Notes under the pieces: model-generated
Database searches by the model: none
Seen by the model: the letters and a program-made list of their open reading frames with translations, nothing else
Told to the model about the DNA's origin: nothing
Position numbers and translations under genes: made by a program
Shown: piece by piece, positions 1 to 64,000 of the stretch
Numbering within the stretch: the stretch's first letter is position 1
How the letters are laid out: each line of letters starts with the position of its first letter
Assembly (NCBI GenBank): GCA_001800245.1
Contig: MGVA01000061.1
Location: 1 to 64,000 of the forward strand
Direction: 5' to 3'
Source: Elusimicrobia bacterium RIFOXYA12_FULL_51_18
GTDB lineage: Bacteria; Elusimicrobiota; Elusimicrobia; Elusimicrobiales; UBA9959
Length of the DNA: 64,000 nt

Positions 1-191
1 CGAAAGCTAAGTGCCGTAATGGCTTGGCGTCCACTATAACCAGCATACAGTTTAAAGGTGGCACTTCTATAAACAGTTGAGTTGGCCAATTGGTTGAGGT
101 CGAAGTCTCCAAAAAGGTCAAAAGATATACAATCCGGCGTCGAATCACTATTGTATTGAATCGTTAAAGACAATGGTGTCCTTGACAGCAT
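1..191 (-). CDS. possible 5' end of a minus-strand gene running off the left edge
   Basis: Reading leftward from an ATG at 191-189, a frame stays open for 63 codons to the window edge. The predicted peptide has ordinary composition for an extracellular protein, with stretches such as FDLFGDFDLNQLANSTVYRS. There is no ribosome-binding site. The ATG directly follows the C-rich complement of the 12-G tract, and an in-frame TAG lies just beyond that tract. A slippage change in the tract would alter the upstream frame, so this may be the rest of a longer gene put out of frame. It may equally be chance. I recognise no family. Confidence 0.25.
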   Translation of the reverse strand, partial: MLSRTPLSLTIQYNSDSTPDCISFDLFGDFDLNQLANSTVYRSATFKLYAGYSGRQAITALSF

Positions 192-210
192 GGGGGGGGG
201 GGGCTATACT
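182..210 (+). promoter_or_regulatory. sigma70-type promoter with a poly-G spacer
   Basis: A perfect -35 hexamer TTGACA (182-187) and a -10 TATACT (205-210) are separated by exactly 17 bp, and 12 of those 17 bases are a pure G run. Transcription would start near 217, giving a leader of about 26 nt before the ATG at 243. A change in the G run changes the -35/-10 spacing, which is how the porA promoter of Neisseria is switched. Confidence 0.75.
192..203 (+). repeat. homopolymeric tract of 12 G in the promoter spacer
   Basis: Twelve consecutive G residues, the longest homopolymer I found in the window. It lies wholly between the promoter hexamers. Runs of this length are known hot spots for slipped-strand mispairing. 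They can also be miscounted in assembly. Confidence 0.9.
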
Positions 211-242
211 GTAAGTATCAAATCGTGCGTATAGGAGGAGTT

Positions 243-1190
243 ATGACCAGTTGGAAGAAATATGTGCTCGCGGCCGTGATGGTAACGGCGGCGTTGTTTG
301 CTTACAGCAGGAACTTACATAAGAACGTCCCACCTGATTTTAGGGACGCACCCCGTGATCCCGCGCTAGATACCCTTAAGGATATAAATCCTGCGGGCGT
401 TATTGGAGACGTTAAGGTCCCCAATATGCCTAAAATATCCAAAGGCTATGTCGCGGGGAATGATCCATCCGCCGGTGTGCCTACCAAGCCGGTTGAATGG
501 GTTACTATCACCGGCGGTAAGTTTAGAATGGGAACCGACAGCGGCGAGAACGGTTTTGAAAACGCCAAGCCGATCCACGAGGTCTCCATCAAAACCTTTG
601 CTATGTCTAAAACGGATGTGACCGTGGAACAGTACGCGGAATGTGTGATAAAAGGCGGGTGTACGGAACCGGCCACAGGCGACTATTGCAACTGGGGCGT
701 GGCAGGCCGCCAGCTTCACCCGATCAACTGCGTGGACTGGGATCAGGCGAGTAAATACGCCAAGTTCAAAGGCGGAAGACTGCCCAGCGAGGCTGAGTGG
801 GAATATGCGGCAACCAGCGGCGGCAAGAATCAGAAATACCCTTGGGGCAATGATGAGGCGACCTGTGACAAGGCCGTGATGTATGGCAATGGCGGTTACG
901 GTTGCGGTAAAAACAGTACGATGCCTGTGTGTTCAAAAACCGCCGGCAATACCGCGCAGGGTTTGTGCGATATGGTGGGAAATGTGTGGCAGTGGGTGCA
1001 GGACAAGTACCAGGATTCGTACAAAGGTGCGCCTGCTGACGGCAGTGCGTTTGAAGCTGCGGGCTCCCTCCGGGTGATGCGTGGCGGTTCCTTCGGCAGC
1101 GATGTCGCCAGTTCCCTGCGGGCCGGTTACCGCTACTCCAGCGTCCCTGGCGGCCGCTACGGCAGCCTCGGGTTCCGCCTTGCGAGGTAA
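243..1190 (+). CDS. FGE-sulfatase/C-type-lectin-fold protein, probable DGR variable protein
   Basis: A 315-residue protein with an N-terminal signal anchor (hydrophobic residues about 6-21). After a linker, an FGE-sulfatase (SUMF1-type) domain runs from about residue 85 to the end, with family hallmarks WVTITGGKFRMG, GGRLPSEAEWEYA, YPWGND, GNVWQWVQD and the terminal GFRLAR. The fold is shared by formylglycine-generating enzymes and by many DGR target proteins. The start at 243 is chosen for the AGGAGG at 233-238; an upstream GTG at 225 would lie on or before that site. The last 33 codons show the DGR variable-region pattern (separate entry). It is probably an exported or membrane-anchored display/binding protein rather than an enzyme. 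No sulfatase gene is nearby. The poly-G promoter suggests on/off or graded expression. Confidence 0.8.
   Translation: MTSWKKYVLAAVMVTAALFAYSRNLHKNVPPDFRDAPRDPALDTLKDINPAGVIGDVKVPNMPKISKGYVAGNDPSAGVPTKPVEWVTITGGKFRMGTDSGENGFENAKPIHEVSIKTFAMSKTDVTVEQYAECVIKGGCTEPATGDYCNWGVAGRQLHPINCVDWDQASKYAKFKGGRLPSEAEWEYAATSGGKNQKYPWGNDEATCDKAVMYGNGGYGCGKNSTMPVCSKTAGNTAQGLCDMVGNVWQWVQDKYQDSYKGAPADGSAFEAAGSLRVMRGGSFGSDVASSLRAGYRYSSVPGGRYGSLGFRLAR
1092..1169 (+). other. candidate DGR variable region (VR) in the target C-terminus
   Basis: Between RGGS and GFRLAR almost every codon at the positions known to vary in FGE-type DGR targets ends in C: ggc, agc, gtc, gcc, tac, tac, tcc, agc, gtc, ggc, ggc, tac, ggc, agc, ctc. 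That is what adenine-specific mutagenesis of AAC template codons would leave, because the first two bases scramble and the C remains. Invariant positions (R, P, G) use other third bases. I found no template repeat in the window. Confidence 0.55.
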
Positions 1191-1240
1191 GTGTTGTTGG
1201 CCCTTGGGCTTGAATCTGTTGCAGTAAATCAGTTTGCTGT

Positions 1241-1267
1241 CCGGGCGCGTGCGTAAGCCGCGCCCGG
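1241..1267 (+). other. 9-bp perfect hairpin downstream of the variable region
   Basis: CCGGGCGCG (1241-1249) pairs perfectly with CGCGCCCGG (1259-1267) around a 9-nt loop, 50 nt after the stop codon. There is no T run, so it is not an obvious intrinsic terminator. A hairpin/cruciform just downstream of the VR aids target recognition in the Bordetella phage DGR. The distance here is larger, so the role is inference. Confidence 0.45.
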
Positions 1268-1316
1268 TTCGCGGGTGGAGTAGGGGTGTCTAAACCGTGA
1301 ATCGTGGGGTGGAGAA

Positions 1317-1475
1317 ATGAAGCTTAAGATTTTTACTCTGCGTTTAAACCCGGCGACTGGACTTTTTGACGAGGGGGAACTTGCGAATTTTCAGTCGGGC
1401 AAAGATGTAATTGAAATTTCGGAACATTTCCTTGTCCACGAAAAGACGCCGACACTTTTGTTGGTACTGCGATAA
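1317..1475 (+). CDS. short DGR HRDC-accessory-like protein, probably truncated
   Basis: A 52-codon frame with a GGAG site 3 nt before the ATG. It begins MKLKIFTLRLNPATGLFDEG and continues with a FxxGKxVIEISEHFLVHEKTP stretch. As I recall, this resembles the N-terminus of HRDC-type accessory proteins encoded beside some DGR reverse transcriptases, where a motif like FTLRFDPxTGxFD is followed by an EHFFVHExTPYL element. Those proteins are normally over 100 residues with a C-terminal HRDC domain; here the frame stops after the first beta-rich unit. I read it as a remnant or minimal version. No RT or Avd gene follows. Confidence 0.45.
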   Translation: MKLKIFTLRLNPATGLFDEGELANFQSGKDVIEISEHFLVHEKTPTLLLVLR

Positions 1476-1741
1476 ACATTGGGCGCAATAGCTACAGATG
1501 GCAAAGGATTTGATAATGGAGTCGCTATTTCAGGATTCCAAAGACAGGCCTCTTTCGATAATTTCATTCCGGTTTCTCCCTCAAGTCTTGTGCTGCCAGA
1601 TTTCGCGGCAGAAAAAGGGGTTACAAATGAGCTTTCCGTGTACTATCTAAAGGAACTGGCTTCCTTGAGGGTTTTCTTGAAAAGCCGGTATAGAGGGGGC
1701 TTATGCTATTGTCAAGGGGGGGGGGGCTTGACAGATAAGAC
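1476..1741. other. apparently degenerate intergenic stretch with no convincing gene
   Basis: About 270 bp of AT-richer sequence. A frame of about 100 codons can be opened from 1479, but it has no ribosome-binding site, runs through a G11 tract and ends inside the following hairpin, so I do not call it. The position is where a DGR template repeat and reverse transcriptase would be expected after an accessory gene. I see neither a copy of the VR nor an RT catalytic motif. Confidence 0.4.
1716..1726 (+). repeat. homopolymeric tract of 11 G flanked by inverted TGTCAAG/CTTGACA
   Basis: Eleven consecutive G. The left flank is TTGTCAA and the right flank CTTGACA, so a -35-like TTGACA can be read outward on each strand. 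On the minus strand, TTGACA (1715-1710) is followed 17 bp later by TATACC. On the plus strand no -10 is present. Position between two hairpin/terminator structures suggests a switchable or decayed promoter module. Confidence 0.7.
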
Positions 1742-1777
1742 AAGAACTCCCGCCGGATGCAATTGGCGGGAGTTCTT
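1742..1777 (+). terminator. intrinsic bidirectional terminator hairpin
   Basis: A 13-bp perfect stem, AAGAACTCCCGCC (1742-1754) with GGCGGGAGTTCTT (1765-1777), around a 10-nt loop. It lies between the plus-strand DGR-like genes and the minus-strand gene ending at 1797, so it can serve both convergent units. Confidence 0.75.
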
Positions 1778-1796
1778 TATGAACTACGGGTAGAGC

Positions 1797-2945
1797 TTAT
1801 TGCAGTTGATATACCATCGCCATTGCTGAAACTGCGGAGAAGCCTTTGAGCGACAGCAACTGCGTATCGAAGTCCCCTGAGATTGAATTCTTGTCAACTT
1901 CGATGGTTATAAATATATGGCCCTGAATGGTCATTTTGCCATTTTTAAGCTGCACTCTTAAATCCACATCCTCACCGTCAGCCCGACCGTAAATGCGATA
2001 TTCATTGCCGAAGTCACGCATTGTCAATTGCACGTCATAACCATCCATTGTGATTGCTTTGCGCTTTTTATCTACCCGCGCGCTAAGAGATGCTCCATTG
2101 GCGCCTCTGATCCAAAGAGCGCCGGAAAAGCTGTCATCTGTTTCTTTTACCACTGTAACTTCAACTCCTTCAAAAGGATCCCGCGCTTCAACTCTGGCCA
2201 ATTCGTTATGTAAGGGCTTAAGTGCTTTTATTGGCATACGGATATTTTTCAGAGTTATGAGCTCGCCGACTTTGCTTGACTGTGCGGTAACGGTTATATC
2301 CCGCTGAATGGCGGTCATCAATACGGCAAGCACTCCAACCATCCGTTTGGAATAGACATTTGTATCAAACTCCGCACGTATTTCTTGGCCATCCACTTTA
2401 ATAAACATGCCGCTTTCGTTGATGGAGAGCACGTTCTTTTCATTCTTGATAATGAAGTTTATATTGCCGCTTCCCATGATGGTTCCTTCAGGCTGTTCCA
2501 CTTTGCCCATCACGGTGAAGTCCGGGCCGAAAGAGCGGATGCTTAAATCCAGATCGTCGCCATTTATCATATAACCGCGCTTGCCGTTTTTAATATACAT
2601 GCGTGAGCGCAGGTAGGAATTGTCGCTTTCTATGGTGACATTATAGTTATAGTCGGTGGCATTCTTTTTTGTTCCAGCCAGCGCCATGTTCTCGAACAGG
2701 TCCATTGCGGTAAAAGAATTGGCGTCACCGTCAATCTGCATTGTTACTTCTACCATTGAGGTGAACGGATTGCTGGTCTTTGCCGCGGCAGAAATATTGA
2801 TCGGAGCTAGTGCCCCTGCGGTAATTTGTGTTTTCATATCCTCAAGCGTTGGTAGCTGAGGTAATGCTTCGGTTCCGCTGTTTGCGGCATAGCCTTTGGC
2901 TGCGGCAAGCGCCGTAAGCAGAGCGAACGTCAGTAATTTTTTCAT
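1797..2945 (-). CDS. secreted protein with two copies of a novel repeat domain (paralogue of the 9793-10962 protein)
   Basis: A 382-residue protein with a Sec signal peptide (MKKLLTFALLTALAAAKGYA) and a strong GGAGGGAG site before the start. No known family recognised. The mature part holds two related units of about 80-100 residues. Each ends in a motif of the form xIxGxFDTxLxSxxxxxAxxxxAM: unit 1 has EIRAEFDTNVYSKRM near residue 205, unit 2 has SISGDFDTQLLSLKG near residue 360. Each unit starts with a DxDLxxRxFGxxFxIxG strand pattern. The same unit occurs twice in the minus-strand protein on the other side of the transporter operon. The fold is probably beta-rich; periplasmic or outer-membrane location is likely. 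Function unknown. Confidence 0.7.
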   Translation of the reverse strand: MKKLLTFALLTALAAAKGYAANSGTEALPQLPTLEDMKTQITAGALAPINISAAAKTSNPFTSMVEVTMQIDGDANSFTAMDLFENMALAGTKKNATDYNYNVTIESDNSYLRSRMYIKNGKRGYMINGDDLDLSIRSFGPDFTVMGKVEQPEGTIMGSGNINFIIKNEKNVLSINESGMFIKVDGQEIRAEFDTNVYSKRMVGVLAVLMTAIQRDITVTAQSSKVGELITLKNIRMPIKALKPLHNELARVEARDPFEGVEVTVVKETDDSFSGALWIRGANGASLSARVDKKRKAITMDGYDVQLTMRDFGNEYRIYGRADGEDVDLRVQLKNGKMTIQGHIFITIEVDKNSISGDFDTQLLSLKGFSAVSAMAMVYQLQ

Positions 2946-3044
2946 AATTTATTCTCCCTCCAATCGCATTGCTTTTATCACAGCAATATTTTAACATTGT
3001 CATGGCGCAATACAAAGGACCTAAGGTCCGAATAAATAAAAAAT

Positions 3045-3070
3045 AAAGGCCTATTGGCAAATGGGCCTTT
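3045..3070. terminator. small hairpin in the divergent intergenic region
   Basis: AAAGGCC (3045-3051) pairs with GGCCTTT (3064-3070). A second small palindrome, GGACC-TAA-GGTCC, lies at 3017-3029. Both sit between two divergently transcribed genes, so they may be operators rather than terminators. Confidence 0.35.
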
Positions 3071-3148
3071 CGGGTAATCCCGGATATGGGGCTGGAGCGC
3101 GTGCTGTGCGGGCTTACAGTCGGCCGCGATATTTGCTATTTTATACGT

Positions 3149-3161
3149 AACGGTTACCGTT
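3149..3161. promoter_or_regulatory. palindromic operator-like site before the peptide transporter operon
   Basis: AACGG-TTA-CCGTT is a perfect inverted repeat 24 bp upstream of the TTG start of the first transporter gene, just downstream of an AT-rich TATTTTATAC that could be a -10. Its position would suit a repressor site. The regulator is unknown. Confidence 0.35.
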
Positions 3162-3184
3162 GGTAATTAAGAAAGGGGGACAGT

Positions 3185-4954
3185 TTGAGAAACATCGCAG
3201 CCGCAGCAGTCCTGCTTCTCGCCGCCGCCGGTCCGGCGGCCGCTTTCGACCCTTCCGGCTGGACCACTTCCGGGAATTTCCCGCTGCTGGGCTCCACGAT
3301 GGCCGTGAAAGGCGGAGAACTGCGGATCGCCTGGGCCAATTTCCCGCCGACGCTGCGCACAAACGGCCCCAACTCGAACACGATGGAGGCCAGGGACCTG
3401 CACGCGATGATGTACGAGTCGCTGGTCGGCCTGCACCCCGAGACGCTGGAGCATATGCCGGGGCTGGCCGACTACTGGAAGATCTCCCCCGACAAGCGCA
3501 CTTTTCACTTTCATATAAATCCCAAAGCCCGCTGGGCCGACGGCAGCCCGGTGACGGCGCGCGACGTGGTGGCCACCTGGGAGTTCCGCGTCCGCAAAGA
3601 TATCAAGGACCCCTACTCGCTGATGATCTGGGACACCAATTTCGAGAGGCCGGCTGCGGTCAGCGACAGCGTAGTGTCCGTCAGGACCAAGACGGTGCAC
3701 TGGCGGCTTTTCATGTATTTCGCCGGCATGACCATTTACCCTGCCAAGGAGCTCAAGGTCCTGACCGGAGAGAAGTACCTGCAGGACTATAATTGGAAAG
3801 CCTTCATGGGGACCGGCCCCTATGAGCTCAGGCCCGAGAATGTAAAGAGCCAGCACTCGGTCGCGCTGACCCGGCGCGAAGACTACTGGGGAAAAGACGA
3901 GCGGCAGAACATAGGCCTGTATAACTTCGACAAACTGACCTGGCTGGTAGTGCTGGACGAGGAACTTACCTTCGAGAAGTTCAAGAAGGGCGAGCTGGAC
4001 TATTACCCTATCAACAAGGCCCAGCGCTGGCTGGAGGAGACCGATTTCGACAAGGTGAAGAAGGGCTGGATACAGAAGCGCAAGATCTATACCAAGGCCC
4101 CCCAGGGTTTCAGCGGCCTGGTCTTCAATATGCGCAAGCCCCCTTTCGACAACCGCGACGTGCGCAAGGCTTTCGCCCACCTCTACAACCGCGACAAGCT
4201 CATAGACAAGCTCTTCTATAACGAGTATTCCTTTATCGACAGCTACTATCCCGGCAGCGACTGGGGCAATCCCGACAATCCGAAAATACGCTACAACCCC
4301 CGCCTGGCCAAGATGTTGCTGGCCCGCGCCGGCTGGAAGAACCGGAACAAGGAAGGCTGGCTGGAGAAGGACGGCAAGCCCCTGGAAATAACGATGGAAT
4401 ACGGCGATCCGTCGTTCAACCGCATCTACAAGGTGGTGCAGGAGGATTTCAAGAAAGCCGGCATAAAGCTGAAACTGAAGCTGGCCGACCGCAATACGCT
4501 GATGAAGAAGGTGGGCGAGCGCAACTTCACCATCTACCCGGCTGCCTGGGGCTCACTGCTGTTCCCCAACCCGGTCAGCTCCTGGGGTTCGGACCTGGCC
4601 GCCAAGTCCGACAACAACAACCTGCCCGGCTTCAAGAGCGCCGAGGTGGACAGGCTCTGTTCGGAGTACGACAGGACTTTCGACCGCGAGGGGCAGAAGC
4701 GCATCATCCGCAAGATAGACGGCATCATCTTCCGAGCCCATCCCTATGCGCTGGGTTGGAGCGCCGGCTACAGCCGCATACTCTACGCCAACAAGTTCGG
4801 CCATCAGGAGAAGTATTTCTCCAGGATAGGCGATTACCGCGGCATCATCTCGCTGTGGTGGCTGGACCCGGAGAAGGAAAAGGCCCTGCAGGAGGCCACG
4901 CGCACCGGCGCCGGCCTCCCGGTCGGCGAGACCGTGCAGCGGCCCTGGGACTGA
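3185..4954 (+). CDS. oligopeptide ABC transporter, extracytoplasmic solute-binding protein (SBP family 5)
   Basis: A 589-residue protein with a signal peptide (MRNIAAAAVLLLAAAGPAAA) and the family-5 solute-binding fold of OppA/DppA/YejA. Characteristic stretches are YESLVGL, PDKRTFHFHI, KARWADGSPVTARDVVATWE and VRKAFAHLYNRDKL. The start codon is TTG, supported by GAAAGGGGG just upstream; no in-frame ATG precedes the signal peptide. In the periplasm it would capture peptides for the two permeases that follow. The long N-terminus before the core domain and the large permease partner recall the Yej microcin/peptide system more than classical Opp. First gene of a five-gene operon with gaps or overlaps of a few bases. 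Confidence 0.88.
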   Translation: MRNIAAAAVLLLAAAGPAAAFDPSGWTTSGNFPLLGSTMAVKGGELRIAWANFPPTLRTNGPNSNTMEARDLHAMMYESLVGLHPETLEHMPGLADYWKISPDKRTFHFHINPKARWADGSPVTARDVVATWEFRVRKDIKDPYSLMIWDTNFERPAAVSDSVVSVRTKTVHWRLFMYFAGMTIYPAKELKVLTGEKYLQDYNWKAFMGTGPYELRPENVKSQHSVALTRREDYWGKDERQNIGLYNFDKLTWLVVLDEELTFEKFKKGELDYYPINKAQRWLEETDFDKVKKGWIQKRKIYTKAPQGFSGLVFNMRKPPFDNRDVRKAFAHLYNRDKLIDKLFYNEYSFIDSYYPGSDWGNPDNPKIRYNPRLAKMLLARAGWKNRNKEGWLEKDGKPLEITMEYGDPSFNRIYKVVQEDFKKAGIKLKLKLADRNTLMKKVGERNFTIYPAAWGSLLFPNPVSSWGSDLAAKSDNNNLPGFKSAEVDRLCSEYDRTFDREGQKRIIRKIDGIIFRAHPYALGWSAGYSRILYANKFGHQEKYFSRIGDYRGIISLWWLDPEKEKALQEATRTGAGLPVGETVQRPWD

Positions 4955-4958
4955 CATT

Positions 4959-6005
4959 ATGAGCGCAATGACCACATATTTCATACGCCGGCTGCTGCTG
5001 ATACCGCTGACTTTCATCGCTATCACCTTCCTGGTCTACTCGGTGCTGCGAGTGGTGCCCGGCGGCCCGATAGAGCAGGCCCAGCTGCAGATCAAGATGG
5101 CGATGATGGGCGAAGGCGGCGCCTCGGGTATGATGAACGAGGCGGCCGAGCTGCAGATACCCGCCGCCGCGATGGAAGAGCTCAAGAAATATTACCGGCT
5201 CGACAAGAGTATCCCCGTGGGCTACGCGCACTGGCTCTGGGGCATAGTGAGGCTGGACTTCGGCCGCTCCTACGTCTATGGCCAGCCGGTGCTGGAAGTC
5301 ATCATTTCGAAGTTGCACATCTCGCTCTACTTCGGCCTGATCGGCTACTTCGCCTCCTGGTTGGTCTGCGTGCCGCTGGGCGTCAGCAAGGCCGTGCGGC
5401 ACAAATCCGGCTATGACACGGCCACTTCCATACTCGTGTTCATCGGCTATTCCATACCCGGCTTCGTCGCCTGCCTGATACTGATGGTGCTCTTAGGCGG
5501 CGGCAGTTATTTCGACCTGTTCCCGCTGGGCGGTTTCCGTTCCGAGAACTGGGCCGAGCTGCCCTTCTGGGGCAAGATATTCGACCAGCTGCACCACACG
5601 GCCATACCGGTGTTCGGCTACCTGATGGGCGGTTTCGCCACGATGACCATGCTGATGAAAAACTCGCTGCTCGACAACCTGGGCGCGGACTATGTCCGCA
5701 CGGCCTTCGCCAAAGGGCTCTCGGAAAAACGGGTGCTCTTCGTCCACGCGATGCGCAATTCCCTGATACCGCTGACGGTGGGAATAGGCAACGCGCTGGG
5801 CCTGCTCTTCGCGGGCTCCTTCCTTATAGAGAAGACCTGCAATATCCCCGGCATGGGCCTGCTGGGCTACACCTCCATTATACAGCGCGATTATCCCGTG
5901 ATACTTGGCACCATGGTCTTCCTAGTGCTGATACGTCTGACCGGCAATATATTCTCCGACGCCATCTGGGCGATAATAGACCCCAGGATAAGGTTCGGCA
6001 AATGA
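4959..6005 (+). CDS. peptide ABC transporter permease (OppB/YejB type)
   Basis: A 348-residue inner-membrane protein with an N-terminal transmembrane segment followed by the usual cluster of TM helices. The binding-protein-dependent transport signature is present near residue 250 (DYVRTAFAKGLSEKRVLFVH, the EAA loop that contacts the ATPases). It includes the N-terminal PGGP motif typical of OppB-like subunits (VLRVVPGGP). The coding sequence starts 5 bp after the binding protein and overlaps the next permease by 4 bp, implying translational coupling. It pairs with the next gene to form the channel. Confidence 0.9.
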   Translation: MSAMTTYFIRRLLLIPLTFIAITFLVYSVLRVVPGGPIEQAQLQIKMAMMGEGGASGMMNEAAELQIPAAAMEELKKYYRLDKSIPVGYAHWLWGIVRLDFGRSYVYGQPVLEVIISKLHISLYFGLIGYFASWLVCVPLGVSKAVRHKSGYDTATSILVFIGYSIPGFVACLILMVLLGGGSYFDLFPLGGFRSENWAELPFWGKIFDQLHHTAIPVFGYLMGGFATMTMLMKNSLLDNLGADYVRTAFAKGLSEKRVLFVHAMRNSLIPLTVGIGNALGLLFAGSFLIEKTCNIPGMGLLGYTSIIQRDYPVILGTMVFLVLIRLTGNIFSDAIWAIIDPRIRFGK

Positions 6006-7384
6006 TACTAAAACTGATATATGCCGCCTTTCTCTTCGGTGCCGGGTACCTGTTTACTCATAAGGTGCTTCCCCGATCGTTCGCCGCAGCCGGCCGCCGG
6101 CTGGGGCTGGATATGAAGCCGGCCCCACACTGGCAGAAGCGGTTCAAGCGCTTCAGGATGTTTAAGCGGGGCTACTATTCCTTCCTCTTCATAACCACGC
6201 TCTTTGTCATGTCGCTGTTTCTGGAGCTGATGATCAACAATAAGCCGCTGTTCATTCGCTACGACGGCCGCGTCGTCTTCCCGGCCATAGCCGAATGGAC
6301 GGGCAAGGCCCTTTTCTTCCTGCCGCCGCGGCCCATGGACCGCAAGTCCGACTTCGGCCAGCCCGGCGATGACGAGGTGGATTACCGGCTCTTCGCCGCC
6401 GCCAGGAAGGATCCGTCGCTCTTCGATCGCCATGTCGCCGCCCGCGAGGCGGAGATCGCCGGCATCGGGGACCAGCTGGCCGCGGCCAAAAAGCGAGGCC
6501 TCTTTACCGTAGAGGAGCGGCAGGACTACCGCGACCTGGAGGAGTTCATCCCAGAGATAGAGGCCGAGATAGACCTGCTGCGGGAGGCCAAAGGGATTTT
6601 CGCCGCGGGCGGGGCCTTCATCCTGATGCCCGCCTATCCCTATTCCCCGCGCGAGAACCTGCTGGACATGCCCGGCCAGCCGCCGCACCGGCCCAGTTTC
6701 GAACACCTGATCGGCACCGACGACTCCGGGGCCGATGTCTTCGCGCAGCTGGCCTACGGTTTCCGCACCTCCATGTCGTTCGCGCTGATAGTCTCGCTCT
6801 CCGGCTACTTCATCGGCATAATAATCGGCGCCATTATGGGCTATTTCGGCGGCTGGACCGACATTCTGCTGCAGCGCTTTACCGAGATCTGGGCGTCCAT
6901 CCCCTTCCTGTTCATGATCATCATAGTCGCCTCGATAACGCAGCCCACCTTCCTGCTGCTGGCGGGGCTGCTGGTGCTGCTGCATGGCTGGATAGGCATC
7001 AGCTACTACATACGCGGCGAGTTCTACCGCGAGAAGGCCAAGGATTACGTGCAGGCCGCAGTGGCGATGGGCGCCAGCGACTGGTCCGTCATGATGAAGC
7101 ATATCCTGCCCAACTCCCTGGTGCCGCTGGTCACCTTCTCTCCGTTCAACATAGTGGCCACCATAGGCACGCTGGTTTCGCTGGACTTCCTCGGCTTCGG
7201 TCTGCCTATCGGCTCCCCCAGCTGGGGGACGCTGCTTGACCAGGGTATGAAGTACCTCAAGTACTACCCGCACCTGATAGTCGCGCCCTCGCTGGCGCTG
7301 GCCGTCACACTTTTCCTGATAGTGCAGATAGGCGAGGCCGTCCGCGAGGGCTTCGATCCCAAGGTCTTCTCGAGGTTGCGCTGA
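6002..7384 (+). CDS. peptide ABC transporter permease (OppC/YejE type) with a large extracytoplasmic insert
   Basis: A 460-residue permease, longer than the usual 280-300 for OppC but close in plan to YejE. A TM segment near residues 60-80 is followed by about 130 residues of soluble, charged sequence (about 100-215), then the PSFEHLIGTDDSGADVFAQL motif that normally begins the OppC core. The core has several TM helices and an EAA loop (DYVQAAVAMGASDWSVMMKH). The insert probably sits in the periplasm and may help dock the binding protein. It overlaps both neighbours by 1-4 bp. Confidence 0.88.
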   Translation: MILKLIYAAFLFGAGYLFTHKVLPRSFAAAGRRLGLDMKPAPHWQKRFKRFRMFKRGYYSFLFITTLFVMSLFLELMINNKPLFIRYDGRVVFPAIAEWTGKALFFLPPRPMDRKSDFGQPGDDEVDYRLFAAARKDPSLFDRHVAAREAEIAGIGDQLAAAKKRGLFTVEERQDYRDLEEFIPEIEAEIDLLREAKGIFAAGGAFILMPAYPYSPRENLLDMPGQPPHRPSFEHLIGTDDSGADVFAQLAYGFRTSMSFALIVSLSGYFIGIIIGAIMGYFGGWTDILLQRFTEIWASIPFLFMIIIVASITQPTFLLLAGLLVLLHGWIGISYYIRGEFYREKAKDYVQAAVAMGASDWSVMMKHILPNSLVPLVTFSPFNIVATIGTLVSLDFLGFGLPIGSPSWGTLLDQGMKYLKYYPHLIVAPSLALAVTLFLIVQIGEAVREGFDPKVFSRLR

Positions 7385-8388
7385 TGACGACCGGAAAGAA
7401 AAAACTGCTGGAGGTGCGCGGGCTCAAGACCTGTTTTCAGGTGGAGGACAAGTTCGCCCGCGCCGTGGACGGCGTAGACTTCCACATCTGCGAGAACGAG
7501 GTGCTGGGGCTGGTCGGCGAGAGCGGCTGCGGCAAGTCCGTGACCGCGCTTAGCCTGCTGCGGCTCATCCCGGACCCGCCTGGCCGCATCACTGACGGCG
7601 AGATATTTTTCAGGGGGCGGGACCTGCTCAAGCTCCCTTACCCCGAGATGCGCAAGATCCGCGGCAAGGACATCTCGATGATCTTCCAGGAGCCGATGAC
7701 CTCGCTCAACCCCGTCTTCTCTATCGGCTGGCAACTGGAGGAGGCCATACGGTTTCACCAGGATCTGACCGGGAAGCAGGTCCGCGCGCGCGCCGTGGAG
7801 ATGCTGGGCCTGGTGGGCATCCCGTCGCCGGCCTCGCGGTTGCAGGACTACCCGCACCAGTTTTCCGGCGGCATGCGCCAGCGTGTGATGATAGCGATGG
7901 CGCTGGCCTCCGACCCGGCGCTGCTCATCGCCGACGAACCCACCACCGCGCTGGACGTCACCATACAGGCGCAGATCCTGGACCTGATGCTGGAGGTTAA
8001 GAAGAAGACCCGGGACGCCGCCATACTGCTCATCACCCACGATCTGGCCGTGGTGGCCGAGACCTGCCACCGCGTCGCCGTCATGTACGGAGGCCGCATA
8101 CAGGAGGTCTCCGACGTCAAGCCGCTCTTCGACGAGCCGCTGCATCCCTATACCCGGGGCCTGCTCAAGTCGCTGCCCGGTTTCGGCCACAAGAAAGGCG
8201 AGCGGCTGCCCGTCATAGAGGGCATGGTGCCAGACATACTCAGTTTCCCCAAAGGCTGCAAGTTCAACAACCGGTGCCCCGAGGTCATGGATATCTGCCG
8301 CGAGACCGAGCCGGAGCTTATAGAGGTTGCGCCGGGCCGGCAGGTGCGCTGCCATCTCTGCAAGGCTGGCAAGGGGAGTAAGTCATGA
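7384..8388 (+). CDS. peptide ABC transporter ATP-binding protein (OppD type)
   Basis: A 334-residue ATPase. Walker A GESGCGKS is near residue 43, the ABC signature FSGGMRQR near 160, Walker [13 protein letters not shown] near 180, and the switch histidine lies in [11 protein letters not shown]. The C-terminal oligopeptide/dipeptide-transporter extension carries the cysteine cluster ([14 protein letters not shown]) found in OppD/DppD. It energises the permease pair from the cytoplasm together with the next ATPase. Confidence 0.92.
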
Positions 8389-9386
8389 AGAAGACGGACG
8401 CCGCCTCCAATATACTCGAGGTCTCGGACCTCAAGGTCCATTTCCCCATACACGGCGGTATCTTCTTCCGCAAGATAGGCGAGGTGAAGGCCGTGGACGG
8501 GGTATCTTTCGCCATGAAGGTGGGGGAAACGCTGGGTATGGTGGGCGAGAGCGGCTGCGGCAAGACCACCATCGGCAAGGCGCTCATAAACCTGGCGCCG
8601 GTTACCGCCGGCAGGGTCATGTTCCCTGGCGCCGGCTGCGAGATGACCAATATAGCCGGCCTGAGCCGGTCGGAGATGCGCCCGTACCGCTCGCGGATGC
8701 AGATGGTCTTCCAGGACCCTTATTCCTCGCTGAACCCGCGCATGTCGGTGGAGGCCATAGTCGAGGAGCCGCTGCAGATCCACAAGCCGGGGATGACGCG
8801 CAGGGAGAAGAAGGAGAAGGTGGCCTGGCTGCTTGAGAAGGTCGGCCTGCGCGCCGCCTACGCCTCGCGCTACCCGCACGAGTTCTCCGGCGGGCAGCGG
8901 CAGCGCATCGGCCTGGCCCGCGCGCTGGCTACCAATCCCGCTTTTATTATAGCCGACGAGCCGGTCTCCGCCCTGGACGTCTCGATACAGGCGCAGATCA
9001 TCAACCTGCTGCAGGACCTGCAGGATGAGTTCAAGCTGACCTATCTCTTCATCGCCCACGACCTCTCGGTGGTGGAGCATATCAGCGACCGCATAGCGGT
9101 GATGTACCTGGGCAATATGGTGGAGCTCGGCCGCGCCGAAGAGGTCAACCGGAAGCCGGTGCACCCCTATACCAAGGCGCTGATGTCGGCGGCGCCGCAG
9201 CCTAACCCGCACAAGACGCGGGCCGGCCGCATCGTGCTAAAGGGCGACGTGCCCAGCCCGCTCAATAAGCCTTCGGGCTGCGGTTTCCGCACGCGCTGCC
9301 CCATAGCCAAGCTCGAGTGCGCCCACCGCGTGCCCGAGCTCCAGGAAAAGTCCTCCGGCCACTTCGCCGCCTGCCCCTACGTCTGA
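8385..9386 (+). CDS. peptide ABC transporter ATP-binding protein (OppF type)
   Basis: A 333-residue ATPase with Walker [10 protein letters not shown], signature [15 protein letters not shown] and Walker [13 protein letters not shown], plus the OppF-type C-terminal region with a cysteine pair (CGFRTRCP). It overlaps the OppD-type gene by 4 bp and ends the operon. In E. coli the Yej ATPases are fused in one YejF protein; here they are separate, as in Opp/Dpp. Confidence 0.92.
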
Positions 9387-9507
9387 CCGGATAAAACCGG
9401 AATAACTTGTTGAGTTTCAGCAAGGATCGGACACTTTGGGCTAAAAACTAACAGTCTGCTAACCTGAAAGTTGCAGTTGGCTTGTAACATCGGCTACCTG
9501 TCCCTGT

Positions 9508-9613
9508 ACGGAAAGATGGCGGCAGGCTGCCGGTTCGCGTTCCCTCGGCCGCCTGCGGGATCAAAAAGGCCCGGCCCTGTCACCCCAACTCTACCCTGCC
9601 GCCATCCTTCCGT
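9508..9613. repeat. long inverted repeat, possible structured RNA or palindromic mobile repeat
   Basis: A 19-nt arm at 9508-9526 (starting ACGGAAAGATGGC) pairs with 9595-9613 with one mismatch. The arms enclose about 68 nt. The 15-mer GGCTGCCGGTTCGCG at 9525-9539 recurs exactly at 26356-26370, next to the right-hand inverted repeat of the methyltransferase cassette, which suggests a dispersed family rather than a unique RNA. Confidence 0.5.
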
Positions 9614-9714
9614 AACCTAGCTGATCTCAGGATCGCCTGTAGGAAAATTGGAGAATCGACTTGCGGGATTAACACTTTTGAGGGATAATTTGAGGATAGT
9701 GATTAAGGAATATA

Positions 9715-9754
9715 AAAACAGGGGATGTTGTCGTTCCACAACATCCCCTGTTTT
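9715..9754. terminator. strong bidirectional intrinsic terminator
   Basis: A 17-bp perfect stem, AAAACAGGGGATGTTGT (9715-9731) with its complement at 9738-9754, closes a 6-nt loop. A and T runs on the two sides make it work in both directions between the convergent transporter operon and the minus-strand gene ending at 9793. Confidence 0.9.
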
Positions 9755-9792
9755 ATTGTAAATATATCTTAGAACCGCACGTTACTGTGCTT

Positions 9793-10962
9793 TTAGCGGG
9801 AGTTCGGTTTTATGATCGAAGCGTGCATTGAAAGCGCTATGGATAAAACCGAGGCTACCGCTTTCTTGGAAAGCACTTTAAAATTAAGCTCTCCGGTGAT
9901 GGATTTAGCTGGATCTATTTCCACTAAAAGTCCGGAGCTCATGATCTTGTAGGTGTCCGGCGCTTCGCCCGGCATCAGCGTGATGTTTATGTTTTCCGGG
10001 TTCTTGTCGTCCTTGTCTTTCCTTATAGTGCCGGAGATCAGGAATTCCCGATTTCGCTGCGTCAGGTTGAGCGAGATATCATCCTGGGTTATGTTGTAGC
10101 GGTGATACTCTTTTATATAGATGTTAATGGGGTCCTGGTTCTCCACGCCGTCCAGTCTCTCGTATACCTGGTACAGACCGCTGGTGAAGCGGCTTCCGGA
10201 CAGCTGTATGCCGATCGTTTCATCCAGCGCCTCAAAATACTCATTGGTGGTGTTAACCCGCATATTAACGGTTTCGCGGTCTATCGTTATATGGTAATAG
10301 CCCAGCGCCAGGGAAATGACCGCCGCCAAAGTTTCTTTTGACAGCGTGCTTGACGCCGTGCCTGTTATGCTTGAGTTCTCTATGGCAAGTTCCATGTCAC
10401 GGCCTGAAATTTTAGACTGCCCGTGTTTCAGGTAAGTGAAAGTCAGCTTGCGCGCGGGGTCAAAAATATCGGATTTCACGTTGCCGGTGATGTCGAATAC
10501 ATCGGCGCCGGTTCTGCGCAGTTTGAGAAGAATATCCTCACCCATGCCGACCAGCTTGGATTCCGCTTTTCCGTTTACGGCAAGAATCTCGCGCACCTTA
10601 TACTGGTGCGGCTTTCCGTCAATTGCTACGGAAAGAGTGTATTTTAAGTCATTCTCCTTCACTCCGCGTATTGCGATGGCCGGCGTGGTCCCTTCAGCCG
10701 AAAATATATCCGAACCGGACTGCATGACATAGCCAAGTTTCACATCAACCAGGCTTTGCGCACTGTCGTCCGCCGCGGCGCTGGGCGCCGGTAGGTCCGC
10801 GCTATTCTCTATTTTGGGGAGGGTTGTTTTGAAATCCTGAGATTTTAAATTTTCCGCCACTGCGTCTCTGTAGTCCGAAGGCGGCGCGGTTTTTGTCACC
10901 AGTAAAGCGAATATGCCCAATGTCACCGTCGCAAATGCCAATGCCGCTGTTTTGATCTTCAT
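9793..10962 (-). CDS. secreted or membrane-anchored protein with two copies of the same novel repeat domain
   Basis: A 389-residue protein. The start at 10962 is chosen because GGGAG lies 9 nt upstream and a hydrophobic signal (ALAFATVTLGIFALLV) follows directly; a longer frame upstream lacks support. A low-complexity linker follows. Two related units end in SSITGTASSTLSKETLAAVI (about residue 225) and KSITGELNFKVLSKKAVASV (about residue 370). These match the units of the 1797-2945 protein in spacing and key residues (I-x-G-x, then L-S/Y-K, then an alanine-rich helix). I recognise no known family. Its termination is shared with the transporter operon. Confidence 0.7.
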   Translation of the reverse strand: MKIKTAALAFATVTLGIFALLVTKTAPPSDYRDAVAENLKSQDFKTTLPKIENSADLPAPSAAADDSAQSLVDVKLGYVMQSGSDIFSAEGTTPAIAIRGVKENDLKYTLSVAIDGKPHQYKVREILAVNGKAESKLVGMGEDILLKLRRTGADVFDITGNVKSDIFDPARKLTFTYLKHGQSKISGRDMELAIENSSITGTASSTLSKETLAAVISLALGYYHITIDRETVNMRVNTTNEYFEALDETIGIQLSGSRFTSGLYQVYERLDGVENQDPINIYIKEYHRYNITQDDISLNLTQRNREFLISGTIRKDKDDKNPENINITLMPGEAPDTYKIMSSGLLVEIDPAKSITGELNFKVLSKKAVASVLSIALSMHASIIKPNSR

Positions 10963-11174
10963 AAAAATAAGCTCCCGTTTGATTGTGCCGTATTTTTTTG
11001 CGTCTTTTCGATACTGCTTATAGTATAGAAGATATTCCTTTTTTGTCAAGGCCCCGAATTCAATCAACTAAAATGTTACCGAAGCGGGCCCCGCATAAGG
11101 CCGATATTAGAGGCCGCATCGCCAGGCTGTAGCCCGGCCATGGCACCTATCGCCATGTTATATTTTAATAAGTT

Positions 11175-12896
11175 TTATTTGCCGGCGCGCCAGGCGAACA
11201 GGGCCAGCAGGATGAATTGCGAGTCTATTAACGTTTCGGAAGTGATGCGCTCCGGGATTTTGCTGAAATAGAATACCAGCATGAGGATCAGATAGTAGAA
11301 AAGGCCGGCCAAAAGGGCTGAAGCCAGATCCGGTTTCCAGCCCATATTAATGAGGATCACCAAAATGGTTTCCAGAAAAATGAACATGGCGAATAGCGAT
11401 AGATAAGTGAACCTGGGGCCCGCGGCTTTGTAGAAATTCTCCTTCCCCACGATCATGTCGCTGTGCGCGTGGCTTATGCCGAACATTACCGAGCGGATGA
11501 ATACCAGCAGTACCGCGAAAGTGACTGCCAGATGGGTAGATTTATACAATATGGAGCCGTGCCATAAGCCCGGAGCGTAGGCGCAGACAAAAGCCCAGCC
11601 CAAAGCTGTTACGATATCCTTGGACGCGGGGAAATTGGCGAATTTCTCAAAGCCGAGAGGCAGTTTATACGGGTACAGCATTCCGGCGCCCCAGAAGAAA
11701 GCCGCCGGCAGGAAAACTTTCCAGCCGAGCGTCGCGGCCAGAAGCACGGCCAGCGCGCCTGAAAGAAAAGCGGCGAACTTGGTGCTGGATCTGAAGCGGA
11801 TGAAGAGCAGCCGTTTGGCTTTGTCCGGGGCGGCCGCGCCCTTTTCTTCCGCGCGGTTGGCCATATGCAGGCTGAGGACGAAGAGGCCGGATATTATAAG
11901 CAGTTTCCTTGATATCGGGGAGCCCTCAAGCTTCATGCATACATAGGCGAGCGCGGCGGCGGCCAGGGCTGTGTACGCCCCGCTGGTAATAACCAGTTTC
12001 CATAGGAAAGAAAGGCTCTCCTCAAACGAGCTTTTGGCGGCTCCGGTGAGTTCGCGGACATGGGCCAGCGCTTTTTCTATCATCCAGCTGGGAGTGGACG
12101 CGCCGGCTGTTATAAAAATAAAATTTTTGTCCCTCAGGATGGCGGCGTTCAGTTCATCCTCTTTTTCTATATGAACGGCTGCGGGCGCCAGTTTTTTGCA
12201 GATCTGGAAGAGCCGGGCCGTGTTGGCTGAGTTCTTGCCGCCTACCACTATTACAAGGTCAGAGGTTTTTGACAGCTCCACGGTTTCTTTCTGGCGGTCC
12301 TTGGTCGGCTTGCAGATGGTGTTGGAGACCGCGAGTTCGCCGGTTCTTTTTCTGGCCGCTTCCACCGCCGCCAGAAATACATCTTCTTCCTGCGTGGTCT
12401 GGGCCACGATATTGGCTTTTTCCATCCGGGGCAAAGCGGCGGCTTCCTCCGGGCCGCTGATGACGTGGCCGCGCCCCCGTGTATAACCCATGAGCCCGGC
12501 CACTTCGGCGTGGTCCTTGTCCCCCACTATGATGGTCTCGTAGCCCTTTTCCGCGTAGCCGGCTATGGTGTGATGTACATGCTTTACCAAAGGGCAGGTT
12601 GCGTCCACCACTTCCAGGGTCTTTCCCCTGATGGCCGCCTCCAGTTGCGGCGGGATACCGTGCGCTCTAATCACTAAAATGGCGTCCTTATCCGTTATTT
12701 CGGATACGTCTTCTACGGCGTGGATATTTTTTTCTTTTAAAGTTTCAATGACCTGGCGGTTATGGATGAGGGGGCCCAGCGTGTAGATGGGTTTTTTGGT
12801 GCTTTTTGCGAGTTCCAGCACTTTATCTATGGCGTTCTTAACTCCCGGGCAGAAGCCGGCGGTGGAGGCCACGGTTATATGAGGTTTTGCGGCCAT
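11175..12896 (-). CDS. ispH: IspH (HMBPP reductase) fused to a polytopic membrane domain
   Basis: A 573-residue protein. Residues 1 to about 285 are a complete 4-hydroxy-3-methylbut-2-enyl diphosphate reductase, the last step of the MEP isoprenoid pathway. The three [4Fe-4S]-ligating cysteines lie in GFCPGV, DATCPLVKH and NTICKPTKDRQ, and the substrate-binding histidines and the TTQEE motif are present. Residues about 295-573 add some seven to eight hydrophobic helices, with a layout like UbiA-type prenyltransferases. I do not see the NDxxD and DxxxD aspartate motifs; the nearest match, HMANRAEEK, is degenerate. The start at 12896 (MAAKPHI) matches the conserved IspH N-terminus; a TTG 30 nt upstream is possible. 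Fusion implies membrane tethering of isoprenoid synthesis, or a lost prenyltransferase role. Confidence 0.85.
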   Translation of the reverse strand: MAAKPHITVASTAGFCPGVKNAIDKVLELAKSTKKPIYTLGPLIHNRQVIETLKEKNIHAVEDVSEITDKDAILVIRAHGIPPQLEAAIRGKTLEVVDATCPLVKHVHHTIAGYAEKGYETIIVGDKDHAEVAGLMGYTRGRGHVISGPEEAAALPRMEKANIVAQTTQEEDVFLAAVEAARKRTGELAVSNTICKPTKDRQKETVELSKTSDLVIVVGGKNSANTARLFQICKKLAPAAVHIEKEDELNAAILRDKNFIFITAGASTPSWMIEKALAHVRELTGAAKSSFEESLSFLWKLVITSGAYTALAAAALAYVCMKLEGSPISRKLLIISGLFVLSLHMANRAEEKGAAAPDKAKRLLFIRFRSSTKFAAFLSGALAVLLAATLGWKVFLPAAFFWGAGMLYPYKLPLGFEKFANFPASKDIVTALGWAFVCAYAPGLWHGSILYKSTHLAVTFAVLLVFIRSVMFGISHAHSDMIVGKENFYKAAGPRFTYLSLFAMFIFLETILVILINMGWKPDLASALLAGLFYYLILMLVFYFSKIPERITSETLIDSQFILLALFAWRAGK

Positions 12897-13021
12897 AATA
12901 AATAAAGCGCGAACCGCAGCCCACAAGTTGTCTGGAGAAAGAAATTAAAGCGCGGTAAAACTTTCTAAAACTTGCGGCCTGGCTCGTCGTTTTGTGAAGG
13001 TGTTCTATTTTCCGGCCGGCC

Positions 13022-13336
13022 TTACTTCAGTTCTTTGCTGATATGGGCCCAGGCGTTTTTAAGTTCCACCGTCAAATGCCGCAACTCCAATGCGCTGACC
13101 TTCCCCAGCTTAGCGTAGCGCGCCGAGACTTTATCCACCAGTTCGTGGTAGGCTTCCCTGTCTATGGCTTTGAGGGCCTCTACTTTTTCCAGGACCTCGC
13201 CTTTCATCTTAAGCGACCAACCGGCTATCTTTTTCCTGTTCTTGGCGCCCCTTTCCCCATAAAGAAAATAGGCACCCGCCGCGGCGACGGCCGCCAGCCC
13301 TATTCCCGCGCCGATAATCTTTCCGGTTTTTTTCAT
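13022..13336 (-). CDS. small single-TM protein, YtxH-like
   Basis: A 104-residue protein with an AAGGAGA site. A glycine/alanine-rich transmembrane helix (IIGAGIGLAAVAAAGAYFLY) is followed by GERGAKNRKK and an amphipathic, charged helical tail, the plan of YtxH-type small envelope proteins. The tail (about 70 residues) may form a coiled coil. It is divergent from uvrB and upstream of ispH on the same strand, with a 125-bp gap. Function unknown. Confidence 0.6.
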   Translation of the reverse strand: MKKTGKIIGAGIGLAAVAAAGAYFLYGERGAKNRKKIAGWSLKMKGEVLEKVEALKAIDREAYHELVDKVSARYAKLGKVSALELRHLTVELKNAWAHISKELK

Positions 13337-13460
13337 AATAGTCTCCTTGGTCGCACACCCGTCTGCCGCATCCCGCGCTTCGCTGAATTTTCCGAAGGCG
13401 CATTCCTTTGTGCAAAAGGTATCATATGCCTCGAATAGTGATCCCCTAAGTCAACAACCT

Positions 13461-13489
13461 TTGTCGAAATACTACAAAACATTTATAAA
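13461..13489 (+). promoter_or_regulatory. uvrB promoter
   Basis: TTGTCG (13461-13466), a 17-bp spacer and TATAAA (13484-13489). The start codon at 13506 lies only 16 bp after the -10, so the mRNA leader would be about 10 nt. I see no SOS-type (LexA) palindrome here. Confidence 0.6.
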
Positions 13490-13505
13490 ATTGTAAAATC
13501 TAGGG

Positions 13506-15506
13506 ATGAGGGGAAAATTCAGCCTGGTTTCACCGTTCAAGCCCAAGGGAGATCAGCCGGGGGCCATTAAGGCTCTTTGCGAAGGGGTGAAAGCCGGCAA
13601 GGCCAGCCAGATATTGCTGGGCGTTACCGGTTCCGGTAAAACTTTTACAGCGGCTTCGGTTATAAACGCGTTGAACCGCCCGGCGCTTATAATTTCACCC
13701 AACAAGGTGCTTGCCGCCCAGCTCTACTCGGAGTTTAAAACCTTTTTTCCCGATAACGCTGTGGAATATTTTGTTTCCTATTATGATTACTATCAGCCCG
13801 AAGCTTATATACCTTCCAGCGATACCTATATAGAGAAAGACGCCTCAATAAACGACCACATAGACAAGCTGCGTCTCAAGGCCACCAGCTCCATCCTCAG
13901 CCGGCGCGATACCATAGTGGTGGCTTCTGTTTCCTGCATCTATAATATCGGTTCTCCGGATAATTTTTCAAAGCTGTGTCTCCACATGCGCCAGGGGGAC
14001 GTTTATGACCGGCGCGAATTGAGCAAACGGCTGGTCGCTATCCAGTATGAGCGCAATGAGACCGAGTTCACCCGCGGTATGTTCCGCCTGCGCGGCGGGA
14101 TCATGGATATATTTCCGGCGGACATGGAAACGGCCTATCGCGTGAAACTGGGCGACAGGATAGAGAGCATCAGAGAGATACATCCGTTGACCGGGGATTC
14201 CTTGCGGGAACTCAAAGAAGTAATCGTTTATCCGGCCACCCATTTCGTGGCCGAGCCGGTGGAGATAGAAAGGGCTGTCAACTCTATAGAGGCGGAATTG
14301 GCCGGCCGTCTTAAAACGCTGAATGCCGCCGGCAAACTGTTGGAGGCCCAGCGCATAGAGCAGCGCACCCGCTACGATCTGGAGATGATACGCCAGACCG
14401 GCTATTGCCACGGCATAGAGAACTATTCCCGCCACCTGTCCGGCCGCCCTCCGGGCGAGCGTCCGTTGTGCCTTCTGGATTATTTCCCGAAGGATTTCCT
14501 GCTTTTTATGGATGAGTCGCACGTGAGCGCGCCGCAGATCCGCGGCATGTATCACGGCGACCGTTCCCGCAAACAGACACTGGTTGATTTCGGTTTCCGT
14601 CTGCCGTCGGCTCTGGACAACCGTCCGCTGAAATTTGACGAATTCGAGGCTCTGCGTCCCGCCACCATTTTCCTGTCGGCCACTCCGGGCCCGTATGAAA
14701 CCGCGCTGGCGGGCGAAGAAAATACCGTGGAACAGATCATCCGTCCCACCGGCCTTGTGGATCCGGATGTTAGTATCCTTCCGGCTCAGGGCCAGATAAA
14801 AGCGCTTATTGGAGAGATAGAGAAGCGGGTGGTAAAAAAAGAGCGTTCGCTGGTCCTTACTCTGACCAAAAAGACAGCCGAAGACCTGAGCGAGTTCCTG
14901 GCCGAGAAAAAAATAAAAGCCAAATATATTCATTCTTCCATGGATACTTTGCAGCGCCTGGATATCCTGAGAGATTTCCGCAAGGGGGATTTCGACGTAC
15001 TGGTCGGCATCAATTTACTTAGGGAGGGCCTGGATATTCCGGAAGTGACGCTTGTGGCCATTCTGAACGCGGATAACGAAGGGTTCCTCAGGAGCGATAC
15101 CACGCTGGTGCAGATAGCCGGCCGCGCCGCCAGGAACCTGACCGGCAAGGTGGTGCTGTTCGCCGACCGCGAGACCGATTCAATGAAACGCGCCATGGGG
15201 GAGATGGCCCGCCGCCGCGTAAAGCAGCTGGCCTACAATAAGGAACACAATATCAAGCCGGAAACTATCAGGAAAAAACAGATGGAATATGACGAGCTTC
15301 ATACCCAGGAAAAGCGGGCGGCCTTCCATCTGGTGGGAGCCGTGGCCGCGGCGGATGTCAATAGGGGTAATGTAAAAGGTATTATGAAAGAGTTGGAGAA
15401 GCAGATGAAGGACGCCGCGGATAATCTTAATTTTGAACTGGCCAAAGAGCTGCGCGACCGCCTTTTCGAGGTGCGCGACATGGCCGCCTCAAAAAGTATA
15501 AAGTGA
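13506..15506 (+). CDS. uvrB: UvrABC excision nuclease subunit B
   Basis: A 666-residue protein of typical UvrB length. It has Walker A GVTGSGKTFT (about residue 40), the beta-hairpin region YYDYYQPEAYIPSSDTYIEK that pries open the DNA, the helicase motif DESH near 340, the SATPG motif, the C-terminal helicase motifs (GINLLREGLDIPE, QIAGRAARN) and a final UVR domain (NFELAKELRDRL) that contacts UvrC. It verifies DNA damage after UvrA loading in nucleotide excision repair. It appears monocistronic, followed by a repeat-rich region. Confidence 0.97.
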   Translation: MRGKFSLVSPFKPKGDQPGAIKALCEGVKAGKASQILLGVTGSGKTFTAASVINALNRPALIISPNKVLAAQLYSEFKTFFPDNAVEYFVSYYDYYQPEAYIPSSDTYIEKDASINDHIDKLRLKATSSILSRRDTIVVASVSCIYNIGSPDNFSKLCLHMRQGDVYDRRELSKRLVAIQYERNETEFTRGMFRLRGGIMDIFPADMETAYRVKLGDRIESIREIHPLTGDSLRELKEVIVYPATHFVAEPVEIERAVNSIEAELAGRLKTLNAAGKLLEAQRIEQRTRYDLEMIRQTGYCHGIENYSRHLSGRPPGERPLCLLDYFPKDFLLFMDESHVSAPQIRGMYHGDRSRKQTLVDFGFRLPSALDNRPLKFDEFEALRPATIFLSATPGPYETALAGEENTVEQIIRPTGLVDPDVSILPAQGQIKALIGEIEKRVVKKERSLVLTLTKKTAEDLSEFLAEKKIKAKYIHSSMDTLQRLDILRDFRKGDFDVLVGINLLREGLDIPEVTLVAILNADNEGFLRSDTTLVQIAGRAARNLTGKVVLFADRETDSMKRAMGEMARRRVKQLAYNKEHNIKPETIRKKQMEYDELHTQEKRAAFHLVGAVAAADVNRGNVKGIMKELEKQMKDAADNLNFELAKELRDRLFEVRDMAASKSIK

Positions 15507-15526
15507 TTAGTCGGAGTTTTAGAGGT

Positions 15527-15574
15527 CCGGCGGTCATCCGCCCCGCGCATGTGTTAAGCGCGGGGTGCGACAGA
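15527..15574 (+). repeat. 48-bp palindromic repeat unit, copy 1
   Basis: Identical over 48 bp to the copy at 15721-15768. It holds two hairpins in a row: GGCGG-TCAT-CCGCC, then CCCCGCGC with GCGCGGGG around a 9-nt loop, followed by TGCGACAG. It starts 21 bp after the uvrB stop and could act as a terminator as well as being a dispersed repeat. Confidence 0.85.
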
Positions 15575-15720
15575 ATAAGGAAGGTTTGATTCCTTGGTAT
15601 TCAGTGGATTTCCGCTTCGGGAGGTTCAGCGTAACGACCAAGCCAAGCGCAGGGAGTAAGCGACGATGAAACGGAGGGCAGAGCCCTCCTTGTGGAGCAC
15701 CGGGCGCCACCTTATAAAGC

Positions 15721-15768
15721 CCGGCGGTCATCCGCCCCGCGCATGTGTTAAGCGCGGGGTGCGACAGA
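15721..15768 (+). repeat. 48-bp palindromic repeat unit, copy 2
   Basis: Exact second copy, 194 bp downstream of copy 1. It ends 10 bp before the glycosidase start codon, so the hairpins form part of the leader next to the GGAGG site and could influence translation. Between the copies lies another perfect 7-bp stem, GGAGGGC-AGA-GCCCTCC (15673-15689). Degenerate relatives are at about 33916-33945 and 36950-36967. Confidence 0.85.
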
Positions 15769-15778
15769 GGAGGTTAGC

Positions 15779-16870
15779 ATGAACACTCAGGTAGGCGTTA
15801 TCGAAGGATTTTACGGCGAGCCCTGGAGTTGGGATGAGCGGGGGGGGTACGCGCCGTTCCTGAAACAGCACGGTTTTTCTTTTTATATCTACGCGCCCAA
15901 GGCGGATGGTTATTTGCGCAAGAAATGGCGCGAGCCGTTCCCCTGCGGTCTTGAAGAAAAGCTTTCCCGCCTTTCAACGCAATGCCGCGTGGCCGGAATA
16001 GAGTTCGGGGTCGGGTTCAGCCCGTACGAGATCTATCTTTCGCCTTTTAACGACGAAGTTAAAAGCCTGCTGCAGAACCGCATCGACGCTTTTAACCGCA
16101 TAGGCGTGGATAAATTCGGCCTGCTCATGGACGATATGAAAGGCGACTTCCCGGAACTGGCGAAGCGCCAGATAGAGATAGTTAACTGGGTTGCCGGCCG
16201 CTCCACCGCGAAACAGCTTATCTTCTGCCCCACGTATTATTCCCTGGACCCTGTGCTTGAAAAACTTTTCGGCAAAAAACCGGAGGGATACCTGGAACGG
16301 CTGGGTAAAGAATTGGATCCTAAAGTGCGGCTTTTCTGGACCGGAGAACTTGTCTGTTCCAAAAGTTACGGCGTGGACCATCTGCGCGCCACGGCTGAAA
16401 TACTGGGCCGTAAACCTTTTCTCTGGGATAATTATCCGGTTAATGACGGCCCCAGAATGTGCAAATTCCTGCACCTAAGGCCCATGACCGGCCGCCCGTC
16501 CGCTATAAACGAATGGCTGGCCGGCCATTCTGTGAATCCCATGAACCAGCCCACGCTCTCAAAGATCCCGCTCCTTACTTTGAAATTCAGCTATGAACAG
16601 GGAGGCTCGTATCGGCCCGAAGAAGCTTTCCTGAAAGCCGCGGAGATTGTGACCTGCGGGGAAATGGCTCTTCAGCTTGAGAAAAATCTACCCGACTTTA
16701 TGGATCGTGGTTTGGACCAGCTTACGGATACGGAGCGCGCCGGGATGTCTGCTGTATACGCGCCCTATCTTGCTTCGGGCGTAAACTGGACCGCCGGAGC
16801 CGCACGGGAAATAATTGACTGGCTCAACGGCCGCTATACGGTCACTAAGGACCTCTTTCTTACCCAGTAA
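15779..16870 (+). CDS. GH84-type beta-N-acetylglucosaminidase (O-GlcNAcase/hyaluronidase-like)
   Basis: A 363-residue protein matching the catalytic domain of glycoside hydrolase family 84. The opening strand VIEGFYGEPWSW, the paired catalytic aspartates in LLMDDMKGD (about residue 118), and the FWTGELVCSK and LWDNYPVNDG motifs are all typical. The family cleaves terminal beta-linked GlcNAc by substrate-assisted catalysis. Unlike secreted clostridial members there is no signal peptide and no accessory carbohydrate-binding domain, so it may act on cytoplasmic GlcNAc conjugates or recycled wall fragments. The start has a GGAGG overlapping the end of the palindromic repeat. No sugar transporter is adjacent. 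Confidence 0.85.
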   Translation: MNTQVGVIEGFYGEPWSWDERGGYAPFLKQHGFSFYIYAPKADGYLRKKWREPFPCGLEEKLSRLSTQCRVAGIEFGVGFSPYEIYLSPFNDEVKSLLQNRIDAFNRIGVDKFGLLMDDMKGDFPELAKRQIEIVNWVAGRSTAKQLIFCPTYYSLDPVLEKLFGKKPEGYLERLGKELDPKVRLFWTGELVCSKSYGVDHLRATAEILGRKPFLWDNYPVNDGPRMCKFLHLRPMTGRPSAINEWLAGHSVNPMNQPTLSKIPLLTLKFSYEQGGSYRPEEAFLKAAEIVTCGEMALQLEKNLPDFMDRGLDQLTDTERAGMSAVYAPYLASGVNWTAGAAREIIDWLNGRYTVTKDLFLTQ

Positions 16871-17031
16871 ATTATTCGGCGGCCTCGGTTTTCCGCGGCC
16901 CGGAGATCGTATTTGCCCGCCCTGGGTGCGGCAGGGGCGGCGGCTATTGCGCAACTTTATGGTAAAAAGTTAACATGTTTAGGCTATAAACGGTCCCTGT
17001 ATTCACTAAAAAAGCGTAGAGGAGAAAAACA

Positions 17032-18348
17032 ATGATTCGCTTGAGCGGCTTGATTTTACTATTCATCATAATGTTCGCCGGCGGTTTTCCTGTTTCTGCC
17101 CAGGCTGTGTCTGATGCGAAAGGGGCCTCCACGCCGGTAATAGCGCCCACCCACAGGGCCGCGGCGTTGTCCGATGTCATGGCGGCCGAATGGAATTTTC
17201 TGAAAGTATACGGCGAAGATAAGAACGAAGATGTTGTCACCGCCGTTTTGCCGGAGCTTGTGGAGTGGCTGAAGCTGTATCCCGACAGCGAATATGCCGC
17301 TGACGCCCAGCTTCTGAAAGCTAATATCCATCTCAGGCTCGGAGACTATAGATTTGCCATAGTGGATCTGTTGAAGCACGTTCAGGAGTATCCGGGCGCC
17401 GAATCCAACGCTTCCGCCAGGAAGCTCCTGCAGGATACCGGTAACAGGAAGATGGACAAAAAAACCGCCCTTGCGCTGAACGAGATAGGTAAGGTGACGG
17501 ATTCCGCGGAGAAAACCGAGAGACTGGCGTTGTTTATGACAAAACTGGTTGAGCGCGCGGGAACGGAATTTTATGAACCGCTTGTGATCGAATTTCGTGA
17601 ATTTTTCAGCAGATTTCCCGCATATGCCGGACGCGACGGCCTGCAGCTTGCCTTGGGCGACCTTCATTCTAAAAAGGAAGAGTATATCTCCGCCAGGCTG
17701 GCGTACACGGAGCTGATTCTGGTGTATCCGGACAGCCAGCTTCTTGTGAAGGCCAAAAGGTCCCTGGGCGATGTGCTGGCCAACAATCTCAAGGATTATG
17801 ACGGTGCGATAACGGTTTATCAGGATGTCGCCGCCAGTTATCCCGGAACCGACGAGGCCTGGGTAGCTTATGTTCAGACGTCGAAGCTTTCGGAACGTCA
17901 GAAAAAGTATGCGCTTGCCGTGGAAACGCACGAAAAGATAATAGCGCTTTACCCGGAGAAGGACGCGGCTTATGACTCGTATAAAGCCGAGGCCCGGATT
18001 TTGCGCGAAGAAATGTCTAAATATCCGGAAGCTATAGCCGTTTTGGGCAGACTTGCGGATAAATATAAAGGGGAGAAGGCTCTTGAGGCGCTCTGGCTGG
18101 CCGCCAAAATAGCCAAAAAAGATCTTAAAGATCTGGAGGCTGAAGTAAGCGTATATGACAGGATAGCCGCGGAGTATCCCGAAGATCCGCAGGCCGCCAA
18201 AGCGCTTTTTGCCGCGGCTGAAGCGTGCGAGAACGCCAAGAAATTCGATACGGCCAAGGAATATTACGGGAAAGTTTCTGATAAATACCCCGAGGATTCA
18301 TTAGCCGCCAAATCAAAAAAACGCATTGACGCTATAATGAACAAATAA
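17032..18348 (+). CDS. secreted tetratricopeptide-type repeat protein
   Basis: A 438-residue protein with a signal peptide (IMFAGGFPVSAQA) and a clear AGAGGAG site. The rest is helical repeats of about 34-38 residues with recurring YPD/YPE turns: LYPDSEYAADAQLLKANIH, VYPDSQLLVKAKRSLGDVLA, SYPGTDEAW, EYPEDPQAAKALFAAAEA, KYPEDSLAAKSKKRID. This is the BamD/CpoB (YbgF)-style TPR pattern seen in periplasmic scaffolds of outer-membrane or cell-wall machinery. The specific partner cannot be told. Followed by a strong terminator. Confidence 0.8.
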   Translation: MIRLSGLILLFIIMFAGGFPVSAQAVSDAKGASTPVIAPTHRAAALSDVMAAEWNFLKVYGEDKNEDVVTAVLPELVEWLKLYPDSEYAADAQLLKANIHLRLGDYRFAIVDLLKHVQEYPGAESNASARKLLQDTGNRKMDKKTALALNEIGKVTDSAEKTERLALFMTKLVERAGTEFYEPLVIEFREFFSRFPAYAGRDGLQLALGDLHSKKEEYISARLAYTELILVYPDSQLLVKAKRSLGDVLANNLKDYDGAITVYQDVAASYPGTDEAWVAYVQTSKLSERQKKYALAVETHEKIIALYPEKDAAYDSYKAEARILREEMSKYPEAIAVLGRLADKYKGEKALEALWLAAKIAKKDLKDLEAEVSVYDRIAAEYPEDPQAAKALFAAAEACENAKKFDTAKEYYGKVSDKYPEDSLAAKSKKRIDAIMNK

Positions 18349-18385
18349 AAGCGCCGGGTTGTTCAGGCCTCGCGGCCGGATGTCG

Positions 18386-18409
18386 GAAAGGCGGCGGGTG
18401 CCGCCTTTC
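18386..18409 (+). terminator. intrinsic terminator after the TPR protein
   Basis: GAAAGGCGGC (18386-18395) and GCCGCCTTTC (18400-18409) form a perfect 10-bp stem with a 4-nt loop, 38 bp after the stop. Confidence 0.8.
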
Positions 18410-18444
18410 TGATTATATATGCCGGGAGTTTTTAGAAGGACCTT

Positions 18445-19260
18445 ATGAATAATGTCGTCTTGATCACCGGAGCGTCTTCTGGAATAGGTAAGGCAACCGC
18501 CAAAATTCTGATTGCGAACGGCTATAAGGTCTATGCCGGGGCGCGCCGCGTTGAGAAGCTTAAGGAGCTGGAATATCTGGGCGCCAGGATCACGCCTTTG
18601 GACGTGACCGATGAGGGCTCGCTCAAGAAGGCGGTTGAGACGGTTGTAGAGAGCGAAGGGCGGCTGGACATTCTGATAAATAACGCGGGGTATGGGGCTA
18701 ACGGCGCCATCGAAGACGTGCCGATGTCGGAAGCCAGGCGGCAGTTCGACGTGAATCTTTTCGGTCTGGCCCGCCTGACCCAGCTGGTCCTTCCCGTCAT
18801 GCGCAAGCAGGGCTCCGGGAAAATAATCAACATCTCCTCAATAGCCGGCAAGATCAACATGCCGCTAGGCGGCTGGTACCATGCCACCAAACACGCTTTA
18901 GAGGCTTACTCCGACGCGCTGCGCCTGGAAGTTTACCGCTTCGGCATCAAAGTTATTCTTATAGAGCCGGGCGCGATAAAAACAGAATGGGATACCGTGG
19001 CTTTGGTGAACCTCATGAAATATTCGGGTTCGGGCCCGTATGCGGACCTTACCGATAAGCTGACGAACAAGTTCAGGGCGGCGTATAGAAAGGGGGCGCC
19101 TGGTCCGGAGGTAGTAGCCAAGACTATACTTAAAGCGCTCAGATCACGCTGGCCGGCGGCCCGCTATGCGGCGCCTTTCCAGGCCAAAGTCATGCTTTTT
19201 CTGAAACGGCTGACGCCCGACTGTGTGTTGGACGCGGCGATAAAGTTCCTGCTTAAATAA
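18445..19260 (+). CDS. short-chain dehydrogenase/reductase
   Basis: A 271-residue classical SDR. The NAD(P)-binding motif TGASSGIG is at residues 8-15, NNAG near 84, the catalytic Ser in NISSIAG, and the YHATK catalytic Tyr-Lys pair near 150. The arginine-rich segment after the first strand (YAGARRVEKL) suggests NADP preference. The C-terminal extension with LFLKRLTPDCVLDAAIKFLL resembles SDRs acting on lipids or retinol-like substrates. The substrate is unknown. Confidence 0.85.
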   Translation: MNNVVLITGASSGIGKATAKILIANGYKVYAGARRVEKLKELEYLGARITPLDVTDEGSLKKAVETVVESEGRLDILINNAGYGANGAIEDVPMSEARRQFDVNLFGLARLTQLVLPVMRKQGSGKIINISSIAGKINMPLGGWYHATKHALEAYSDALRLEVYRFGIKVILIEPGAIKTEWDTVALVNLMKYSGSGPYADLTDKLTNKFRAAYRKGAPGPEVVAKTILKALRSRWPAARYAAPFQAKVMLFLKRLTPDCVLDAAIKFLLK

Positions 19261-19473
19261 CCCGGGTTCCTCTCCGATAATGTGCGCATATACAAATAGA
19301 ATCTGCTCCCTTAATTTTTGGGCCATAAAAACTGTCCGGAATAAGCCGAAAGAGGATTTTTGAATGGATCTTTTAGCGTGGTATCCTCTCTTTGGCCGGT
19401 GGAACCTGGCGGTGGCTTCTTTGGGTCGGTTTCAAAAACGCGGCAATTCTTTATTGGCAGTCGCAACCCGGTA

Positions 19474-19502
19474 TTGACAATTAAAAACACATGGTGTATA
19501 AT
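19474..19502 (+). promoter_or_regulatory. consensus sigma70 promoter of the heat-shock operon
   Basis: TTGACA (19474-19479), 17 bp, TATAAT (19497-19502): both hexamers are perfect. It lies 63 bp before the hrcA start, with the operator-like site directly downstream. Confidence 0.9.
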
Positions 19503-19506
19503 ATTT

Positions 19507-19533
19507 CTAGCACTCAATACAACTGATTGCCAG
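19507..19533. promoter_or_regulatory. degenerate CIRCE operator (HrcA binding site)
   Basis: CTAGCACTC, a 9-bp spacer and GATTGCCAG. The CIRCE consensus is TTAGCACTC-N9-GAGTGCTAA: the left arm matches 8 of 9, the right arm 6 of 9, and the spacing is exact. It overlaps the expected transcription start, where HrcA would block initiation of its own operon. Confidence 0.75.
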
Positions 19534-19564
19534 TTATGGACCCGTAAAATTGTGGAGACACAGT

Positions 19565-20674
19565 ATGCGTGTGCTTAAACCTGAAATAGCGCAGGACCGG
19601 AAAGAAAAGATCCTTAATTGGGTGGTTTACAACTATGTCAGCACCGGCAAGCCGGTCAGTTCCGACATTATAGCCGCCAAAGGGGGGTTTAATGTTTCCA
19701 GCGCCACTATAAGGAGTATATTGAAAGAGCTGGAAGAGACCGGTTATCTATTCCAAACCCACACTTCCGGCGGCCGTATCCCCAGCGACAAAGGATACCG
19801 GGTCTATGTCGATAATATCACCCGTCTGCAGAAACTTGCCGCGGCGGAGAAAGAGCGGGTGGAAGATGAATACGAGCGCCGCATAGAACAACTGGACGGT
19901 TTTCTTAAGCATACTTCCAAGGTCATCTCGGATATGTCCCACTGCGCCGGGTTCGTGATCTCGGCTGATATCCAGGAAGATTCCGTGAAGCGGCTGGATC
20001 TCATAAGCCTTGGTCCAAAGAGCGTCCTTTCAGTTTTGTTCGTGCACTCCGGTATCATGAAACATGCGGCTTTCTCTCTTGATAAGACCTTGGAAAAAGG
20101 GACTGTCAGGAGCCTTTCCATGAAGCTGAATAAGAGGCTTAAAGACGCGCTTGTGGCCGATGCGGCTGAGATCGTATGGAAGGAATTCCTGCAAAAAGCC
20201 GATGGCCAGGAACGGGAGCTTCTGAAGAAGCTGGTGGATTATTTAGCCAACATGGCCAGGAATCCCGACCAGGTCTATCTGGAGGGTTTGAGCCGCATCT
20301 ACGAGAATATGGAGTCCGGCGATATAGAGGATATGCGGAATATCTCAAAAGTGCTGGAGGAAAAAGAAAAATTCTCCCATATGCTTCGGGAGCGCCTCAA
20401 AGACTGCGCCGGCAAGAGCAAAGCGTTAACGGCTCCAGGGGCAAAAAAACACATCGTAAACGTGACCATAGGTTCCGAGAATAATATCAAGGAGTTTAAG
20501 AATTTCAGTCTGGTTTCAAGCTCCTACTGTATGAACGATAAAGCGGTGGGGCTGGTGGGAATACTGGGTTATAAGCGTATGGAATATCCGAAGATGATCT
20601 CCATTGTGGATTCGGTCAGCTCCATGGTGGAACAGATACTTTCAGATTGGGAAAAGATAGATCTGGAAGATTAG
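19565..20674 (+). CDS. hrcA: heat-inducible transcription repressor HrcA
   Basis: A 369-residue repressor with an N-terminal winged-helix domain (VSSDIIAAKG, VSSATIRSILKELEETGYL, HTSGGRIPSDKGYR) and a GAF-like dimerisation domain. The C-terminus has the family IGSENNIKEFKNFSLVSSSY and GILGYKRMEYPK elements. The start at 19565 has GGAG 7 nt upstream; a longer frame lacks support. It represses the chaperone genes through CIRCE and needs chaperones to fold, giving feedback. First gene of the hrcA-grpE-dnaK-dnaJ block. Confidence 0.95.
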   Translation: MRVLKPEIAQDRKEKILNWVVYNYVSTGKPVSSDIIAAKGGFNVSSATIRSILKELEETGYLFQTHTSGGRIPSDKGYRVYVDNITRLQKLAAAEKERVEDEYERRIEQLDGFLKHTSKVISDMSHCAGFVISADIQEDSVKRLDLISLGPKSVLSVLFVHSGIMKHAAFSLDKTLEKGTVRSLSMKLNKRLKDALVADAAEIVWKEFLQKADGQERELLKKLVDYLANMARNPDQVYLEGLSRIYENMESGDIEDMRNISKVLEEKEKFSHMLRERLKDCAGKSKALTAPGAKKHIVNVTIGSENNIKEFKNFSLVSSSYCMNDKAVGLVGILGYKRMEYPKMISIVDSVSSMVEQILSDWEKIDLED

Positions 20675-20828
20675 CCTGGAACTGCGCGCGCCCTTTCAGC
20701 GGGTTCGATTTTTGGGCAATTAAAGTGTGAAGGGGAAATGATAAAGGATAAGAAAGAATATAAAGGTTTTTTAATTCTGCTGTTTTAAGCTTTCCCGCAA
20801 AGCCGGACTGATTTTTAGGGCGAATCAT

Positions 20829-21485
20829 ATGGATAAAAAAAACAAGCATCACGAGGTGAAAAAGGACGGAGAAGCGGCCCGGAGTTCTGAAATGGACTGC
20901 GAGTGCGATAAGCGCAACGAGTGTGTCTGCGAGGAAGCCAAGCCGAAAGCCCCGGCTGCCGCCGTCGGCGCGGAAAAAAAGGAGCCTGATTATTACGAAC
21001 AGCTCCTGGGTTTGAAAGCGGATTTCGAAAATTATCGTAAACGTGTGGAGAAGGAAAGGCCGGAGTTTGTTAAATTCGGCAAAGCCGAGATCCTTCTGAG
21101 GCTGCTGCCGCTCTACGATATGCTGATGCAGGCCCACCTGCATGTTGTAAAGATGCAGGCCGGCGGAGAGGATGGTTCGACAAGGGTACAGGACGTGGTA
21201 AAAGGCCTGGAGATGATTTTCAAGGAGTTCACAAAGGTCTTTGAAGCCGAAGGCATAAGGCCCATGGATGTGGTGGGCAAGCCTTACGACCCCATGGCTT
21301 CGGAGATAATAGGAATAGACGAAGGCAATGAAGAGAACGACGGCCTTGTCACGGCGGAGTTTCAAAAAGGCTTCTATTACGGGGATAAAATATTGAGACC
21401 CGCGAAGGTTAAGATAGCGAAGGTAAAGGCCCCGGCTCCCGAGGCCCCGGCCGCTGAAAAAACGGACACGGAAGAAAAAAAATAA
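20829..21485 (+). CDS. grpE: nucleotide exchange factor GrpE
   Basis: A 218-residue protein. An acidic, low-complexity N-terminus of about 55 residues with several cysteines (CECDKRNECVC) precedes the GrpE coiled coil (LLGLKADFENYRKRVEKE) and the C-terminal beta domain (GEDGSTRV, PYDPMASE, GFYYGDKILRPAKVKIAK). It releases ADP from DnaK. The cysteine-rich N-terminus is unusual. The alanine/proline-rich tail after residue 200 is a linker. It lies 154 bp after hrcA and just before dnaK. Confidence 0.93.
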   Translation: MDKKNKHHEVKKDGEAARSSEMDCECDKRNECVCEEAKPKAPAAAVGAEKKEPDYYEQLLGLKADFENYRKRVEKERPEFVKFGKAEILLRLLPLYDMLMQAHLHVVKMQAGGEDGSTRVQDVVKGLEMIFKEFTKVFEAEGIRPMDVVGKPYDPMASEIIGIDEGNEENDGLVTAEFQKGFYYGDKILRPAKVKIAKVKAPAPEAPAAEKTDTEEKK

Positions 21486-21548
21486 TTATACGGATCATCG
21501 AAAAGCAATAGCGGTTATCGGACAAAAATCAGTTTGGAGGATAATAAT

Positions 21549-23432
21549 ATGGCTAAGATAATAGGAATAGACTTGGGAACGTCAAACACCGCCGCGGCTG
21601 TTATGGAAGGCGGCAAGACCACCATAATACCGTCGGCCGAAGGCACTACGCTTGGAGGAAAGGCTTTTCCGTCCTATGTGGCTTTCACCAAGGACGGGCA
21701 GATGCTGGTGGGGGAACCCGCCCGCCGGCAGGCCGTGGCGAATCCGGAAGCCACCGTTTCGGCGTTCAAAAGAAAGATGGGAACCGACTATAAATATAAA
21801 ATAGCGGGCAAGGAATTCACCCCGCAACAGCTCTCGGCTTACCTGCTGCAGAAGGTTAAAAGGGACGCCGAAGCTTTCCTGGGAGAAAAAATCGAGAAAG
21901 CCGTGATCACGGTGCCGGCATACTTCAACGACAACCAGCGTCAGGCCACCAAGGACGCCGGCACTATAGCCGGCCTTGAGGTCGTGCGTCTGGTCAATGA
22001 ACCCACGGCCGCGGCTTTGGCCTATGGGCTGGACAAAGAGGGCCGGGACCAGAAGATCATGGTGTTCGACCTGGGCGGCGGCACCCTGGATGTTACGATC
22101 ATGGAGATGGGCAAGGAGGGAACTTTCGATGTCATCGCCACTTCGGGCGATACCCAGCTGGGCGGCACCGATATGGACAACGCGCTGATAGATTATATAG
22201 CCGACGAGTTCCGCAAGGACACCGGCATAGATCTGAAAAAGGACCCGACCGCCGGCCAGCGCATCAAGGAATCGGCTGAAAAAGGCAAGATAGAACTTTC
22301 CACAGTAATGGAGACTGAGCTTAACCTGCCGTTCATCTCGGCGGACGCCAGCGGCCCCAAACATCTCGCGTTAAAACTGTCCCGCGCGAAACTGGAATTC
22401 CTGGTGGATCCCATCGTCAAGCGCTGTAAGAAATCCGTTGATACGGCATTAGCCGACGCGAAGCTTAAAACCTCGGACATCCACCGCGTCATCCTGGTGG
22501 GTGGTCCCACCCGCATGCCCATAGTACAGCGCTTTGTTGAGGAGTACGTGGGTAAGAAAATAGAACACGGCATCGATCCGATGGAATGTGTGGCGGCCGG
22601 CGCGTCCGTTCAGGCCGCGGTGCTGACCGGCGACGTGAAGGACGTTCTGCTCCTGGACGTTACGCCGCTGACGCTGGGTATCGAAACCCTGGGCGGAGTG
22701 CGTACCCCGCTCATCGAGAAGAACACCACTATCCCGGTTAAAAAGAACCAGGTGTTCTCAACCGCTTCCGATTCCCAGCCCGCGGTGACCATTCACGTCC
22801 TGCAGGGAGAGCGCGCTATGGCGGCGGACAACGTATCGCTGGGCAAGTTCGACCTGGACGGCATCCCGCCGGCTCCGCGCGGTGTGCCGCAGATCGAAGT
22901 CACGTTCGATATCGACGCCAACGGCATCTTGCAGGTCTCGGCCAAAGATCTCGGTACGGGTAAGGCGCAGCATATAACTATCTCGGCTCCCAACAAGCTG
23001 TCCAAAGAGGATATAGATAAGTTCATGAAGCAGGCCGAGCAGTTCTCCGAGCAGGATAAGAAGTATAAAGAGAAAGTGGACGCCAAAAATGAGGCCGACA
23101 GCGTTCTTTATATGACGGAGAAAGCGCTCAAGGAACACGGCGACAAGATCTCCCAGGAAGAGCGTCTGGCGGTGGACCGCGCCATTAATGAACTTAAGGA
23201 TGCGCTTAAGGGCGAGTCCCCGGACGTGGAAAAGATTAAAAAGGCCAAGGACGATCTTGTCCAGGCCTCGCAGAAGCTGGGTGAAGCCGTTTATAAGTCC
23301 GCGCAGGCCAAGGCCGGTCCGGGAGCAGCCGGCGACCAGCCTTCCGGCGGTCCCCAGGAGAAGGAGCACGCCCACGCCGGCAAAAAAGAGGACGTTGTTG
23401 ACGCCGAGGTAGTGGACGAGAACAAGAAATAA
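21549..23432 (+). CDS. dnaK: chaperone DnaK (Hsp70)
   Basis: A 627-residue Hsp70 with all ATPase signatures: [49 protein letters not shown] and [11 protein letters not shown]. The linker is [18 protein letters not shown], followed by the substrate-binding domain and helical lid. The usual C-terminal EEVD-like bacterial tail is represented by [13 protein letters not shown]. The start at 21549 is chosen because GGAGG lies 8 nt upstream; a TTG 15 nt earlier is inside that site. It works with the neighbouring GrpE and DnaJ. Confidence 0.97.
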
Positions 23433-23457
23433 GGTTTACAATTAAGAAACGGATGAT

Positions 23458-23488
23458 GCCAGGGGCTTTATAAAGTAAGGCCCCTGGC
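23458..23488 (+). terminator. hairpin between dnaK and dnaJ
   Basis: GCCAGGGGC (23458-23466) pairs with GCCCCTGGC (23480-23488). Flanking AAACGG and CCGTTT can extend the base. There is no long T run, so it may attenuate or stabilise the mRNA rather than end it. Confidence 0.55.
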
Positions 23489-23520
23489 CTTGCCGTTTCA
23501 GGTCCGAGGTCTCCAAACTT

Positions 23521-24651
23521 ATGGCAACAAACGATTATTACAGGACTTTGGGCGTGCCGCGCAACGCTTCCGAACAGGAAATTAAAAGCGCTTTCAGAAA
23601 ACTCGCGCTTAAATATCACCCCGACCGCAATCCCGGAAATGCGGAATCCGAAGCCCAATTCAAGGAAATAGGCGAGGCTTACGAGGTTCTGTCCAATACG
23701 GATAAACGGCGCATCTATGACCAGTTCGGCGCGGAAGGCCTTAAAGCCGGCGGAGGCCGCGGGGCCGGCGGCTTTGGCGGCTTCCAGAGCGCCGACATGG
23801 GAGATATTTTCGGCGACATCTTCGATAACCTTTTCACGGATTCCGGCGGCGGACACAGGCGGCCGCGCTCAAGACGGGGCGCCGACCTTAAATACTCCGC
23901 GGAGATCTCGCTGGAAGATGCCTTCTCGGGAATAAAAGTGCCGGTAAATTTTGATAGGACCGAAGTATGCGGGGTTTGCGGAGGGACCGGAGCCAAACCC
24001 AAGACCGGGCTCAAAAAATGCCCCACCTGCCGGGGAGCGGGACGCGTGCAGTACGCCCAGGGTTTTTTCTCCTTCAGCCAGACCTGCCCGGATTGCGGCG
24101 GCCAGGGCGAGGTGGTTACTTCGCCGTGCAAGGAATGCGGGGGCTCTGGCCAGGAAAAAAAGGCGGCTTCCCTGAATATTAAGATCCCGGCGGGGGCCGA
24201 TGACGGCACCACTCTGCGCGTTTCGGGCGCGGGCGATGCCGGTCTCAAAGGTGGGGATTCCGGCGACCTTTATGTAGAGGTGCGCCTCAAGCATCATCAT
24301 CATTTTTCCCGCGACGGAGCGGATCTTCTTTATAACTGCCGCCTGACCATCTCTCAGGGCGCGCTGGGCGGCGATGTTCAGGTGCCCACCATAGACGGTC
24401 CCAGGATGACAATAAAGATCCCGGCCGGCACCCAACACGGAAAGGTGTTCAGGATACACGACAAGGGAATGCCGCACGCCGGCGATAAGCAGCGAGGAGA
24501 CCTGTTGATTAAAACCGAAATAGAGGTCCCTACCGAACTTACCCCCAGGCAGCGGGAGTTGTTGGAGGAATTGGGGAAGACCTTCGGTCATGAGCCCCCG
24601 CCTACGGAAAAAGAAGAAGAAAAAAGTTTTTTTAAAAAGATACTGGGGTAA
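23521..24651 (+). CDS. dnaJ: chaperone DnaJ (Hsp40, type I)
   Basis: A 376-residue type I J-protein: J domain with HPD (YHPDRNPG, about residue 34), a Gly/Phe-rich linker, four CxxCxGxG zinc repeats ([32 protein letters not shown]) and the C-terminal client-binding domains. It stimulates DnaK ATPase and delivers clients. The unusual [16 protein letters not shown] stretch precedes the client-binding domain. The ribosome-binding site is weak. Confidence 0.97.
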
Positions 24652-24671
24652 GGAAGTTGTTGGTTTGCTTT

Positions 24672-25382
24672 ATGCCTCAATATTTCATCCATCCTGAAAA
24701 TATACGCGACGGCCGTTTTTCAGCCGACAAAGAAGAGTCGCACCATATCACGCGCGTTGCCCGCAAGCGTGTCGGGGACGAGATAGAGATCTTCGATGGA
24801 AATGGGCGGCGCTACCTGGGGATTATAGACACCGCCGGAGTCATCGTGTCCGGGAAGCTGAAAGGAGATCTTGATTCCCCGGTTTATAAGATCCGGCTGG
24901 TCATGTGTTTTGCCCCGGTGTCCCGAAGTTCCGCTGAAGCTATTATTGAGCATTGTACGGAGGCCGGAGTCGCAGCTTTTCAGCCTGTTTTAACCTCGCG
25001 CACGCAGTTCGACTGGTTTGAATCCTGGCCTGAAAAAGCCCGGAGGTTCGAGCAAATTATCATTTCCGCCTGCAAGCAATGCGGCCGGGCTTCTTTTCCC
25101 GAACTCCTTAAGCCGCAGAAATTAGACGATCTTTTGGGTTCAGGCGGTTCCGCCATAATCGCTTCCGGCGAAGCGGGCCGGAATTTTGAGGCCATCGCCC
25201 CTGGGCTTCAAGGTGCGTCTGAGGTAAAGGTGTTCATCGGGCCGGAGGGGGGGTTCACAAGGGGAGAGATGGAATACGCGGCCGAAAAAAGCGTAAAAAG
25301 TTTTTCGCTCGGGAAGCATACCCTGAGAGCTGAGACGGCCGCCCTGGCCGCATCCGCTATCATCCTCGATCGCCTTGGTTGA
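24672..25382 (+). CDS. rsmE: 16S rRNA m3U1498 methyltransferase RsmE
   Basis: A SPOUT-class RNA methyltransferase of about 236 residues. N-terminal PUA-like domain begins PQYFIHPENI with ESHHITRVARKRVGDEIEIF. The C-terminal knot carries IGPEGGFTRGEMEYA and LGKHTLRAETAAL, which bind S-adenosylmethionine. It methylates U1498 of 16S rRNA. The first ATG is 24672; a TTG at 24657, 9 nt after GGGG, would add five residues and may be the real start, since no good site precedes the ATG. Directly follows dnaJ, as in many genomes. Confidence 0.92.
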   Translation: MPQYFIHPENIRDGRFSADKEESHHITRVARKRVGDEIEIFDGNGRRYLGIIDTAGVIVSGKLKGDLDSPVYKIRLVMCFAPVSRSSAEAIIEHCTEAGVAAFQPVLTSRTQFDWFESWPEKARRFEQIIISACKQCGRASFPELLKPQKLDDLLGSGGSAIIASGEAGRNFEAIAPGLQGASEVKVFIGPEGGFTRGEMEYAAEKSVKSFSLGKHTLRAETAALAASAIILDRLG

Positions 25383-25406
25383 AAATTAGGAAAAAAATAT
25401 GAAGTC

Positions 25407-25522
25407 AATCGGTTGGCTTCCGGCCTGGAACTGCGGGATGGTAAAGTCGGAAAGTCACCGGGTTTCCCTCGCGCTTCGGGTCCGGGTTTTATAGGGAAGA
25501 AAAGCGGGGGACTTCCGCCGGC
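25407..25522 (+). repeat. left arm of a large inverted repeat flanking the methyltransferase gene
   Basis: About 116 bp whose reverse complement aligns with 26422-26545. The core of 25 bp (25441-25465, starting GTAAAGTCGG) is a perfect inverted match to 26487-26511. Outside the core the arms agree over most positions, including the ends (GGTTGGCTT and CTTCCGCCGGC). The right part also resembles 48389-48432. Confidence 0.85.
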
Positions 25523-25595
25523 GCGCGAACCCGCTTCGTATATAGCGTGAGTTTCAAATATTTACGTCATCCAATATTTTATCTGGAGTGTCATT

Positions 25596-26318
25596 ATGAA
25601 TCCGGCAAAATCTCTATATCGGCTGACAAAATCCCTGCTTGCCAAACTTGGTGTTTTATCCTTTCTTAAAAAGTTAATGATCCTGAGCGATAAAGGACGC
25701 GTGTCTGCCGCCATGATGAGGTTCCCCACCTATAGTCCAGATATAAACGCTTTATTGATCTCAGAGAGGGACTATTTCAGATACGCCACTATCGGGTTAG
25801 CGATCCAGAGGATCTTGTCCGAAGATATTAAGGGAAGTTTGGCTGAGGCGGGGGTTTACCGGGGTGACATCAGCAGATTTATCCATCAATTTGCGCCGGA
25901 GAGGCCGTATTATCTATTTGACACTTTTGAGGGATTTCCCCGGCAGGATTTAGATCCGGAGGTGTCGGAAGATAACAGGTTTAAAGATACGACGCTAAAA
26001 GAGGTTCTTCAGAATATAGGAGATACGCGAAACATTATTATCAAAAAAGGGCGCGTGCCGGATACATTTCAGGGGCTTGAAAACGAGCAATTCGCATTTG
26101 TTCTTTTGGATTTGGATTTATACAAGCCTACGATAAACAGTCTTGGTTTCTTTTATAGCCGGTTGATAAAAGGCGGATATTTAATAGTACATGATTACAA
26201 TAGTCCGGAATCAAACTGGGGATGTAATCGGGCGGTTAATGAATTTATGCGTGACAAGGCGGAAAAGATTATCGAAATCGCCGACGTGGGAGGGTCCGTA
26301 TTGTTCCGTAAATTATAA
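25596..26318 (+). CDS. TylF/MycF-like class I SAM-dependent O-methyltransferase
   Basis: A 240-residue protein of the macrocin-O-methyltransferase (TylF) type. It has the SAM-binding GSLAEAGVYRGDISRF segment near residue 87, YYLFDTFEGFP near 110, and the metal-binding acidic cluster LLDLDLYKPT followed by LIVHDYNSPESNWGC near 200. Family members methylate sugars of antibiotics or polysaccharides. It is visibly more AT-rich than its neighbours and is the only gene between two large inverted repeats, so recent acquisition is likely. No sugar-biosynthesis partner is adjacent. The ribosome-binding site is TGGAGTG. Confidence 0.82.
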   Translation: MNPAKSLYRLTKSLLAKLGVLSFLKKLMILSDKGRVSAAMMRFPTYSPDINALLISERDYFRYATIGLAIQRILSEDIKGSLAEAGVYRGDISRFIHQFAPERPYYLFDTFEGFPRQDLDPEVSEDNRFKDTTLKEVLQNIGDTRNIIIKKGRVPDTFQGLENEQFAFVLLDLDLYKPTINSLGFFYSRLIKGGYLIVHDYNSPESNWGCNRAVNEFMRDKAEKIIEIADVGGSVLFRKL

Positions 26319-26421
26319 TATTCCGCCGAAGGTGTAAAATCAAGGAAATGCCGGCGGCTGCCGGTTCGCGGGGCCTGGATTGGGTTCCAAAAACCAAAGG
26401 TAACAGGTACCTTTGTGTTCA

Positions 26422-26545
26422 GCCGGCGGAAGCTCTATTCCCGCTCTTCTTCCCCATGGTATAACCCGGATCCAGGGGCACAGATGAAACCCGGTGACTT
26501 TCCGACTTTACTATCCTGCGGTGCTCAAGCCAAAGCCAACCAACC
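26422..26545 (-). repeat. right arm of the inverted repeat flanking the methyltransferase gene
   Basis: Reverse-complement partner of 25407-25522, with the perfect 25-bp core at 26487-26511. The stretch just before it (26356-26370) carries the 15-mer GGCTGCCGGTTCGCG, also present at 9525-9539. A KpnI-like palindrome, GGTACC, lies at about 26407-26412. Confidence 0.85.
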
Positions 26546-26584
26546 GGAGTTACCTCATTCAGCGTTAAATTGTAGAATGTAGTT

Positions 26585-27946
26585 GTGAAAGTCTATTTTA
26601 AGACCGTGGGGTGCAGGGTTAATCAGGTGGAAACCCAGAGTCTTACGGAGAAATTTGTTTCGCTCGGCTATGAAACCGCCTCCGTTCCAGGCGAGGCAGA
26701 TATTGTAGTGGTTAATTCCTGTAGTGTGACCGAATACGCGGACCGCGATACTTTCAATTTTATAAAAAGAACCGTGGCGTCCCACCCCAAAGCGCGGCTG
26801 GTCGTGACCGGCTGCATAGCCACCCTGAACCCTCAAAAAATACTCGAACTTGCGCCCGGCGCCGCTGTCTTCCCCAACGCCGATAAAGAAAAAATCCCTT
26901 ATCAACTCGCAGGCATTCCCCCAAAAGAAAACTTTTTCAGCGTCGGCGGGTTTTCCGGCCATACTCGCGCTTTTATAAAGATCCAGGACGGTTGCAATCT
27001 TAAGTGCTCTTACTGCCTTGTTCCGTCGGCGCGCAGTGAAATAAAATCCAAGACCGCCGCCGCCGCGCTGGCCGAAATAAAAAATCTTATTGGCGCCGGC
27101 TTTAAAGAAATAGTTCTCTGCGGCACGCGCCTGGGTATGTATAAATGCCCGGAGACCGCCAAAGGCCTGGCCGGCCTGATGGGAGAGATCTTCGGCCTTT
27201 CCGGAGATTTCCGGATAAGATTCTCCTCGCTTGAGCCGGGCGAAGTTTCGGAAGAACTGGCCGCGGTTTTGAAGGGCGGTGGGGAACGGTTCTGCGATTA
27301 TTTTCATCTGCCGCTGCAGGCCGGTTCCGACGCCGTCCTGAAAGCCATGGGCAGGCCTTACACCTCCGGGGAATATCTGAAAAAGCTTGATATCCTGAGA
27401 AAGAATTTTAAGGAGCCGGGACTGTTTGCCGATGTTATCGCTGGCTACCCCACTGAAACTGAAGAGCAGTTCGCGGAGACGCTGGCTTTTGTTGAGGAAT
27501 GCTTCTTTGCGGGGCTTCATGTTTTCAGGTTTTCCAGGCGGCCGGGCACCAGGGCATACGCTTTGAAGCCTCTTCCCCCGGAAATAGTCAGGGAACGCGC
27601 CGAACGCCTGCGCGTCCTGGATGCCGGGATGCGCGCCTCTTATGCCGCTTCCATGTGCGGACGCTCGCTCAAAGTGCTGGTGCTTAGAACCGGACGCAAA
27701 GGCGCTTTTGACGGCGAAATCCCGGATCTTGAAACCCGGCCGCATGCAAAAGGTGGTGATTGCGGTCCAAAAGCGGTTTTTGCGGCCGATTCTGAAAATA
27801 AGAGCCGCCAGACTCTTGGCCTCGCCTCCAATTTTCTGAATGTCAGTCTTAAAGAGAAAATTCAGCCCGGCTCATTTGTAAAGGTCAGGATACTGGGTGT
27901 TTCAGGCGGTTCTTGCTCCGGTGAGCCTGTCCAACCATGGCCCTAG
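26585..27946 (+). CDS. mtaB: tRNA t6A37 methylthiotransferase, MtaB type (radical SAM)
   Basis: A 453-residue methylthiotransferase. The N-terminal UPF0004 domain has its cluster cysteines in TVGCRVNQVETQ, NSCSVTEYAD and VTGCIATLNP. The radical-SAM CxxxCxxC is in DGCNLKCSYCLVP (about residue 140). A C-terminal TRAM-like region ends the protein. The GCRVNQ and SCSVTEYAD motifs point to MtaB (ms2t6A37) rather than MiaB or RimO. The start is GTG at 26585; no strong Shine-Dalgarno is seen. Confidence 0.88.
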   Translation: MKVYFKTVGCRVNQVETQSLTEKFVSLGYETASVPGEADIVVVNSCSVTEYADRDTFNFIKRTVASHPKARLVVTGCIATLNPQKILELAPGAAVFPNADKEKIPYQLAGIPPKENFFSVGGFSGHTRAFIKIQDGCNLKCSYCLVPSARSEIKSKTAAAALAEIKNLIGAGFKEIVLCGTRLGMYKCPETAKGLAGLMGEIFGLSGDFRIRFSSLEPGEVSEELAAVLKGGGERFCDYFHLPLQAGSDAVLKAMGRPYTSGEYLKKLDILRKNFKEPGLFADVIAGYPTETEEQFAETLAFVEECFFAGLHVFRFSRRPGTRAYALKPLPPEIVRERAERLRVLDAGMRASYAASMCGRSLKVLVLRTGRKGAFDGEIPDLETRPHAKGGDCGPKAVFAADSENKSRQTLGLASNFLNVSLKEKIQPGSFVKVRILGVSGGSCSGEPVQPWP

Positions 27947-27947
27947 T

Positions 27948-27972
27948 CCGCCAGGGCGGGTGCGGTTTTTTT
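27948..27972 (+). terminator. probable intrinsic terminator after mtaB
   Basis: CCGCC-AG-GGCGG (27948-27959), with an alternative CCGC/GCGG pairing, followed by seven T (27966-27972), directly after the stop codon. Confidence 0.6.
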
Positions 27973-28136
27973 AACCGATAGTGCCTTTACTTGGGGATAG
28001 GCAGTAACTGCAATTTCAGGTAAATTTGTGCGAACAACTTGCTATAATTTGAAGACGGATAGGCGGGTTTATTTATATTATTATAAATGTATATAAGCGG
28101 CTTTTTATCTTTTGTAGGCTGTCCCGAACCGCTGTG

Positions 28137-28142
28137 TATAAT
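28137..28142 (+). promoter_or_regulatory. -10 element before the acidic-protein/AAA+/kinase operon
   Basis: A perfect TATAAT 23 bp before the ATG at 28166. The -35 is poor (TTGTAG at 28112, spacing 19), so an activator may be needed. A second TATAAT lies at 28043-28048, also without a good -35. Confidence 0.5.
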
Positions 28143-28165
28143 GGCGAAAGTCCGGGGGATTTAAC

Positions 28166-30076
28166 ATGGATGAGAATAAAGAAGTGAAAAAGAAAGAATC
28201 TATAGATGAGATCCTTTCCGATTTGAATGGTCTTTTGAACAAGATGCCGGCCATTCTGGAAGGTATTAAATTACCAGATATAAAACCCGTTGATTTCAGC
28301 GCAGCTCTAAGAGAAACCCCCGCCCCGGTCCCTGAACGCGAAACCCCTCCGGCCGCGGAGGATGCCTTTGACAAAACCGTAAAGCTTGATGAAAGCCCGT
28401 TGCCCCCGGCTATGGTTCCAGGGGAAAAAGAGCAAATGGTGCTTCAGTCTCTGGGCGAATATATGTTCTCTGCCGACGCTCCGGTACCCGAGCCGGAAAA
28501 GGTTGTGCGCCGCACCCCGCTTCAGCCTGAACCCATGTCTTTCCACATGGAGCCCGCCGGGTTGGATTCGGCTCCCGCGTTGCCGGAGATAAAGCCGGAG
28601 GTTCAGGCGCGGACCGAGAATCCCGCCGTGGAAATAAACCAGGTTTACGGCGGCGGTTCCCAAGCGGCGGAGGAAGCTGATATTGAAAAATTTTTTGTGG
28701 GGGGGACAGAAAATATGGAAGAAGAAAAGACTGTTAATCCTCTTGATAACACCAAGGATTTCGGCGTGCCGGATATAGACGCCATGATGAGGCTTTATCA
28801 GGAAGAGGCGGTCCCGCCGGCCAAAGATGCCGCCGTGCCACCGGAGAACGCTTCCGCCGGGCAGGCCGGTCCGGGTCCGGATGCGGGAGCATCGGCGGAA
28901 ATAGCGCCTCAGACTGAATCCGCGCGGGAGCCGGACCCGGTCCGGGAGACCGTTTCCGATCCCGCGCATGGAGCAGGATCGGAGTCTGATACCGATCCGG
29001 AGCTGGGCCTTGAAAATATAATAATTAAGCCTGCCTCCGGCATAGTAGAAGAAAAAGGGGGAGTAATGGACCTTAACGAGGAAAACCCCGGGGAGAACAC
29101 TCTTTCCGAACAGCCTAAGCCGGTTGATCCTGAACAGCAGATTCCCGAAGCCGCGGCGCCGGGGGTAGAGCCTCAGTCGGAGATTTCCTCTCCTCAGGAA
29201 TTCACTCTTGAAATAAAAGAGCAAACGCCTGAACCTGGTCTAGTGATAGATAATGCAAATTCCGCTTTCAATACCGAACTTCCCGCCGCCGTGATTCCAG
29301 ATGAAGAAGACAAGACTTTGATAGTTGCTTCGCCTTCTTCCGGGCCGCAGGACGCTTTGGAGAACACTCTTTCCGAACAGCCTAAGCCGGTTGATCCTGA
29401 ACAGCAGATTCCCGAAGCCGCGGCGCCGGCGGTAGAGCCTCAGCCGGAGAGCTCTTCACCCGGGGAATTTACGCTTAAAATACAAGAGCCGGCGCCGGAA
29501 CCGGGGCTGGCGCTTGATCGTACGGATTCCTCTTTAGAGATAAATGCTCCCGCCGCGTCCGCGGGAGACGAAGACAAGACTATGGTCATTGCTCCGCCGT
29601 CTTCCGGGTCGGATGACGAAAAGACGGTCATTTACGAAGCTGGCGCTAATCCCGGAGTTACATCGCGCCACCGGGAGGATCTGGGCTCGCTGATCGCCAA
29701 ATCAGCGCCTGAAAGCATACCTCCGGAACGCGTGCGGACCGTCGGCTTCCTCTACGCGCAGGAGGACGCCGCCCTTTGTTCGGATATGCTTTCGGAACTG
29801 GACTCTATCTGCCTGCGGTCTCCGTCAAAACCCATGTTCATTAAAAGGGCTTTCGTGCATATCTGCGAACCGGGGACCAATGGCAACGTAGTCATGCAGA
29901 AAGTAGCGGATTTTAAAGCTGTGGGCCTGGTAGTCCTGGGCAATGTGCCACAGGAGAGCATTTATGAGATAGAGAATGTGTTTACCGCCGGCGGCGTGTT
30001 CTTCAGACATCTTCCCCGTGAAGGATTCTCTCATTCCGCCGTACTGGACCTTGTGACCGAGTTTATTCTGAAATAG
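28166..30076 (+). CDS. acidic, proline-rich repeat protein with a conserved-looking C-terminal domain
   Basis: A 636-residue cytoplasmic-type protein with no signal peptide or TM helix. A short helical head (IDEILSDLNGLLNKMPAI) is followed by about 480 residues of acidic, Pro/Ala/Glu-rich, probably disordered sequence. This contains two 89-residue direct repeats and at least five copies of an acidic-KT-hydrophobic motif (FDKTVKL, EEKTVNP, EDKTLIV, EDKTMVI, DEKTVIY). The last 110 residues (from RVRTVGFLYAQED) look folded, with alternating hydrophobic strands (AVGLVVLGNVP). No known family recognised. Seven bases separate it from the DnaA-like ATPase gene, so it is probably a scaffold or substrate of that ATPase or of the kinase that follows. 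Confidence 0.7.
   Translation: MDENKEVKKKESIDEILSDLNGLLNKMPAILEGIKLPDIKPVDFSAALRETPAPVPERETPPAAEDAFDKTVKLDESPLPPAMVPGEKEQMVLQSLGEYMFSADAPVPEPEKVVRRTPLQPEPMSFHMEPAGLDSAPALPEIKPEVQARTENPAVEINQVYGGGSQAAEEADIEKFFVGGTENMEEEKTVNPLDNTKDFGVPDIDAMMRLYQEEAVPPAKDAAVPPENASAGQAGPGPDAGASAEIAPQTESAREPDPVRETVSDPAHGAGSESDTDPELGLENIIIKPASGIVEEKGGVMDLNEENPGENTLSEQPKPVDPEQQIPEAAAPGVEPQSEISSPQEFTLEIKEQTPEPGLVIDNANSAFNTELPAAVIPDEEDKTLIVASPSSGPQDALENTLSEQPKPVDPEQQIPEAAAPAVEPQPESSSPGEFTLKIQEPAPEPGLALDRTDSSLEINAPAASAGDEDKTMVIAPPSSGSDDEKTVIYEAGANPGVTSRHREDLGSLIAKSAPESIPPERVRTVGFLYAQEDAALCSDMLSELDSICLRSPSKPMFIKRAFVHICEPGTNGNVVMQKVADFKAVGLVVLGNVPQESIYEIENVFTAGGVFFRHLPREGFSHSAVLDLVTEFILK
29092..29429 (+). repeat. internal direct repeat, period 267 bp
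   Basis: The 71 bp at 29092-29162 recur exactly at 29359-29429, encoding ENTLSEQPKPVDPEQQIPEA and a few more residues. The rest of the 89-codon unit is similar but diverged, so the exact part is either recent or maintained by gene conversion. Copy number could vary by recombination. Confidence 0.85.
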
Positions 30077-30083
30077 GTCATCT

Positions 30084-31901
30084 ATGATAAAGAAATGGGA
30101 GGTGGCTCCTTCGCCCAGCGAAAAAAATCCTACCCGGCATAAGTTTCTTATAAAAGGGGAGATGAAGGATATTTTCCTGGTGGTTAAAAAGTTGGGCGGG
30201 ATCTGTTCCAGGCCGGAAAAAATGACCGGCGATTTTAATTTTGTTATTTACCTTTCCAGGCTGGAGCCGGATACTCTCTCTAAAATAAAAAGTCTGACGT
30301 CGGAACTCAGCGATCTTGCGGAGACCCATCCTCCCGTGGCGTCGGCCCCTGCTCCGGTTAAAACCGCGGCTCCGGCGCCTGAACCTTTTGAACCCCCGCG
30401 CCCGAAGATCAAGATAACTTTTGACGAACCGCCGCCCCTGCCGGTTCCGGAACCGAACCCTTATATTAAACCGGATACTATGCCGGCGCCGGGCCCGGTC
30501 GTTCAGGCTAAAGCGCCGCAGGCAGCTCCGCCGCCGGCCGCCGCCCCGCCTGTTTTTGAAAAGTCTAAAACGGAATCAAGCCACGGGATCCCTTTTGTCC
30601 CATCCGCCGCTTCCAGGGTAAAAGCCGAGGAACCAAAGCCCGATGATAAACCCAAGGAATCCCCCAGCCATCGGGAAACTCCCAAACCATCCGTCTCTTC
30701 CCGGACCAAAGCAAAATGGTCTGTGGAACTGCCGCTCATTCCCACGCACAGTTTTCAGACGCTTGTTTCCGGTTCGCATAATCGTTTCGCCCACGCGGCC
30801 GCCACGGCCGTGGTTGAAAATCCGGGAGTAATGTATAATCCGCTGTTGATATTCGGGGTGCCGGGTACCGGTAAGACACATTTTGTGCATGCCATCTCTT
30901 ATGGCCTGTCTTCGTCCATAGGTCAGAATAACATCTTTGTCACGGACGGCATAAAACTTTCAAAAGGCGTTGATATGGCGGTGAAAGACGGAAGTATCGG
31001 CAGACTTGAGGAAGTGTTTGCAAAGGCAAAGGTGCTTATTATAGACGACGTTCATCTTTTGATGCTGAACGAGAATAACACAAAATATATTTCAAAGTTG
31101 CTGAATGAGTGCATGACCAGGAATAAACAGATAGTGGTAACCTCCGTGTTCCCTCCCAAGTCGCTGGGCGGGTTGGAGGAAGCCGTCGGTTTTCAATTAA
31201 CGCAGGGCTGGATGGTGGACTTGAAAGCGCCGGCTCCGCAGGTCTATAAAGTTATCCTGAATCAGCTTCTGCAGGGTATGGAAATTAAACTTTCAGACGA
31301 AGATCTCAGCACCGTTTTCGCGAATAGAAGCGTGCCCTTAGGCGAAGCTATCCGGATATTGGGAAGTATGAAGAAATTAGAGAAATTTACCGTAAACGCC
31401 ATGTCGCCCTCCTCCCATGTGCAGTTGCTGGATAATCTGCTGGGTTTAAGAGAGACGGAGAACGGCGCGATGCTTTCGGAGGAGGAATATCGTAAGGCCG
31501 CCGCCTGGAATCCAGGTGTATCCAATTCCTGGCTCAAGTGGGGCCTCTTCTATCCAAAAGGCATGAAGCAGGAAGCGCAATATGTTCTTTACAAGACTCA
31601 TGAACGTTCCGTAGAGATGGGATTGCGTATGGAGTGGCAACAGCTTTTTATGGAAGAATACACACCCGACGAACTCTACGGTATTCCATTTAAAATAGCT
31701 AATTTCGCAAGCGAAAAAAACGCCAACGGCGTAATCATACTGGGGCCTCAGCCGACTTCGGCCCTGGGCGCTCAGGAAATGGAGTTTCGGAATATCACCA
31801 TGAAGATCCTGGACAGTTTTTTGGTAAAAGGCGCCTGGGTGCAATCAGGACAGCTGAAATCCCCGGCCGCGTACGCAAAGATCCTTATGGACCTTATATA
31901 A
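30084..31901 (+). CDS. DnaA-like AAA+ ATPase lacking the DnaA DNA-binding domain
   Basis: A 605-residue protein in three parts. Residues 1-80 are a small domain (WEVAPSPSEKN, FLVVKKLGG). Residues about 85-215 are a proline-rich linker. From about 217 a DnaA-type AAA+ module begins with HSFQTLVSGSHNRFAHAAA and YNPLLIFGVPGTGKTHFVHA (Walker A), then VLIIDDVHLL (Walker B) and a sensor-1 stretch VVTSVFPPK. This DnaA/Hda/DnaC layout normally ends in a helix-turn-helix; here a different tail of about 180 residues follows, with no DnaA signature. It is not the replication initiator. Tight spacing (7 bp upstream, 4 bp downstream) ties it to the acidic protein and the kinase. Role unknown. Confidence 0.75.
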   Translation: MIKKWEVAPSPSEKNPTRHKFLIKGEMKDIFLVVKKLGGICSRPEKMTGDFNFVIYLSRLEPDTLSKIKSLTSELSDLAETHPPVASAPAPVKTAAPAPEPFEPPRPKIKITFDEPPPLPVPEPNPYIKPDTMPAPGPVVQAKAPQAAPPPAAAPPVFEKSKTESSHGIPFVPSAASRVKAEEPKPDDKPKESPSHRETPKPSVSSRTKAKWSVELPLIPTHSFQTLVSGSHNRFAHAAATAVVENPGVMYNPLLIFGVPGTGKTHFVHAISYGLSSSIGQNNIFVTDGIKLSKGVDMAVKDGSIGRLEEVFAKAKVLIIDDVHLLMLNENNTKYISKLLNECMTRNKQIVVTSVFPPKSLGGLEEAVGFQLTQGWMVDLKAPAPQVYKVILNQLLQGMEIKLSDEDLSTVFANRSVPLGEAIRILGSMKKLEKFTVNAMSPSSHVQLLDNLLGLRETENGAMLSEEEYRKAAAWNPGVSNSWLKWGLFYPKGMKQEAQYVLYKTHERSVEMGLRMEWQQLFMEEYTPDELYGIPFKIANFASEKNANGVIILGPQPTSALGAQEMEFRNITMKILDSFLVKGAWVQSGQLKSPAAYAKILMDLI

Positions 31902-31905
31902 TCAA

Positions 31906-33906
31906 ATGGCTCAACTCGTTTTTTTTCTTATTATTGCGGCCGTGGGCATGTTCGCGGTTTACTGGCACATCAAGTTCAGGCATATTCTGCCGCTTGAGGG
32001 CCGCGCGCGCAAACTTGAGAAAGATTTCGACCGGTTTACCGCCTTTTCCCGGGAAGTTCTGGAGCACATTTATATACCTGAATCCATGGAACATTATGGC
32101 GAGATCACTAACTATTACCTCATAAAGATCCATAAAGTTTTCCCGGACAGTTCGATCCTGGTTTTCGAATCTTGCGACGGTCAGTGGAAACTTGTCAATT
32201 ACCTGAAAAATTTCAAGACCGAGCCCAAATTAATGACAGGTTATAAATGGGAGGTTCTTGATAGGTGCGCGGATGAAGGAGGAATTTTAAGGCTGGATGC
32301 CGCAGCCTTGGAAGCCTGTCCCGGCGCGGCGGAGCTTTTAAGCATCTTTGCTATCAAGTCCGCCATTGTGGCCCCGTTTATGCAGTCCGGCGGCCGGGCT
32401 AAGCGTGTATTGTTGTTCGGCGGGGTCCGTCAGAATCAAGGGGATTTGTCCGGCGCAAGTTTGGATCAGGATCCCGGCAACGGCCATCCGGCCGAGCAGT
32501 ATCTGCGTTTTGTTGCAGCACAATTGAACGCCATTTATAAGATTTCGGAAAAGGTTTTTTCCGGCAGGAAGGAGAATGAACAGCTTAAGAACGAACTTAA
32601 CGCGGTAGTCAAAGAACTTGATATGGCCGGTTCCCGACTGATCCGGGGCGCCAAGGAGCGCAAAGCCTTATACGAGGTAGTGACCAAAGTCACCGGAGAG
32701 GAAAAAGACGTCAAGGTCGGCACCACCGCCATCCTTAACGTGGTCGCCAAGATGGTTGATGCAGATATGGTGGCCTGCATGATCTATGATGAAGCCAAAA
32801 ATGAACTGGTGATCAGTCCCGGTTCATTCGGTATCCCGGAAGAGGAACGCCTGCAATACAGCGTTCCGCTAAGCAATGTTTCCTCCGCTTCGGTGCGTAC
32901 ATTTATTAATCGCAAACCTTTCATAACCCCGGACGCCCAGAACGATCCGGAGGTGATCGCCCAGTATATAAAAAACTGGAACATCCGCTCGCTGATGCTG
33001 GTGCCGATCTCGCTCCATAGCCGTGTTATCGGCGTGCTGCGCGTGGGCTCGCGCCGCCAGGATTTCTTCACGCAGGATCAGTTGGAATTCCTCACAATTA
33101 TCGCCGACGAACTGGCTATCATTATTGAGATGGTAACCCTGTACGAAAACCTTTCCAAGACCGCCACGGAACTGGCCCAGCTTAACAGGCTGAAAGATGA
33201 ATTCCTTTCCACAGTCAGCCACGAGCTTAAAACGCCTCTGACCACCATAAAAGGGTTCGTTTCTGTGATCCTGAGCGGAGAGGTCGGTGCCCTGAACGAA
33301 CAGCAGACAAATTTCCTCACTGTGGTTGATAAGTCCGTTAACCGTCTTACGCATCTGATCTCGGATCTTCTTGATCTCTCCCGTCTCAACGGCAAGGTTG
33401 AGATGGAGTTCACGGTGGTGAGTCTCGGCGAACTTGTCCGTAGTTCCGTTTCCAATATGCTTATCAAAGCCAAAGAAAAAAATATCGCTATTTCCTCTTC
33501 CGTGGATAAAATCCTGCCGCCGGTATACGCCGATATGAGGTGGATAAGCCAGGTATTGGATAACCTGCTGATTAACGCGATAAAATATTCAGGCCCCGGC
33601 GCCAAGGTTAGCGTCAGCGGGCATGATAAGGGCGAGGTTGTGGTGATTTGTGTCGCGGACAACGGTCCGGGAATACCGGGCGAAGAACAAAAGCACATTT
33701 TTGACAGGTTTTACCGGGGTAAGACGAGCGCCAGACAGGTGCCGGGCACAGGCCTGGGGCTGGCTATTTCAAAGTCCGTGGTGGAAAAACATGGCGGCAG
33801 GATCTGGATAGAATCCAAGTGCGGCGCCGGTTCTAAGTTCTTATTTGCCTTGCCGGTGGCCAAAACCAAGCATGGGCCGCCCCCTGCGGAAATTCCGGGG
33901 GATTGA
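31906..33906 (+). CDS. membrane-anchored GAF-domain sensor histidine kinase
   Basis: A 666-residue kinase. One N-terminal TM helix (LVFFLIIAAVGMFAVYW) anchors it with everything else in the cytoplasm. A divergent sensory region (about 60-200), a coiled coil (about 215-250) and a GAF domain (about 265-415, with LRVGSRRQDFFTQDQLEFLT) precede the HisKA domain with SHELKTPL (His near residue 438). The HATPase domain has NLLINAIKYS, DNGPGIP and GTGLGLAISKS. No response regulator is encoded in the window. It is coupled 4 bp after the DnaA-like ATPase with no ribosome-binding site of its own, so the three proteins should be made together. Confidence 0.88.
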   Translation: MAQLVFFLIIAAVGMFAVYWHIKFRHILPLEGRARKLEKDFDRFTAFSREVLEHIYIPESMEHYGEITNYYLIKIHKVFPDSSILVFESCDGQWKLVNYLKNFKTEPKLMTGYKWEVLDRCADEGGILRLDAAALEACPGAAELLSIFAIKSAIVAPFMQSGGRAKRVLLFGGVRQNQGDLSGASLDQDPGNGHPAEQYLRFVAAQLNAIYKISEKVFSGRKENEQLKNELNAVVKELDMAGSRLIRGAKERKALYEVVTKVTGEEKDVKVGTTAILNVVAKMVDADMVACMIYDEAKNELVISPGSFGIPEEERLQYSVPLSNVSSASVRTFINRKPFITPDAQNDPEVIAQYIKNWNIRSLMLVPISLHSRVIGVLRVGSRRQDFFTQDQLEFLTIIADELAIIIEMVTLYENLSKTATELAQLNRLKDEFLSTVSHELKTPLTTIKGFVSVILSGEVGALNEQQTNFLTVVDKSVNRLTHLISDLLDLSRLNGKVEMEFTVVSLGELVRSSVSNMLIKAKEKNIAISSSVDKILPPVYADMRWISQVLDNLLINAIKYSGPGAKVSVSGHDKGEVVVICVADNGPGIPGEEQKHIFDRFYRGKTSARQVPGTGLGLAISKSVVEKHGGRIWIESKCGAGSKFLFALPVAKTKHGPPPAEIPGD

Positions 33907-33915
33907 CCAGGTTGA

Positions 33916-33945
33916 TTTTAAGAGGTCCGGCGTTATCCGCGACAG
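33916..33945 (+). repeat. degenerate, internally deleted copy of the 48-bp palindromic repeat
   Basis: TTTTA-GAGGTCCGGCG-TTATCCGC-GACAG matches the flanks and first hairpin of the unit at 15517-15574 but lacks the second hairpin. It lies in the leader of the lipoprotein gene, just before its AAGGAGA. Confidence 0.55.
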
Positions 33946-33959
33946 CGAAGGAGATTTTT

Positions 33960-35078
33960 ATGAAAAATACTGTGAGCATCTTTACGGTAATAGCCGTATC
34001 CGGTCTGCTCGCCGCCTGCGCCGGTCGGACAAAACATGCGGCTCCTCAGTCCAGTGTGGAAGCCGTGGAGACGGAGGGGTTGGCTCCATATAGCGAGAAA
34101 GACCTGGCGGCCACCGCCAATGCCGCCTGCGCTGAAGCGCAGAAAAACGCCGTGGAATCCGTGGCCGGCTTGTTCATGGGCGCACAGTCCAGGGCCGAAA
34201 AATCCGATATCTTAAAGCAAAACCTGCTCAAGAACCCCGGCTTGTACATTAAGAAGTATAAAATCCTTTCCGAACGGCGCGAAGGAGATTTTTACCGCGT
34301 TAATATCCGGGCTTATGTTTATTTGGATAAAATCGCCGCCGTTCTGAGGGGGCTCGCCATTTTCGAAACGGCTAAATCCGGCGCGGCCGGAGCGCTGATG
34401 CTTGACGAATACTTCACAACCGCCGCCTCCGCTTACGGCGACGCTCGCAAAGCTTTTACCGAGTACCTGGGCCGTAAGACCGCCCTGATTTTTTTGGATA
34501 CGCCGGCGCTGAAGAATTCCGGCGATGAAAATTCTTTCTTTGAGGCCGCCCGCGCTTCAGGCGCGGACCTGGTGCTGATAGGAAAGGCTGAGGCCGCCCC
34601 TATGGGGGCCGCGCAGGGGCCTCAGGCCGGCTTTTATCCCGCCAGGGCCAAGGCCGAACTCAGGATCTACGAAGCCGGCACCCGAAAGTTGTTGCTGGAG
34701 ATATCCAGCCAGTCCAACGCCCTTGACGCCGCTGAAGAGGGCGCTTTCCGGAAGGCGCTTTCCTCGGCCGGTGAATTGTTGGGCCAGGAGGCTTTTTCAA
34801 AAGCCGATAAATTTATCCGGCCGGCCACGCCGCTTACTTTGCTCGTTAAGGGTTTGAAAGGGATAGATGCTGTGGGAAAGCTGAAGGCTGCGGTGCAGCG
34901 CATGGAAGTTAATGGCGCCGTACTGGAAAGTTATTCCGAAGGCGAAGCGGTTATGCTGATTTATCCGGCGCGTCCGGATTCGCAGGAGTTTTGCAGCGCT
35001 TTGCTGCGGACCGGAGTATTTAATCTTGAACTTGAACGCGTAGGCCAGTTTGAAGCGGTATTTTCGGTCATTAGGTAA
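33960..35078 (+). CDS. LPP20-like lipoprotein of a CsgG-associated trio
   Basis: A 372-residue lipoprotein: signal peptide with lipobox LLAAC (Cys at about residue 20). The domain from about 50 to 130 has the LPP20/FlgT-like pattern, with alanine-rich helix ATANAACAEAQKNAVESVAG and strands LYIKKYKILSERREGDFYRVNIRAYV. Further alpha/beta sequence (TALIFLDTPA, GADLVLIGKAEA) suggests a second nucleotide- or peptide-binding-like fold. It precedes a DUF799-like lipoprotein and a CsgG protein. These three families are commonly found together in Gram-negative genomes and are thought to form an outer-membrane complex. The start at 33960 has AAGGAGA. Confidence 0.7.
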   Translation: MKNTVSIFTVIAVSGLLAACAGRTKHAAPQSSVEAVETEGLAPYSEKDLAATANAACAEAQKNAVESVAGLFMGAQSRAEKSDILKQNLLKNPGLYIKKYKILSERREGDFYRVNIRAYVYLDKIAAVLRGLAIFETAKSGAAGALMLDEYFTTAASAYGDARKAFTEYLGRKTALIFLDTPALKNSGDENSFFEAARASGADLVLIGKAEAAPMGAAQGPQAGFYPARAKAELRIYEAGTRKLLLEISSQSNALDAAEEGAFRKALSSAGELLGQEAFSKADKFIRPATPLTLLVKGLKGIDAVGKLKAAVQRMEVNGAVLESYSEGEAVMLIYPARPDSQEFCSALLRTGVFNLELERVGQFEAVFSVIR

Positions 35079-35141
35079 CAGCAGACTGTTAAGCGTGCCG
35101 GCCCGCACTTTTGATAGGCTGTTAAGGGATGAGGCGGAATT

Positions 35142-35768
35142 TTGAAAGATCACTACGCAGGGATACGGCTGCGTGCGGCCTTACTGGCGCCGTTGCTTTT
35201 CAGTGCCTGTGCCGGATCTGCCAGTTACCTTATCTCTCCCGCGCTTCAGGCGGTTCCGGATGGACGTATCGCTCTGTTGCCTTTTGAAAACTACTCCAAC
35301 GACGTTTCCGCCCCGGGGCTTATGCGGGGAGAGATCTCAAAACGTTTCATGCTGCGCGGCTATTCACCTCTGGACACCGCTGAGACGGATGAGAAGCTTC
35401 GGGCTATGGGCATTACCGATGGCGGCCAGCTTCCTTCGGTCAAGCCTGAAGAGATAGGCGGTGCTTTAGGCGTAAGTCTCCTTTGCTATGGATCGTTGGA
35501 GGATTTTACTTTTCAGAACCTTGGGTTTGTCGTTCGGAAATCGGTCGGACTCCGTATAAGGATAGTTTCCGCCGCGACCGGTGAGACGCTTTTTGATGCC
35601 GTGGGAAAAGGCAGGAATATAAAGGTGTTTCTGAACAGGGATGAGGCAACGGCGGCTTTTGTGGTTTATTCGGTGCAAAAGCTGGCTGAAAACATGCTTA
35701 AGCATCCGCTTTGGGCGGAATCCGGGAAGGCCATGGATCAGGCTTTTGCGCGGCTGCCACGGCGCTAA
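35142..35768 (+). CDS. DUF799/GNA1162-like lipoprotein
   Basis: A 208-residue lipoprotein with a TTG start preceded by GAGGCGG. Lipobox LFSAC is near residue 22. The mature part opens with the family-like RIALLPFENYSNDVSAPGLM and includes VSLLCYGSLEDFTFQNLG, matching the GNA1162 (DUF799) plan of an alpha/beta periplasmic lipoprotein. Usually encoded beside CsgG-like and LPP20-like proteins, as here. The 63-bp gap to the previous gene and 141-bp gap to the next do not exclude one operon. Confidence 0.7.
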   Translation: MKDHYAGIRLRAALLAPLLFSACAGSASYLISPALQAVPDGRIALLPFENYSNDVSAPGLMRGEISKRFMLRGYSPLDTAETDEKLRAMGITDGGQLPSVKPEEIGGALGVSLLCYGSLEDFTFQNLGFVVRKSVGLRIRIVSAATGETLFDAVGKGRNIKVFLNRDEATAAFVVYSVQKLAENMLKHPLWAESGKAMDQAFARLPRR

Positions 35769-35909
35769 GTTTTAAGCATGTAAAGGGCGGGGAAGTTTAT
35801 AATTCATTTATGTCGCCGCTTATGTCGTGTCATTACGGAATTCGCCTCCGGTTCAGCGGGCGTCCGCCGGACTTGCGGAATAATTCCTTTTATTATGGAG
35901 GACTTTAAT

Positions 35910-36851
35910 ATGGATAAAAACAAGCTTATGGCACTGGGGGTAACGCTCGTTCTGTCGGTTGCGTGTTCGCCTTCCAAAACTGTAAAGATGCAGCAGGCGC
36001 TAAGCGTGGATAAAACCGAAAGGGTGGAGTCCAAATATGCCGGGCCCAAACGCCGCATCGGCGTGTCTGAGTTCGTCAATAAAACCACCTACGGCCAGGG
36101 CCGTCTTGGCGGGTCCGCCACCGACATTCTGGTGACCGAACTCACCAAGTCCGGCAAATTCATAGTTGTGGAACGTGACCGCATGGAAAAAATAATGGAG
36201 GAGCAGAAACTACAAAGCCAGGGCATGACCGATCCCCAGACAGCGGCTCAGGTGGGCCGCATCCTCGGCCTTGAAGCCATAGTGGTCGGGGCTGTTTCCC
36301 AGTTCGGTGTTAAGACCGAGGGCTCAGATTACCTTATCAGCCAGACCAAAAAACAAGTGGCCGACGTTACCGTGGATATCCGGCTTGTGGACGTGCAGAG
36401 CGGCCAGGTCCTCATGGCCGATTCCGGCAAGGGGCAGGCCAAATCCAAGAAAGGCTCTTTCCTCGGCATGGGCACCAAGGGCGGCTATGATGAGACGATA
36501 GAAGGCGAGGCCCTGCGGGCCGCCATCGTGCAATTCGTGACTAATATAGACAGCCAGCTTAATAAAAAGGCGTGGTCCTGCATGGTGGCCGACGCCTCCG
36601 GGGACGGGATATATCTAAACGCCGGCCAGGACTCCGGGATGAGCGTCGGGATGAAACTAGATTGTTTCAGCCAGCGCGGAGAGATCCGTGACCCGCGTTC
36701 CAACCTGGTTATAGGCCATAGGGAAGAATATCTGGGCATGGTGGAAATTCAGCGCTATTGCGGAGATACCGGCGACTGTTCCATAGCCAGGATGATCAAT
36801 GCCGCCGGCGGGGCGCCAAAGGCCAAAGATATTTGCAGGCTGGCGAAGTAA
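35910..36851 (+). CDS. CsgG/HfaB-family outer-membrane lipoprotein
   Basis: A 313-residue protein beginning MDKNKLMALGVTLVLSVACS, with a possible lipobox cysteine. The CsgG core follows: RRIGVSEFVNKT, LVTELTKSGKFIVVERDRM, MTDPQTAAQVGRILGLEAIV and VTVDIRLVDVQSGQVLMADS. CsgG forms the export channel for curli subunits; related proteins anchor holdfast or flagellar structures. No curli subunit gene is nearby, so the trio probably does something else. Residues 210-313 add a C-terminal extension with four cysteines. The start at 35910 has GGAGG 8 nt upstream. Confidence 0.85.
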   Translation: MDKNKLMALGVTLVLSVACSPSKTVKMQQALSVDKTERVESKYAGPKRRIGVSEFVNKTTYGQGRLGGSATDILVTELTKSGKFIVVERDRMEKIMEEQKLQSQGMTDPQTAAQVGRILGLEAIVVGAVSQFGVKTEGSDYLISQTKKQVADVTVDIRLVDVQSGQVLMADSGKGQAKSKKGSFLGMGTKGGYDETIEGEALRAAIVQFVTNIDSQLNKKAWSCMVADASGDGIYLNAGQDSGMSVGMKLDCFSQRGEIRDPRSNLVIGHREEYLGMVEIQRYCGDTGDCSIARMINAAGGAPKAKDICRLAK

Positions 36852-36911
36852 CGCCGCAAGCAGGAAAGCGTAAACCGGGGAGATGGAGATATTTAAATTT
36901 GTTTTTTGTGA

Positions 36912-36976
36912 GCGACAGTACGCTGTCGGGGCGCCGGTATATAATATCCGTGATGCGGGGTGCGACAGGGGGGGGG
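36912..36976 (+). promoter_or_regulatory. comM upstream region: hairpin, -10 and 9-G tract
   Basis: GCGACAG-TACG-CTGTCGG hairpin (36912-36929), TATAAT (36940-36945), the repeat-family tail GCGGGGTGCGACAG (ending 36968) and then nine G (36968-36976), only 7 nt before the comM ATG at 36984. The G tract supplies or replaces the Shine-Dalgarno, so its length would change SD spacing. Confidence 0.55.
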
Positions 36977-36983
36977 TGGGAGC

Positions 36984-38522
36984 ATGTTGTCAAAGCTGCA
37001 CACATCCGGACTCAGAGGCATAGACGGGTTTAACATCAGGGTAGAGGTGGATGTAGCGAAAGGGCTGCCTACCTATGCCGTGGTTGGATTGCCGGATGCC
37101 GGCATAAAAGAATCAAAAGACCGGGTTGTCGCCGCGGTGAGGAATTCAGGTTTTGATTTTCCGGTGAAAAAAATCACCGTAAACCTGGCCCCAGCCGAAG
37201 TAAAGAAGACCGGCACACATTTCGATCTGCCGATTGCGCTCGGGGTCCTGGCCGCCTCCGGCAAAGTAAAGAAAGAAGCCGCCGCCAGGCTTGAGACTGC
37301 GGTGTTTATAGGGGAACTGGCCCTGGACGGAGCTTTAAGGCCGGTGATAGGCGTACTGCCCATGCTTTTGTCGCTTAAACAAAGCGGATCACGGAAGATT
37401 GCCATAGTTCCGGTGGAAAATTCGGCTGAAGCGGCATTGAGCGGCCTTGACTGCCTGGCAGCGGGAAGTCTTAAGGAAGCGCTCGATTGGATCAACGGCG
37501 CGGCGGAGCTTTCGCCTTGCCGTCCCGCGGAGCGGGAACTCCGGGCCACGGCTCTGGGAGATTTTTCAGAAGTTAAAAATCAGGCTTTCGCCAAGCGCGC
37601 GCTTGAGATAGCGGCCGCCGGCTCTCATAACGTTATCATGATAGGCCCTCCCGGAACGGGCAAGAGCATGCTGGCGCGGCGCTTCGCCTCTATTTTACCG
37701 CCGCTAACGGATGAAGAAGCGCTGGAAGTCACTAAGATATATTCGGTTATCGGATTGATAAAATCTTCACGCCTGATTACCGAAAGGCCGTTTCGTGAGC
37801 CGCACCATACTATTTCGGATGCCGCACTTATTGGAGGCGGTACTAATCCCAGGCCCGGGGAAGTCTCGCTCGCTCATAACGGGGTTTTGTTCCTTGACGA
37901 ATTTACGGAGTTTTCCAGGCCGGCTATAGAGTCCCTTCGGGAGCCGCTTGAATCATGGAAGGTTACGGTTTCGCGCGTAAAGGAAACCGTGGTTTACCCG
38001 GCCAGGTGTCTGCTGGTGGCGGCCATGAACCCCTGTCCGTGCGGCTATTTAGGCCATGATGTACGCGAATGTTCGTGTACGCCGCTTCAGGTCCATAAGT
38101 ACCGCGCCAAGGTCTCCGGGCCCATTATGGACCGCATAGACCTGCATCTGCAGCTAAGCCCGATTAAATTCGCCGATTGGGAGGCTCTGCCGCGCGGCGA
38201 GACTTCCCGGACGGTGGGTGAGAGGGTGGCCGCGGCAATGGCGGCCCAGCGGGTCCGGTTCAAGGATTCCGGCATCCGTGCCAACGCTTTCATGGGAGTC
38301 AGGGAGCTGCGCGAACACTGCCGCCTGCCGGAAGGAGCCGCCGGCCTTCTTGAGACCGCCATGAATAAATTGGGCTTTTCCGCAAGGTCTCTGGATAAAA
38401 TACTTAAGATCTCTCGCACCGTGGCTGACCTGGACGGTTCACCGGAAGTTAAAAAGGCGCATATAATAGAAGCCATGCAATACCGCGCCTTGGATAAAAC
38501 TACCGAGCTGGTAGCGAAGTAA
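36984..38522 (+). CDS. comM: ComM/YifB-family Mg-chelatase-like AAA+ ATPase
   Basis: A 512-residue protein. The N-terminal Lon-like fold (AKGLPTYAVVGLPDAGIKES) precedes the AAA+ module with Walker A IGPPGTGKSML and Walker B LFLDEFTEF. A cysteine cluster, CPCGYLGHDVRECSC, follows, and the C-terminal Mg_chelatase_C region contains ARSLDKILKISRTVADLD. ComM is a branch-migration helicase for integrating incoming DNA in natural transformation. dprA two genes downstream fits. The start is the ATG after the G tract. Confidence 0.92.
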   Translation: MLSKLHTSGLRGIDGFNIRVEVDVAKGLPTYAVVGLPDAGIKESKDRVVAAVRNSGFDFPVKKITVNLAPAEVKKTGTHFDLPIALGVLAASGKVKKEAAARLETAVFIGELALDGALRPVIGVLPMLLSLKQSGSRKIAIVPVENSAEAALSGLDCLAAGSLKEALDWINGAAELSPCRPAERELRATALGDFSEVKNQAFAKRALEIAAAGSHNVIMIGPPGTGKSMLARRFASILPPLTDEEALEVTKIYSVIGLIKSSRLITERPFREPHHTISDAALIGGGTNPRPGEVSLAHNGVLFLDEFTEFSRPAIESLREPLESWKVTVSRVKETVVYPARCLLVAAMNPCPCGYLGHDVRECSCTPLQVHKYRAKVSGPIMDRIDLHLQLSPIKFADWEALPRGETSRTVGERVAAAMAAQRVRFKDSGIRANAFMGVRELREHCRLPEGAAGLLETAMNKLGFSARSLDKILKISRTVADLDGSPEVKKAHIIEAMQYRALDKTTELVAK

Positions 38523-38664
38523 TAGCAGCTTGATTTGCCTGTGGGACTATAAGTTTAGCTATACGGACGTATGACAAAAAGAGCTTTTGCGCTGAGGCGG
38601 TGAAGTTCGTCTGTACGGGGGGATTTACGCGTAATTGCTGGCATTTGCATAATTTGGAGGAACG

Positions 38665-39933
38665 ATGAAATTGCTTATAACCGTCGGAATGATCTTCTCG
38701 CTGGCCGCTTCCGTAAGCGCACAGCAGGTAACGCTGCCGGGCGGGGGGGATGAGTATGGGCGTGAATCTCAAAGCGTGAAATCCGTAGCTATCCCGCCTG
38801 TGCCGGATTCTGAAGCCGGTTCCTCCGTTACGGAATCGCCGGAAAAAGCGGAAGCCGCCAAGAGCACTGCAGCCGTCAATGCGGTAAAGAATGACATCAA
38901 AAATAAAAAAATCCCCAAGCCGGCCGCGGAAAAGAAAATCGTTCCGGCTTCAACCGCCGTTGAGACAGCTGTTTCCAAGGCCGCTCCCGGAGTTATTGTT
39001 ATAAAACCGAGCGAAGAAATGAATACCGCCGCAACCGCGTCCGCAAAACCGTCGGCCGCGGCTTCCGCTAAGCCGGCAGGGGACGCGAAACCGCTTGTTC
39101 AGAACGCGCCCGCGGTGAAATTATCCCAGCCTAAGGCTGAAACTAAAAAGGAAGCCGCGCCGCTTATCGCCGGCCCTAAGGTCGGTTTCGCGGTTACTAA
39201 AAAACACACCATCATCAAGGGTGAAACTCTATGGGATCTTTCTAATGAATATTATAAAGATCCGTTCAAATGGGGCAAAATATACACAGGTAACCTGGAT
39301 AAAATAACGGACCCGGACCACATCTATCCCAGGGAAGAGATAGACATACCCGGGATGACCGAGATTGTAAATCCCGCTCCGAATCCTGAAACCGTTACCG
39401 ATATGGATGCTTTGGTAAGCGAAGAAGGCGTGGCGTCTCCGTATGGAAAAGCCGGCCTCACGGTCAATCCTGGACACATCGGGGCCGCTTCAGCCCGTAG
39501 TCTAAAATCCAAGGACGGTTTATTGAGTAAGGAGACATTAGAGGATATTTATGCCAGCGGCCTCTCGGAAGAAATGCCAGAAGACCTTAAGGAGTGGGCT
39601 GATAACATTAAGATAGCTCCGGATAGTTGGGCGCCTGATGGTGTGATAACCGGCGTAATAACATCCGAAAGCGATGTTATGTCCGGCAGTCTCACTTCCA
39701 GCGGTGAAATGGTTCAGATCAAGTCTAATAAGGCCGGCGTTTTAAAGTCCGGCGATATCGTTACCGCATATATGAAAGGTTCTATCGCCCTGGACAAAGA
39801 TGGGAAAGAACTGGGCCGTGAGTTGCAGAAGACCGGTATGCTTGAAGTGGTAGGAGTGGAAGGTTCGATCGTTAAAGCTCGCATCATTGAAGCCGTCACT
39901 TCCGTGGATAGCGGGCAGGTGATAGTCAAATGA
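38665..39933 (+). CDS. secreted LysM-domain protein
   Basis: A 422-residue protein with a signal peptide (MKLLITVGMIFSLAASVSA) and GGAGG. A long Ala/Lys/Pro linker precedes a single LysM at about residues 180-230 (HTIIKGETLWDLSNEYYKDP, ending HIYPREEIDIP), which binds peptidoglycan. About 190 residues follow, including a strand-rich end (GVITGVITSESDVMSGS, LKSGDIVTAYMKG) like proteins of the periplasmic LysM/BON or YgaU type. Its stop overlaps the dprA start. Confidence 0.83.
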   Translation: MKLLITVGMIFSLAASVSAQQVTLPGGGDEYGRESQSVKSVAIPPVPDSEAGSSVTESPEKAEAAKSTAAVNAVKNDIKNKKIPKPAAEKKIVPASTAVETAVSKAAPGVIVIKPSEEMNTAATASAKPSAAASAKPAGDAKPLVQNAPAVKLSQPKAETKKEAAPLIAGPKVGFAVTKKHTIIKGETLWDLSNEYYKDPFKWGKIYTGNLDKITDPDHIYPREEIDIPGMTEIVNPAPNPETVTDMDALVSEEGVASPYGKAGLTVNPGHIGAASARSLKSKDGLLSKETLEDIYASGLSEEMPEDLKEWADNIKIAPDSWAPDGVITGVITSESDVMSGSLTSSGEMVQIKSNKAGVLKSGDIVTAYMKGSIALDKDGKELGRELQKTGMLEVVGVEGSIVKARIIEAVTSVDSGQVIVK

Positions 39934-41063
39934 TCAATAGAGAAGAAGAAATACTGGCGCGTATCCGCTTGAACGCGGTTTCCTGCATGCGGACCGATTG
40001 GCTTTTAAGGCTGATAGAACTTTATGGCGGCGCGGAGGAGGTGCTCTCCAAAAGCGCCGGCGAACTTTCCGCGGACGGAGGTCTTTCGCCGGAAACCGCC
40101 GGTAACTTTGTTTCTAACCTCTCTGCGACGGACCCGCATAAAGAACTTGAAGCCGCGCGCAAGTCCGGAGCCAGGATCTTTACCGCACTAGACGGATATT
40201 TTCCGGAACTGCTAGGTAAAATATACGATCCTCCTTTGGCGCTTTATGTCAAAGGCGACCTGGCGCTTGGCCGCGCGCCGGTGGGGATAGTCGGTACCCG
40301 TAACCCCACCGACTATGGAGTAAGGAGCGCGGCGCGCCTGGCCAGAGAACTGTCCGCTTCCGGGCTTACCGTTGTCAGCGGCTTGGCCCGGGGAATAGAT
40401 ACCGTGGCTCACGATGCTTCGGTTAAATCCGGAGGGGTGACATGGGCCGTGCTGGGCGCCGGTCTGAATATTTGCTATCCGCGCGAAAATAAAAAACTTG
40501 CCGAAAGTATCCTGGAGAGAGACGGTGCGCTGGTTTCCGAATTTCCCATGGATGCCGGACCTATGCCCGCGAATTTCCCAAGGCGTAACCGTATTATATC
40601 CGGCCTATCCTACGCCACCGTGGTTATCGAGGGGGATTTTAAATCCGGCGCTCTTATCACCGCCCGGGCCGCGCTGGAGCAGGGCCGGGAGGTCTTGGCT
40701 CTCCCCGGTCCCGTGGACAGCGTTATGAGCCGGGGGCCTAATATGCTGATCAAAAACGGGGCGGCTCTGGTGGAGGGCGTTGCTGATATTATAGCCTCAT
40801 TGCCGCCGGAAGCCCTTTTCGGTCTCGCGCCGGTCCGGCATGACCGGAGGGCGGAAAAGGCCGCCGCCGGGCGTCTATCCGAGCTATCTCCGGACGCTAA
40901 ATCCGCTTGCGGCGCTATAACAGGCAGCGAGGGCGGACTTAACATGGACGGTCTTGTTCATACCCTCGGTTGGCCGGTCCAGCGCGCCGCCGCGGCGCTC
41001 TTTGAACTTGAAACTTCGTCTATCATTACCCAGAGCGCCGATAAATATAAAACAACCGTTTAA
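39930..41063 (+). CDS. dprA: DNA-processing protein DprA
   Basis: A 377-residue protein with the Rossmann-like DprA core: VGIVGTRNPTDYG, VVSGLARGIDTVAH, VLGAGLNICYPRENKKL, NFPRRNRIISGLS and SGALITARAALEQGREV. A short C-terminal winged-helix-like domain follows (GLNMDGLVHTLGWPVQRAAAALF). It loads RecA on incoming single-stranded DNA during transformation. It overlaps the LysM gene by 4 bp and is followed by topA, a common order. Confidence 0.95.
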   Translation: MINREEEILARIRLNAVSCMRTDWLLRLIELYGGAEEVLSKSAGELSADGGLSPETAGNFVSNLSATDPHKELEAARKSGARIFTALDGYFPELLGKIYDPPLALYVKGDLALGRAPVGIVGTRNPTDYGVRSAARLARELSASGLTVVSGLARGIDTVAHDASVKSGGVTWAVLGAGLNICYPRENKKLAESILERDGALVSEFPMDAGPMPANFPRRNRIISGLSYATVVIEGDFKSGALITARAALEQGREVLALPGPVDSVMSRGPNMLIKNGAALVEGVADIIASLPPEALFGLAPVRHDRRAEKAAAGRLSELSPDAKSACGAITGSEGGLNMDGLVHTLGWPVQRAAAALFELETSSIITQSADKYKTTV

Positions 41064-41142
41064 TATTCCTGTCCCTTGCCCGGCAAAAAAGTATAAAATA
41101 TAACTTCCGTATTTTAAAACACCGCCCCGGAAGCGCGGGGGC

Positions 41143-43347
41143 ATGGATTTATTTATTATGGCAACCAAAAAAAACGAAAAGCCGGAAAAAGCCCCGAAAA
41201 CAACCAAGGCCGCCGGTACGCAAGCTCCCAAAAAGATCCTGGTGATAGTGGAGTCTCCAACCAAAGAAAAGACCATAGGCCGGTTCCTGAGCGGCGGGTA
41301 TGTGGTACGCAGCTCTTACGGGCATGTGAGGGACCTGCCCAAGGACGAGCTTGGCGTGGACGTGGACCACGAGTTTAATTCGAAATATGTGCTGGTGGAG
41401 CGGGCCAGGAAGATTATCCCGGAGCTCAACGGCCTCGCTAAGAATTCCGACGCTATCTACCTGGCCACCGACCCGGACCGGGAGGGTGAAGCTATCTCAT
41501 GGCATTTGCGCGAGGCCATCGCGGCCGATAGATCCAAGTTTCAACGCATCAGCTTTCACGAGATCACCAAGGCCGCTATCGAGGCCTCGCTTAAGTCCCC
41601 GCGCGAACTGGATATGAACCTCGTCAACGCCCAGCAGGCCCGGCGCATCATCGACCGTCTGGTCGGCTACAAACTTTCGCCTCTTTTATGGTCCAAGATA
41701 AAGAGCGGCTTGTCCGCCGGCCGCGTACAATCCGTGACCGTGCGTCTGGTGGCCGAGCGCGCCAAGGAAATAGCGGCCTTCACCGAAGAGGATTATTACA
41801 CGCTTTATGCCAGGCTCGCCAAGGACGCGGAGGGCAGAGATTTTGAGTCCAAGCTGGTGCGCTGGCACGCCAAACCCGTGGAACAGACGATCCTGCTCAA
41901 GCTGTTCGCCGAGGATTACCGTTATAAAACTTCCGTCTTCAAAAAATTGGAGGATACCGTGGAGGCGGCCACACTGCTCAGGAACGCCACCCTTACGGTC
42001 TCCAAGGTCGAGTCCAAGGCGGTCAGGCAGAAACCCAAGCCGCCGTTCATTACCAGTACTTTGCAGCAGGACGCTTACAATAAACTGAGCTTTTCCTCGG
42101 ATCGCACTATGAAGGTGGCCCAGAGCCTATATGAAGGCGTGGAACTGGGCGGAGAGCGCGCCGGCCTCATCACCTACATGAGGACCGACTCGTTCAATGT
42201 CTCCACTGAGATACAGAACGAAACTATCAAGTTCGTGGCCGGAACTTACGGCAAGGAATTCGTGCCAGCCAAGCCGCCGGTTTACCTCAAGAAAGTCAAG
42301 GGCGCGCAGGAAGCCCATGAAGCCATCCATCCGACCTCGGTTTACCGCAGGCCGGAGGATGTCAACTCCTTCCTGAACCCCGACCAGGCCAAACTGTACG
42401 ACCTTATCTGGCGCAGATTCCTGGCCAGCCAGATGGAGGAGGCCGTGTTCGATTCCGTGAGTATCGAGATAACCGATGCTAACGGCGTAGCCGTCCTGCG
42501 AACCAGCGGGCGCACCATGAAGTTCGAGGGCTATCTTAAGGTGTACCGCGAAGAGAAAGAGGAAGAGGTTACGGACGACGAAGAGGAAGAGGATTCCATA
42601 ATACCGCCCCTGAAAGAAGGCGATAAGCTTATCCTTAAGGACGTTATAAGCAAGGCGCACAGGACCAGCCCGCCACCCAACTATAACGAGGCCAGCATCA
42701 TCAAAACCCTTGAAAAGCACGGGATCGGCCGCCCGTCCACCTATTCCGTCATCATCAAGAATGTGGTGGACCGCGGGTATATCAAGCGCGAGAAAGACAG
42801 GAAATTGCTTATCAGCGAACTGGGAGCGCTGGTCACCGAAAAACTTAAGGATTTTTTCCCGGACATTATGGACATTTCCTATACCGCCTCCATCGAAGAT
42901 AAACTGGATGATATAGCGGACGGAACCATAAACTGGGTTAAGATGATATCGGATTTTTACGGTCCATTTGCCCGGAATCTCGGCAAGGCCGAGACCGATA
43001 TGGTCAAGTCGCGTCCCACTGTGGTCAAAACCAACGAGAAATGCCCGCTCTGTCTGAGCCTTTTAGTAATGCGTGAGAGCAAGTTTGGCAAATATCTATC
43101 CTGTTCCAGGTTCCCCAAATGCAAGGGAAAGATACCGTTGGATAGGGAAGGAAACAAGATAGATGTTTTCAAACCCATCCCTATAGAAAAGATCTGCACC
43201 AAGTGTAATAAGAACAAGATGCTGCTGCGCAAAAGCGCGCGCGGATATTTCCTGGCCTGTTCCGGCTTCCCAAAGTGCCGCAACATAGAAAAGGTTACTG
43301 ATCCCGAAGTGGAACAGATAATAAACGGCGCAAACCCGAAGTCTTGA
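41143..43347 (+). CDS. topA: DNA topoisomerase I
   Basis: A 734-residue type IA topoisomerase: TOPRIM domain with ILVIVESPTKEKTIGRFL and ATDPDREGEAISWHL, active-site tyrosine in GLITYMRTDS, and the conserved HEAIHPT. Two C-terminal zinc ribbons (CPLCLSLL with CSRFPKCKG, and CTKCNKNK with CSGFPKC) bind DNA. A charged stretch EEKEEEVTDDEEEED near residue 470 is an unusual acidic insert. A second ATG at 41158 is an alternative start; neither has a strong site. It relaxes negative supercoils. Confidence 0.97.
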   Translation: MDLFIMATKKNEKPEKAPKTTKAAGTQAPKKILVIVESPTKEKTIGRFLSGGYVVRSSYGHVRDLPKDELGVDVDHEFNSKYVLVERARKIIPELNGLAKNSDAIYLATDPDREGEAISWHLREAIAADRSKFQRISFHEITKAAIEASLKSPRELDMNLVNAQQARRIIDRLVGYKLSPLLWSKIKSGLSAGRVQSVTVRLVAERAKEIAAFTEEDYYTLYARLAKDAEGRDFESKLVRWHAKPVEQTILLKLFAEDYRYKTSVFKKLEDTVEAATLLRNATLTVSKVESKAVRQKPKPPFITSTLQQDAYNKLSFSSDRTMKVAQSLYEGVELGGERAGLITYMRTDSFNVSTEIQNETIKFVAGTYGKEFVPAKPPVYLKKVKGAQEAHEAIHPTSVYRRPEDVNSFLNPDQAKLYDLIWRRFLASQMEEAVFDSVSIEITDANGVAVLRTSGRTMKFEGYLKVYREEKEEEVTDDEEEEDSIIPPLKEGDKLILKDVISKAHRTSPPPNYNEASIIKTLEKHGIGRPSTYSVIIKNVVDRGYIKREKDRKLLISELGALVTEKLKDFFPDIMDISYTASIEDKLDDIADGTINWVKMISDFYGPFARNLGKAETDMVKSRPTVVKTNEKCPLCLSLLVMRESKFGKYLSCSRFPKCKGKIPLDREGNKIDVFKPIPIEKICTKCNKNKMLLRKSARGYFLACSGFPKCRNIEKVTDPEVEQIINGANPKS

Positions 43348-43411
43348 GTATAAGAGCAGGGTGAAAAAATATTCGCGTTTAGCAGAGTCCCGTTAGTCGG
43401 CGCCCTTCTTT

Positions 43412-43452
43412 AAAATAAAATTGCCGGGCTTAAAGCCCGGCAATTTTATTTT
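43412..43452. terminator. bidirectional intrinsic terminator between topA and the amylase
   Basis: An 18-bp perfect stem (43412-43429 with 43435-43452), GC-rich at the tip and A/T-rich at the base, around TTAAA. It serves both convergent genes. Confidence 0.93.
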
Positions 43453-43459
43453 AAAAATA

Positions 43460-44938
43460 TCATTTTATCCGGTTTTGAGTCCAGACGGCGTATTTTTCGC
43501 CGCTTGTGGCCAGGGTCCAGCCGGGGCCGGGCTGCCAGTTCATGTCGGACCCCATTTTCAGTACAACCCACTGGGTCTTACCGGTAATGACCGCAGCATA
43601 AAGTCCGTTTGTGGCCGATAGTATCTGAATCGCGCTAGTGGACGTTATCCCGGCGTTTTTGCGAATGGAAATCAGCGTCTTGATCTGGGTCTTATACTGG
43701 GTTCCCCAATCGAAAAAATGAGGCCAGAATACGCAAGGGATGCCGGGATGCGTGAGGATATAGGCGTAGCCCAGCATGCGCTGTTCCCGGTATTGCTTGG
43801 GTGCGTTCGGCAGAAAATTAGGGTCGCGGGGGGAAGTGTCATGGTTCTCAACGAAAGTTACGGTCTTGGACGACCACCAACTCATGAGGCCGGACGGTCT
43901 GTGGTTGTCGTTCAGCAATTCGTATCGGTCGCCCTCGATTGCGGCTATGAGAGAGAATCGCGTGGCAAAGTCAAAAGCGCTTGAGGCGTTAACCTTGCCG
44001 GGCGAGTCGTCGGTACCGTCAATCCAGTCCGCGATGAGCTGGGGGTTGGCGTCGTAGTATTCCCCTACGGAAAAAACCGGGCTTGAGGCGTTGTTGTAGT
44101 CCTGGATGTGGAGGGGGGGATAGCCCTTCACCATATCGTAGCGCCAACCGTCAAAACCGATGGTGTTCCGCAGCCAGCGCATAAAAATTTTTATATCCTG
44201 CTGTAACCGCAGGCCTTTATGATCCAGGTCGCGGCAGCCTAATTCACCCTGCCCTTCGTCATAGTTCGGACTGCGCGGCATCTGCGCGTAGGCGGGTTGG
44301 TTCCATACTTCATCATCCCGCACTATCACGTTGCTGGTCCAGTCCGGATTTTTGAAATCCAGCCAGTTAGTCGTACCGTTACGGTGATTAAGTACGATGT
44401 CCGCCACGACTTTAACGCCGGCGGAGTGCATGGCATTTATGGCCTGCACCAGCATATCCTTGCCGCCCCACTGCGAATTCAGGTTGTACCATTCTTTCGG
44501 GTAATAGCTGCCGTCGGAAACCGGAGGGAACCAGATAAGGCCGAAGCCGGATTCCCCTACTTCGAGGGCGCTCTGCGCCAGTACGCCCCACCAGCCGTTG
44601 GGCGGGTGATACCAGTAATTGTCCGCGTACCAGTGAAAACCCTGTAGCATAACCACGGGGCTGCCTTCCACGTCTATGCGGCGCTGCGGTCGTGGATTGA
44701 AAACATCGTCGTGATATAGTCTGACGGCGCGGAACCAGTCCGCGCGGGCTTTGCTGTGCGCGGCGGCAGCTTTCGCGCTTTCCGCTTTTTTTGCCTGGGG
44801 TTCCGGAAAAAAAACCGAAATATTATTTGCCGTTGTTTTTAATTCTTCCGAGGCGGAGGTGGGGATTGTCTGCGCTGAGATCTGGAAACCTGAAACGGTC
44901 AGGAACGAAGCCGCAAGCCACAATTTGCCTGTCCCCAT
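43460..44938 (-). CDS. secreted alpha-amylase (GH13)
   Basis: A 492-residue enzyme with a signal peptide (LWLAASFLTVSGFQISAQ) and GGAG upstream. Residues 25-95 are a linker. The catalytic barrel opens with VVMLQGFHWYADNYW and contains the four conserved regions: ADIVLNHRN, GFDGWRYDMVKGY (nucleophile Asp), FSVGEYYD (acid/base Glu) and FVENHDTSP. The pattern, plus the C-terminal beta domain (TNGLYAAVITGKTQWVVLKM), resembles the plant/archaeal-type GH13_6/7 alpha-amylases. It would hydrolyse alpha-1,4-glucans outside the cytoplasm. Confidence 0.93.
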   Translation of the reverse strand: MGTGKLWLAASFLTVSGFQISAQTIPTSASEELKTTANNISVFFPEPQAKKAESAKAAAAHSKARADWFRAVRLYHDDVFNPRPQRRIDVEGSPVVMLQGFHWYADNYWYHPPNGWWGVLAQSALEVGESGFGLIWFPPVSDGSYYPKEWYNLNSQWGGKDMLVQAINAMHSAGVKVVADIVLNHRNGTTNWLDFKNPDWTSNVIVRDDEVWNQPAYAQMPRSPNYDEGQGELGCRDLDHKGLRLQQDIKIFMRWLRNTIGFDGWRYDMVKGYPPLHIQDYNNASSPVFSVGEYYDANPQLIADWIDGTDDSPGKVNASSAFDFATRFSLIAAIEGDRYELLNDNHRPSGLMSWWSSKTVTFVENHDTSPRDPNFLPNAPKQYREQRMLGYAYILTHPGIPCVFWPHFFDWGTQYKTQIKTLISIRKNAGITSTSAIQILSATNGLYAAVITGKTQWVVLKMGSDMNWQPGPGWTLATSGEKYAVWTQNRIK

Positions 44939-45091
44939 TGTTATTTCTCCAAATACGACATGATATTAAGTATATGTAGTATACCACTATTATGCCGAAA
45001 TGCCAGTGCCCGAAGGACTGGTTTGGCATAGGTCCAAAGGCCCATGCAGCCGGTGTGATCCAGAAGCGACGGAAATTAGTTGTGCAATAAA

Positions 45092-45118
45092 CCGCCGGAA
45101 AAATGAAACTTCCGGCGG
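45092..45118 (-). terminator. intrinsic terminator of the 181-residue secreted protein gene
   Basis: CCGCCGGAA (45092-45100) and TTCCGGCGG (45110-45118), a 9-bp perfect stem, followed on the minus strand by a T-rich stretch. Confidence 0.75.
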
Positions 45119-45130
45119 CAGGGAGCGGGA

Positions 45131-45676
45131 TCAGCCGTAATAGAACCATTCGTCCACAAGGAATAGTATCAGGGCCAGTTCCAGTTTTGCGTTGGAGGAT
45201 TTAGCCTTTAGGGTATAGGTGACCTGTCCGGCGGAACCATATTTCCCTGTGGAAAGCAGTTTGTCCGCGGCATCTCCGTAGCGCGCAAGTATTTCGCGCG
45301 GCGTGGGATTGCCCACGCCGGCGTCCGTTGTGATCGGGTCGTTTTCGTTTTTGATTTTAACTTTTACGGCGTCTGGCGCTGAGAAAGATCTTTTGTTGGT
45401 GATAGTAAATGAAAGGCTACCGTCGCTTTCGTGGATCGCGGATGCGGTAATAGTCGCCTTGAACTTGTTGAAGCTGTCCTCCATCCTGACCGAAGAAAGA
45501 TCTTTTGTCTCTGAGACGGTGGACGTGCAGGGCTCAGGCGCCGCCGGTAAATAAATTGCGGCGTTAGTGATCTTGGAATTAGTGAGCGATTCTTCCCAGG
45601 AAATATTCGCCGCGGATACAACTACTGCGGGAACCAGTAATAACGGCACGATCATGGTCAGCTTGTTAAGCGTCAT
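45131..45676 (-). CDS. small secreted protein of unknown function
   Basis: A 181-residue protein with a signal peptide (MIVPLLLVPAVVVSAA) and GGAGAAAC upstream. The mature part is strand-rich (FKATITASAIHESDGSLSFT, VTYTLKAKSSNAKLELALIL) and looks like an immunoglobulin-like or adhesin-type fold. I recognise no family. It lies upstream of the amylase on the same strand but is separated by a terminator. Confidence 0.6.
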   Translation of the reverse strand: MTLNKLTMIVPLLLVPAVVVSAANISWEESLTNSKITNAAIYLPAAPEPCTSTVSETKDLSSVRMEDSFNKFKATITASAIHESDGSLSFTITNKRSFSAPDAVKVKIKNENDPITTDAGVGNPTPREILARYGDAADKLLSTGKYGSAGQVTYTLKAKSSNAKLELALILFLVDEWFYYG

Positions 45677-45848
45677 GTGTTTCTCCTCAATGAAGGTTGC
45701 TTCCTGCTCAATATTCTAGATGATTAAAAGACTCGGCGCATGGTATAAAATGCCTATTCTTTTTTCGTCATTTGTTCCGCATAATTACCCGAAGGGCCTA
45801 TCTAAAAAAGGTCCCGCCACCAGCCGTATATCTGCTAAAATCATATTT

Positions 45849-46763
45849 ATGAATCTGTTGATAGAGAAATTCCTGCTGCATATAAAATCGCAGAGAAATT
45901 TTTCAAAACACACCGTAAAGGCCTATAAGTACGATATCGAGGAATTCGCGGCTTATGCCTCGGCCCACAACTCCGACGCTCCAAAGCTTTGGGACCGCAT
46001 GCTCCTGCGCGGTTATATTGCCTATGTCAGTGAAAAAAAGGTCTCGCGGAACACTCTTTTGCGCAAGATCTCAGCCGTGCATTCCCTTATAACCTACCTG
46101 ATCGCCGAAGGTATTATGGAAGCCGACCCTTTTGATCTTATAACCGTGCCCAAAAAGGAGAAACGTCTGCCCAAATTCCTCAGCGAGGGCGAAGTCGGTA
46201 AAATGGCGGATTACAACGGTCCGGACGCGGTTAAGCGGGATGAGGCCGGTTATAAGTTCGCTGAGCGCGATTACGCTATATTCGAACTTCTATATTCCAG
46301 CGGCCTGCGGCGCTCCGAGGCCGCCGGCTTGAACATCGGCGACGTGGATTTTTACGGAGGTTTCGTCCGGGCCATGGGGAAAGGATCCAAGGAACGCTTG
46401 GTGCCGGTGGGGGATAAGGCTTTGAAGGCTATCAGGGCTTATTTAAATACAAGGCCCAAGCCGCAAGCTCCCGCCATGCCGCTGTTTTTAAATCGGAACA
46501 AAAGCCGGCTTTCGGATCATGGTCTGGCTCTGATAATAAAGAAGCTGGCGCGCCGCGCCCGCTTTGCCAGACCTGTCAATCCGCATTCCATAAGACATTC
46601 TTTCGCCACCCATCTTTTGGACAATGGTTGTGATCTGAAATCGGTTCAGGAAATGATGGGGCATAAAAATCTTCAAACCACAGAGATTTACACGCATGTT
46701 TCTCTAGAGAGATTGAAGCAGGTGTACGATAAGACGCATCCCAGGTCGGATAAGAAACAATAA
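45849..46763 (+). CDS. tyrosine recombinase XerC/XerD type
   Basis: A 304-residue recombinase from the ATG at 45849. The N-terminal SAM-like domain (NFSKHTVKAYKYDIEEFAAY) precedes the catalytic domain with Arg in LLYSSGLRRSEAAGL, Lys in GKGSKERLVP, HSIRHSFATHLL, and the Tyr nucleophile in LQTTEIYTHVS. Length and motifs fit the chromosome-dimer resolvases XerC/D. An upstream extension to 45720 would run over a TATAAA promoter-like element, so I reject it. No phage or integron genes are nearby, supporting a housekeeping role. Confidence 0.9.
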   Translation: MNLLIEKFLLHIKSQRNFSKHTVKAYKYDIEEFAAYASAHNSDAPKLWDRMLLRGYIAYVSEKKVSRNTLLRKISAVHSLITYLIAEGIMEADPFDLITVPKKEKRLPKFLSEGEVGKMADYNGPDAVKRDEAGYKFAERDYAIFELLYSSGLRRSEAAGLNIGDVDFYGGFVRAMGKGSKERLVPVGDKALKAIRAYLNTRPKPQAPAMPLFLNRNKSRLSDHGLALIIKKLARRARFARPVNPHSIRHSFATHLLDNGCDLKSVQEMMGHKNLQTTEIYTHVSLERLKQVYDKTHPRSDKKQ

Positions 46764-46834
46764 AAAGACAGGAAGCGGGTGATAGATAAGAAGAATGTAA
46801 AATGCGGAGGTCTGGATTTTGTAGTAGGGGAATC

Positions 46835-48292
46835 ATGAAAAAAAATCATATCAGCATACTCTTTTCAGTCCTCTTTTTTTATGTTCAAGCCGAGGCCGCG
46901 GCGCCGTGCAAATTCCAGGAAAAGGTATCCGGCTCCGGCTTTAAAAACGCGCTATGGGGCTTGAGTGTTCGTGACGCGGGATCCGGCCTCTCTCTGGTTT
47001 CCTGCAATAATTCCAAAAATCTAGTCCCCGCCAGCATTTTGAAACTTTTCGTCACCGGCGCCGCCTTGGACCTGCTTGGCCCCGCAACCAGATTCAGGAC
47101 GCGTGTTTACCTGGACGGTTCGGTCACGAAAGGCGTTTTGAACGGGATGGTTTATATAAGGGGCGGCGGCGATCCTTCTTTCGGCTCAAGCTTGATAAAA
47201 GGAGCTCCGGTCGCGGAGGTCGAATTTGAGAAATGGGCACAGGCGGTTAAAGCCGCGGGCGTGACGCAAATAAACGGTTCCGTGGTGGCGGACGACTCCC
47301 TTTTCGAGGGGCCATCTTTGCCTGGCTCCTGGGCCTGGGAAGATATCGGCAATTATTATGCCGCCCAGCCCACCGCCGTGGCCGTGAATGACAATCTATA
47401 TAAACTTTATTTCAAACCCGGAGCCAAAGCCGGAGAGGCGGCTGAAGTTCTGCGCACCGACCCGAAGATCCCTGGTCTGCGGTTCACAAATTTGATGAAG
47501 ACCGGGCCTGAAGGATCGGGAGATAACGCTTATATTTTCAATTTCCCAGACCAGTATTCCGCCACTTTGCGGGGGGCTATACCAAAGGGTCAGGCAGAGT
47601 TTGCCATAAAAGGTTCCATCCCGGACCCGGCGTTATTTACGGCGCAGGAATTTACCGATTATCTTGATGCGCATGGTGTTAAGGTGAGCGGCAAAGCTTT
47701 AAAACTCAAGGACGTCAAAGATTATGGCGCCGCCAGGTTTCTGGCCGAAACCGATGGCGCTCCTCTAAGTGACATCGTATTTGTTACCAATAAGCGTAGT
47801 TTTAACCTGTACGCGGAAATGCTGCTCCGGCATTTGGCGTTGGCGAAGGGGAAGTCCGGCACTGCGGATAACGGCATAAGCGTCTTGCGGGAATACATGG
47901 CAGGGAGCGGGGTGGATGTTTCGGAGCTGAAGCTGGCGGACGCTTCCGGTTTATCCCGCCTTAATATGGTGCAAGTGGATGATTTTACGGTTTTCCTGAG
48001 TGGAATTTCAAAAAAAAGATTTTTCGGTTCTTATCTGGCCTCGCTTGTTTACCCGTCCGACCCCGACGCTACGGGACATATCAACAAGATGGGTGTAAAT
48101 ACCAAGCTGGAAAAGTTCCTTAAGATAAAGTCTGGATCTTTGAACGGGGTGCGGGGTTACGCCGGCTACCTAACCACGAAGACAGGCAAACTTTTAAGTT
48201 TTACCTCCATCCTTAATAACTACACGGCGCCTGCCGCCGACATAGACCGCCTGCATGAACAGATTCTCCTGGAACTTATAGAGAAATATTAA
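46835..48292 (+). CDS. dacB: D-alanyl-D-alanine carboxypeptidase/endopeptidase (PBP4, family S13)
   Basis: A 485-residue periplasmic enzyme with a signal peptide (HISILFSVLFFYVQAEAAA). Active-site serine in PASILKLF (SxxK), the second motif in NKRSFNLYAEML (SxN), and the KSGSLNGVRGYAGYL (KTG-like) strand mark a PBP4/DacB. It trims or cleaves peptidoglycan cross-links. The start at 46835 follows GTAGGGGAATC; an ATG at 46802 would add 11 residues ahead of the signal peptide. Confidence 0.9.
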   Translation: MKKNHISILFSVLFFYVQAEAAAPCKFQEKVSGSGFKNALWGLSVRDAGSGLSLVSCNNSKNLVPASILKLFVTGAALDLLGPATRFRTRVYLDGSVTKGVLNGMVYIRGGGDPSFGSSLIKGAPVAEVEFEKWAQAVKAAGVTQINGSVVADDSLFEGPSLPGSWAWEDIGNYYAAQPTAVAVNDNLYKLYFKPGAKAGEAAEVLRTDPKIPGLRFTNLMKTGPEGSGDNAYIFNFPDQYSATLRGAIPKGQAEFAIKGSIPDPALFTAQEFTDYLDAHGVKVSGKALKLKDVKDYGAARFLAETDGAPLSDIVFVTNKRSFNLYAEMLLRHLALAKGKSGTADNGISVLREYMAGSGVDVSELKLADASGLSRLNMVQVDDFTVFLSGISKKRFFGSYLASLVYPSDPDATGHINKMGVNTKLEKFLKIKSGSLNGVRGYAGYLTTKTGKLLSFTSILNNYTAPAADIDRLHEQILLELIEKY

Positions 48293-48373
48293 CCCGCGGT
48301 TGAGGAAAGGTAACGCCGAGTTAATGGGCTTTGGGTTCAGAATCGCGATATGCCCAGTCGGGGCGTCGACGGA

Positions 48374-48546
48374 TTTTCTGCGCGCTCCGAGACCGGGTTT
48401 TATGGGGCAAGAGACCGGGATCTTCCGCCGGCTGTGGAACGCGCCGGCCTGCATAGCAGTCCGGCTTGAACGGTCCTCGCCGTCGCTAATGGTAGCGATG
48501 CGCTCCAGATCCCGGTCTCAAAACCCTGAATGGAGCGCGCAGAAAA
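48374..48546. repeat. large nested inverted repeat (cruciform-type)
   Basis: Three nested perfect arms: TTTTCTGCGCGCTCC (48374-48388) with 48532-48546; GGGTTTT (48395-48401) with AAAACCC (48520-48526); GAGACCGGGATCT (48411-48423) with 48507-48519. The loop is about 83 nt. The segment at 48389-48432 resembles one end of the methyltransferase-flanking repeats. I see no coding function in 48293-48664. Confidence 0.85.
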
Positions 48547-48593
48547 CCCGCCGCCGCCCCTTCGCCGCATAGCGGATGGGGCGGGCCCGTTTC

Positions 48594-48603
48594 GGGGGGG
48601 GGG
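48594..48603 (+). repeat. homopolymeric tract of 10 G
   Basis: Ten G directly 3' of the large inverted repeat, in the gap before the 3' end of the minus-strand barrel-like gene. A plus-strand ATG follows 5 nt later, but its frame lies antisense to that gene. Third longest G tract in the window. Confidence 0.85.
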
Positions 48604-48664
48604 AATCATGGGAAGGTTTCCTGCGCGGCGGAATCGCCAATCCCATGCCTGTCCCTTTTCCGTC

Positions 48665-49618
48665 TTAGAATTCCAAATTCGGCCTCAGGATGAACTGGAA
48701 GGAGTTGTGGCCGGCGTCCTTGTTGGAGAGGGGGCCGGAGTATTTCCTGTTAGAGGTCCAGACGAAGCCCGTGCCCAGCGAGAATACGCTGCGTTTGCCG
48801 GCGGAGAATTTCTTCTCTATAAGAAATAAATGTCTGAGGGGTTCTAATTTGTTTTGTGAAAAGTCGGCCACGTATTCAAAGCCGCTGTTGTTGAGCCAGA
48901 AACTGTTTGAGGCGCCGAAGTCGGTCCGGCTGCGCCTGAAGCCCAGGTAAAAAGAGTCGGCGATGTGCTTATTTTTGTGCGTTTTCAGGCCGCCGCGGAA
49001 ACTCCAGCGCAAAGTGCGATCAGCCAGATATTGCTCGCCTTTTAGTTTGCCTTCCATCTCAAACCATTTGTCCCGGATAAGTATGTTGTTTTTTATGTGC
49101 GAATTTCCGGCGTTAATCAGGATGCCGGAGTAGCCGGTGCGCTTACCCTGCAAAGCCGTGTTTATCGAGTCAAAGGTTATTACGTTGCCGAAAAAGAGGG
49201 ACAGCGCCCAAGGCTCTTCAAAACCCGCGGTAAGAGCCTCGATGGCGTTCATGTTGTCTGAAACTTTCATATGCCGGTAAAGATCCGGTTGGTGCCTGCG
49301 GACGAGCGTTCCGGAATAAGGTAGGGGGTTTATACTGGCTTCCAGCACCAGAGTGCGGGGTTTGTAGAAGTTCTTTATCAGTTCCCGGTAAATTTCGGCT
49401 TCCGGTACGGTTCCCATGTGGGGGATGGGTTTGCCGGTTAGGCTGTTGTAAAGGCCTGCGCTGGCATAATAGGGGTCCAGTTCAACTTCAACCGTGGTTT
49501 TTTTATCCTTGTTCTCCCGGGTTGAAGCCTGAATGCACGGCACCATCAACAAGCAGAGTGACAGAACCAGTATTTTTAGTGATATTTGCGAAATAACAGT
49601 CATAAACCCAGCTTTCAA
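48665..49618 (-). CDS. outer-membrane barrel-like protein
   Basis: A 317-residue protein with a signal peptide (LKILVLSLCLLMVPCIQA). Alternating strands such as LRWSFRGGLKTHKN, SFYLGFRRSRTDFG and RSVFSLGTGFVWTSNRKYSG, and a C-terminal phenylalanine (RPNLEF), point to a beta-barrel. It resembles DUF3943-type proteins in layout, but I am not certain of the family. An ATG five codons into the frame is an alternative start. The 3' end lies next to a G10 tract and a large inverted repeat. Confidence 0.65.
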   Translation of the reverse strand: MKAGFMTVISQISLKILVLSLCLLMVPCIQASTRENKDKKTTVEVELDPYYASAGLYNSLTGKPIPHMGTVPEAEIYRELIKNFYKPRTLVLEASINPLPYSGTLVRRHQPDLYRHMKVSDNMNAIEALTAGFEEPWALSLFFGNVITFDSINTALQGKRTGYSGILINAGNSHIKNNILIRDKWFEMEGKLKGEQYLADRTLRWSFRGGLKTHKNKHIADSFYLGFRRSRTDFGASNSFWLNNSGFEYVADFSQNKLEPLRHLFLIEKKFSAGKRSVFSLGTGFVWTSNRKYSGPLSNKDAGHNSFQFILRPNLEF

Positions 49619-49757
49619 GACCGCAGGATTTTTTATCCGTCCTGATTTCCCCGCCTGCAGGCAGGCTTGGGACGGAGCTTGCGCAAGTATTGTATTATAG
49701 TCTTTGATGTGCCGTTTTGCAAAATGGAAAGAGGTTGTTATAAGGGATAAAAGTGTG

Positions 49758-51596
49758 ATGGTAACGATAAATTTTTTTGTGGCCGTTTTGTTTGCCGTTC
49801 CCTATCTTTCAGCGTATGCGGGCCATGTTGAACCCTCTTTGATTTCATCGCGCGATTTCGTGCGGCCGGGTGAGAGTTTTATAGCAGGGCTGCGGTTTAA
49901 GTTGAGAAATGGCTGGCATGTGTATTGGCGTAATCCCGGCGATGCCGGGATAGCGCCCAGTCTGGCTTGGAACCTGCCGCTTTCCTGGAAAGCCGGTCCT
50001 TTGGAATGGCCTGTTCCGCGCCGCCTGGAGTCTCCGCCGCTGACCAATTACGGTTATGATAACGAAGTCATTCTGCCGTTTAACCTTGTCGTACCCGCTG
50101 AGGCCCGGACGGGCGCGCGCGCGCGTCTTCGCGCGCAGGCAGACTGGCTGGAGTGCCGCAAGACATGCGTGCCCGGTTCGGCGGCCCTGGAACTTAACGT
50201 CGGAATAGATGATTCATCGCGGGAGAGGTCCGCTGACGCCGCGGCTCTCGCGGCTTCGTTATTAACGGTTCCCCACCCGGAAAGCGAGGGTTATATCAAG
50301 GCGGCGCGCGAAGGAACGCGCGTAATCCTGCGGGTAAAAGGCCGTCATCCGCTGGCTGAGTTTTTTCCGACGGAGGCCGGCGTTTTTGAAAATAAACGTT
50401 CTCCGGTCAGCGTTAGTCCTATAGAAACGGAGATAAGCCTGCAACAGGCTCCGGGCGTGGAAATGCCGGAGCGTGTCGAGGGCGTGCTGGTCCGTCCGGG
50501 ATTTGCGCCGGTACAAGTTTCCCTGCCGGTGCGCTCCGGCGGTACGGTAATGCGTTTTCTTATGCTAGCCTTTGCCGGGGGGCTCCTGCTGAATTTAATG
50601 CCGTGCGTTTTTCCCGTGCTGACTTTTAAGGCGCTGGGCCTGCTGAACCGCAAAGGACACCATCCCGCCGAGACGCGTAAAGAGGCCCTGTATTATGCCG
50701 CGGGGGTAGTGCTCAGTTGCGAGGCCCTGGCCGCGGCGCTTCTGGTAGTGCGGCGCGCGGGAGGATCGCTTGGATGGGGCGTCCAGCTACAATCGCCATG
50801 GCTGGTCGCGGTCCTTGCGGTGTTGTTTATCGCCGCGGGCTTGAGTTTGCTCGGCGTCTTTGAGTTCGGAGCCCGCTGGATAGGCGTGGGATCCGGTATC
50901 TCCGCGCGCGAAGGCCGGATCGGGGCGTTCTTTTCGGGCGTGTTCGCGATAGTTGCCGCCGCCCCCTGTACGGCCCCTTTTATGGGGGCGGCTATTGGCT
51001 GGGCGGTTACCCGTCCCGCGGTTGAAACTCTCGCCGTATTTGGGGCGCTTGGTTTGGGCGCCGCCGCCCCATATACGTGTCTTTCTTCCTGGCCGGCATT
51101 AATAAGGCGTCTTCCGCGACCGGGTGTTTGGATGCTTTGGTTGAAAAGAATTTTATCGGTGCCGATGTTCGCGACAAGTCTTTGGCTTGTATGGGTCCTT
51201 TGGCAGCTTCTCGCGGTTCCGCCCATATCCCACGATGCCGTTTGGCGCCCCTGGTCGCCGGACGCTGTCGCGGAAGCGCGCGCCGCCGGCAAGACCGTGG
51301 TCGTGGATTTTACCGCCGCGTGGTGCCTGTCATGCCAGGTCAATGAGCGCGGCGCCCTCTCCGCGCCGGCTGTGCGTGCCGCGCTTTCCCGCCCCGGAGT
51401 TTCAGCTTTCCGCGCCGATTGGACCAGCCGGGACAAGCGCATCGCCTCGGAACTTTTGAAGTACGGACGCGACGGCGTTCCGCTTTATGTAGTGCATCCG
51501 GGAGGCGGGCCGGCGGTTCTGCTTCCCGAATTGCTGACACCGGGACTTCTGCTGGACGCCCTTGGAGCGGCGCCGAATATAGAAAGGAGAAAATAA
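49758..51596 (+). CDS. DsbD/ScsB-type thiol:disulfide interchange protein
   Basis: A 612-residue protein. A signal peptide (FFVAVLFAVPYLSAYAG) is followed by a DsbD-N/ScsB-like beta domain with a Cys pair (WLECRKTCVPGS near residue 145), then about eight TM helices. The transmembrane cysteines lie in LNLMPCVFPVL and AAAPCTAPFMG. A C-terminal thioredoxin domain carries FTAAWCLSCQ. It moves electrons from cytoplasmic thioredoxin to periplasmic thiol proteins. The start at 49758 has AAGGGAT nearby; an upstream extension lacks signal-peptide character. Four bases separate it from the next gene, its likely partner. Confidence 0.9.
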   Translation: MVTINFFVAVLFAVPYLSAYAGHVEPSLISSRDFVRPGESFIAGLRFKLRNGWHVYWRNPGDAGIAPSLAWNLPLSWKAGPLEWPVPRRLESPPLTNYGYDNEVILPFNLVVPAEARTGARARLRAQADWLECRKTCVPGSAALELNVGIDDSSRERSADAAALAASLLTVPHPESEGYIKAAREGTRVILRVKGRHPLAEFFPTEAGVFENKRSPVSVSPIETEISLQQAPGVEMPERVEGVLVRPGFAPVQVSLPVRSGGTVMRFLMLAFAGGLLLNLMPCVFPVLTFKALGLLNRKGHHPAETRKEALYYAAGVVLSCEALAAALLVVRRAGGSLGWGVQLQSPWLVAVLAVLFIAAGLSLLGVFEFGARWIGVGSGISAREGRIGAFFSGVFAIVAAAPCTAPFMGAAIGWAVTRPAVETLAVFGALGLGAAAPYTCLSSWPALIRRLPRPGVWMLWLKRILSVPMFATSLWLVWVLWQLLAVPPISHDAVWRPWSPDAVAEARAAGKTVVVDFTAAWCLSCQVNERGALSAPAVRAALSRPGVSAFRADWTSRDKRIASELLKYGRDGVPLYVVHPGGGPAVLLPELLTPGLLLDALGAAPNIERRK

Positions 51597-51599
51597 TCC

Positions 51600-52751
51600 A
51601 TGAAAAGAACTCTGATCGTACTTGCGCTTATGTTTGCCTTGGCATTCGGGTGGGCCGAAGCCGCGACCGGCGCGGCAGCTCCGGATTTTAAGATCGCCAG
51701 GGTGCTCAACGCGCCTGTTTCCAAAGTCAACGGTCTCGCGGACCTTAAAGGTAAGGTCGTTTTCATCGAATTCTGGGCCACATGGTGCGCGCCTTGCGTG
51801 GCAAGCATTCCGCACATGAATCGTCTGCTTGAAGCGGTAAAGGGCGAGCCGGTGGTCTTTATCGCCGTGACCGATGAATCCACGGCCACAATAAATACGT
51901 TCCTGAAGACGCATGAAATGAAGTCGTGGATCGGCATTGATCAAAAAAAATCTTCTCTGAAAGCCTTCAAAGTGGTGGGACGTCCGGATGGTTATCTGAT
52001 CGGCAAGGACGGAAAGCTGCTTGCCCGGATCTCTCCGGGATATTTGGAGGAGAAAGCTTTGCGCGCCGCTATCGCTGGGAGTTTTATACCTGAGCCGATA
52101 GAATGGGAGGATCCTGAAGCTTCGGAGACGCCTGTTAAGATGGGGAAAACATTTTTCGAAGCGCGGATTACTTCGGCATACGGCAAGGCGCAAATGTCAA
52201 CAGGCGCCGGTTTGTTTTCTACACAGTCCACACCTTTTGCGGATAACATAGCGCGGGTTTGGGATGTGGAGGTCGCACAGGTTATGATGGACACCCAGCC
52301 GGTATCCGCCTTTAATATCACTTTGAGGACTCCGCCGGAAAGTTTAGACCAGGGCCGTGAACTGCTCAAAACCGCCATTCAGGCCGCGTTCGGAGTGCGG
52401 GTCGTGCCGGAACAACGTGAAACCGATGTTTTTGTCCTGACCTTGTCCACCGCTCCCGGCGCTCCGCTTCCGAAACCCGGAGTTTCCGGTGGTAAGTCGG
52501 GCTTAATGCGGTATGGCGGCGGACATTTGCTCGGCACCGCCGAAATGCCCCGGATCGCGAGAGCCTTGTGGATGAGTCTGGATAGACCCGTAGTGGATGA
52601 GACGGGGCTTAAGGGTGTATACGAATTCGATATGCAGTGGACTTACGGTAAGCAGTTGGAATTAGATAGTCTTCTTGCGGCGCAGGGAATGTCCCTTGTT
52701 CCGGCGCGGAGAAATATGGAGTTCTTGCGCGTAGTGCCGGCGAAGCCGTAG
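51600..52751 (+). CDS. TlpA-like thioredoxin fused to a TIGR03435-like domain
   Basis: A 383-residue exported protein (signal MKRTLIVLALMFALAFGWAEA, AAGGAG upstream). Residues 25-165 are a TlpA/ResA thioredoxin with active site FWATWCAPC and cis-Pro region VVGRPDGYLIG. From about 200 it carries a domain like TIGR03435 of Acidobacteria and Verrucomicrobia, with the ending RPVVDETGLKGVYEFDMQW and LAAQGMSLVPARRNMEFLRV. It is co-transcribed with the DsbD-type reductase, which would keep its cysteines reduced. The client is unknown. Confidence 0.82.
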   Translation: MKRTLIVLALMFALAFGWAEAATGAAAPDFKIARVLNAPVSKVNGLADLKGKVVFIEFWATWCAPCVASIPHMNRLLEAVKGEPVVFIAVTDESTATINTFLKTHEMKSWIGIDQKKSSLKAFKVVGRPDGYLIGKDGKLLARISPGYLEEKALRAAIAGSFIPEPIEWEDPEASETPVKMGKTFFEARITSAYGKAQMSTGAGLFSTQSTPFADNIARVWDVEVAQVMMDTQPVSAFNITLRTPPESLDQGRELLKTAIQAAFGVRVVPEQRETDVFVLTLSTAPGAPLPKPGVSGGKSGLMRYGGGHLLGTAEMPRIARALWMSLDRPVVDETGLKGVYEFDMQWTYGKQLELDSLLAAQGMSLVPARRNMEFLRVVPAKP

Positions 52752-52884
52752 CAGCCGGATGCGCAAAGATACATCGTAAAGTCGGGTTGCCTGCTTATTC
52801 CTATGCCGAAGCAAAAATTTCGCAGGATTTAGACGGTGAAGCTTCCTGCAATGGCCGTCGTGCGAAGGAATAACCGGGAATTAC

Positions 52885-52914
52885 TTGTGAATGTTTAAAC
52901 ACACGGATTATAAA
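52885..52914 (+). promoter_or_regulatory. glmS promoter
   Basis: TTGTGA (52885-52890), an 18-bp spacer, TATAAA (52909-52914), 47 bp before the ATG. I do not see a glmS-ribozyme-like core in the leader. Confidence 0.5.
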
Positions 52915-52961
52915 AAGACAATTCAACAAATCGGCAATTTTCGGATTAATGAGGTGATCTT

Positions 52962-55535
52962 ATGTGCGGTGTTATAGGTCTGCGATGTGAGAAAGACAGG
53001 AAGGATCTCGGAATGACGGCTTCCAGGCTTTTACGGATGCTTGAATACAGAGGCTATGATTCGACCGGCGCGATCATTCAGGATTCAATGGGGCATATCG
53101 TTTTAAAGAAGGACGTTGGCGCCCCTACGATAATCACGAAAAAACTGGGGATCGACAAACTTGCGGGGAAATTATTCTGCGGCCAGGTGCGCTGGGCCAC
53201 GTTCGGGACGGTAAGCAGGGAGAACGCTCAGCCTCATGAGATGCGCTGTCATACGCATATTTATGGAGCGCACAATGGTAACATAACCAACTGCGATCAA
53301 TTAAAGGAATGGCTCGTGAGCCGCGGGCATGATGTAAAGAGCGATAATGACGGGGAAATGCTGATCCACACGATCGAGCATTTCTTCGCCATAGAACTTA
53401 AAAAGCTTAAGAACCCAAAGGACAAGGATCAAAGATATTCCGCCCTTAAAACGGCGATACTCGCGGCCTCTAAAAAAACGATAGGTTCCTTCGCGGCCAT
53501 CGTGGTCGATCCGGTCACGGAACTGATGGCCTGTATTAAGGCGGGCAGCAGCCTCTATATGGGAGAAGGGGCGCACGACGGGCAAGGCAGGTTCATTATA
53601 GCCTCGTCCGATCTTGCCAGCGTCCTTTCAATGACAAAAATGCTTTATCCCATCAAAGAAAACGAGTTCGCCCTTTATACGGCTGAAAAGGCCGATTTCT
53701 ACGATCTTCAGACCGGAAAAAGGATAGGGAAGGACAGGGTCAGAAGCCATCTTAAGGTAGAGGAAACCGAACTTAAAAAGCCTTTTAAATATTTTATGGA
53801 GCAGGAGATCTTCGGTGAAATTGACGCTTCGGAAAAAGTACTGAATTATTTTACCAATAAATCGCCCTTGATAGCTTTGGCGCGGGAAATGGCGGCCGAA
53901 TATCCGAAATTGACCGGGGAGATAAAGAGTTCGGTCCTTAAACTTGTTTCTATAAACGAAGCCGTTGAATTTAAAAAAGCCGCGGTTGAGTTCATGGGAT
54001 CGGAAACGATAAAAAAAGTTTCAACTCTTATAACGGGTTGCCGGTTTCCGCGCAAGTCCGGCGCTTTTGAGTCCGCTCTCGCGGATTCCTTTGAGGAATT
54101 GTGCGTAGTCCTGGGGCGGCCGAAAAATGATCAGGCGATCAGGTTCGCGGATGCCCTGTTCATGCTGGCTGAGATAGAAGATCTGAAGGCGAAAGTTGAC
54201 GCGTTCGTGGACAGTCTCGCCGAATGCTATAAAAACGGAGGCACTGCCTATTTTGTGGCTTGCGGGACTTCATATAACGCCGCTAAATGTGCTTCCGTCT
54301 TTTTTAATAATATCGCTAACATCAATATCACGGCCTATTTCCCCGGGGATTTCCGGTCCCAATGCCTGCGGGCCGTAAAGGACGGAGACGTTATTATAGG
54401 GATCAGCCAGAGCGGGGAGACAAAGGACCTGATAGATGTTTTCAATCAGGTGAAAGAGGCCGGGAAAAAGGTCGTCAATATCAATATCGTGAATAATGTA
54501 AATTCCACCATAGCCCTGGAAAAATCCGATATTTTTATTCCCCTGCACTGCGGCCCGGAGGTCGCTGTGCCGGCGACAAAAAGTTTCATCAATCAGCTGC
54601 TGGTGTTGTATGTTCTGGCCGTTTATCTGGGCGGGCATTTTTCCGGGAAAAAGATAAAGGCCGTTTCAAAGGCGCATCTCAAAAAATACCGGGATAATAT
54701 TTATCGGATCCCCGGGCTGATAAAAACCACGCTCAAAAGCGCAAAGGGGCCTGTCAGACGGGCCGGCCTGGACCTCTTCCTCGAACCGAGCATGCATATA
54801 TTGGCCACCGGGATGCAGGGGATAGCGAGGGAAGGGGCCTTGAAGGTGCGCGAAGTGGTTCTAAATCACACTGAGGGATTCGAAGCTCCCGAATTTAAGC
54901 ACGGGCCCAATACTATTCTTGGCGTTAATACCATCTTCGGAATGGAAGGCGTGGGCGGACTTGTTAATAAATTTTCCGACACGATCAAGTACGCCTTGGA
55001 TAAACGGTCCGGGAAGACCCTGTCTGAAGAAAGTCTTTACAATGTTTTCCATGCGGTATCTAACTACGCGTTCTTTAACCTCAAACCCAAAGGCCTTTCC
55101 AGGGACGAGTCGGAAATATTCGCCGGCATTTTCAAGGAGCATAATTTTTTTGAAAGCATGTATACGAACTATCCCCTTGTTTTCGTGACCGGACCTAATT
55201 CCAGAGACGTTAACCTGACCATTTCCCAGATCAATACGCACAAGATCCGCGGCGCGAACGTTTATGTGATCGCCGAGGAGAACAGCGCCCTGCGCGACGC
55301 CGCCGCGAAAAGCGTTCCATCCATGTATTCAAAGACTTATAGATCGGGCTATATCGTTCTTCCTAAAACGGGCGATGACCTGCTGGCTTTTTTCACAAGT
55401 TCGGTAGTGCTGCAGCTTTTGGCGCTTGATATGAGCGTAAGGAAAATGGGTTTTCTTGACAGGCTCGACATAATGGACCACGGCGTTCATCCCGATTCGC
55501 CGAAAAATGTCAGTAAATCTATAACAGTTGATTAA
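52962..55535 (+). CDS. glmS: enlarged glutamine:fructose-6-phosphate aminotransferase (GlmS-like)
   Basis: An 857-residue protein, against about 610 for usual GlmS. The glutaminase domain starts with Cys2 (MCGVIGL), LEYRGYDSTG and VRWATFG, and has AHNGNI. The first SIS domain begins near residue 427 (YFVACGTSYNAA, ISQSGETKD, PATKSF). The second is near 604 (ILATGMQGIAREGALKVREV and EFKHGP). The end, SPKNVSKSITVD, matches the catalytic C-tail. About 130 extra residues lie between the glutaminase and the first SIS, and about 105 near the C-terminus after KHGP. It should make glucosamine-6-phosphate, but a related sugar is possible. Ribosome site GAGGTG. Confidence 0.85.
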   Translation: MCGVIGLRCEKDRKDLGMTASRLLRMLEYRGYDSTGAIIQDSMGHIVLKKDVGAPTIITKKLGIDKLAGKLFCGQVRWATFGTVSRENAQPHEMRCHTHIYGAHNGNITNCDQLKEWLVSRGHDVKSDNDGEMLIHTIEHFFAIELKKLKNPKDKDQRYSALKTAILAASKKTIGSFAAIVVDPVTELMACIKAGSSLYMGEGAHDGQGRFIIASSDLASVLSMTKMLYPIKENEFALYTAEKADFYDLQTGKRIGKDRVRSHLKVEETELKKPFKYFMEQEIFGEIDASEKVLNYFTNKSPLIALAREMAAEYPKLTGEIKSSVLKLVSINEAVEFKKAAVEFMGSETIKKVSTLITGCRFPRKSGAFESALADSFEELCVVLGRPKNDQAIRFADALFMLAEIEDLKAKVDAFVDSLAECYKNGGTAYFVACGTSYNAAKCASVFFNNIANINITAYFPGDFRSQCLRAVKDGDVIIGISQSGETKDLIDVFNQVKEAGKKVVNINIVNNVNSTIALEKSDIFIPLHCGPEVAVPATKSFINQLLVLYVLAVYLGGHFSGKKIKAVSKAHLKKYRDNIYRIPGLIKTTLKSAKGPVRRAGLDLFLEPSMHILATGMQGIAREGALKVREVVLNHTEGFEAPEFKHGPNTILGVNTIFGMEGVGGLVNKFSDTIKYALDKRSGKTLSEESLYNVFHAVSNYAFFNLKPKGLSRDESEIFAGIFKEHNFFESMYTNYPLVFVTGPNSRDVNLTISQINTHKIRGANVYVIAEENSALRDAAAKSVPSMYSKTYRSGYIVLPKTGDDLLAFFTSSVVLQLLALDMSVRKMGFLDRLDIMDHGVHPDSPKNVSKSITVD

Positions 55536-55558
55536 ACCTGAAAACCCGCCTTTCAGGA

Positions 55559-57535
55559 CTACTCGTACCTCAGCGCTTCTATGGGGTCGAGCATGGCGGC
55601 GCGAAGCGCCGGCCAGAAGCCGAAGCTTACTCCGATAATGGTGGAAAAACCGAAAGCGAATGAAATGGTTCCAAGCCCCAGCGCCGGCGGCACTTTTATA
55701 AAAAAGTAAGCCGCCCAGCCCAGGCCGAATCCCAGGCCCACGCCCAACGCCCCGCCTATCAGGCAAAGCGCGACGGCCTCTATCAGGAACTGGCTTAAAA
55801 TATCCGAGTTCTTGGCGCCAAGGGCTTTGCGCAGTCCTATTTCACGGGTGCGCTCCGTAACGCTGACAAGCATAATGTTCATGATCCCTATGCCGCCCAC
55901 CAGAAGCGAAATTCCCGCTATCGCATAGACTACCAGTGAAAGTTTCCCCATGCCTTCTTTGAACATTTTTATCTGGGCGTCAAAAGTTTTGACTTCAAAG
56001 TCGTCATCTTTGTCTTCGCGCAGGGAGTGCGCTCTGCGCAGGGCCAGGATTATCTGTTTACGCGTTTCCGGAGCGTCGGCGGGGGTCTGGGCGGCCACTT
56101 CAATATAATCCAGGCGGGTAGAACCGAACATGCGCTTGGATGCGGTGTTGATGGGGACATAGGCCGTAGGTCTGCCTCCAAAGATCTGCTGCGCTTTTTC
56201 GTCCTCCGTGACCCCGACCACCGTGAAGGTGATGTCCTTAAGGCGTATTTCATTGCTGACCGCCGGTTCCGAGCCGTACATTTTTTTAGCCAGAGTCTGA
56301 TTTATAACCGCTACGCGCGCGCGGCTCAGGTTCTCGGCAGGGGTGAAGAAGCGGCCTTCCACGCTGCGGTTGTTAAAAAACTTTTTATTGGATTTCTGGG
56401 TTTCGAGAGTGAAGCCTTCGCTGCTTTGGATATTGGCGTCCACGTGCTTATTGCCTACCGAGGCCTGGGCGCTGCCCTGCACTATGGGCGTTATCTTTTC
56501 CGCCAGCGGCACGCCGGACCTTATCGCTTCCACGTCTCCGTGTGTAAGGCGCCGGCTTGCCTTAAGATGTTCCTGACGCGGCATGACATAGACTTTTTTG
56601 GCGTCATCCTCTGTGCTGTTGCTTAACAGGCTTTTCATAAAGCCTTCGCTTATGGTCATAAGCGCTATGATGGAGCCTACGCCTATAAAGATGCCCAGTA
56701 TGGTTAGGGCGCTGCGCATCTTGTGGTTCCAGATGGCCTTGAAGGCCACTCTAAGCTGTTCTAATATCTCCGACGGAGTAAATCCGAGCCTGGCATCGGG
56801 TAGAGCGGTTGAACGCCTGCCGGGCTTGCCGGGAGGCGGGGTGAAACAGGGCGCCGGGACGCGGATCTCGTCGGAAACTATCTCTCCGTCTTTCAGGCGC
56901 ACCACGCGGCGGGTCTGCGCGCAGACCTCTTCGTCATGGGTGACTATCACCACGGTAAGACCGCGGTCATTAAGATCTTTTATTACCCGCATTACTTCCT
57001 GGCGGCTTTTGGCGTCCAGGTTCCCTGTTGGTTCGTCGGCCAGCAGCACAAGAGGATCGTTTACGAGCGCGCGGGCCACAGCCACGCGCTGGCACTGCCC
57101 GCCGGAAAGCTCGTTGGACTTGTGATTCACCCGGTCGTCCAGTCCCACAAGCCGCAGGCACTCCAGGGCTTTTCGCGAATCTGTGCCGAGGCCGCTGTAA
57201 ACCATGGGCAAAAGAACATTATCTTTTGCCGTCGTTCTTTTAAGCAGATGGAAAGACTGGAAGATGAAGCCTACCATCCGGCTGCGGATGGCGGCCAGCC
57301 GGCCTTCGCTGAGGCTGGCCGTAGGGTGTCCGGCGAAATAATATTCCCCGGAATCCAGCCGGTCCAGGAACCCCATTATGTGCATTAAAGTCGATTTGCC
57401 CGATCCTGATGGGCCGACCAGAGACACCAGTTCTCCGGCTTTTATCTTGAGGGAAACTTCTTTAAGCGCTTCAACCTTAAATGAACCGGTAATATAGGTT
57501 TTGGAAACTTTGCGTATGTCTATTAATGTTTCCAT
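55559..57535 (-). CDS. macB: MacB-type ABC transporter (fused ATPase-permease)
   Basis: A 658-residue protein. The N-terminal ATPase has Walker A GPSGSGKST, signature LSGGQCQRVAVARAL and Walker B VLLADEPTGNLD. A linker precedes TM1 (near residue 275), a large periplasmic MacB domain (about 300-530), and the FtsX-type three-helix module ending PIEALRYE. As a mechanotransmission ABC pump it works with the adaptor and TolC-type channel encoded just upstream to export peptides, macrolides or lipoproteins. It starts 2 bp after the adaptor stop. Confidence 0.94.
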   Translation of the reverse strand: METLIDIRKVSKTYITGSFKVEALKEVSLKIKAGELVSLVGPSGSGKSTLMHIMGFLDRLDSGEYYFAGHPTASLSEGRLAAIRSRMVGFIFQSFHLLKRTTAKDNVLLPMVYSGLGTDSRKALECLRLVGLDDRVNHKSNELSGGQCQRVAVARALVNDPLVLLADEPTGNLDAKSRQEVMRVIKDLNDRGLTVVIVTHDEEVCAQTRRVVRLKDGEIVSDEIRVPAPCFTPPPGKPGRRSTALPDARLGFTPSEILEQLRVAFKAIWNHKMRSALTILGIFIGVGSIIALMTISEGFMKSLLSNSTEDDAKKVYVMPRQEHLKASRRLTHGDVEAIRSGVPLAEKITPIVQGSAQASVGNKHVDANIQSSEGFTLETQKSNKKFFNNRSVEGRFFTPAENLSRARVAVINQTLAKKMYGSEPAVSNEIRLKDITFTVVGVTEDEKAQQIFGGRPTAYVPINTASKRMFGSTRLDYIEVAAQTPADAPETRKQIILALRRAHSLREDKDDDFEVKTFDAQIKMFKEGMGKLSLVVYAIAGISLLVGGIGIMNIMLVSVTERTREIGLRKALGAKNSDILSQFLIEAVALCLIGGALGVGLGFGLGWAAYFFIKVPPALGLGTISFAFGFSTIIGVSFGFWPALRAAMLDPIEALRYE

Positions 57536-57536
57536 G

Positions 57537-58499
57537 TTAATTTGCGTTTATCTCCATATTGGAGCGCTCTTTGGCTATTCCGGTTGAGTAGTAAACCGTA
57601 TCGTTCTCGCTGACGCCCGATAGAAGTTCTATGGTCTTGTCGTTCGTGGCACCGACTTCCACTTTTTTAGAGATCGTTTTCTCACCTTTTGCGTCCTTAA
57701 TAGTGACAAAAGCGTCCCCGTCTTTGTAAGAGATGGCTTTTTTCGGCAGGTTGAGGGCTTTTGACTTTATGTCGGTGATTATGCGCACGTCGGTAGTCAT
57801 GCCGGACCGCAGGACCGGGATCTGCCTTGAGGGCAGGATTTTGACCTCGTATACCGTCACCCCTTCCTTGAGGGTGGACTCCCTTGCGATGGAAAGCACG
57901 TTGCCTTCGTATTTATCTTTTGGAAAAGAATCGAGATAGAACTCGGCCTTTTGGCTCTCTTTTACGCTGCCGATGTCGGTTTCGTCCACGTAGGTCTTTA
58001 TAATAAGGCGGTCCGAGAGGATCGCTATTTCCTTGCCCGCATTGACGGATTGGCCGGCTTCCACGGCGCGTTTGACGATCATGCCTTCGATGGGGGAAAC
58101 TACGGGCGTAAGATTATAGGCTTCTTCCACCATTTTCTTTTCTTCAGGAGTGGAGTCTTTCATCTTGAGGGAATCCAGCAGGGCGGTGCGTTCGCTTGAA
58201 CTTATCCAGGCCAGGATCTGGCCTTTTTTCATAATGTCGCCTTCGCGGAACAGCACTTCTTCGGCCCGGCCGTTTACGGAGGGGGTTACTAATACCCGGT
58301 TCTCCGGTTCGACTACGCCTATGGCCTGGGTCTTTATGATGAAAAGGCCTTTTGAGACCCGGACCGGGGAAAGGTCGGCCATCTTTTTCAGCTCATTCTT
58401 GGCCTTTACTCTTTTGATGCCGGCGCAACTGCCGCCGATAAGGATGAGGACGATTATGCCGAATATGAATTTCTTTGTTCTAAAAAAACTTTTTTTCAT
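57537..58499 (-). CDS. macA: MacA/HlyD-type periplasmic adaptor (membrane fusion protein)
   Basis: A 320-residue adaptor with an N-terminal membrane anchor (FIFGIIVLILIGGSCAG). Lipoyl halves flank a short helical hairpin (GRAEEVLFREGDIMKKGQIL and SPIEGMIVKRAVEAGQSVNA), followed by barrel and membrane-proximal domains (DIGSVKESQKAEFYLDSFP; SGVSENDTVYYSTG). The helical hairpin is short compared with E. coli MacA. It links MacB to the outer-membrane channel. Tight spacing with both neighbours. Confidence 0.9.
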   Translation of the reverse strand: MKKSFFRTKKFIFGIIVLILIGGSCAGIKRVKAKNELKKMADLSPVRVSKGLFIIKTQAIGVVEPENRVLVTPSVNGRAEEVLFREGDIMKKGQILAWISSSERTALLDSLKMKDSTPEEKKMVEEAYNLTPVVSPIEGMIVKRAVEAGQSVNAGKEIAILSDRLIIKTYVDETDIGSVKESQKAEFYLDSFPKDKYEGNVLSIARESTLKEGVTVYEVKILPSRQIPVLRSGMTTDVRIITDIKSKALNLPKKAISYKDGDAFVTIKDAKGEKTISKKVEVGATNDKTIELLSGVSENDTVYYSTGIAKERSNMEINAN

Positions 58500-58513
58500 T
58501 TAAGGCTCCTAAC

Positions 58514-59782
58514 CTATTCTCCCAGTGAATTTATGAAAGCCGCGTGGGCGATGCTTAGGTCCCGTTTGGCGGATAAAAGCTGGTTTTCGGCGCTGATGAG
58601 CTGGTCTTCGACATTGCGCCACTCAAAATAAGAGGCCTGGCCGGACAGGTATTGCTTGCGCAGCATCCACGATCTGGCGTTGGCCGCCTCAAGCGAGATC
58701 CTGACCACGTCCATGTAAGACCAGGCCTGGCGCCAGGCAAGAAACGCGTCCTCGGAGTTAAGAAATACTTCATCCCGGCTGTTTTTCAGCGAGGCTTCGG
58801 CGCGGGCTTTGTCGGCTTTCGAAGACGCCAGGTCGGCCGAAAGTTTGCCGCTGGTGAAAAGAGGCAATGAAAGGCTGGCGCCAGCGGACCAGCTCTTGGC
58901 TTTATCGGGCCAATCGGAGCCGGACCAGCTGTACTTGCCGTTGATGCCGGCCTCCGGCAGGAATCCGCTGACGGAACGGTCTACGGCGGCCCTGGCGGAG
59001 TCCAGCGAGGCGCGGGTGGAACGGAGCGAAGGGTGAAGTTCAAGGATTTTTGAGAAAGAGTCAAAGTCTTCGGGGGGGGCGGGGGGCTCAGCCAAAGCCT
59101 CCACCATGGTTCTTTCCGCAGGTGAACGGACCAGAAGGCGGTTTAATCTGCGTTCCAGAAGGCGCAGGTTCTTTTTGTAGTCCTCGTGCTGCCACTTTGA
59201 AGTAGTATGTGCGGACTGGGTTTCCAGGAGGGCCGCTTTGTTTTCGCGGCCGGCCTCATATTTTATGCGGATTATCTCAACGTTTTCGGCGCGGCGTTTT
59301 ATTATTTCGCCTGAAAGTTTTAGGATCTCCCGCGCTTTTATGAGGTCGGAGAAAACGGTTTTGAGGTCAAGGAGCAGATTGGCCCTGATCCGGTCGTAGT
59401 CGGCCTCGGCTTTGCGGTAAGCGGCTCTGGCGGAGCGTATGGCGGCCGGCAGGGCCGGGGAAAAAAGAGGCTGGGCGGCGGAAAAACCGTATGAATAAGA
59501 TTCCTCTGAGGGTGCCGGTTCGCTGCCCAGCCGGTTATAGGCGGCGTTAGCCGATACCTGGGGGAAAAGGCCTGATTTATTATACGCGATCCGGCTTCTG
59601 GCCGCGTCCATGGAACGGGCGGCGGCTAAGGCCTGCGGATTATTCCGGAGCATCAGTTTTGACGCCTCATCGAAGGAGAGCGGGGGTTGTTCCTGTGCCG
59701 ATACCGCGGATGAAACGGCCAGGATAACGAAAATGAAAAGGAAAAAAGATTTTATGGCGGTATTGCGCAATGTTCTCTCCAT
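58514..59782 (-). CDS. TolC-family outer-membrane efflux protein
   Basis: A 422-residue protein with a signal peptide (FFLFIFVILAVSSAVSA) and two TolC-type repeats rich in long helices (PQALAARSMDAARSRIAYNK; ILELHPSLRSTRASLDSARA). Its glycine/proline turns before strands match outer-membrane efflux proteins. First gene of the tolC-macA-macB operon. The start is the ATG at 59782; a TTG three codons upstream is an alternative. An 8-G run lies inside the coding region at 59072-59079 on the plus strand and could allow frameshift switching. Confidence 0.88.
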   Translation of the reverse strand: MERTLRNTAIKSFFLFIFVILAVSSAVSAQEQPPLSFDEASKLMLRNNPQALAAARSMDAARSRIAYNKSGLFPQVSANAAYNRLGSEPAPSEESYSYGFSAAQPLFSPALPAAIRSARAAYRKAEADYDRIRANLLLDLKTVFSDLIKAREILKLSGEIIKRRAENVEIIRIKYEAGRENKAALLETQSAHTTSKWQHEDYKKNLRLLERRLNRLLVRSPAERTMVEALAEPPAPPEDFDSFSKILELHPSLRSTRASLDSARAAVDRSVSGFLPEAGINGKYSWSGSDWPDKAKSWSAGASLSLPLFTSGKLSADLASSKADKARAEASLKNSRDEVFLNSEDAFLAWRQAWSYMDVVRISLEAANARSWMLRKQYLSGQASYFEWRNVEDQLISAENQLLSAKRDLSIAHAAFINSLGE

Positions 59783-60043
59783 AAATACCAATTATCGGGG
59801 AATAATATAGTTTAGCCTGAAACGGACAGCGCGATAAGTGTCTTAAGGCCCAGAAACTTTTAGGAAAAAGGGCAGAAAATTATGGGCATCTAGGGCAAAA
59901 AACTTGTACGACTCTCACCCCATTTGGGGCTGCCTTTGTTGAGTTTGTGAAATAATATATAGGTTATTGCCCAAGTATCCGCAACTGTGATATTATGTAC
60001 ACAGATTGACTTTCAGCGGCTGTTCCCTGAATGGAGGCCAAAA

Positions 60044-61036
60044 ATGTTAAAGGTAGGTTTGATCGGCGCTGGCTTTATAGGCAATTTGCACGCTAACGAC
60101 TGGCAGGCGGTTAAGGGCGCGAAACTTGTAACTGTCGCTGATATTAGTCATGACAAGGCCAAAAGACTGGCCGGCAAATTTAATTTACGTTGGACCGATA
60201 ACGGGGAAGCTGTTGTCGGTGATGATGAAATTGATATCGTGGATGTTTGTTTGCCGACCATGCTTCATAAGGAATATGTCCTGAAAGCGGCAAAGAATAA
60301 AAAACATGTATTCTGCGAAAAACCCATCGCCAGAAATTTAGCCGACGCCGGGAGCATGGTTCAGGCCTGCAAAAAAGCGAATGTGAAATTAATGATCGGA
60401 CATGTGGTCAGATTTTTCCATGAATTTGTCAAAATCAAAGAGCAGATCGAGGGCGGCGCTGTCGGCAGGGTTGGCGTGGTCAGGACATCGCGCTGCGTAG
60501 GTTTTCCTCGGTTTTCTCCGGAGAGTACGGCCTGGTATTCCGACTTTGATAAAAGCGGCGGCGTAGCGCTGGATCTGATCGCGCATGACTTTGACTGGCT
60601 GAGATGGTGCTTTGGCGAGGTGGAAAGGGTGTACGGCCGCGGGCTGGCTCATAAGCTTAAAGACCACATTGATTATGCGCTTGTAACTTTGCGTTTTAAA
60701 AACGGAGTTATTGCGCACACCGAGGGTTCCTGGGCTGAACCGGGGGGATTCAAGACCGCGGTGGAAATAGCCGGAGACAAAGGCCTGATTGATTTTAAGA
60801 GTGACGAGGCAAAACCGATACATGCATGGATGAAGCGGGCTGAGGGCGGTAATTCCGCTCCGGAAACGGCGGCCCCGATTCTTACAAGCCCCTACACGCT
60901 GGAGCTGCAGGAATTTGTAAACAGCATTGTTGAAAACAGGGCGCCCAGTCCTTCGCCTGAAGATTCTATAAAAAGCTTAAAAGTGGCATTGGCCGCGCTG
61001 GAATCTATTAAGACCGGTGAGGTGATAACACTATGA
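60044..61036 (+). CDS. Gfo/Idh/MocA-family oxidoreductase 1
   Basis: A 330-residue dehydrogenase. The NAD(P) motif GLIGAGFIGNLHA starts at residue 5, the CEKPIARN catalytic-lysine motif is near 95, and the C-terminal domain has DLIAHDFDWLRWCFGEVERV with a conserved His/Asp. The family oxidises or reduces sugar hydroxyls (inositol, UDP-sugars). The start at 60044 follows TGGAGG; an upstream extension is unlikely. It overlaps the next dehydrogenase by 4 bp and is close kin to the gene starting at 63868. Confidence 0.9.
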   Translation: MLKVGLIGAGFIGNLHANDWQAVKGAKLVTVADISHDKAKRLAGKFNLRWTDNGEAVVGDDEIDIVDVCLPTMLHKEYVLKAAKNKKHVFCEKPIARNLADAGSMVQACKKANVKLMIGHVVRFFHEFVKIKEQIEGGAVGRVGVVRTSRCVGFPRFSPESTAWYSDFDKSGGVALDLIAHDFDWLRWCFGEVERVYGRGLAHKLKDHIDYALVTLRFKNGVIAHTEGSWAEPGGFKTAVEIAGDKGLIDFKSDEAKPIHAWMKRAEGGNSAPETAAPILTSPYTLELQEFVNSIVENRAPSPSPEDSIKSLKVALAALESIKTGEVITL

Positions 61037-62019
61037 TTAAAATCGGAATACTTAGTTTTGCGCACATGCATGTGTGGAGCTATGCGACGTGTTTAAAGAA
61101 ACTGGGCGCGCAAATTACGGGAGTGTACGATGATGATAAAATGCGCGGCAAAAAAGGAGCCGGGCAGTTCGAGGCTAAATATTTTGCCGACTATAAAAAA
61201 CTTTTATCAACGGACATTCAGGCCGTGGTGGTAGGCTCGGAAAATAGCCGTCATAAAGAACTTACCGTGGCCGCCGCCCGGGCCGGCAAGCATGTTCTGT
61301 GTGAAAAACCCATGGCCACCAGTATTGAAGACGCCCGGGAGATGATACGCGCATGCGAAGAGAATAATGTCAAATTGCAGATCGCATTTCCCTGCCGGTA
61401 TTCTCCGGCGGCGCGCTGCGTAAAGCAAATGCTGGCGGATAATAAGCTCGGTAAAATTCTGGCTATCAAAGGGACAAACCACGGCAGGATGCCCGGAGGC
61501 TGGTTTGTTGAAAAAGGGAAATCCGGAGGCGGCGCGGTGATCGACCACACAGTGCATGTGACGGACTTGATGCGCTGGATGCTGGGCAAAGAGGTAAAAA
61601 GGGTGTACGCTGAAATAGATACAAGGTTTCATAAACTAAAAATAGACGATTGCGCGATGATAACCATGGATTTCGACGGCGGGATTTTCGCCACATTGGA
61701 TCCTTCCTGGTCGCGGCCGAACAAATCCTATCCCTTCTGGGGGGATGTCACCATGAAGTTTATCGGTACGAACGGAACTCTTGATCTGGACCTGTTCAAC
61801 CAGAAAACAACGCTCTATAACGAGGAGCAGTTGAAAGCCGCCTGGACATACTGGGGAGATAATATCGATTTCGGTTTGGTGAAAAGTTTTCTGGACAGCA
61901 TTACCGATAATACGCCGTCGCCGGTGTCCGGGTATGACGGATTAAAAGCGCTGGAAGTGGCTGTAGCGGCGTACAGATCCGCGAAAATAAAAAAACCTGT
62001 GGAGGTGCCGTTTAAATGA
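61033..62019 (+). CDS. Gfo/Idh/MocA-family oxidoreductase 2
   Basis: A 328-residue member with a divergent N-terminus (IGILSFAHMHVWSYATCLKK, where the usual GxGxxG is replaced by SFAHMH). It keeps CEKPMATSIEDAREM (about residue 92), GGAVIDHTVHVTDLMRWMLG and a C-terminal sheet. The missing glycine motif suggests altered cofactor binding. It sits between a regular paralogue and a symporter and overlaps both by 4 bp, so they act in one pathway for an imported sugar or polyol. Confidence 0.87.
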   Translation: MIKIGILSFAHMHVWSYATCLKKLGAQITGVYDDDKMRGKKGAGQFEAKYFADYKKLLSTDIQAVVVGSENSRHKELTVAAARAGKHVLCEKPMATSIEDAREMIRACEENNVKLQIAFPCRYSPAARCVKQMLADNKLGKILAIKGTNHGRMPGGWFVEKGKSGGGAVIDHTVHVTDLMRWMLGKEVKRVYAEIDTRFHKLKIDDCAMITMDFDGGIFATLDPSWSRPNKSYPFWGDVTMKFIGTNGTLDLDLFNQKTTLYNEEQLKAAWTYWGDNIDFGLVKSFLDSITDNTPSPVSGYDGLKALEVAVAAYRSAKIKKPVEVPFK

Positions 62020-63785
62020 ACCTGGTCCCAATTGATTGGATAGTAATTGTAGGATATCTGGCATTCTGTCTGTGGGTCGGCTATCGGTTCTCCAATAGGG
62101 CATCCAAGGACATGGAATCCTATTTCCTTTCCGGCCGCGACCTTCCCTGGTGGATACTCGGCACCTCCATGGTGGCCACCACATTCGCTTCGGACACCCC
62201 GCTCGCCATTACGGAATTTATAAGAGACGGAGGCATATGGAAGAATTGGTTCTGGTGGTCTCTGGCTATGGGGTCGGGACTTTCCATTTTTCTGTTCGCG
62301 CCGTTATGGCGGAGAGTGGGGGTGCTTACCGATAATGAATTGATCGAAGTACGATATGAAGGCAAATCAGCCGCGTTCCTGCGCTGTTTTAAGGCCCTTT
62401 ACTTTTCCATACTTTATAATGTGATAGTGATGGGTTGGGTTATAAAAGGAATGGTAACTGTGATCTCAATTACGCTAGGGGTGCCTGAGATTCCGACCAT
62501 CATAGTGTGCCTTATTGTCACCCTTTTTTATACGATCACATCGGGACTATGGGGTGTTGTGATCACCGATGTTTTACAGTTCGGCGTAGCGATGGCGGGT
62601 TCCATCTTTATGGCTGTTTTCGCGGTGTCGTCGCTTGGCGGCATGTCCGCGCTTTTGGGCAAGCTCTCTCAAATGCCGGGATTCCATCCGGGAACATTGA
62701 GTTTTCTGCCCCCCGTAGATTTAAGTTCCATAAAGACGCCTTTCTCAACGGTGATGATCTATGCCTTGGTTATATGGTGGTCCAGCAACGGCTCGGATGG
62801 TGGAGGCTATATAATCCAAAGGATGATGGCCGCGAAAAATGAAAAACATGCCACAGTCGGTACTCTTTGGTTTGCCGTATGGCATTACGCTTTGCGGGTA
62901 TGGCCGTGGATCGTGGTCGGTATGGTTTCCATGGTAATGTTCCCCGATCTTTCGGCTCATGAATTCAAGGATAAGGCCGGATATCCAATGGTGATGCGGG
63001 CTGTTCTTCCCGCGGGACTTATGGGCATTATGGTGGCCTATTTCCTTGGCGCATTCATGTCAACAATAGACACTCACACGAACTGGGGGGCTTCGTACAT
63101 TATAAATGATATCTATAAACGGTTTATCAAGCCGCAAGCCTCTGACAGCCATTACGTATTAGTGTCCCGGATTGCAAGCGTTAGTATTATGGCCATTGCC
63201 GGGTACGTGGCATTTACATGGATAGATTCCATTTCGGAAACCTGGCAGTTTGTGTATCTTATGGGGTCCGGAATCGGTTTGGTGCTTATTTCCCGCTGGT
63301 TCTGGTGGCGCGTGAACGCTTACTCGGAGATAGCGGCTCTGACATCCTCCCTTCTTTTGACAGTGGGTTGGGTTGTTCTGGCGAAGCTGCTGCCGGATGT
63401 TCAATTCCTTGGCTATCCGCTTGGTCTGGTGCCGTTGCATGTGAAGGTTCTCGTAGTGGTTCCGGCTTCAATAATAGTATGGCTTACGGTGACCTTTATT
63501 ACCAAGCCGGTGTCAAAAGAAAAATTGGCGATTTTCTACGAGAGGGCCCGTCCAGGAGGTTGGTGGAGCCCTGTGATCGGAGATAAACATTACGATGGCG
63601 AGGTCCTCTGCTTTAATTTCTTCGTGAAGTGGCTGGCGGCCCTTTTTATCATATTCGGGATATTATTCGGGCTCGGGCATATGATCTTTTTGCGATGGGC
63701 ATGGGGATTTGGACTTCTGGCATTGGCGGCAGCCGGATGCTGGATACTTTACAAACTTGATATTTTGAACCTTGAAGACGCTTAG
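62016..63785 (+). CDS. sodium:solute symporter (SSS family)
   Basis: A 589-residue inner-membrane transporter with about 13-14 TM helices and the LeuT-fold SSS pattern: YFLSGRDLPWWILGTSMVAT in TM2, and the Na-binding region FMSTIDTHTNWGASYIIND. Linked Gfo/Idh enzymes point to a sugar, sugar acid or inositol as substrate. The extended C-terminus includes two extra TM helices, seen in some SSS transporters of Planctomycetes and Verrucomicrobia clusters. Overlaps the previous gene by 4 bp. Confidence 0.9.
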   Translation: MNLVPIDWIVIVGYLAFCLWVGYRFSNRASKDMESYFLSGRDLPWWILGTSMVATTFASDTPLAITEFIRDGGIWKNWFWWSLAMGSGLSIFLFAPLWRRVGVLTDNELIEVRYEGKSAAFLRCFKALYFSILYNVIVMGWVIKGMVTVISITLGVPEIPTIIVCLIVTLFYTITSGLWGVVITDVLQFGVAMAGSIFMAVFAVSSLGGMSALLGKLSQMPGFHPGTLSFLPPVDLSSIKTPFSTVMIYALVIWWSSNGSDGGGYIIQRMMAAKNEKHATVGTLWFAVWHYALRVWPWIVVGMVSMVMFPDLSAHEFKDKAGYPMVMRAVLPAGLMGIMVAYFLGAFMSTIDTHTNWGASYIINDIYKRFIKPQASDSHYVLVSRIASVSIMAIAGYVAFTWIDSISETWQFVYLMGSGIGLVLISRWFWWRVNAYSEIAALTSSLLLTVGWVVLAKLLPDVQFLGYPLGLVPLHVKVLVVVPASIIVWLTVTFITKPVSKEKLAIFYERARPGGWWSPVIGDKHYDGEVLCFNFFVKWLAALFIIFGILFGLGHMIFLRWAWGFGLLALAAAGCWILYKLDILNLEDA

Positions 63786-63867
63786 GGGTATTTTCCGCGT
63801 TAAATGTTCCCTGGGTTGATATGCCGGTTGAGTCTCGGTCGTGTGTTTTTTTGAAATAGGAGCCAAA

Positions 63868-64000
63868 ATGCTTAAAGTGGGTATGATAGGCGCGGGATGC
63901 ATAGGAAGCCTGCACAGCGCTAACTGGCAGGCTGTTAAAGGCGTCAAACTTGCAACCATAGCGGACATCAATTCCGATAAAGCAAGAACCCTGGCAGGAA
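63868..64000 (+). CDS. Gfo/Idh/MocA-family oxidoreductase 3, truncated by the window edge
   Basis: Only the first 44 codons are present, starting after an AGGAGCC. They read MLKVGMIGAGCIGSLHSANW and are closely related to the start of the gene at 60044 (GLIGAGFIGNLHANDWQAV), so the two are paralogues in the same cluster. Confidence 0.85.
   Translation, partial: MLKVGMIGAGCIGSLHSANWQAVKGVKLATIADINSDKARTLAG

Follow-up and report, generated by a model that had tools for sequence, protein, structure and literature searches.

A poly-G promoter spacer upstream of a diversity-generating-retroelement (DGR) target gene in Elusimicrobiota as a candidate expression switch

The closest described promoters are those of Neisseria meningitidis porA and Treponema pallidum TP0126, in which a poly-G tract lies in the spacer and expression has its optimum at 17 bp (PMC7864442). 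The closest described DGRs are of the HRDC type, for example in Treponema denticola, and combine a target of the FGE/C-type-lectin-type fold with an adenine-specific variable region (VR), HRDC, RT and a template repeat (TR) (PMC4891356); the main text of that paper mentions neither promoters nor homopolymers. In the system of the Bordetella phage BPP-1, phase variation affects the surface of the host and diversification the target of the phage (PMC10053308), whereas at the locus described here it would be the promoter of the diversified gene itself that phase-varies. Our searches of open-access full texts brought up no DGR target with a slippage promoter in front of it, and the open-access literature held nothing relevant on DGRs or phase variation in Elusimicrobia.

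The window, meaning the whole stretch of DNA analysed, covers positions 1-64,000 of contig MGVA01000061.1, so that the upstream context consists of the 181 bp before the promoter. The assembly is about 90% complete (2.75 Mb, 69 contigs). The features of the locus are the following:

182-187, plus strand: -35 hexamer TTGACA, from the sequence, its position kept in relatives of the leader gene
192-203, plus strand: G12 tract, 12 of the 17 spacer bases (spacer 188-204)
205-210, plus strand: -10 hexamer TATACT, from the sequence
233-240, plus strand: ribosome-binding site AGGAGGAG, from the sequence
243-1190, plus strand: DGR target gene, 315 aa, with a membrane-anchor leader (M.SWKKY...PPDFRDA) and an FGE-sulfatase domain
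1060-1186, plus strand: DGR variable region (VR), from its mismatches to the template repeat of the relative G057
1241-1267, plus strand: GC-rich hairpin CCGGGCGCG-tgcgtaagc-CGCGCCCGG after the VR
1317-1475, plus strand: HRDC accessory gene, cut off, first 52 codons only, from the alignment to the G057 cassette (L275)

The first-pass annotation had described a perfect TTGACA and a TATACT, 17 bp apart with 12 of these bases being G, and all coordinates are exact on the sequence; the spacer reads GCAT-G12-C. As in porA and TP0126, a poly-G tract thus lies between the -35 and -10 hexamers, and with G12 in a 17-bp spacer it exceeds the homopolymer length of about 8 or more that marks promoters of this type. 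It is the longest G run of the assembly, followed by a G11 run only 1.5 kb away. Out of the 12 genome-wide matches to TTGACA-N15-19-TATACT, no other than the one at 182-210 contains a long G run. In 59 genomes of the family, the pattern TTGACA-G7-TATA gave 46 listed matches, including a few sites counted twice, compared to one for the reversed control pattern.

The G11 run (1716-1726, plus strand) is positioned between the inverted arms TTGTCAA and CTTGACA (region 1687-1734). On the minus strand of this region a C11 run adjoins the -35 of a promoter-like TTGACA-17-TATACC, and no gene was found downstream of this possible promoter. A similar TTGTCAA-G7 is present in L275 ahead of a divergent gene, which we take to be brnT-like. 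Furthermore, a piece of 43-52 bp (window 83-134) is repeated on contigs C51 and C27 and in G003.

The target product carries an FGE-sulfatase domain (Pfam: PF03781, E=1.9e-52, sequence profile), and this profile match assigns it to the FGE/C-type-lectin-type fold of DGR targets. Its leader belongs to an N-terminal pattern common to the genes that share the promoter, M..WKKY.LAAV.VTAAGFAY...HRNIPSDFRDAV.D, and a 42-aa leader profile matches 30 of the 59 family genomes. An alignment of 16 homologues shows invariant and hypervariable codons in alternation over the C-terminal region; almost every hypervariable codon is NNY, the outcome that AAY templates would give. The template predicted from these homologue codons has a perfect 42-nt match in G057, and a leader-FGE gene with its own G10 promoter lies 2 kb upstream of this match. 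Scored against this TR of a relative rather than a TR of its own genome, the window VR differs at 25 out of 127 positions, and 25 of 25 differences fall on template adenines (P=9e-19). The gene had been called DGR-like in the first-pass annotation; with all mismatches at template adenines, and with intact cassettes that have the same promoter, we can be more definite: judged by its sequence, the window gene is a true DGR target.

The 27-nt hairpin after the VR, a typical DGR element, is identical in the window and in two loci of relatives, L275 and L182. The DGR of Bordetella phage BPP-1 is also characterised by adenine-specific VR diversification and by a GC-rich hairpin after the VR, and the window shares both features. 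At a further locus, L145 (G045:C34:211500-227200), at least 15 leader-type genes are found in tandem on one strand, some of them with FGE variable regions and with the post-VR hairpin between genes. L145 is possibly a multi-target DGR array or a cassette store.

Close relatives had been proposed as a comparison for the tract length, and the tract is variable among them, ranging from G10 to G13 with the hexamers kept. Eight other leader-sharing genes have the same promoter with spacers of 16-19 bp, as read from draft metagenome assemblies with one genome per species. Four of these are paralogues in GWA2_56_46, a genome of the same genus, with G11 on contigs C30 and C20 (spacer 17 in both), G13 on C28 (spacer 19) and G12 on C19 (spacer 18), and the flank GGCCCTTGACA is common to all four. 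The others are found in G003 (G11, spacer 18), G015 (G11, spacer 16), G057 (G10, spacer 16) and on contig JAGUUY010000086.1, binned as Bacillota DeMMO5_7 (G12, spacer 17). Such length variation with kept hexamers, among relatives as well as among paralogues, is also characteristic of the porA/TP0126 type. All family hits with at least ten G's in the spacer are upstream of leader-type genes; for some leader genes a recognisable poly-G promoter was looked for and none was seen. The earlier claim of a phase-variable promoter is therefore well supported by the comparison of homologous and paralogous genes; slippage within a clone and an effect on transcription are what we infer from it.

Promoters of the form TTGACA-G9-or-more-TATACT are also found across many phyla, at least 116 of them (L157-L272), with a spacer mode of 17. 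Many precede secreted or lipoprotein-like genes, and where such a promoter is repeated inside a genome, the copies differ by a single G (SIG415, RGIG9201).

Our preferred reading, with a probability of roughly 0.75, is that the poly-G spacer is a switch for a DGR-diversified target and that in intact relatives it plausibly gates the machinery too. The promoter would be of the sigma70 type, with a spacer that G12 makes adjustable. Gain or loss of G's through slipped-strand mispairing would move the -35/-10 spacing away from 17 bp, and this shift would turn transcription of the downstream gene up or down, with the assembled 17-bp allele as the presumed strong or ON state. The product is predicted to be a membrane-anchored protein of the FGE fold, probably exposed at the surface, with a C-terminal VR diversified by a DGR. 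In contrast to porA and TP0126, the window promoter, from an uncultured member of the Elusimicrobiota, serves a DGR target and that of the relatives apparently a whole DGR operon, which it would switch.

Two intact cassettes in relatives show the architecture in full. L275 (G057) is complete, with a G10 promoter, target, HRDC (Pfam: PF00570, E=3e-16), Avd (Pfam: PF22296, E=3.5e-16; NF033474, E=3.6e-26), an RT carrying the IGNLTSQ motif, and TR. L182 has a G12 promoter, and all 17 mismatches between its own VR and its own TR are at adenines. All genes of the intact cassettes are on one strand with the poly-G promoter directly upstream, and no intrinsic terminator was found in them between target and HRDC; if the genes are transcribed as an operon, as this arrangement suggests, both expression and diversification could be under the switch. 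In intact relatives the promoter would then plausibly decide whether the variable protein is displayed and whether its mutating machinery is made. No relative was found on viral contigs. Like the HRDC-type DGRs of Treponema denticola, the Elusimicrobiota loci have the target fold, the adenine-specific VR and HRDC, together with RT and TR in the relatives. They differ in that the relatives have both HRDC and Avd, the poly-G promoter and repeats at the HRDC-avd junction, and in that the window copy has no Avd, RT or TR.

The alternative that survives best accepts that the tract switches expression, and takes the pairing with the DGR as incidental, the promoter being part of a leader module shared by many exported proteins, of which just some are DGR targets. 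It is compatible with a slippage switch and limits the DGR part of our reading. Poly-G or G-rich promoters do stand before leader genes without an FGE domain (M23 peptidase, clostripain C11, unknown), and GWA2_56_46 has several poly-G leader genes and no DGR RT at the search threshold. Against it, the complete DGR operon follows immediately behind the promoter in both intact cassettes, and a separate repeat is present inside the DGR machinery in several families. We regard incidental pairing as a serious contender, albeit one that we would not bet on.

Another explanation treats the G-rich spacer as static, with a role in the promoter through DNA shape, supercoiling response or regulator binding and no slippage. 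The best argument for this comes from the mraZ promoters of genus g13 in the same family (L060-L065, L069, L070, L072, L073, L075, L077), which have G7-G9 spacers of 17 bp in 12 of 12 examined cases, the G count shifting by substitution at constant length. A further class of G-rich spacers, TTGACAAAACCG-G-CTGTATAAT (L068, L071, L074, L083), is found in tandem in some genomes with no clear protein gene behind it, and its length mostly stays at 17. Moreover, several leader genes have interrupted G-rich spacers, e.g. G4-T-G7 or G9-A-G3, which fit a static role; they should slip less than pure tracts and may instead be locked forms. A G-rich spacer by itself is thus no proof of switching, given the constant lengths at mraZ and at loci without an assigned gene. 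However, the leader promoters vary by whole G's (16, 17, 18 and 19 bp) with hexamers and flanks kept, and these differences include the four paralogues in one genome. Among leader promoters with at least ten G's, 5 of 9 deviate from 17 bp compared to none of the 12 mraZ promoters (Fisher P=0.006, indicative only, as related sequences are counted as independent). Since mraZ is constant at 17 bp and the leader promoters are not, variable length is a property of the leader promoters and not of every G-rich spacer, and a purely static role appears unlikely.

Two further explanations carry little weight. On the minus strand an open reading frame in window positions 1-191 runs off the contig, and the tract could be the poly-C start of this gene (ORF 191-3), with a fortuitous likeness to a promoter; the frame does begin with an ATG at 191 beside C12, but with other tract lengths (10-14) the frame gains no more than 17 codons upstream, and the sequence upstream of the promoter diverges among relatives whereas promoter and leader are conserved; we rejected this reading as very improbable. 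Least probable of all is an assembly or sequencing artefact near the contig end: in its favour, the contig begins 181 bp upstream and several leader loci are close to contig ends, but G10-G13 recurs at the same place in independent assemblies from different projects.

The genome of the window itself has a broken cassette. Past the target, the window can be aligned with L275 up to about position 1475, inside HRDC, and continues with unrelated sequence. The HRDC remnant lacks the domain proper and for this reason gives no Pfam hit, and Avd is absent downstream of it in the window. No DGR RT was found in the genome's own assembly, and no TR was matched in its own genome at up to 3 mismatches. The only RT found there (L039, G000:C68) was rejected as a DGR RT, being of the retron type II-A/St85-like with an NDT effector. 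The window copy is therefore probably an orphan target, as far as its sequence tells. As the cassette is broken inside HRDC, just the expression switch of our preferred reading is probably left in this genome, unless an RT acts in trans, which is conceivable since the assembly may lack about a tenth of the genome. The coupling of phase variation with DGR diversification, which the first-pass annotation had placed at this gene, is accordingly found in the cassettes of relatives and not in the window copy.

A second repeat is found within the machinery of related cassettes. In 6 out of 9 DGR cassettes of the same RT clade, from several families (L321, L322, L323, L324, L326 and L275), the 3' end of HRDC, immediately ahead of avd, contains a repeat: G11 in G190, G13 in G234, G15 in G214, a GA run in G175, G11 in G219 and C13 in G057. 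HRDC stops 3 nt before the avd start in G234 and G175, and reads into avd out of frame in G190, G214, G219 and G057. Within 74 kb of fourteen DGR loci, the only G or C runs of at least 11 are four G tracts at the HRDC-avd junction. The differing repeat types at one place suggest selection for slippage, and the repeat is possibly a second switch. The window has no such repeat because its HRDC is cut off upstream of the position.

Combining both repeats, the DGRs of Elusimicrobiota could be contingency loci with two slippage gates, a wider proposal that we put forward tentatively and at somewhat less than even odds. The poly-G spacer would switch the target, and possibly the entire DGR operon with it, and the repeat length at the junction would determine whether HRDC stops just short of avd, and is coupled to it, or runs into avd out of frame. 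A cell would in this way alternate between showing a hypervariable surface protein, diversifying it and keeping it silent.

Bacteria are well known to localise mutation in two ways, by phase variation and by DGR hypermutation. If their pairing is true, covariation of tract length with VR diversity would be testable with ordinary metagenomic long reads, and the pairing would explain how costly targeted mutagenesis could be confined to a fraction of cells.
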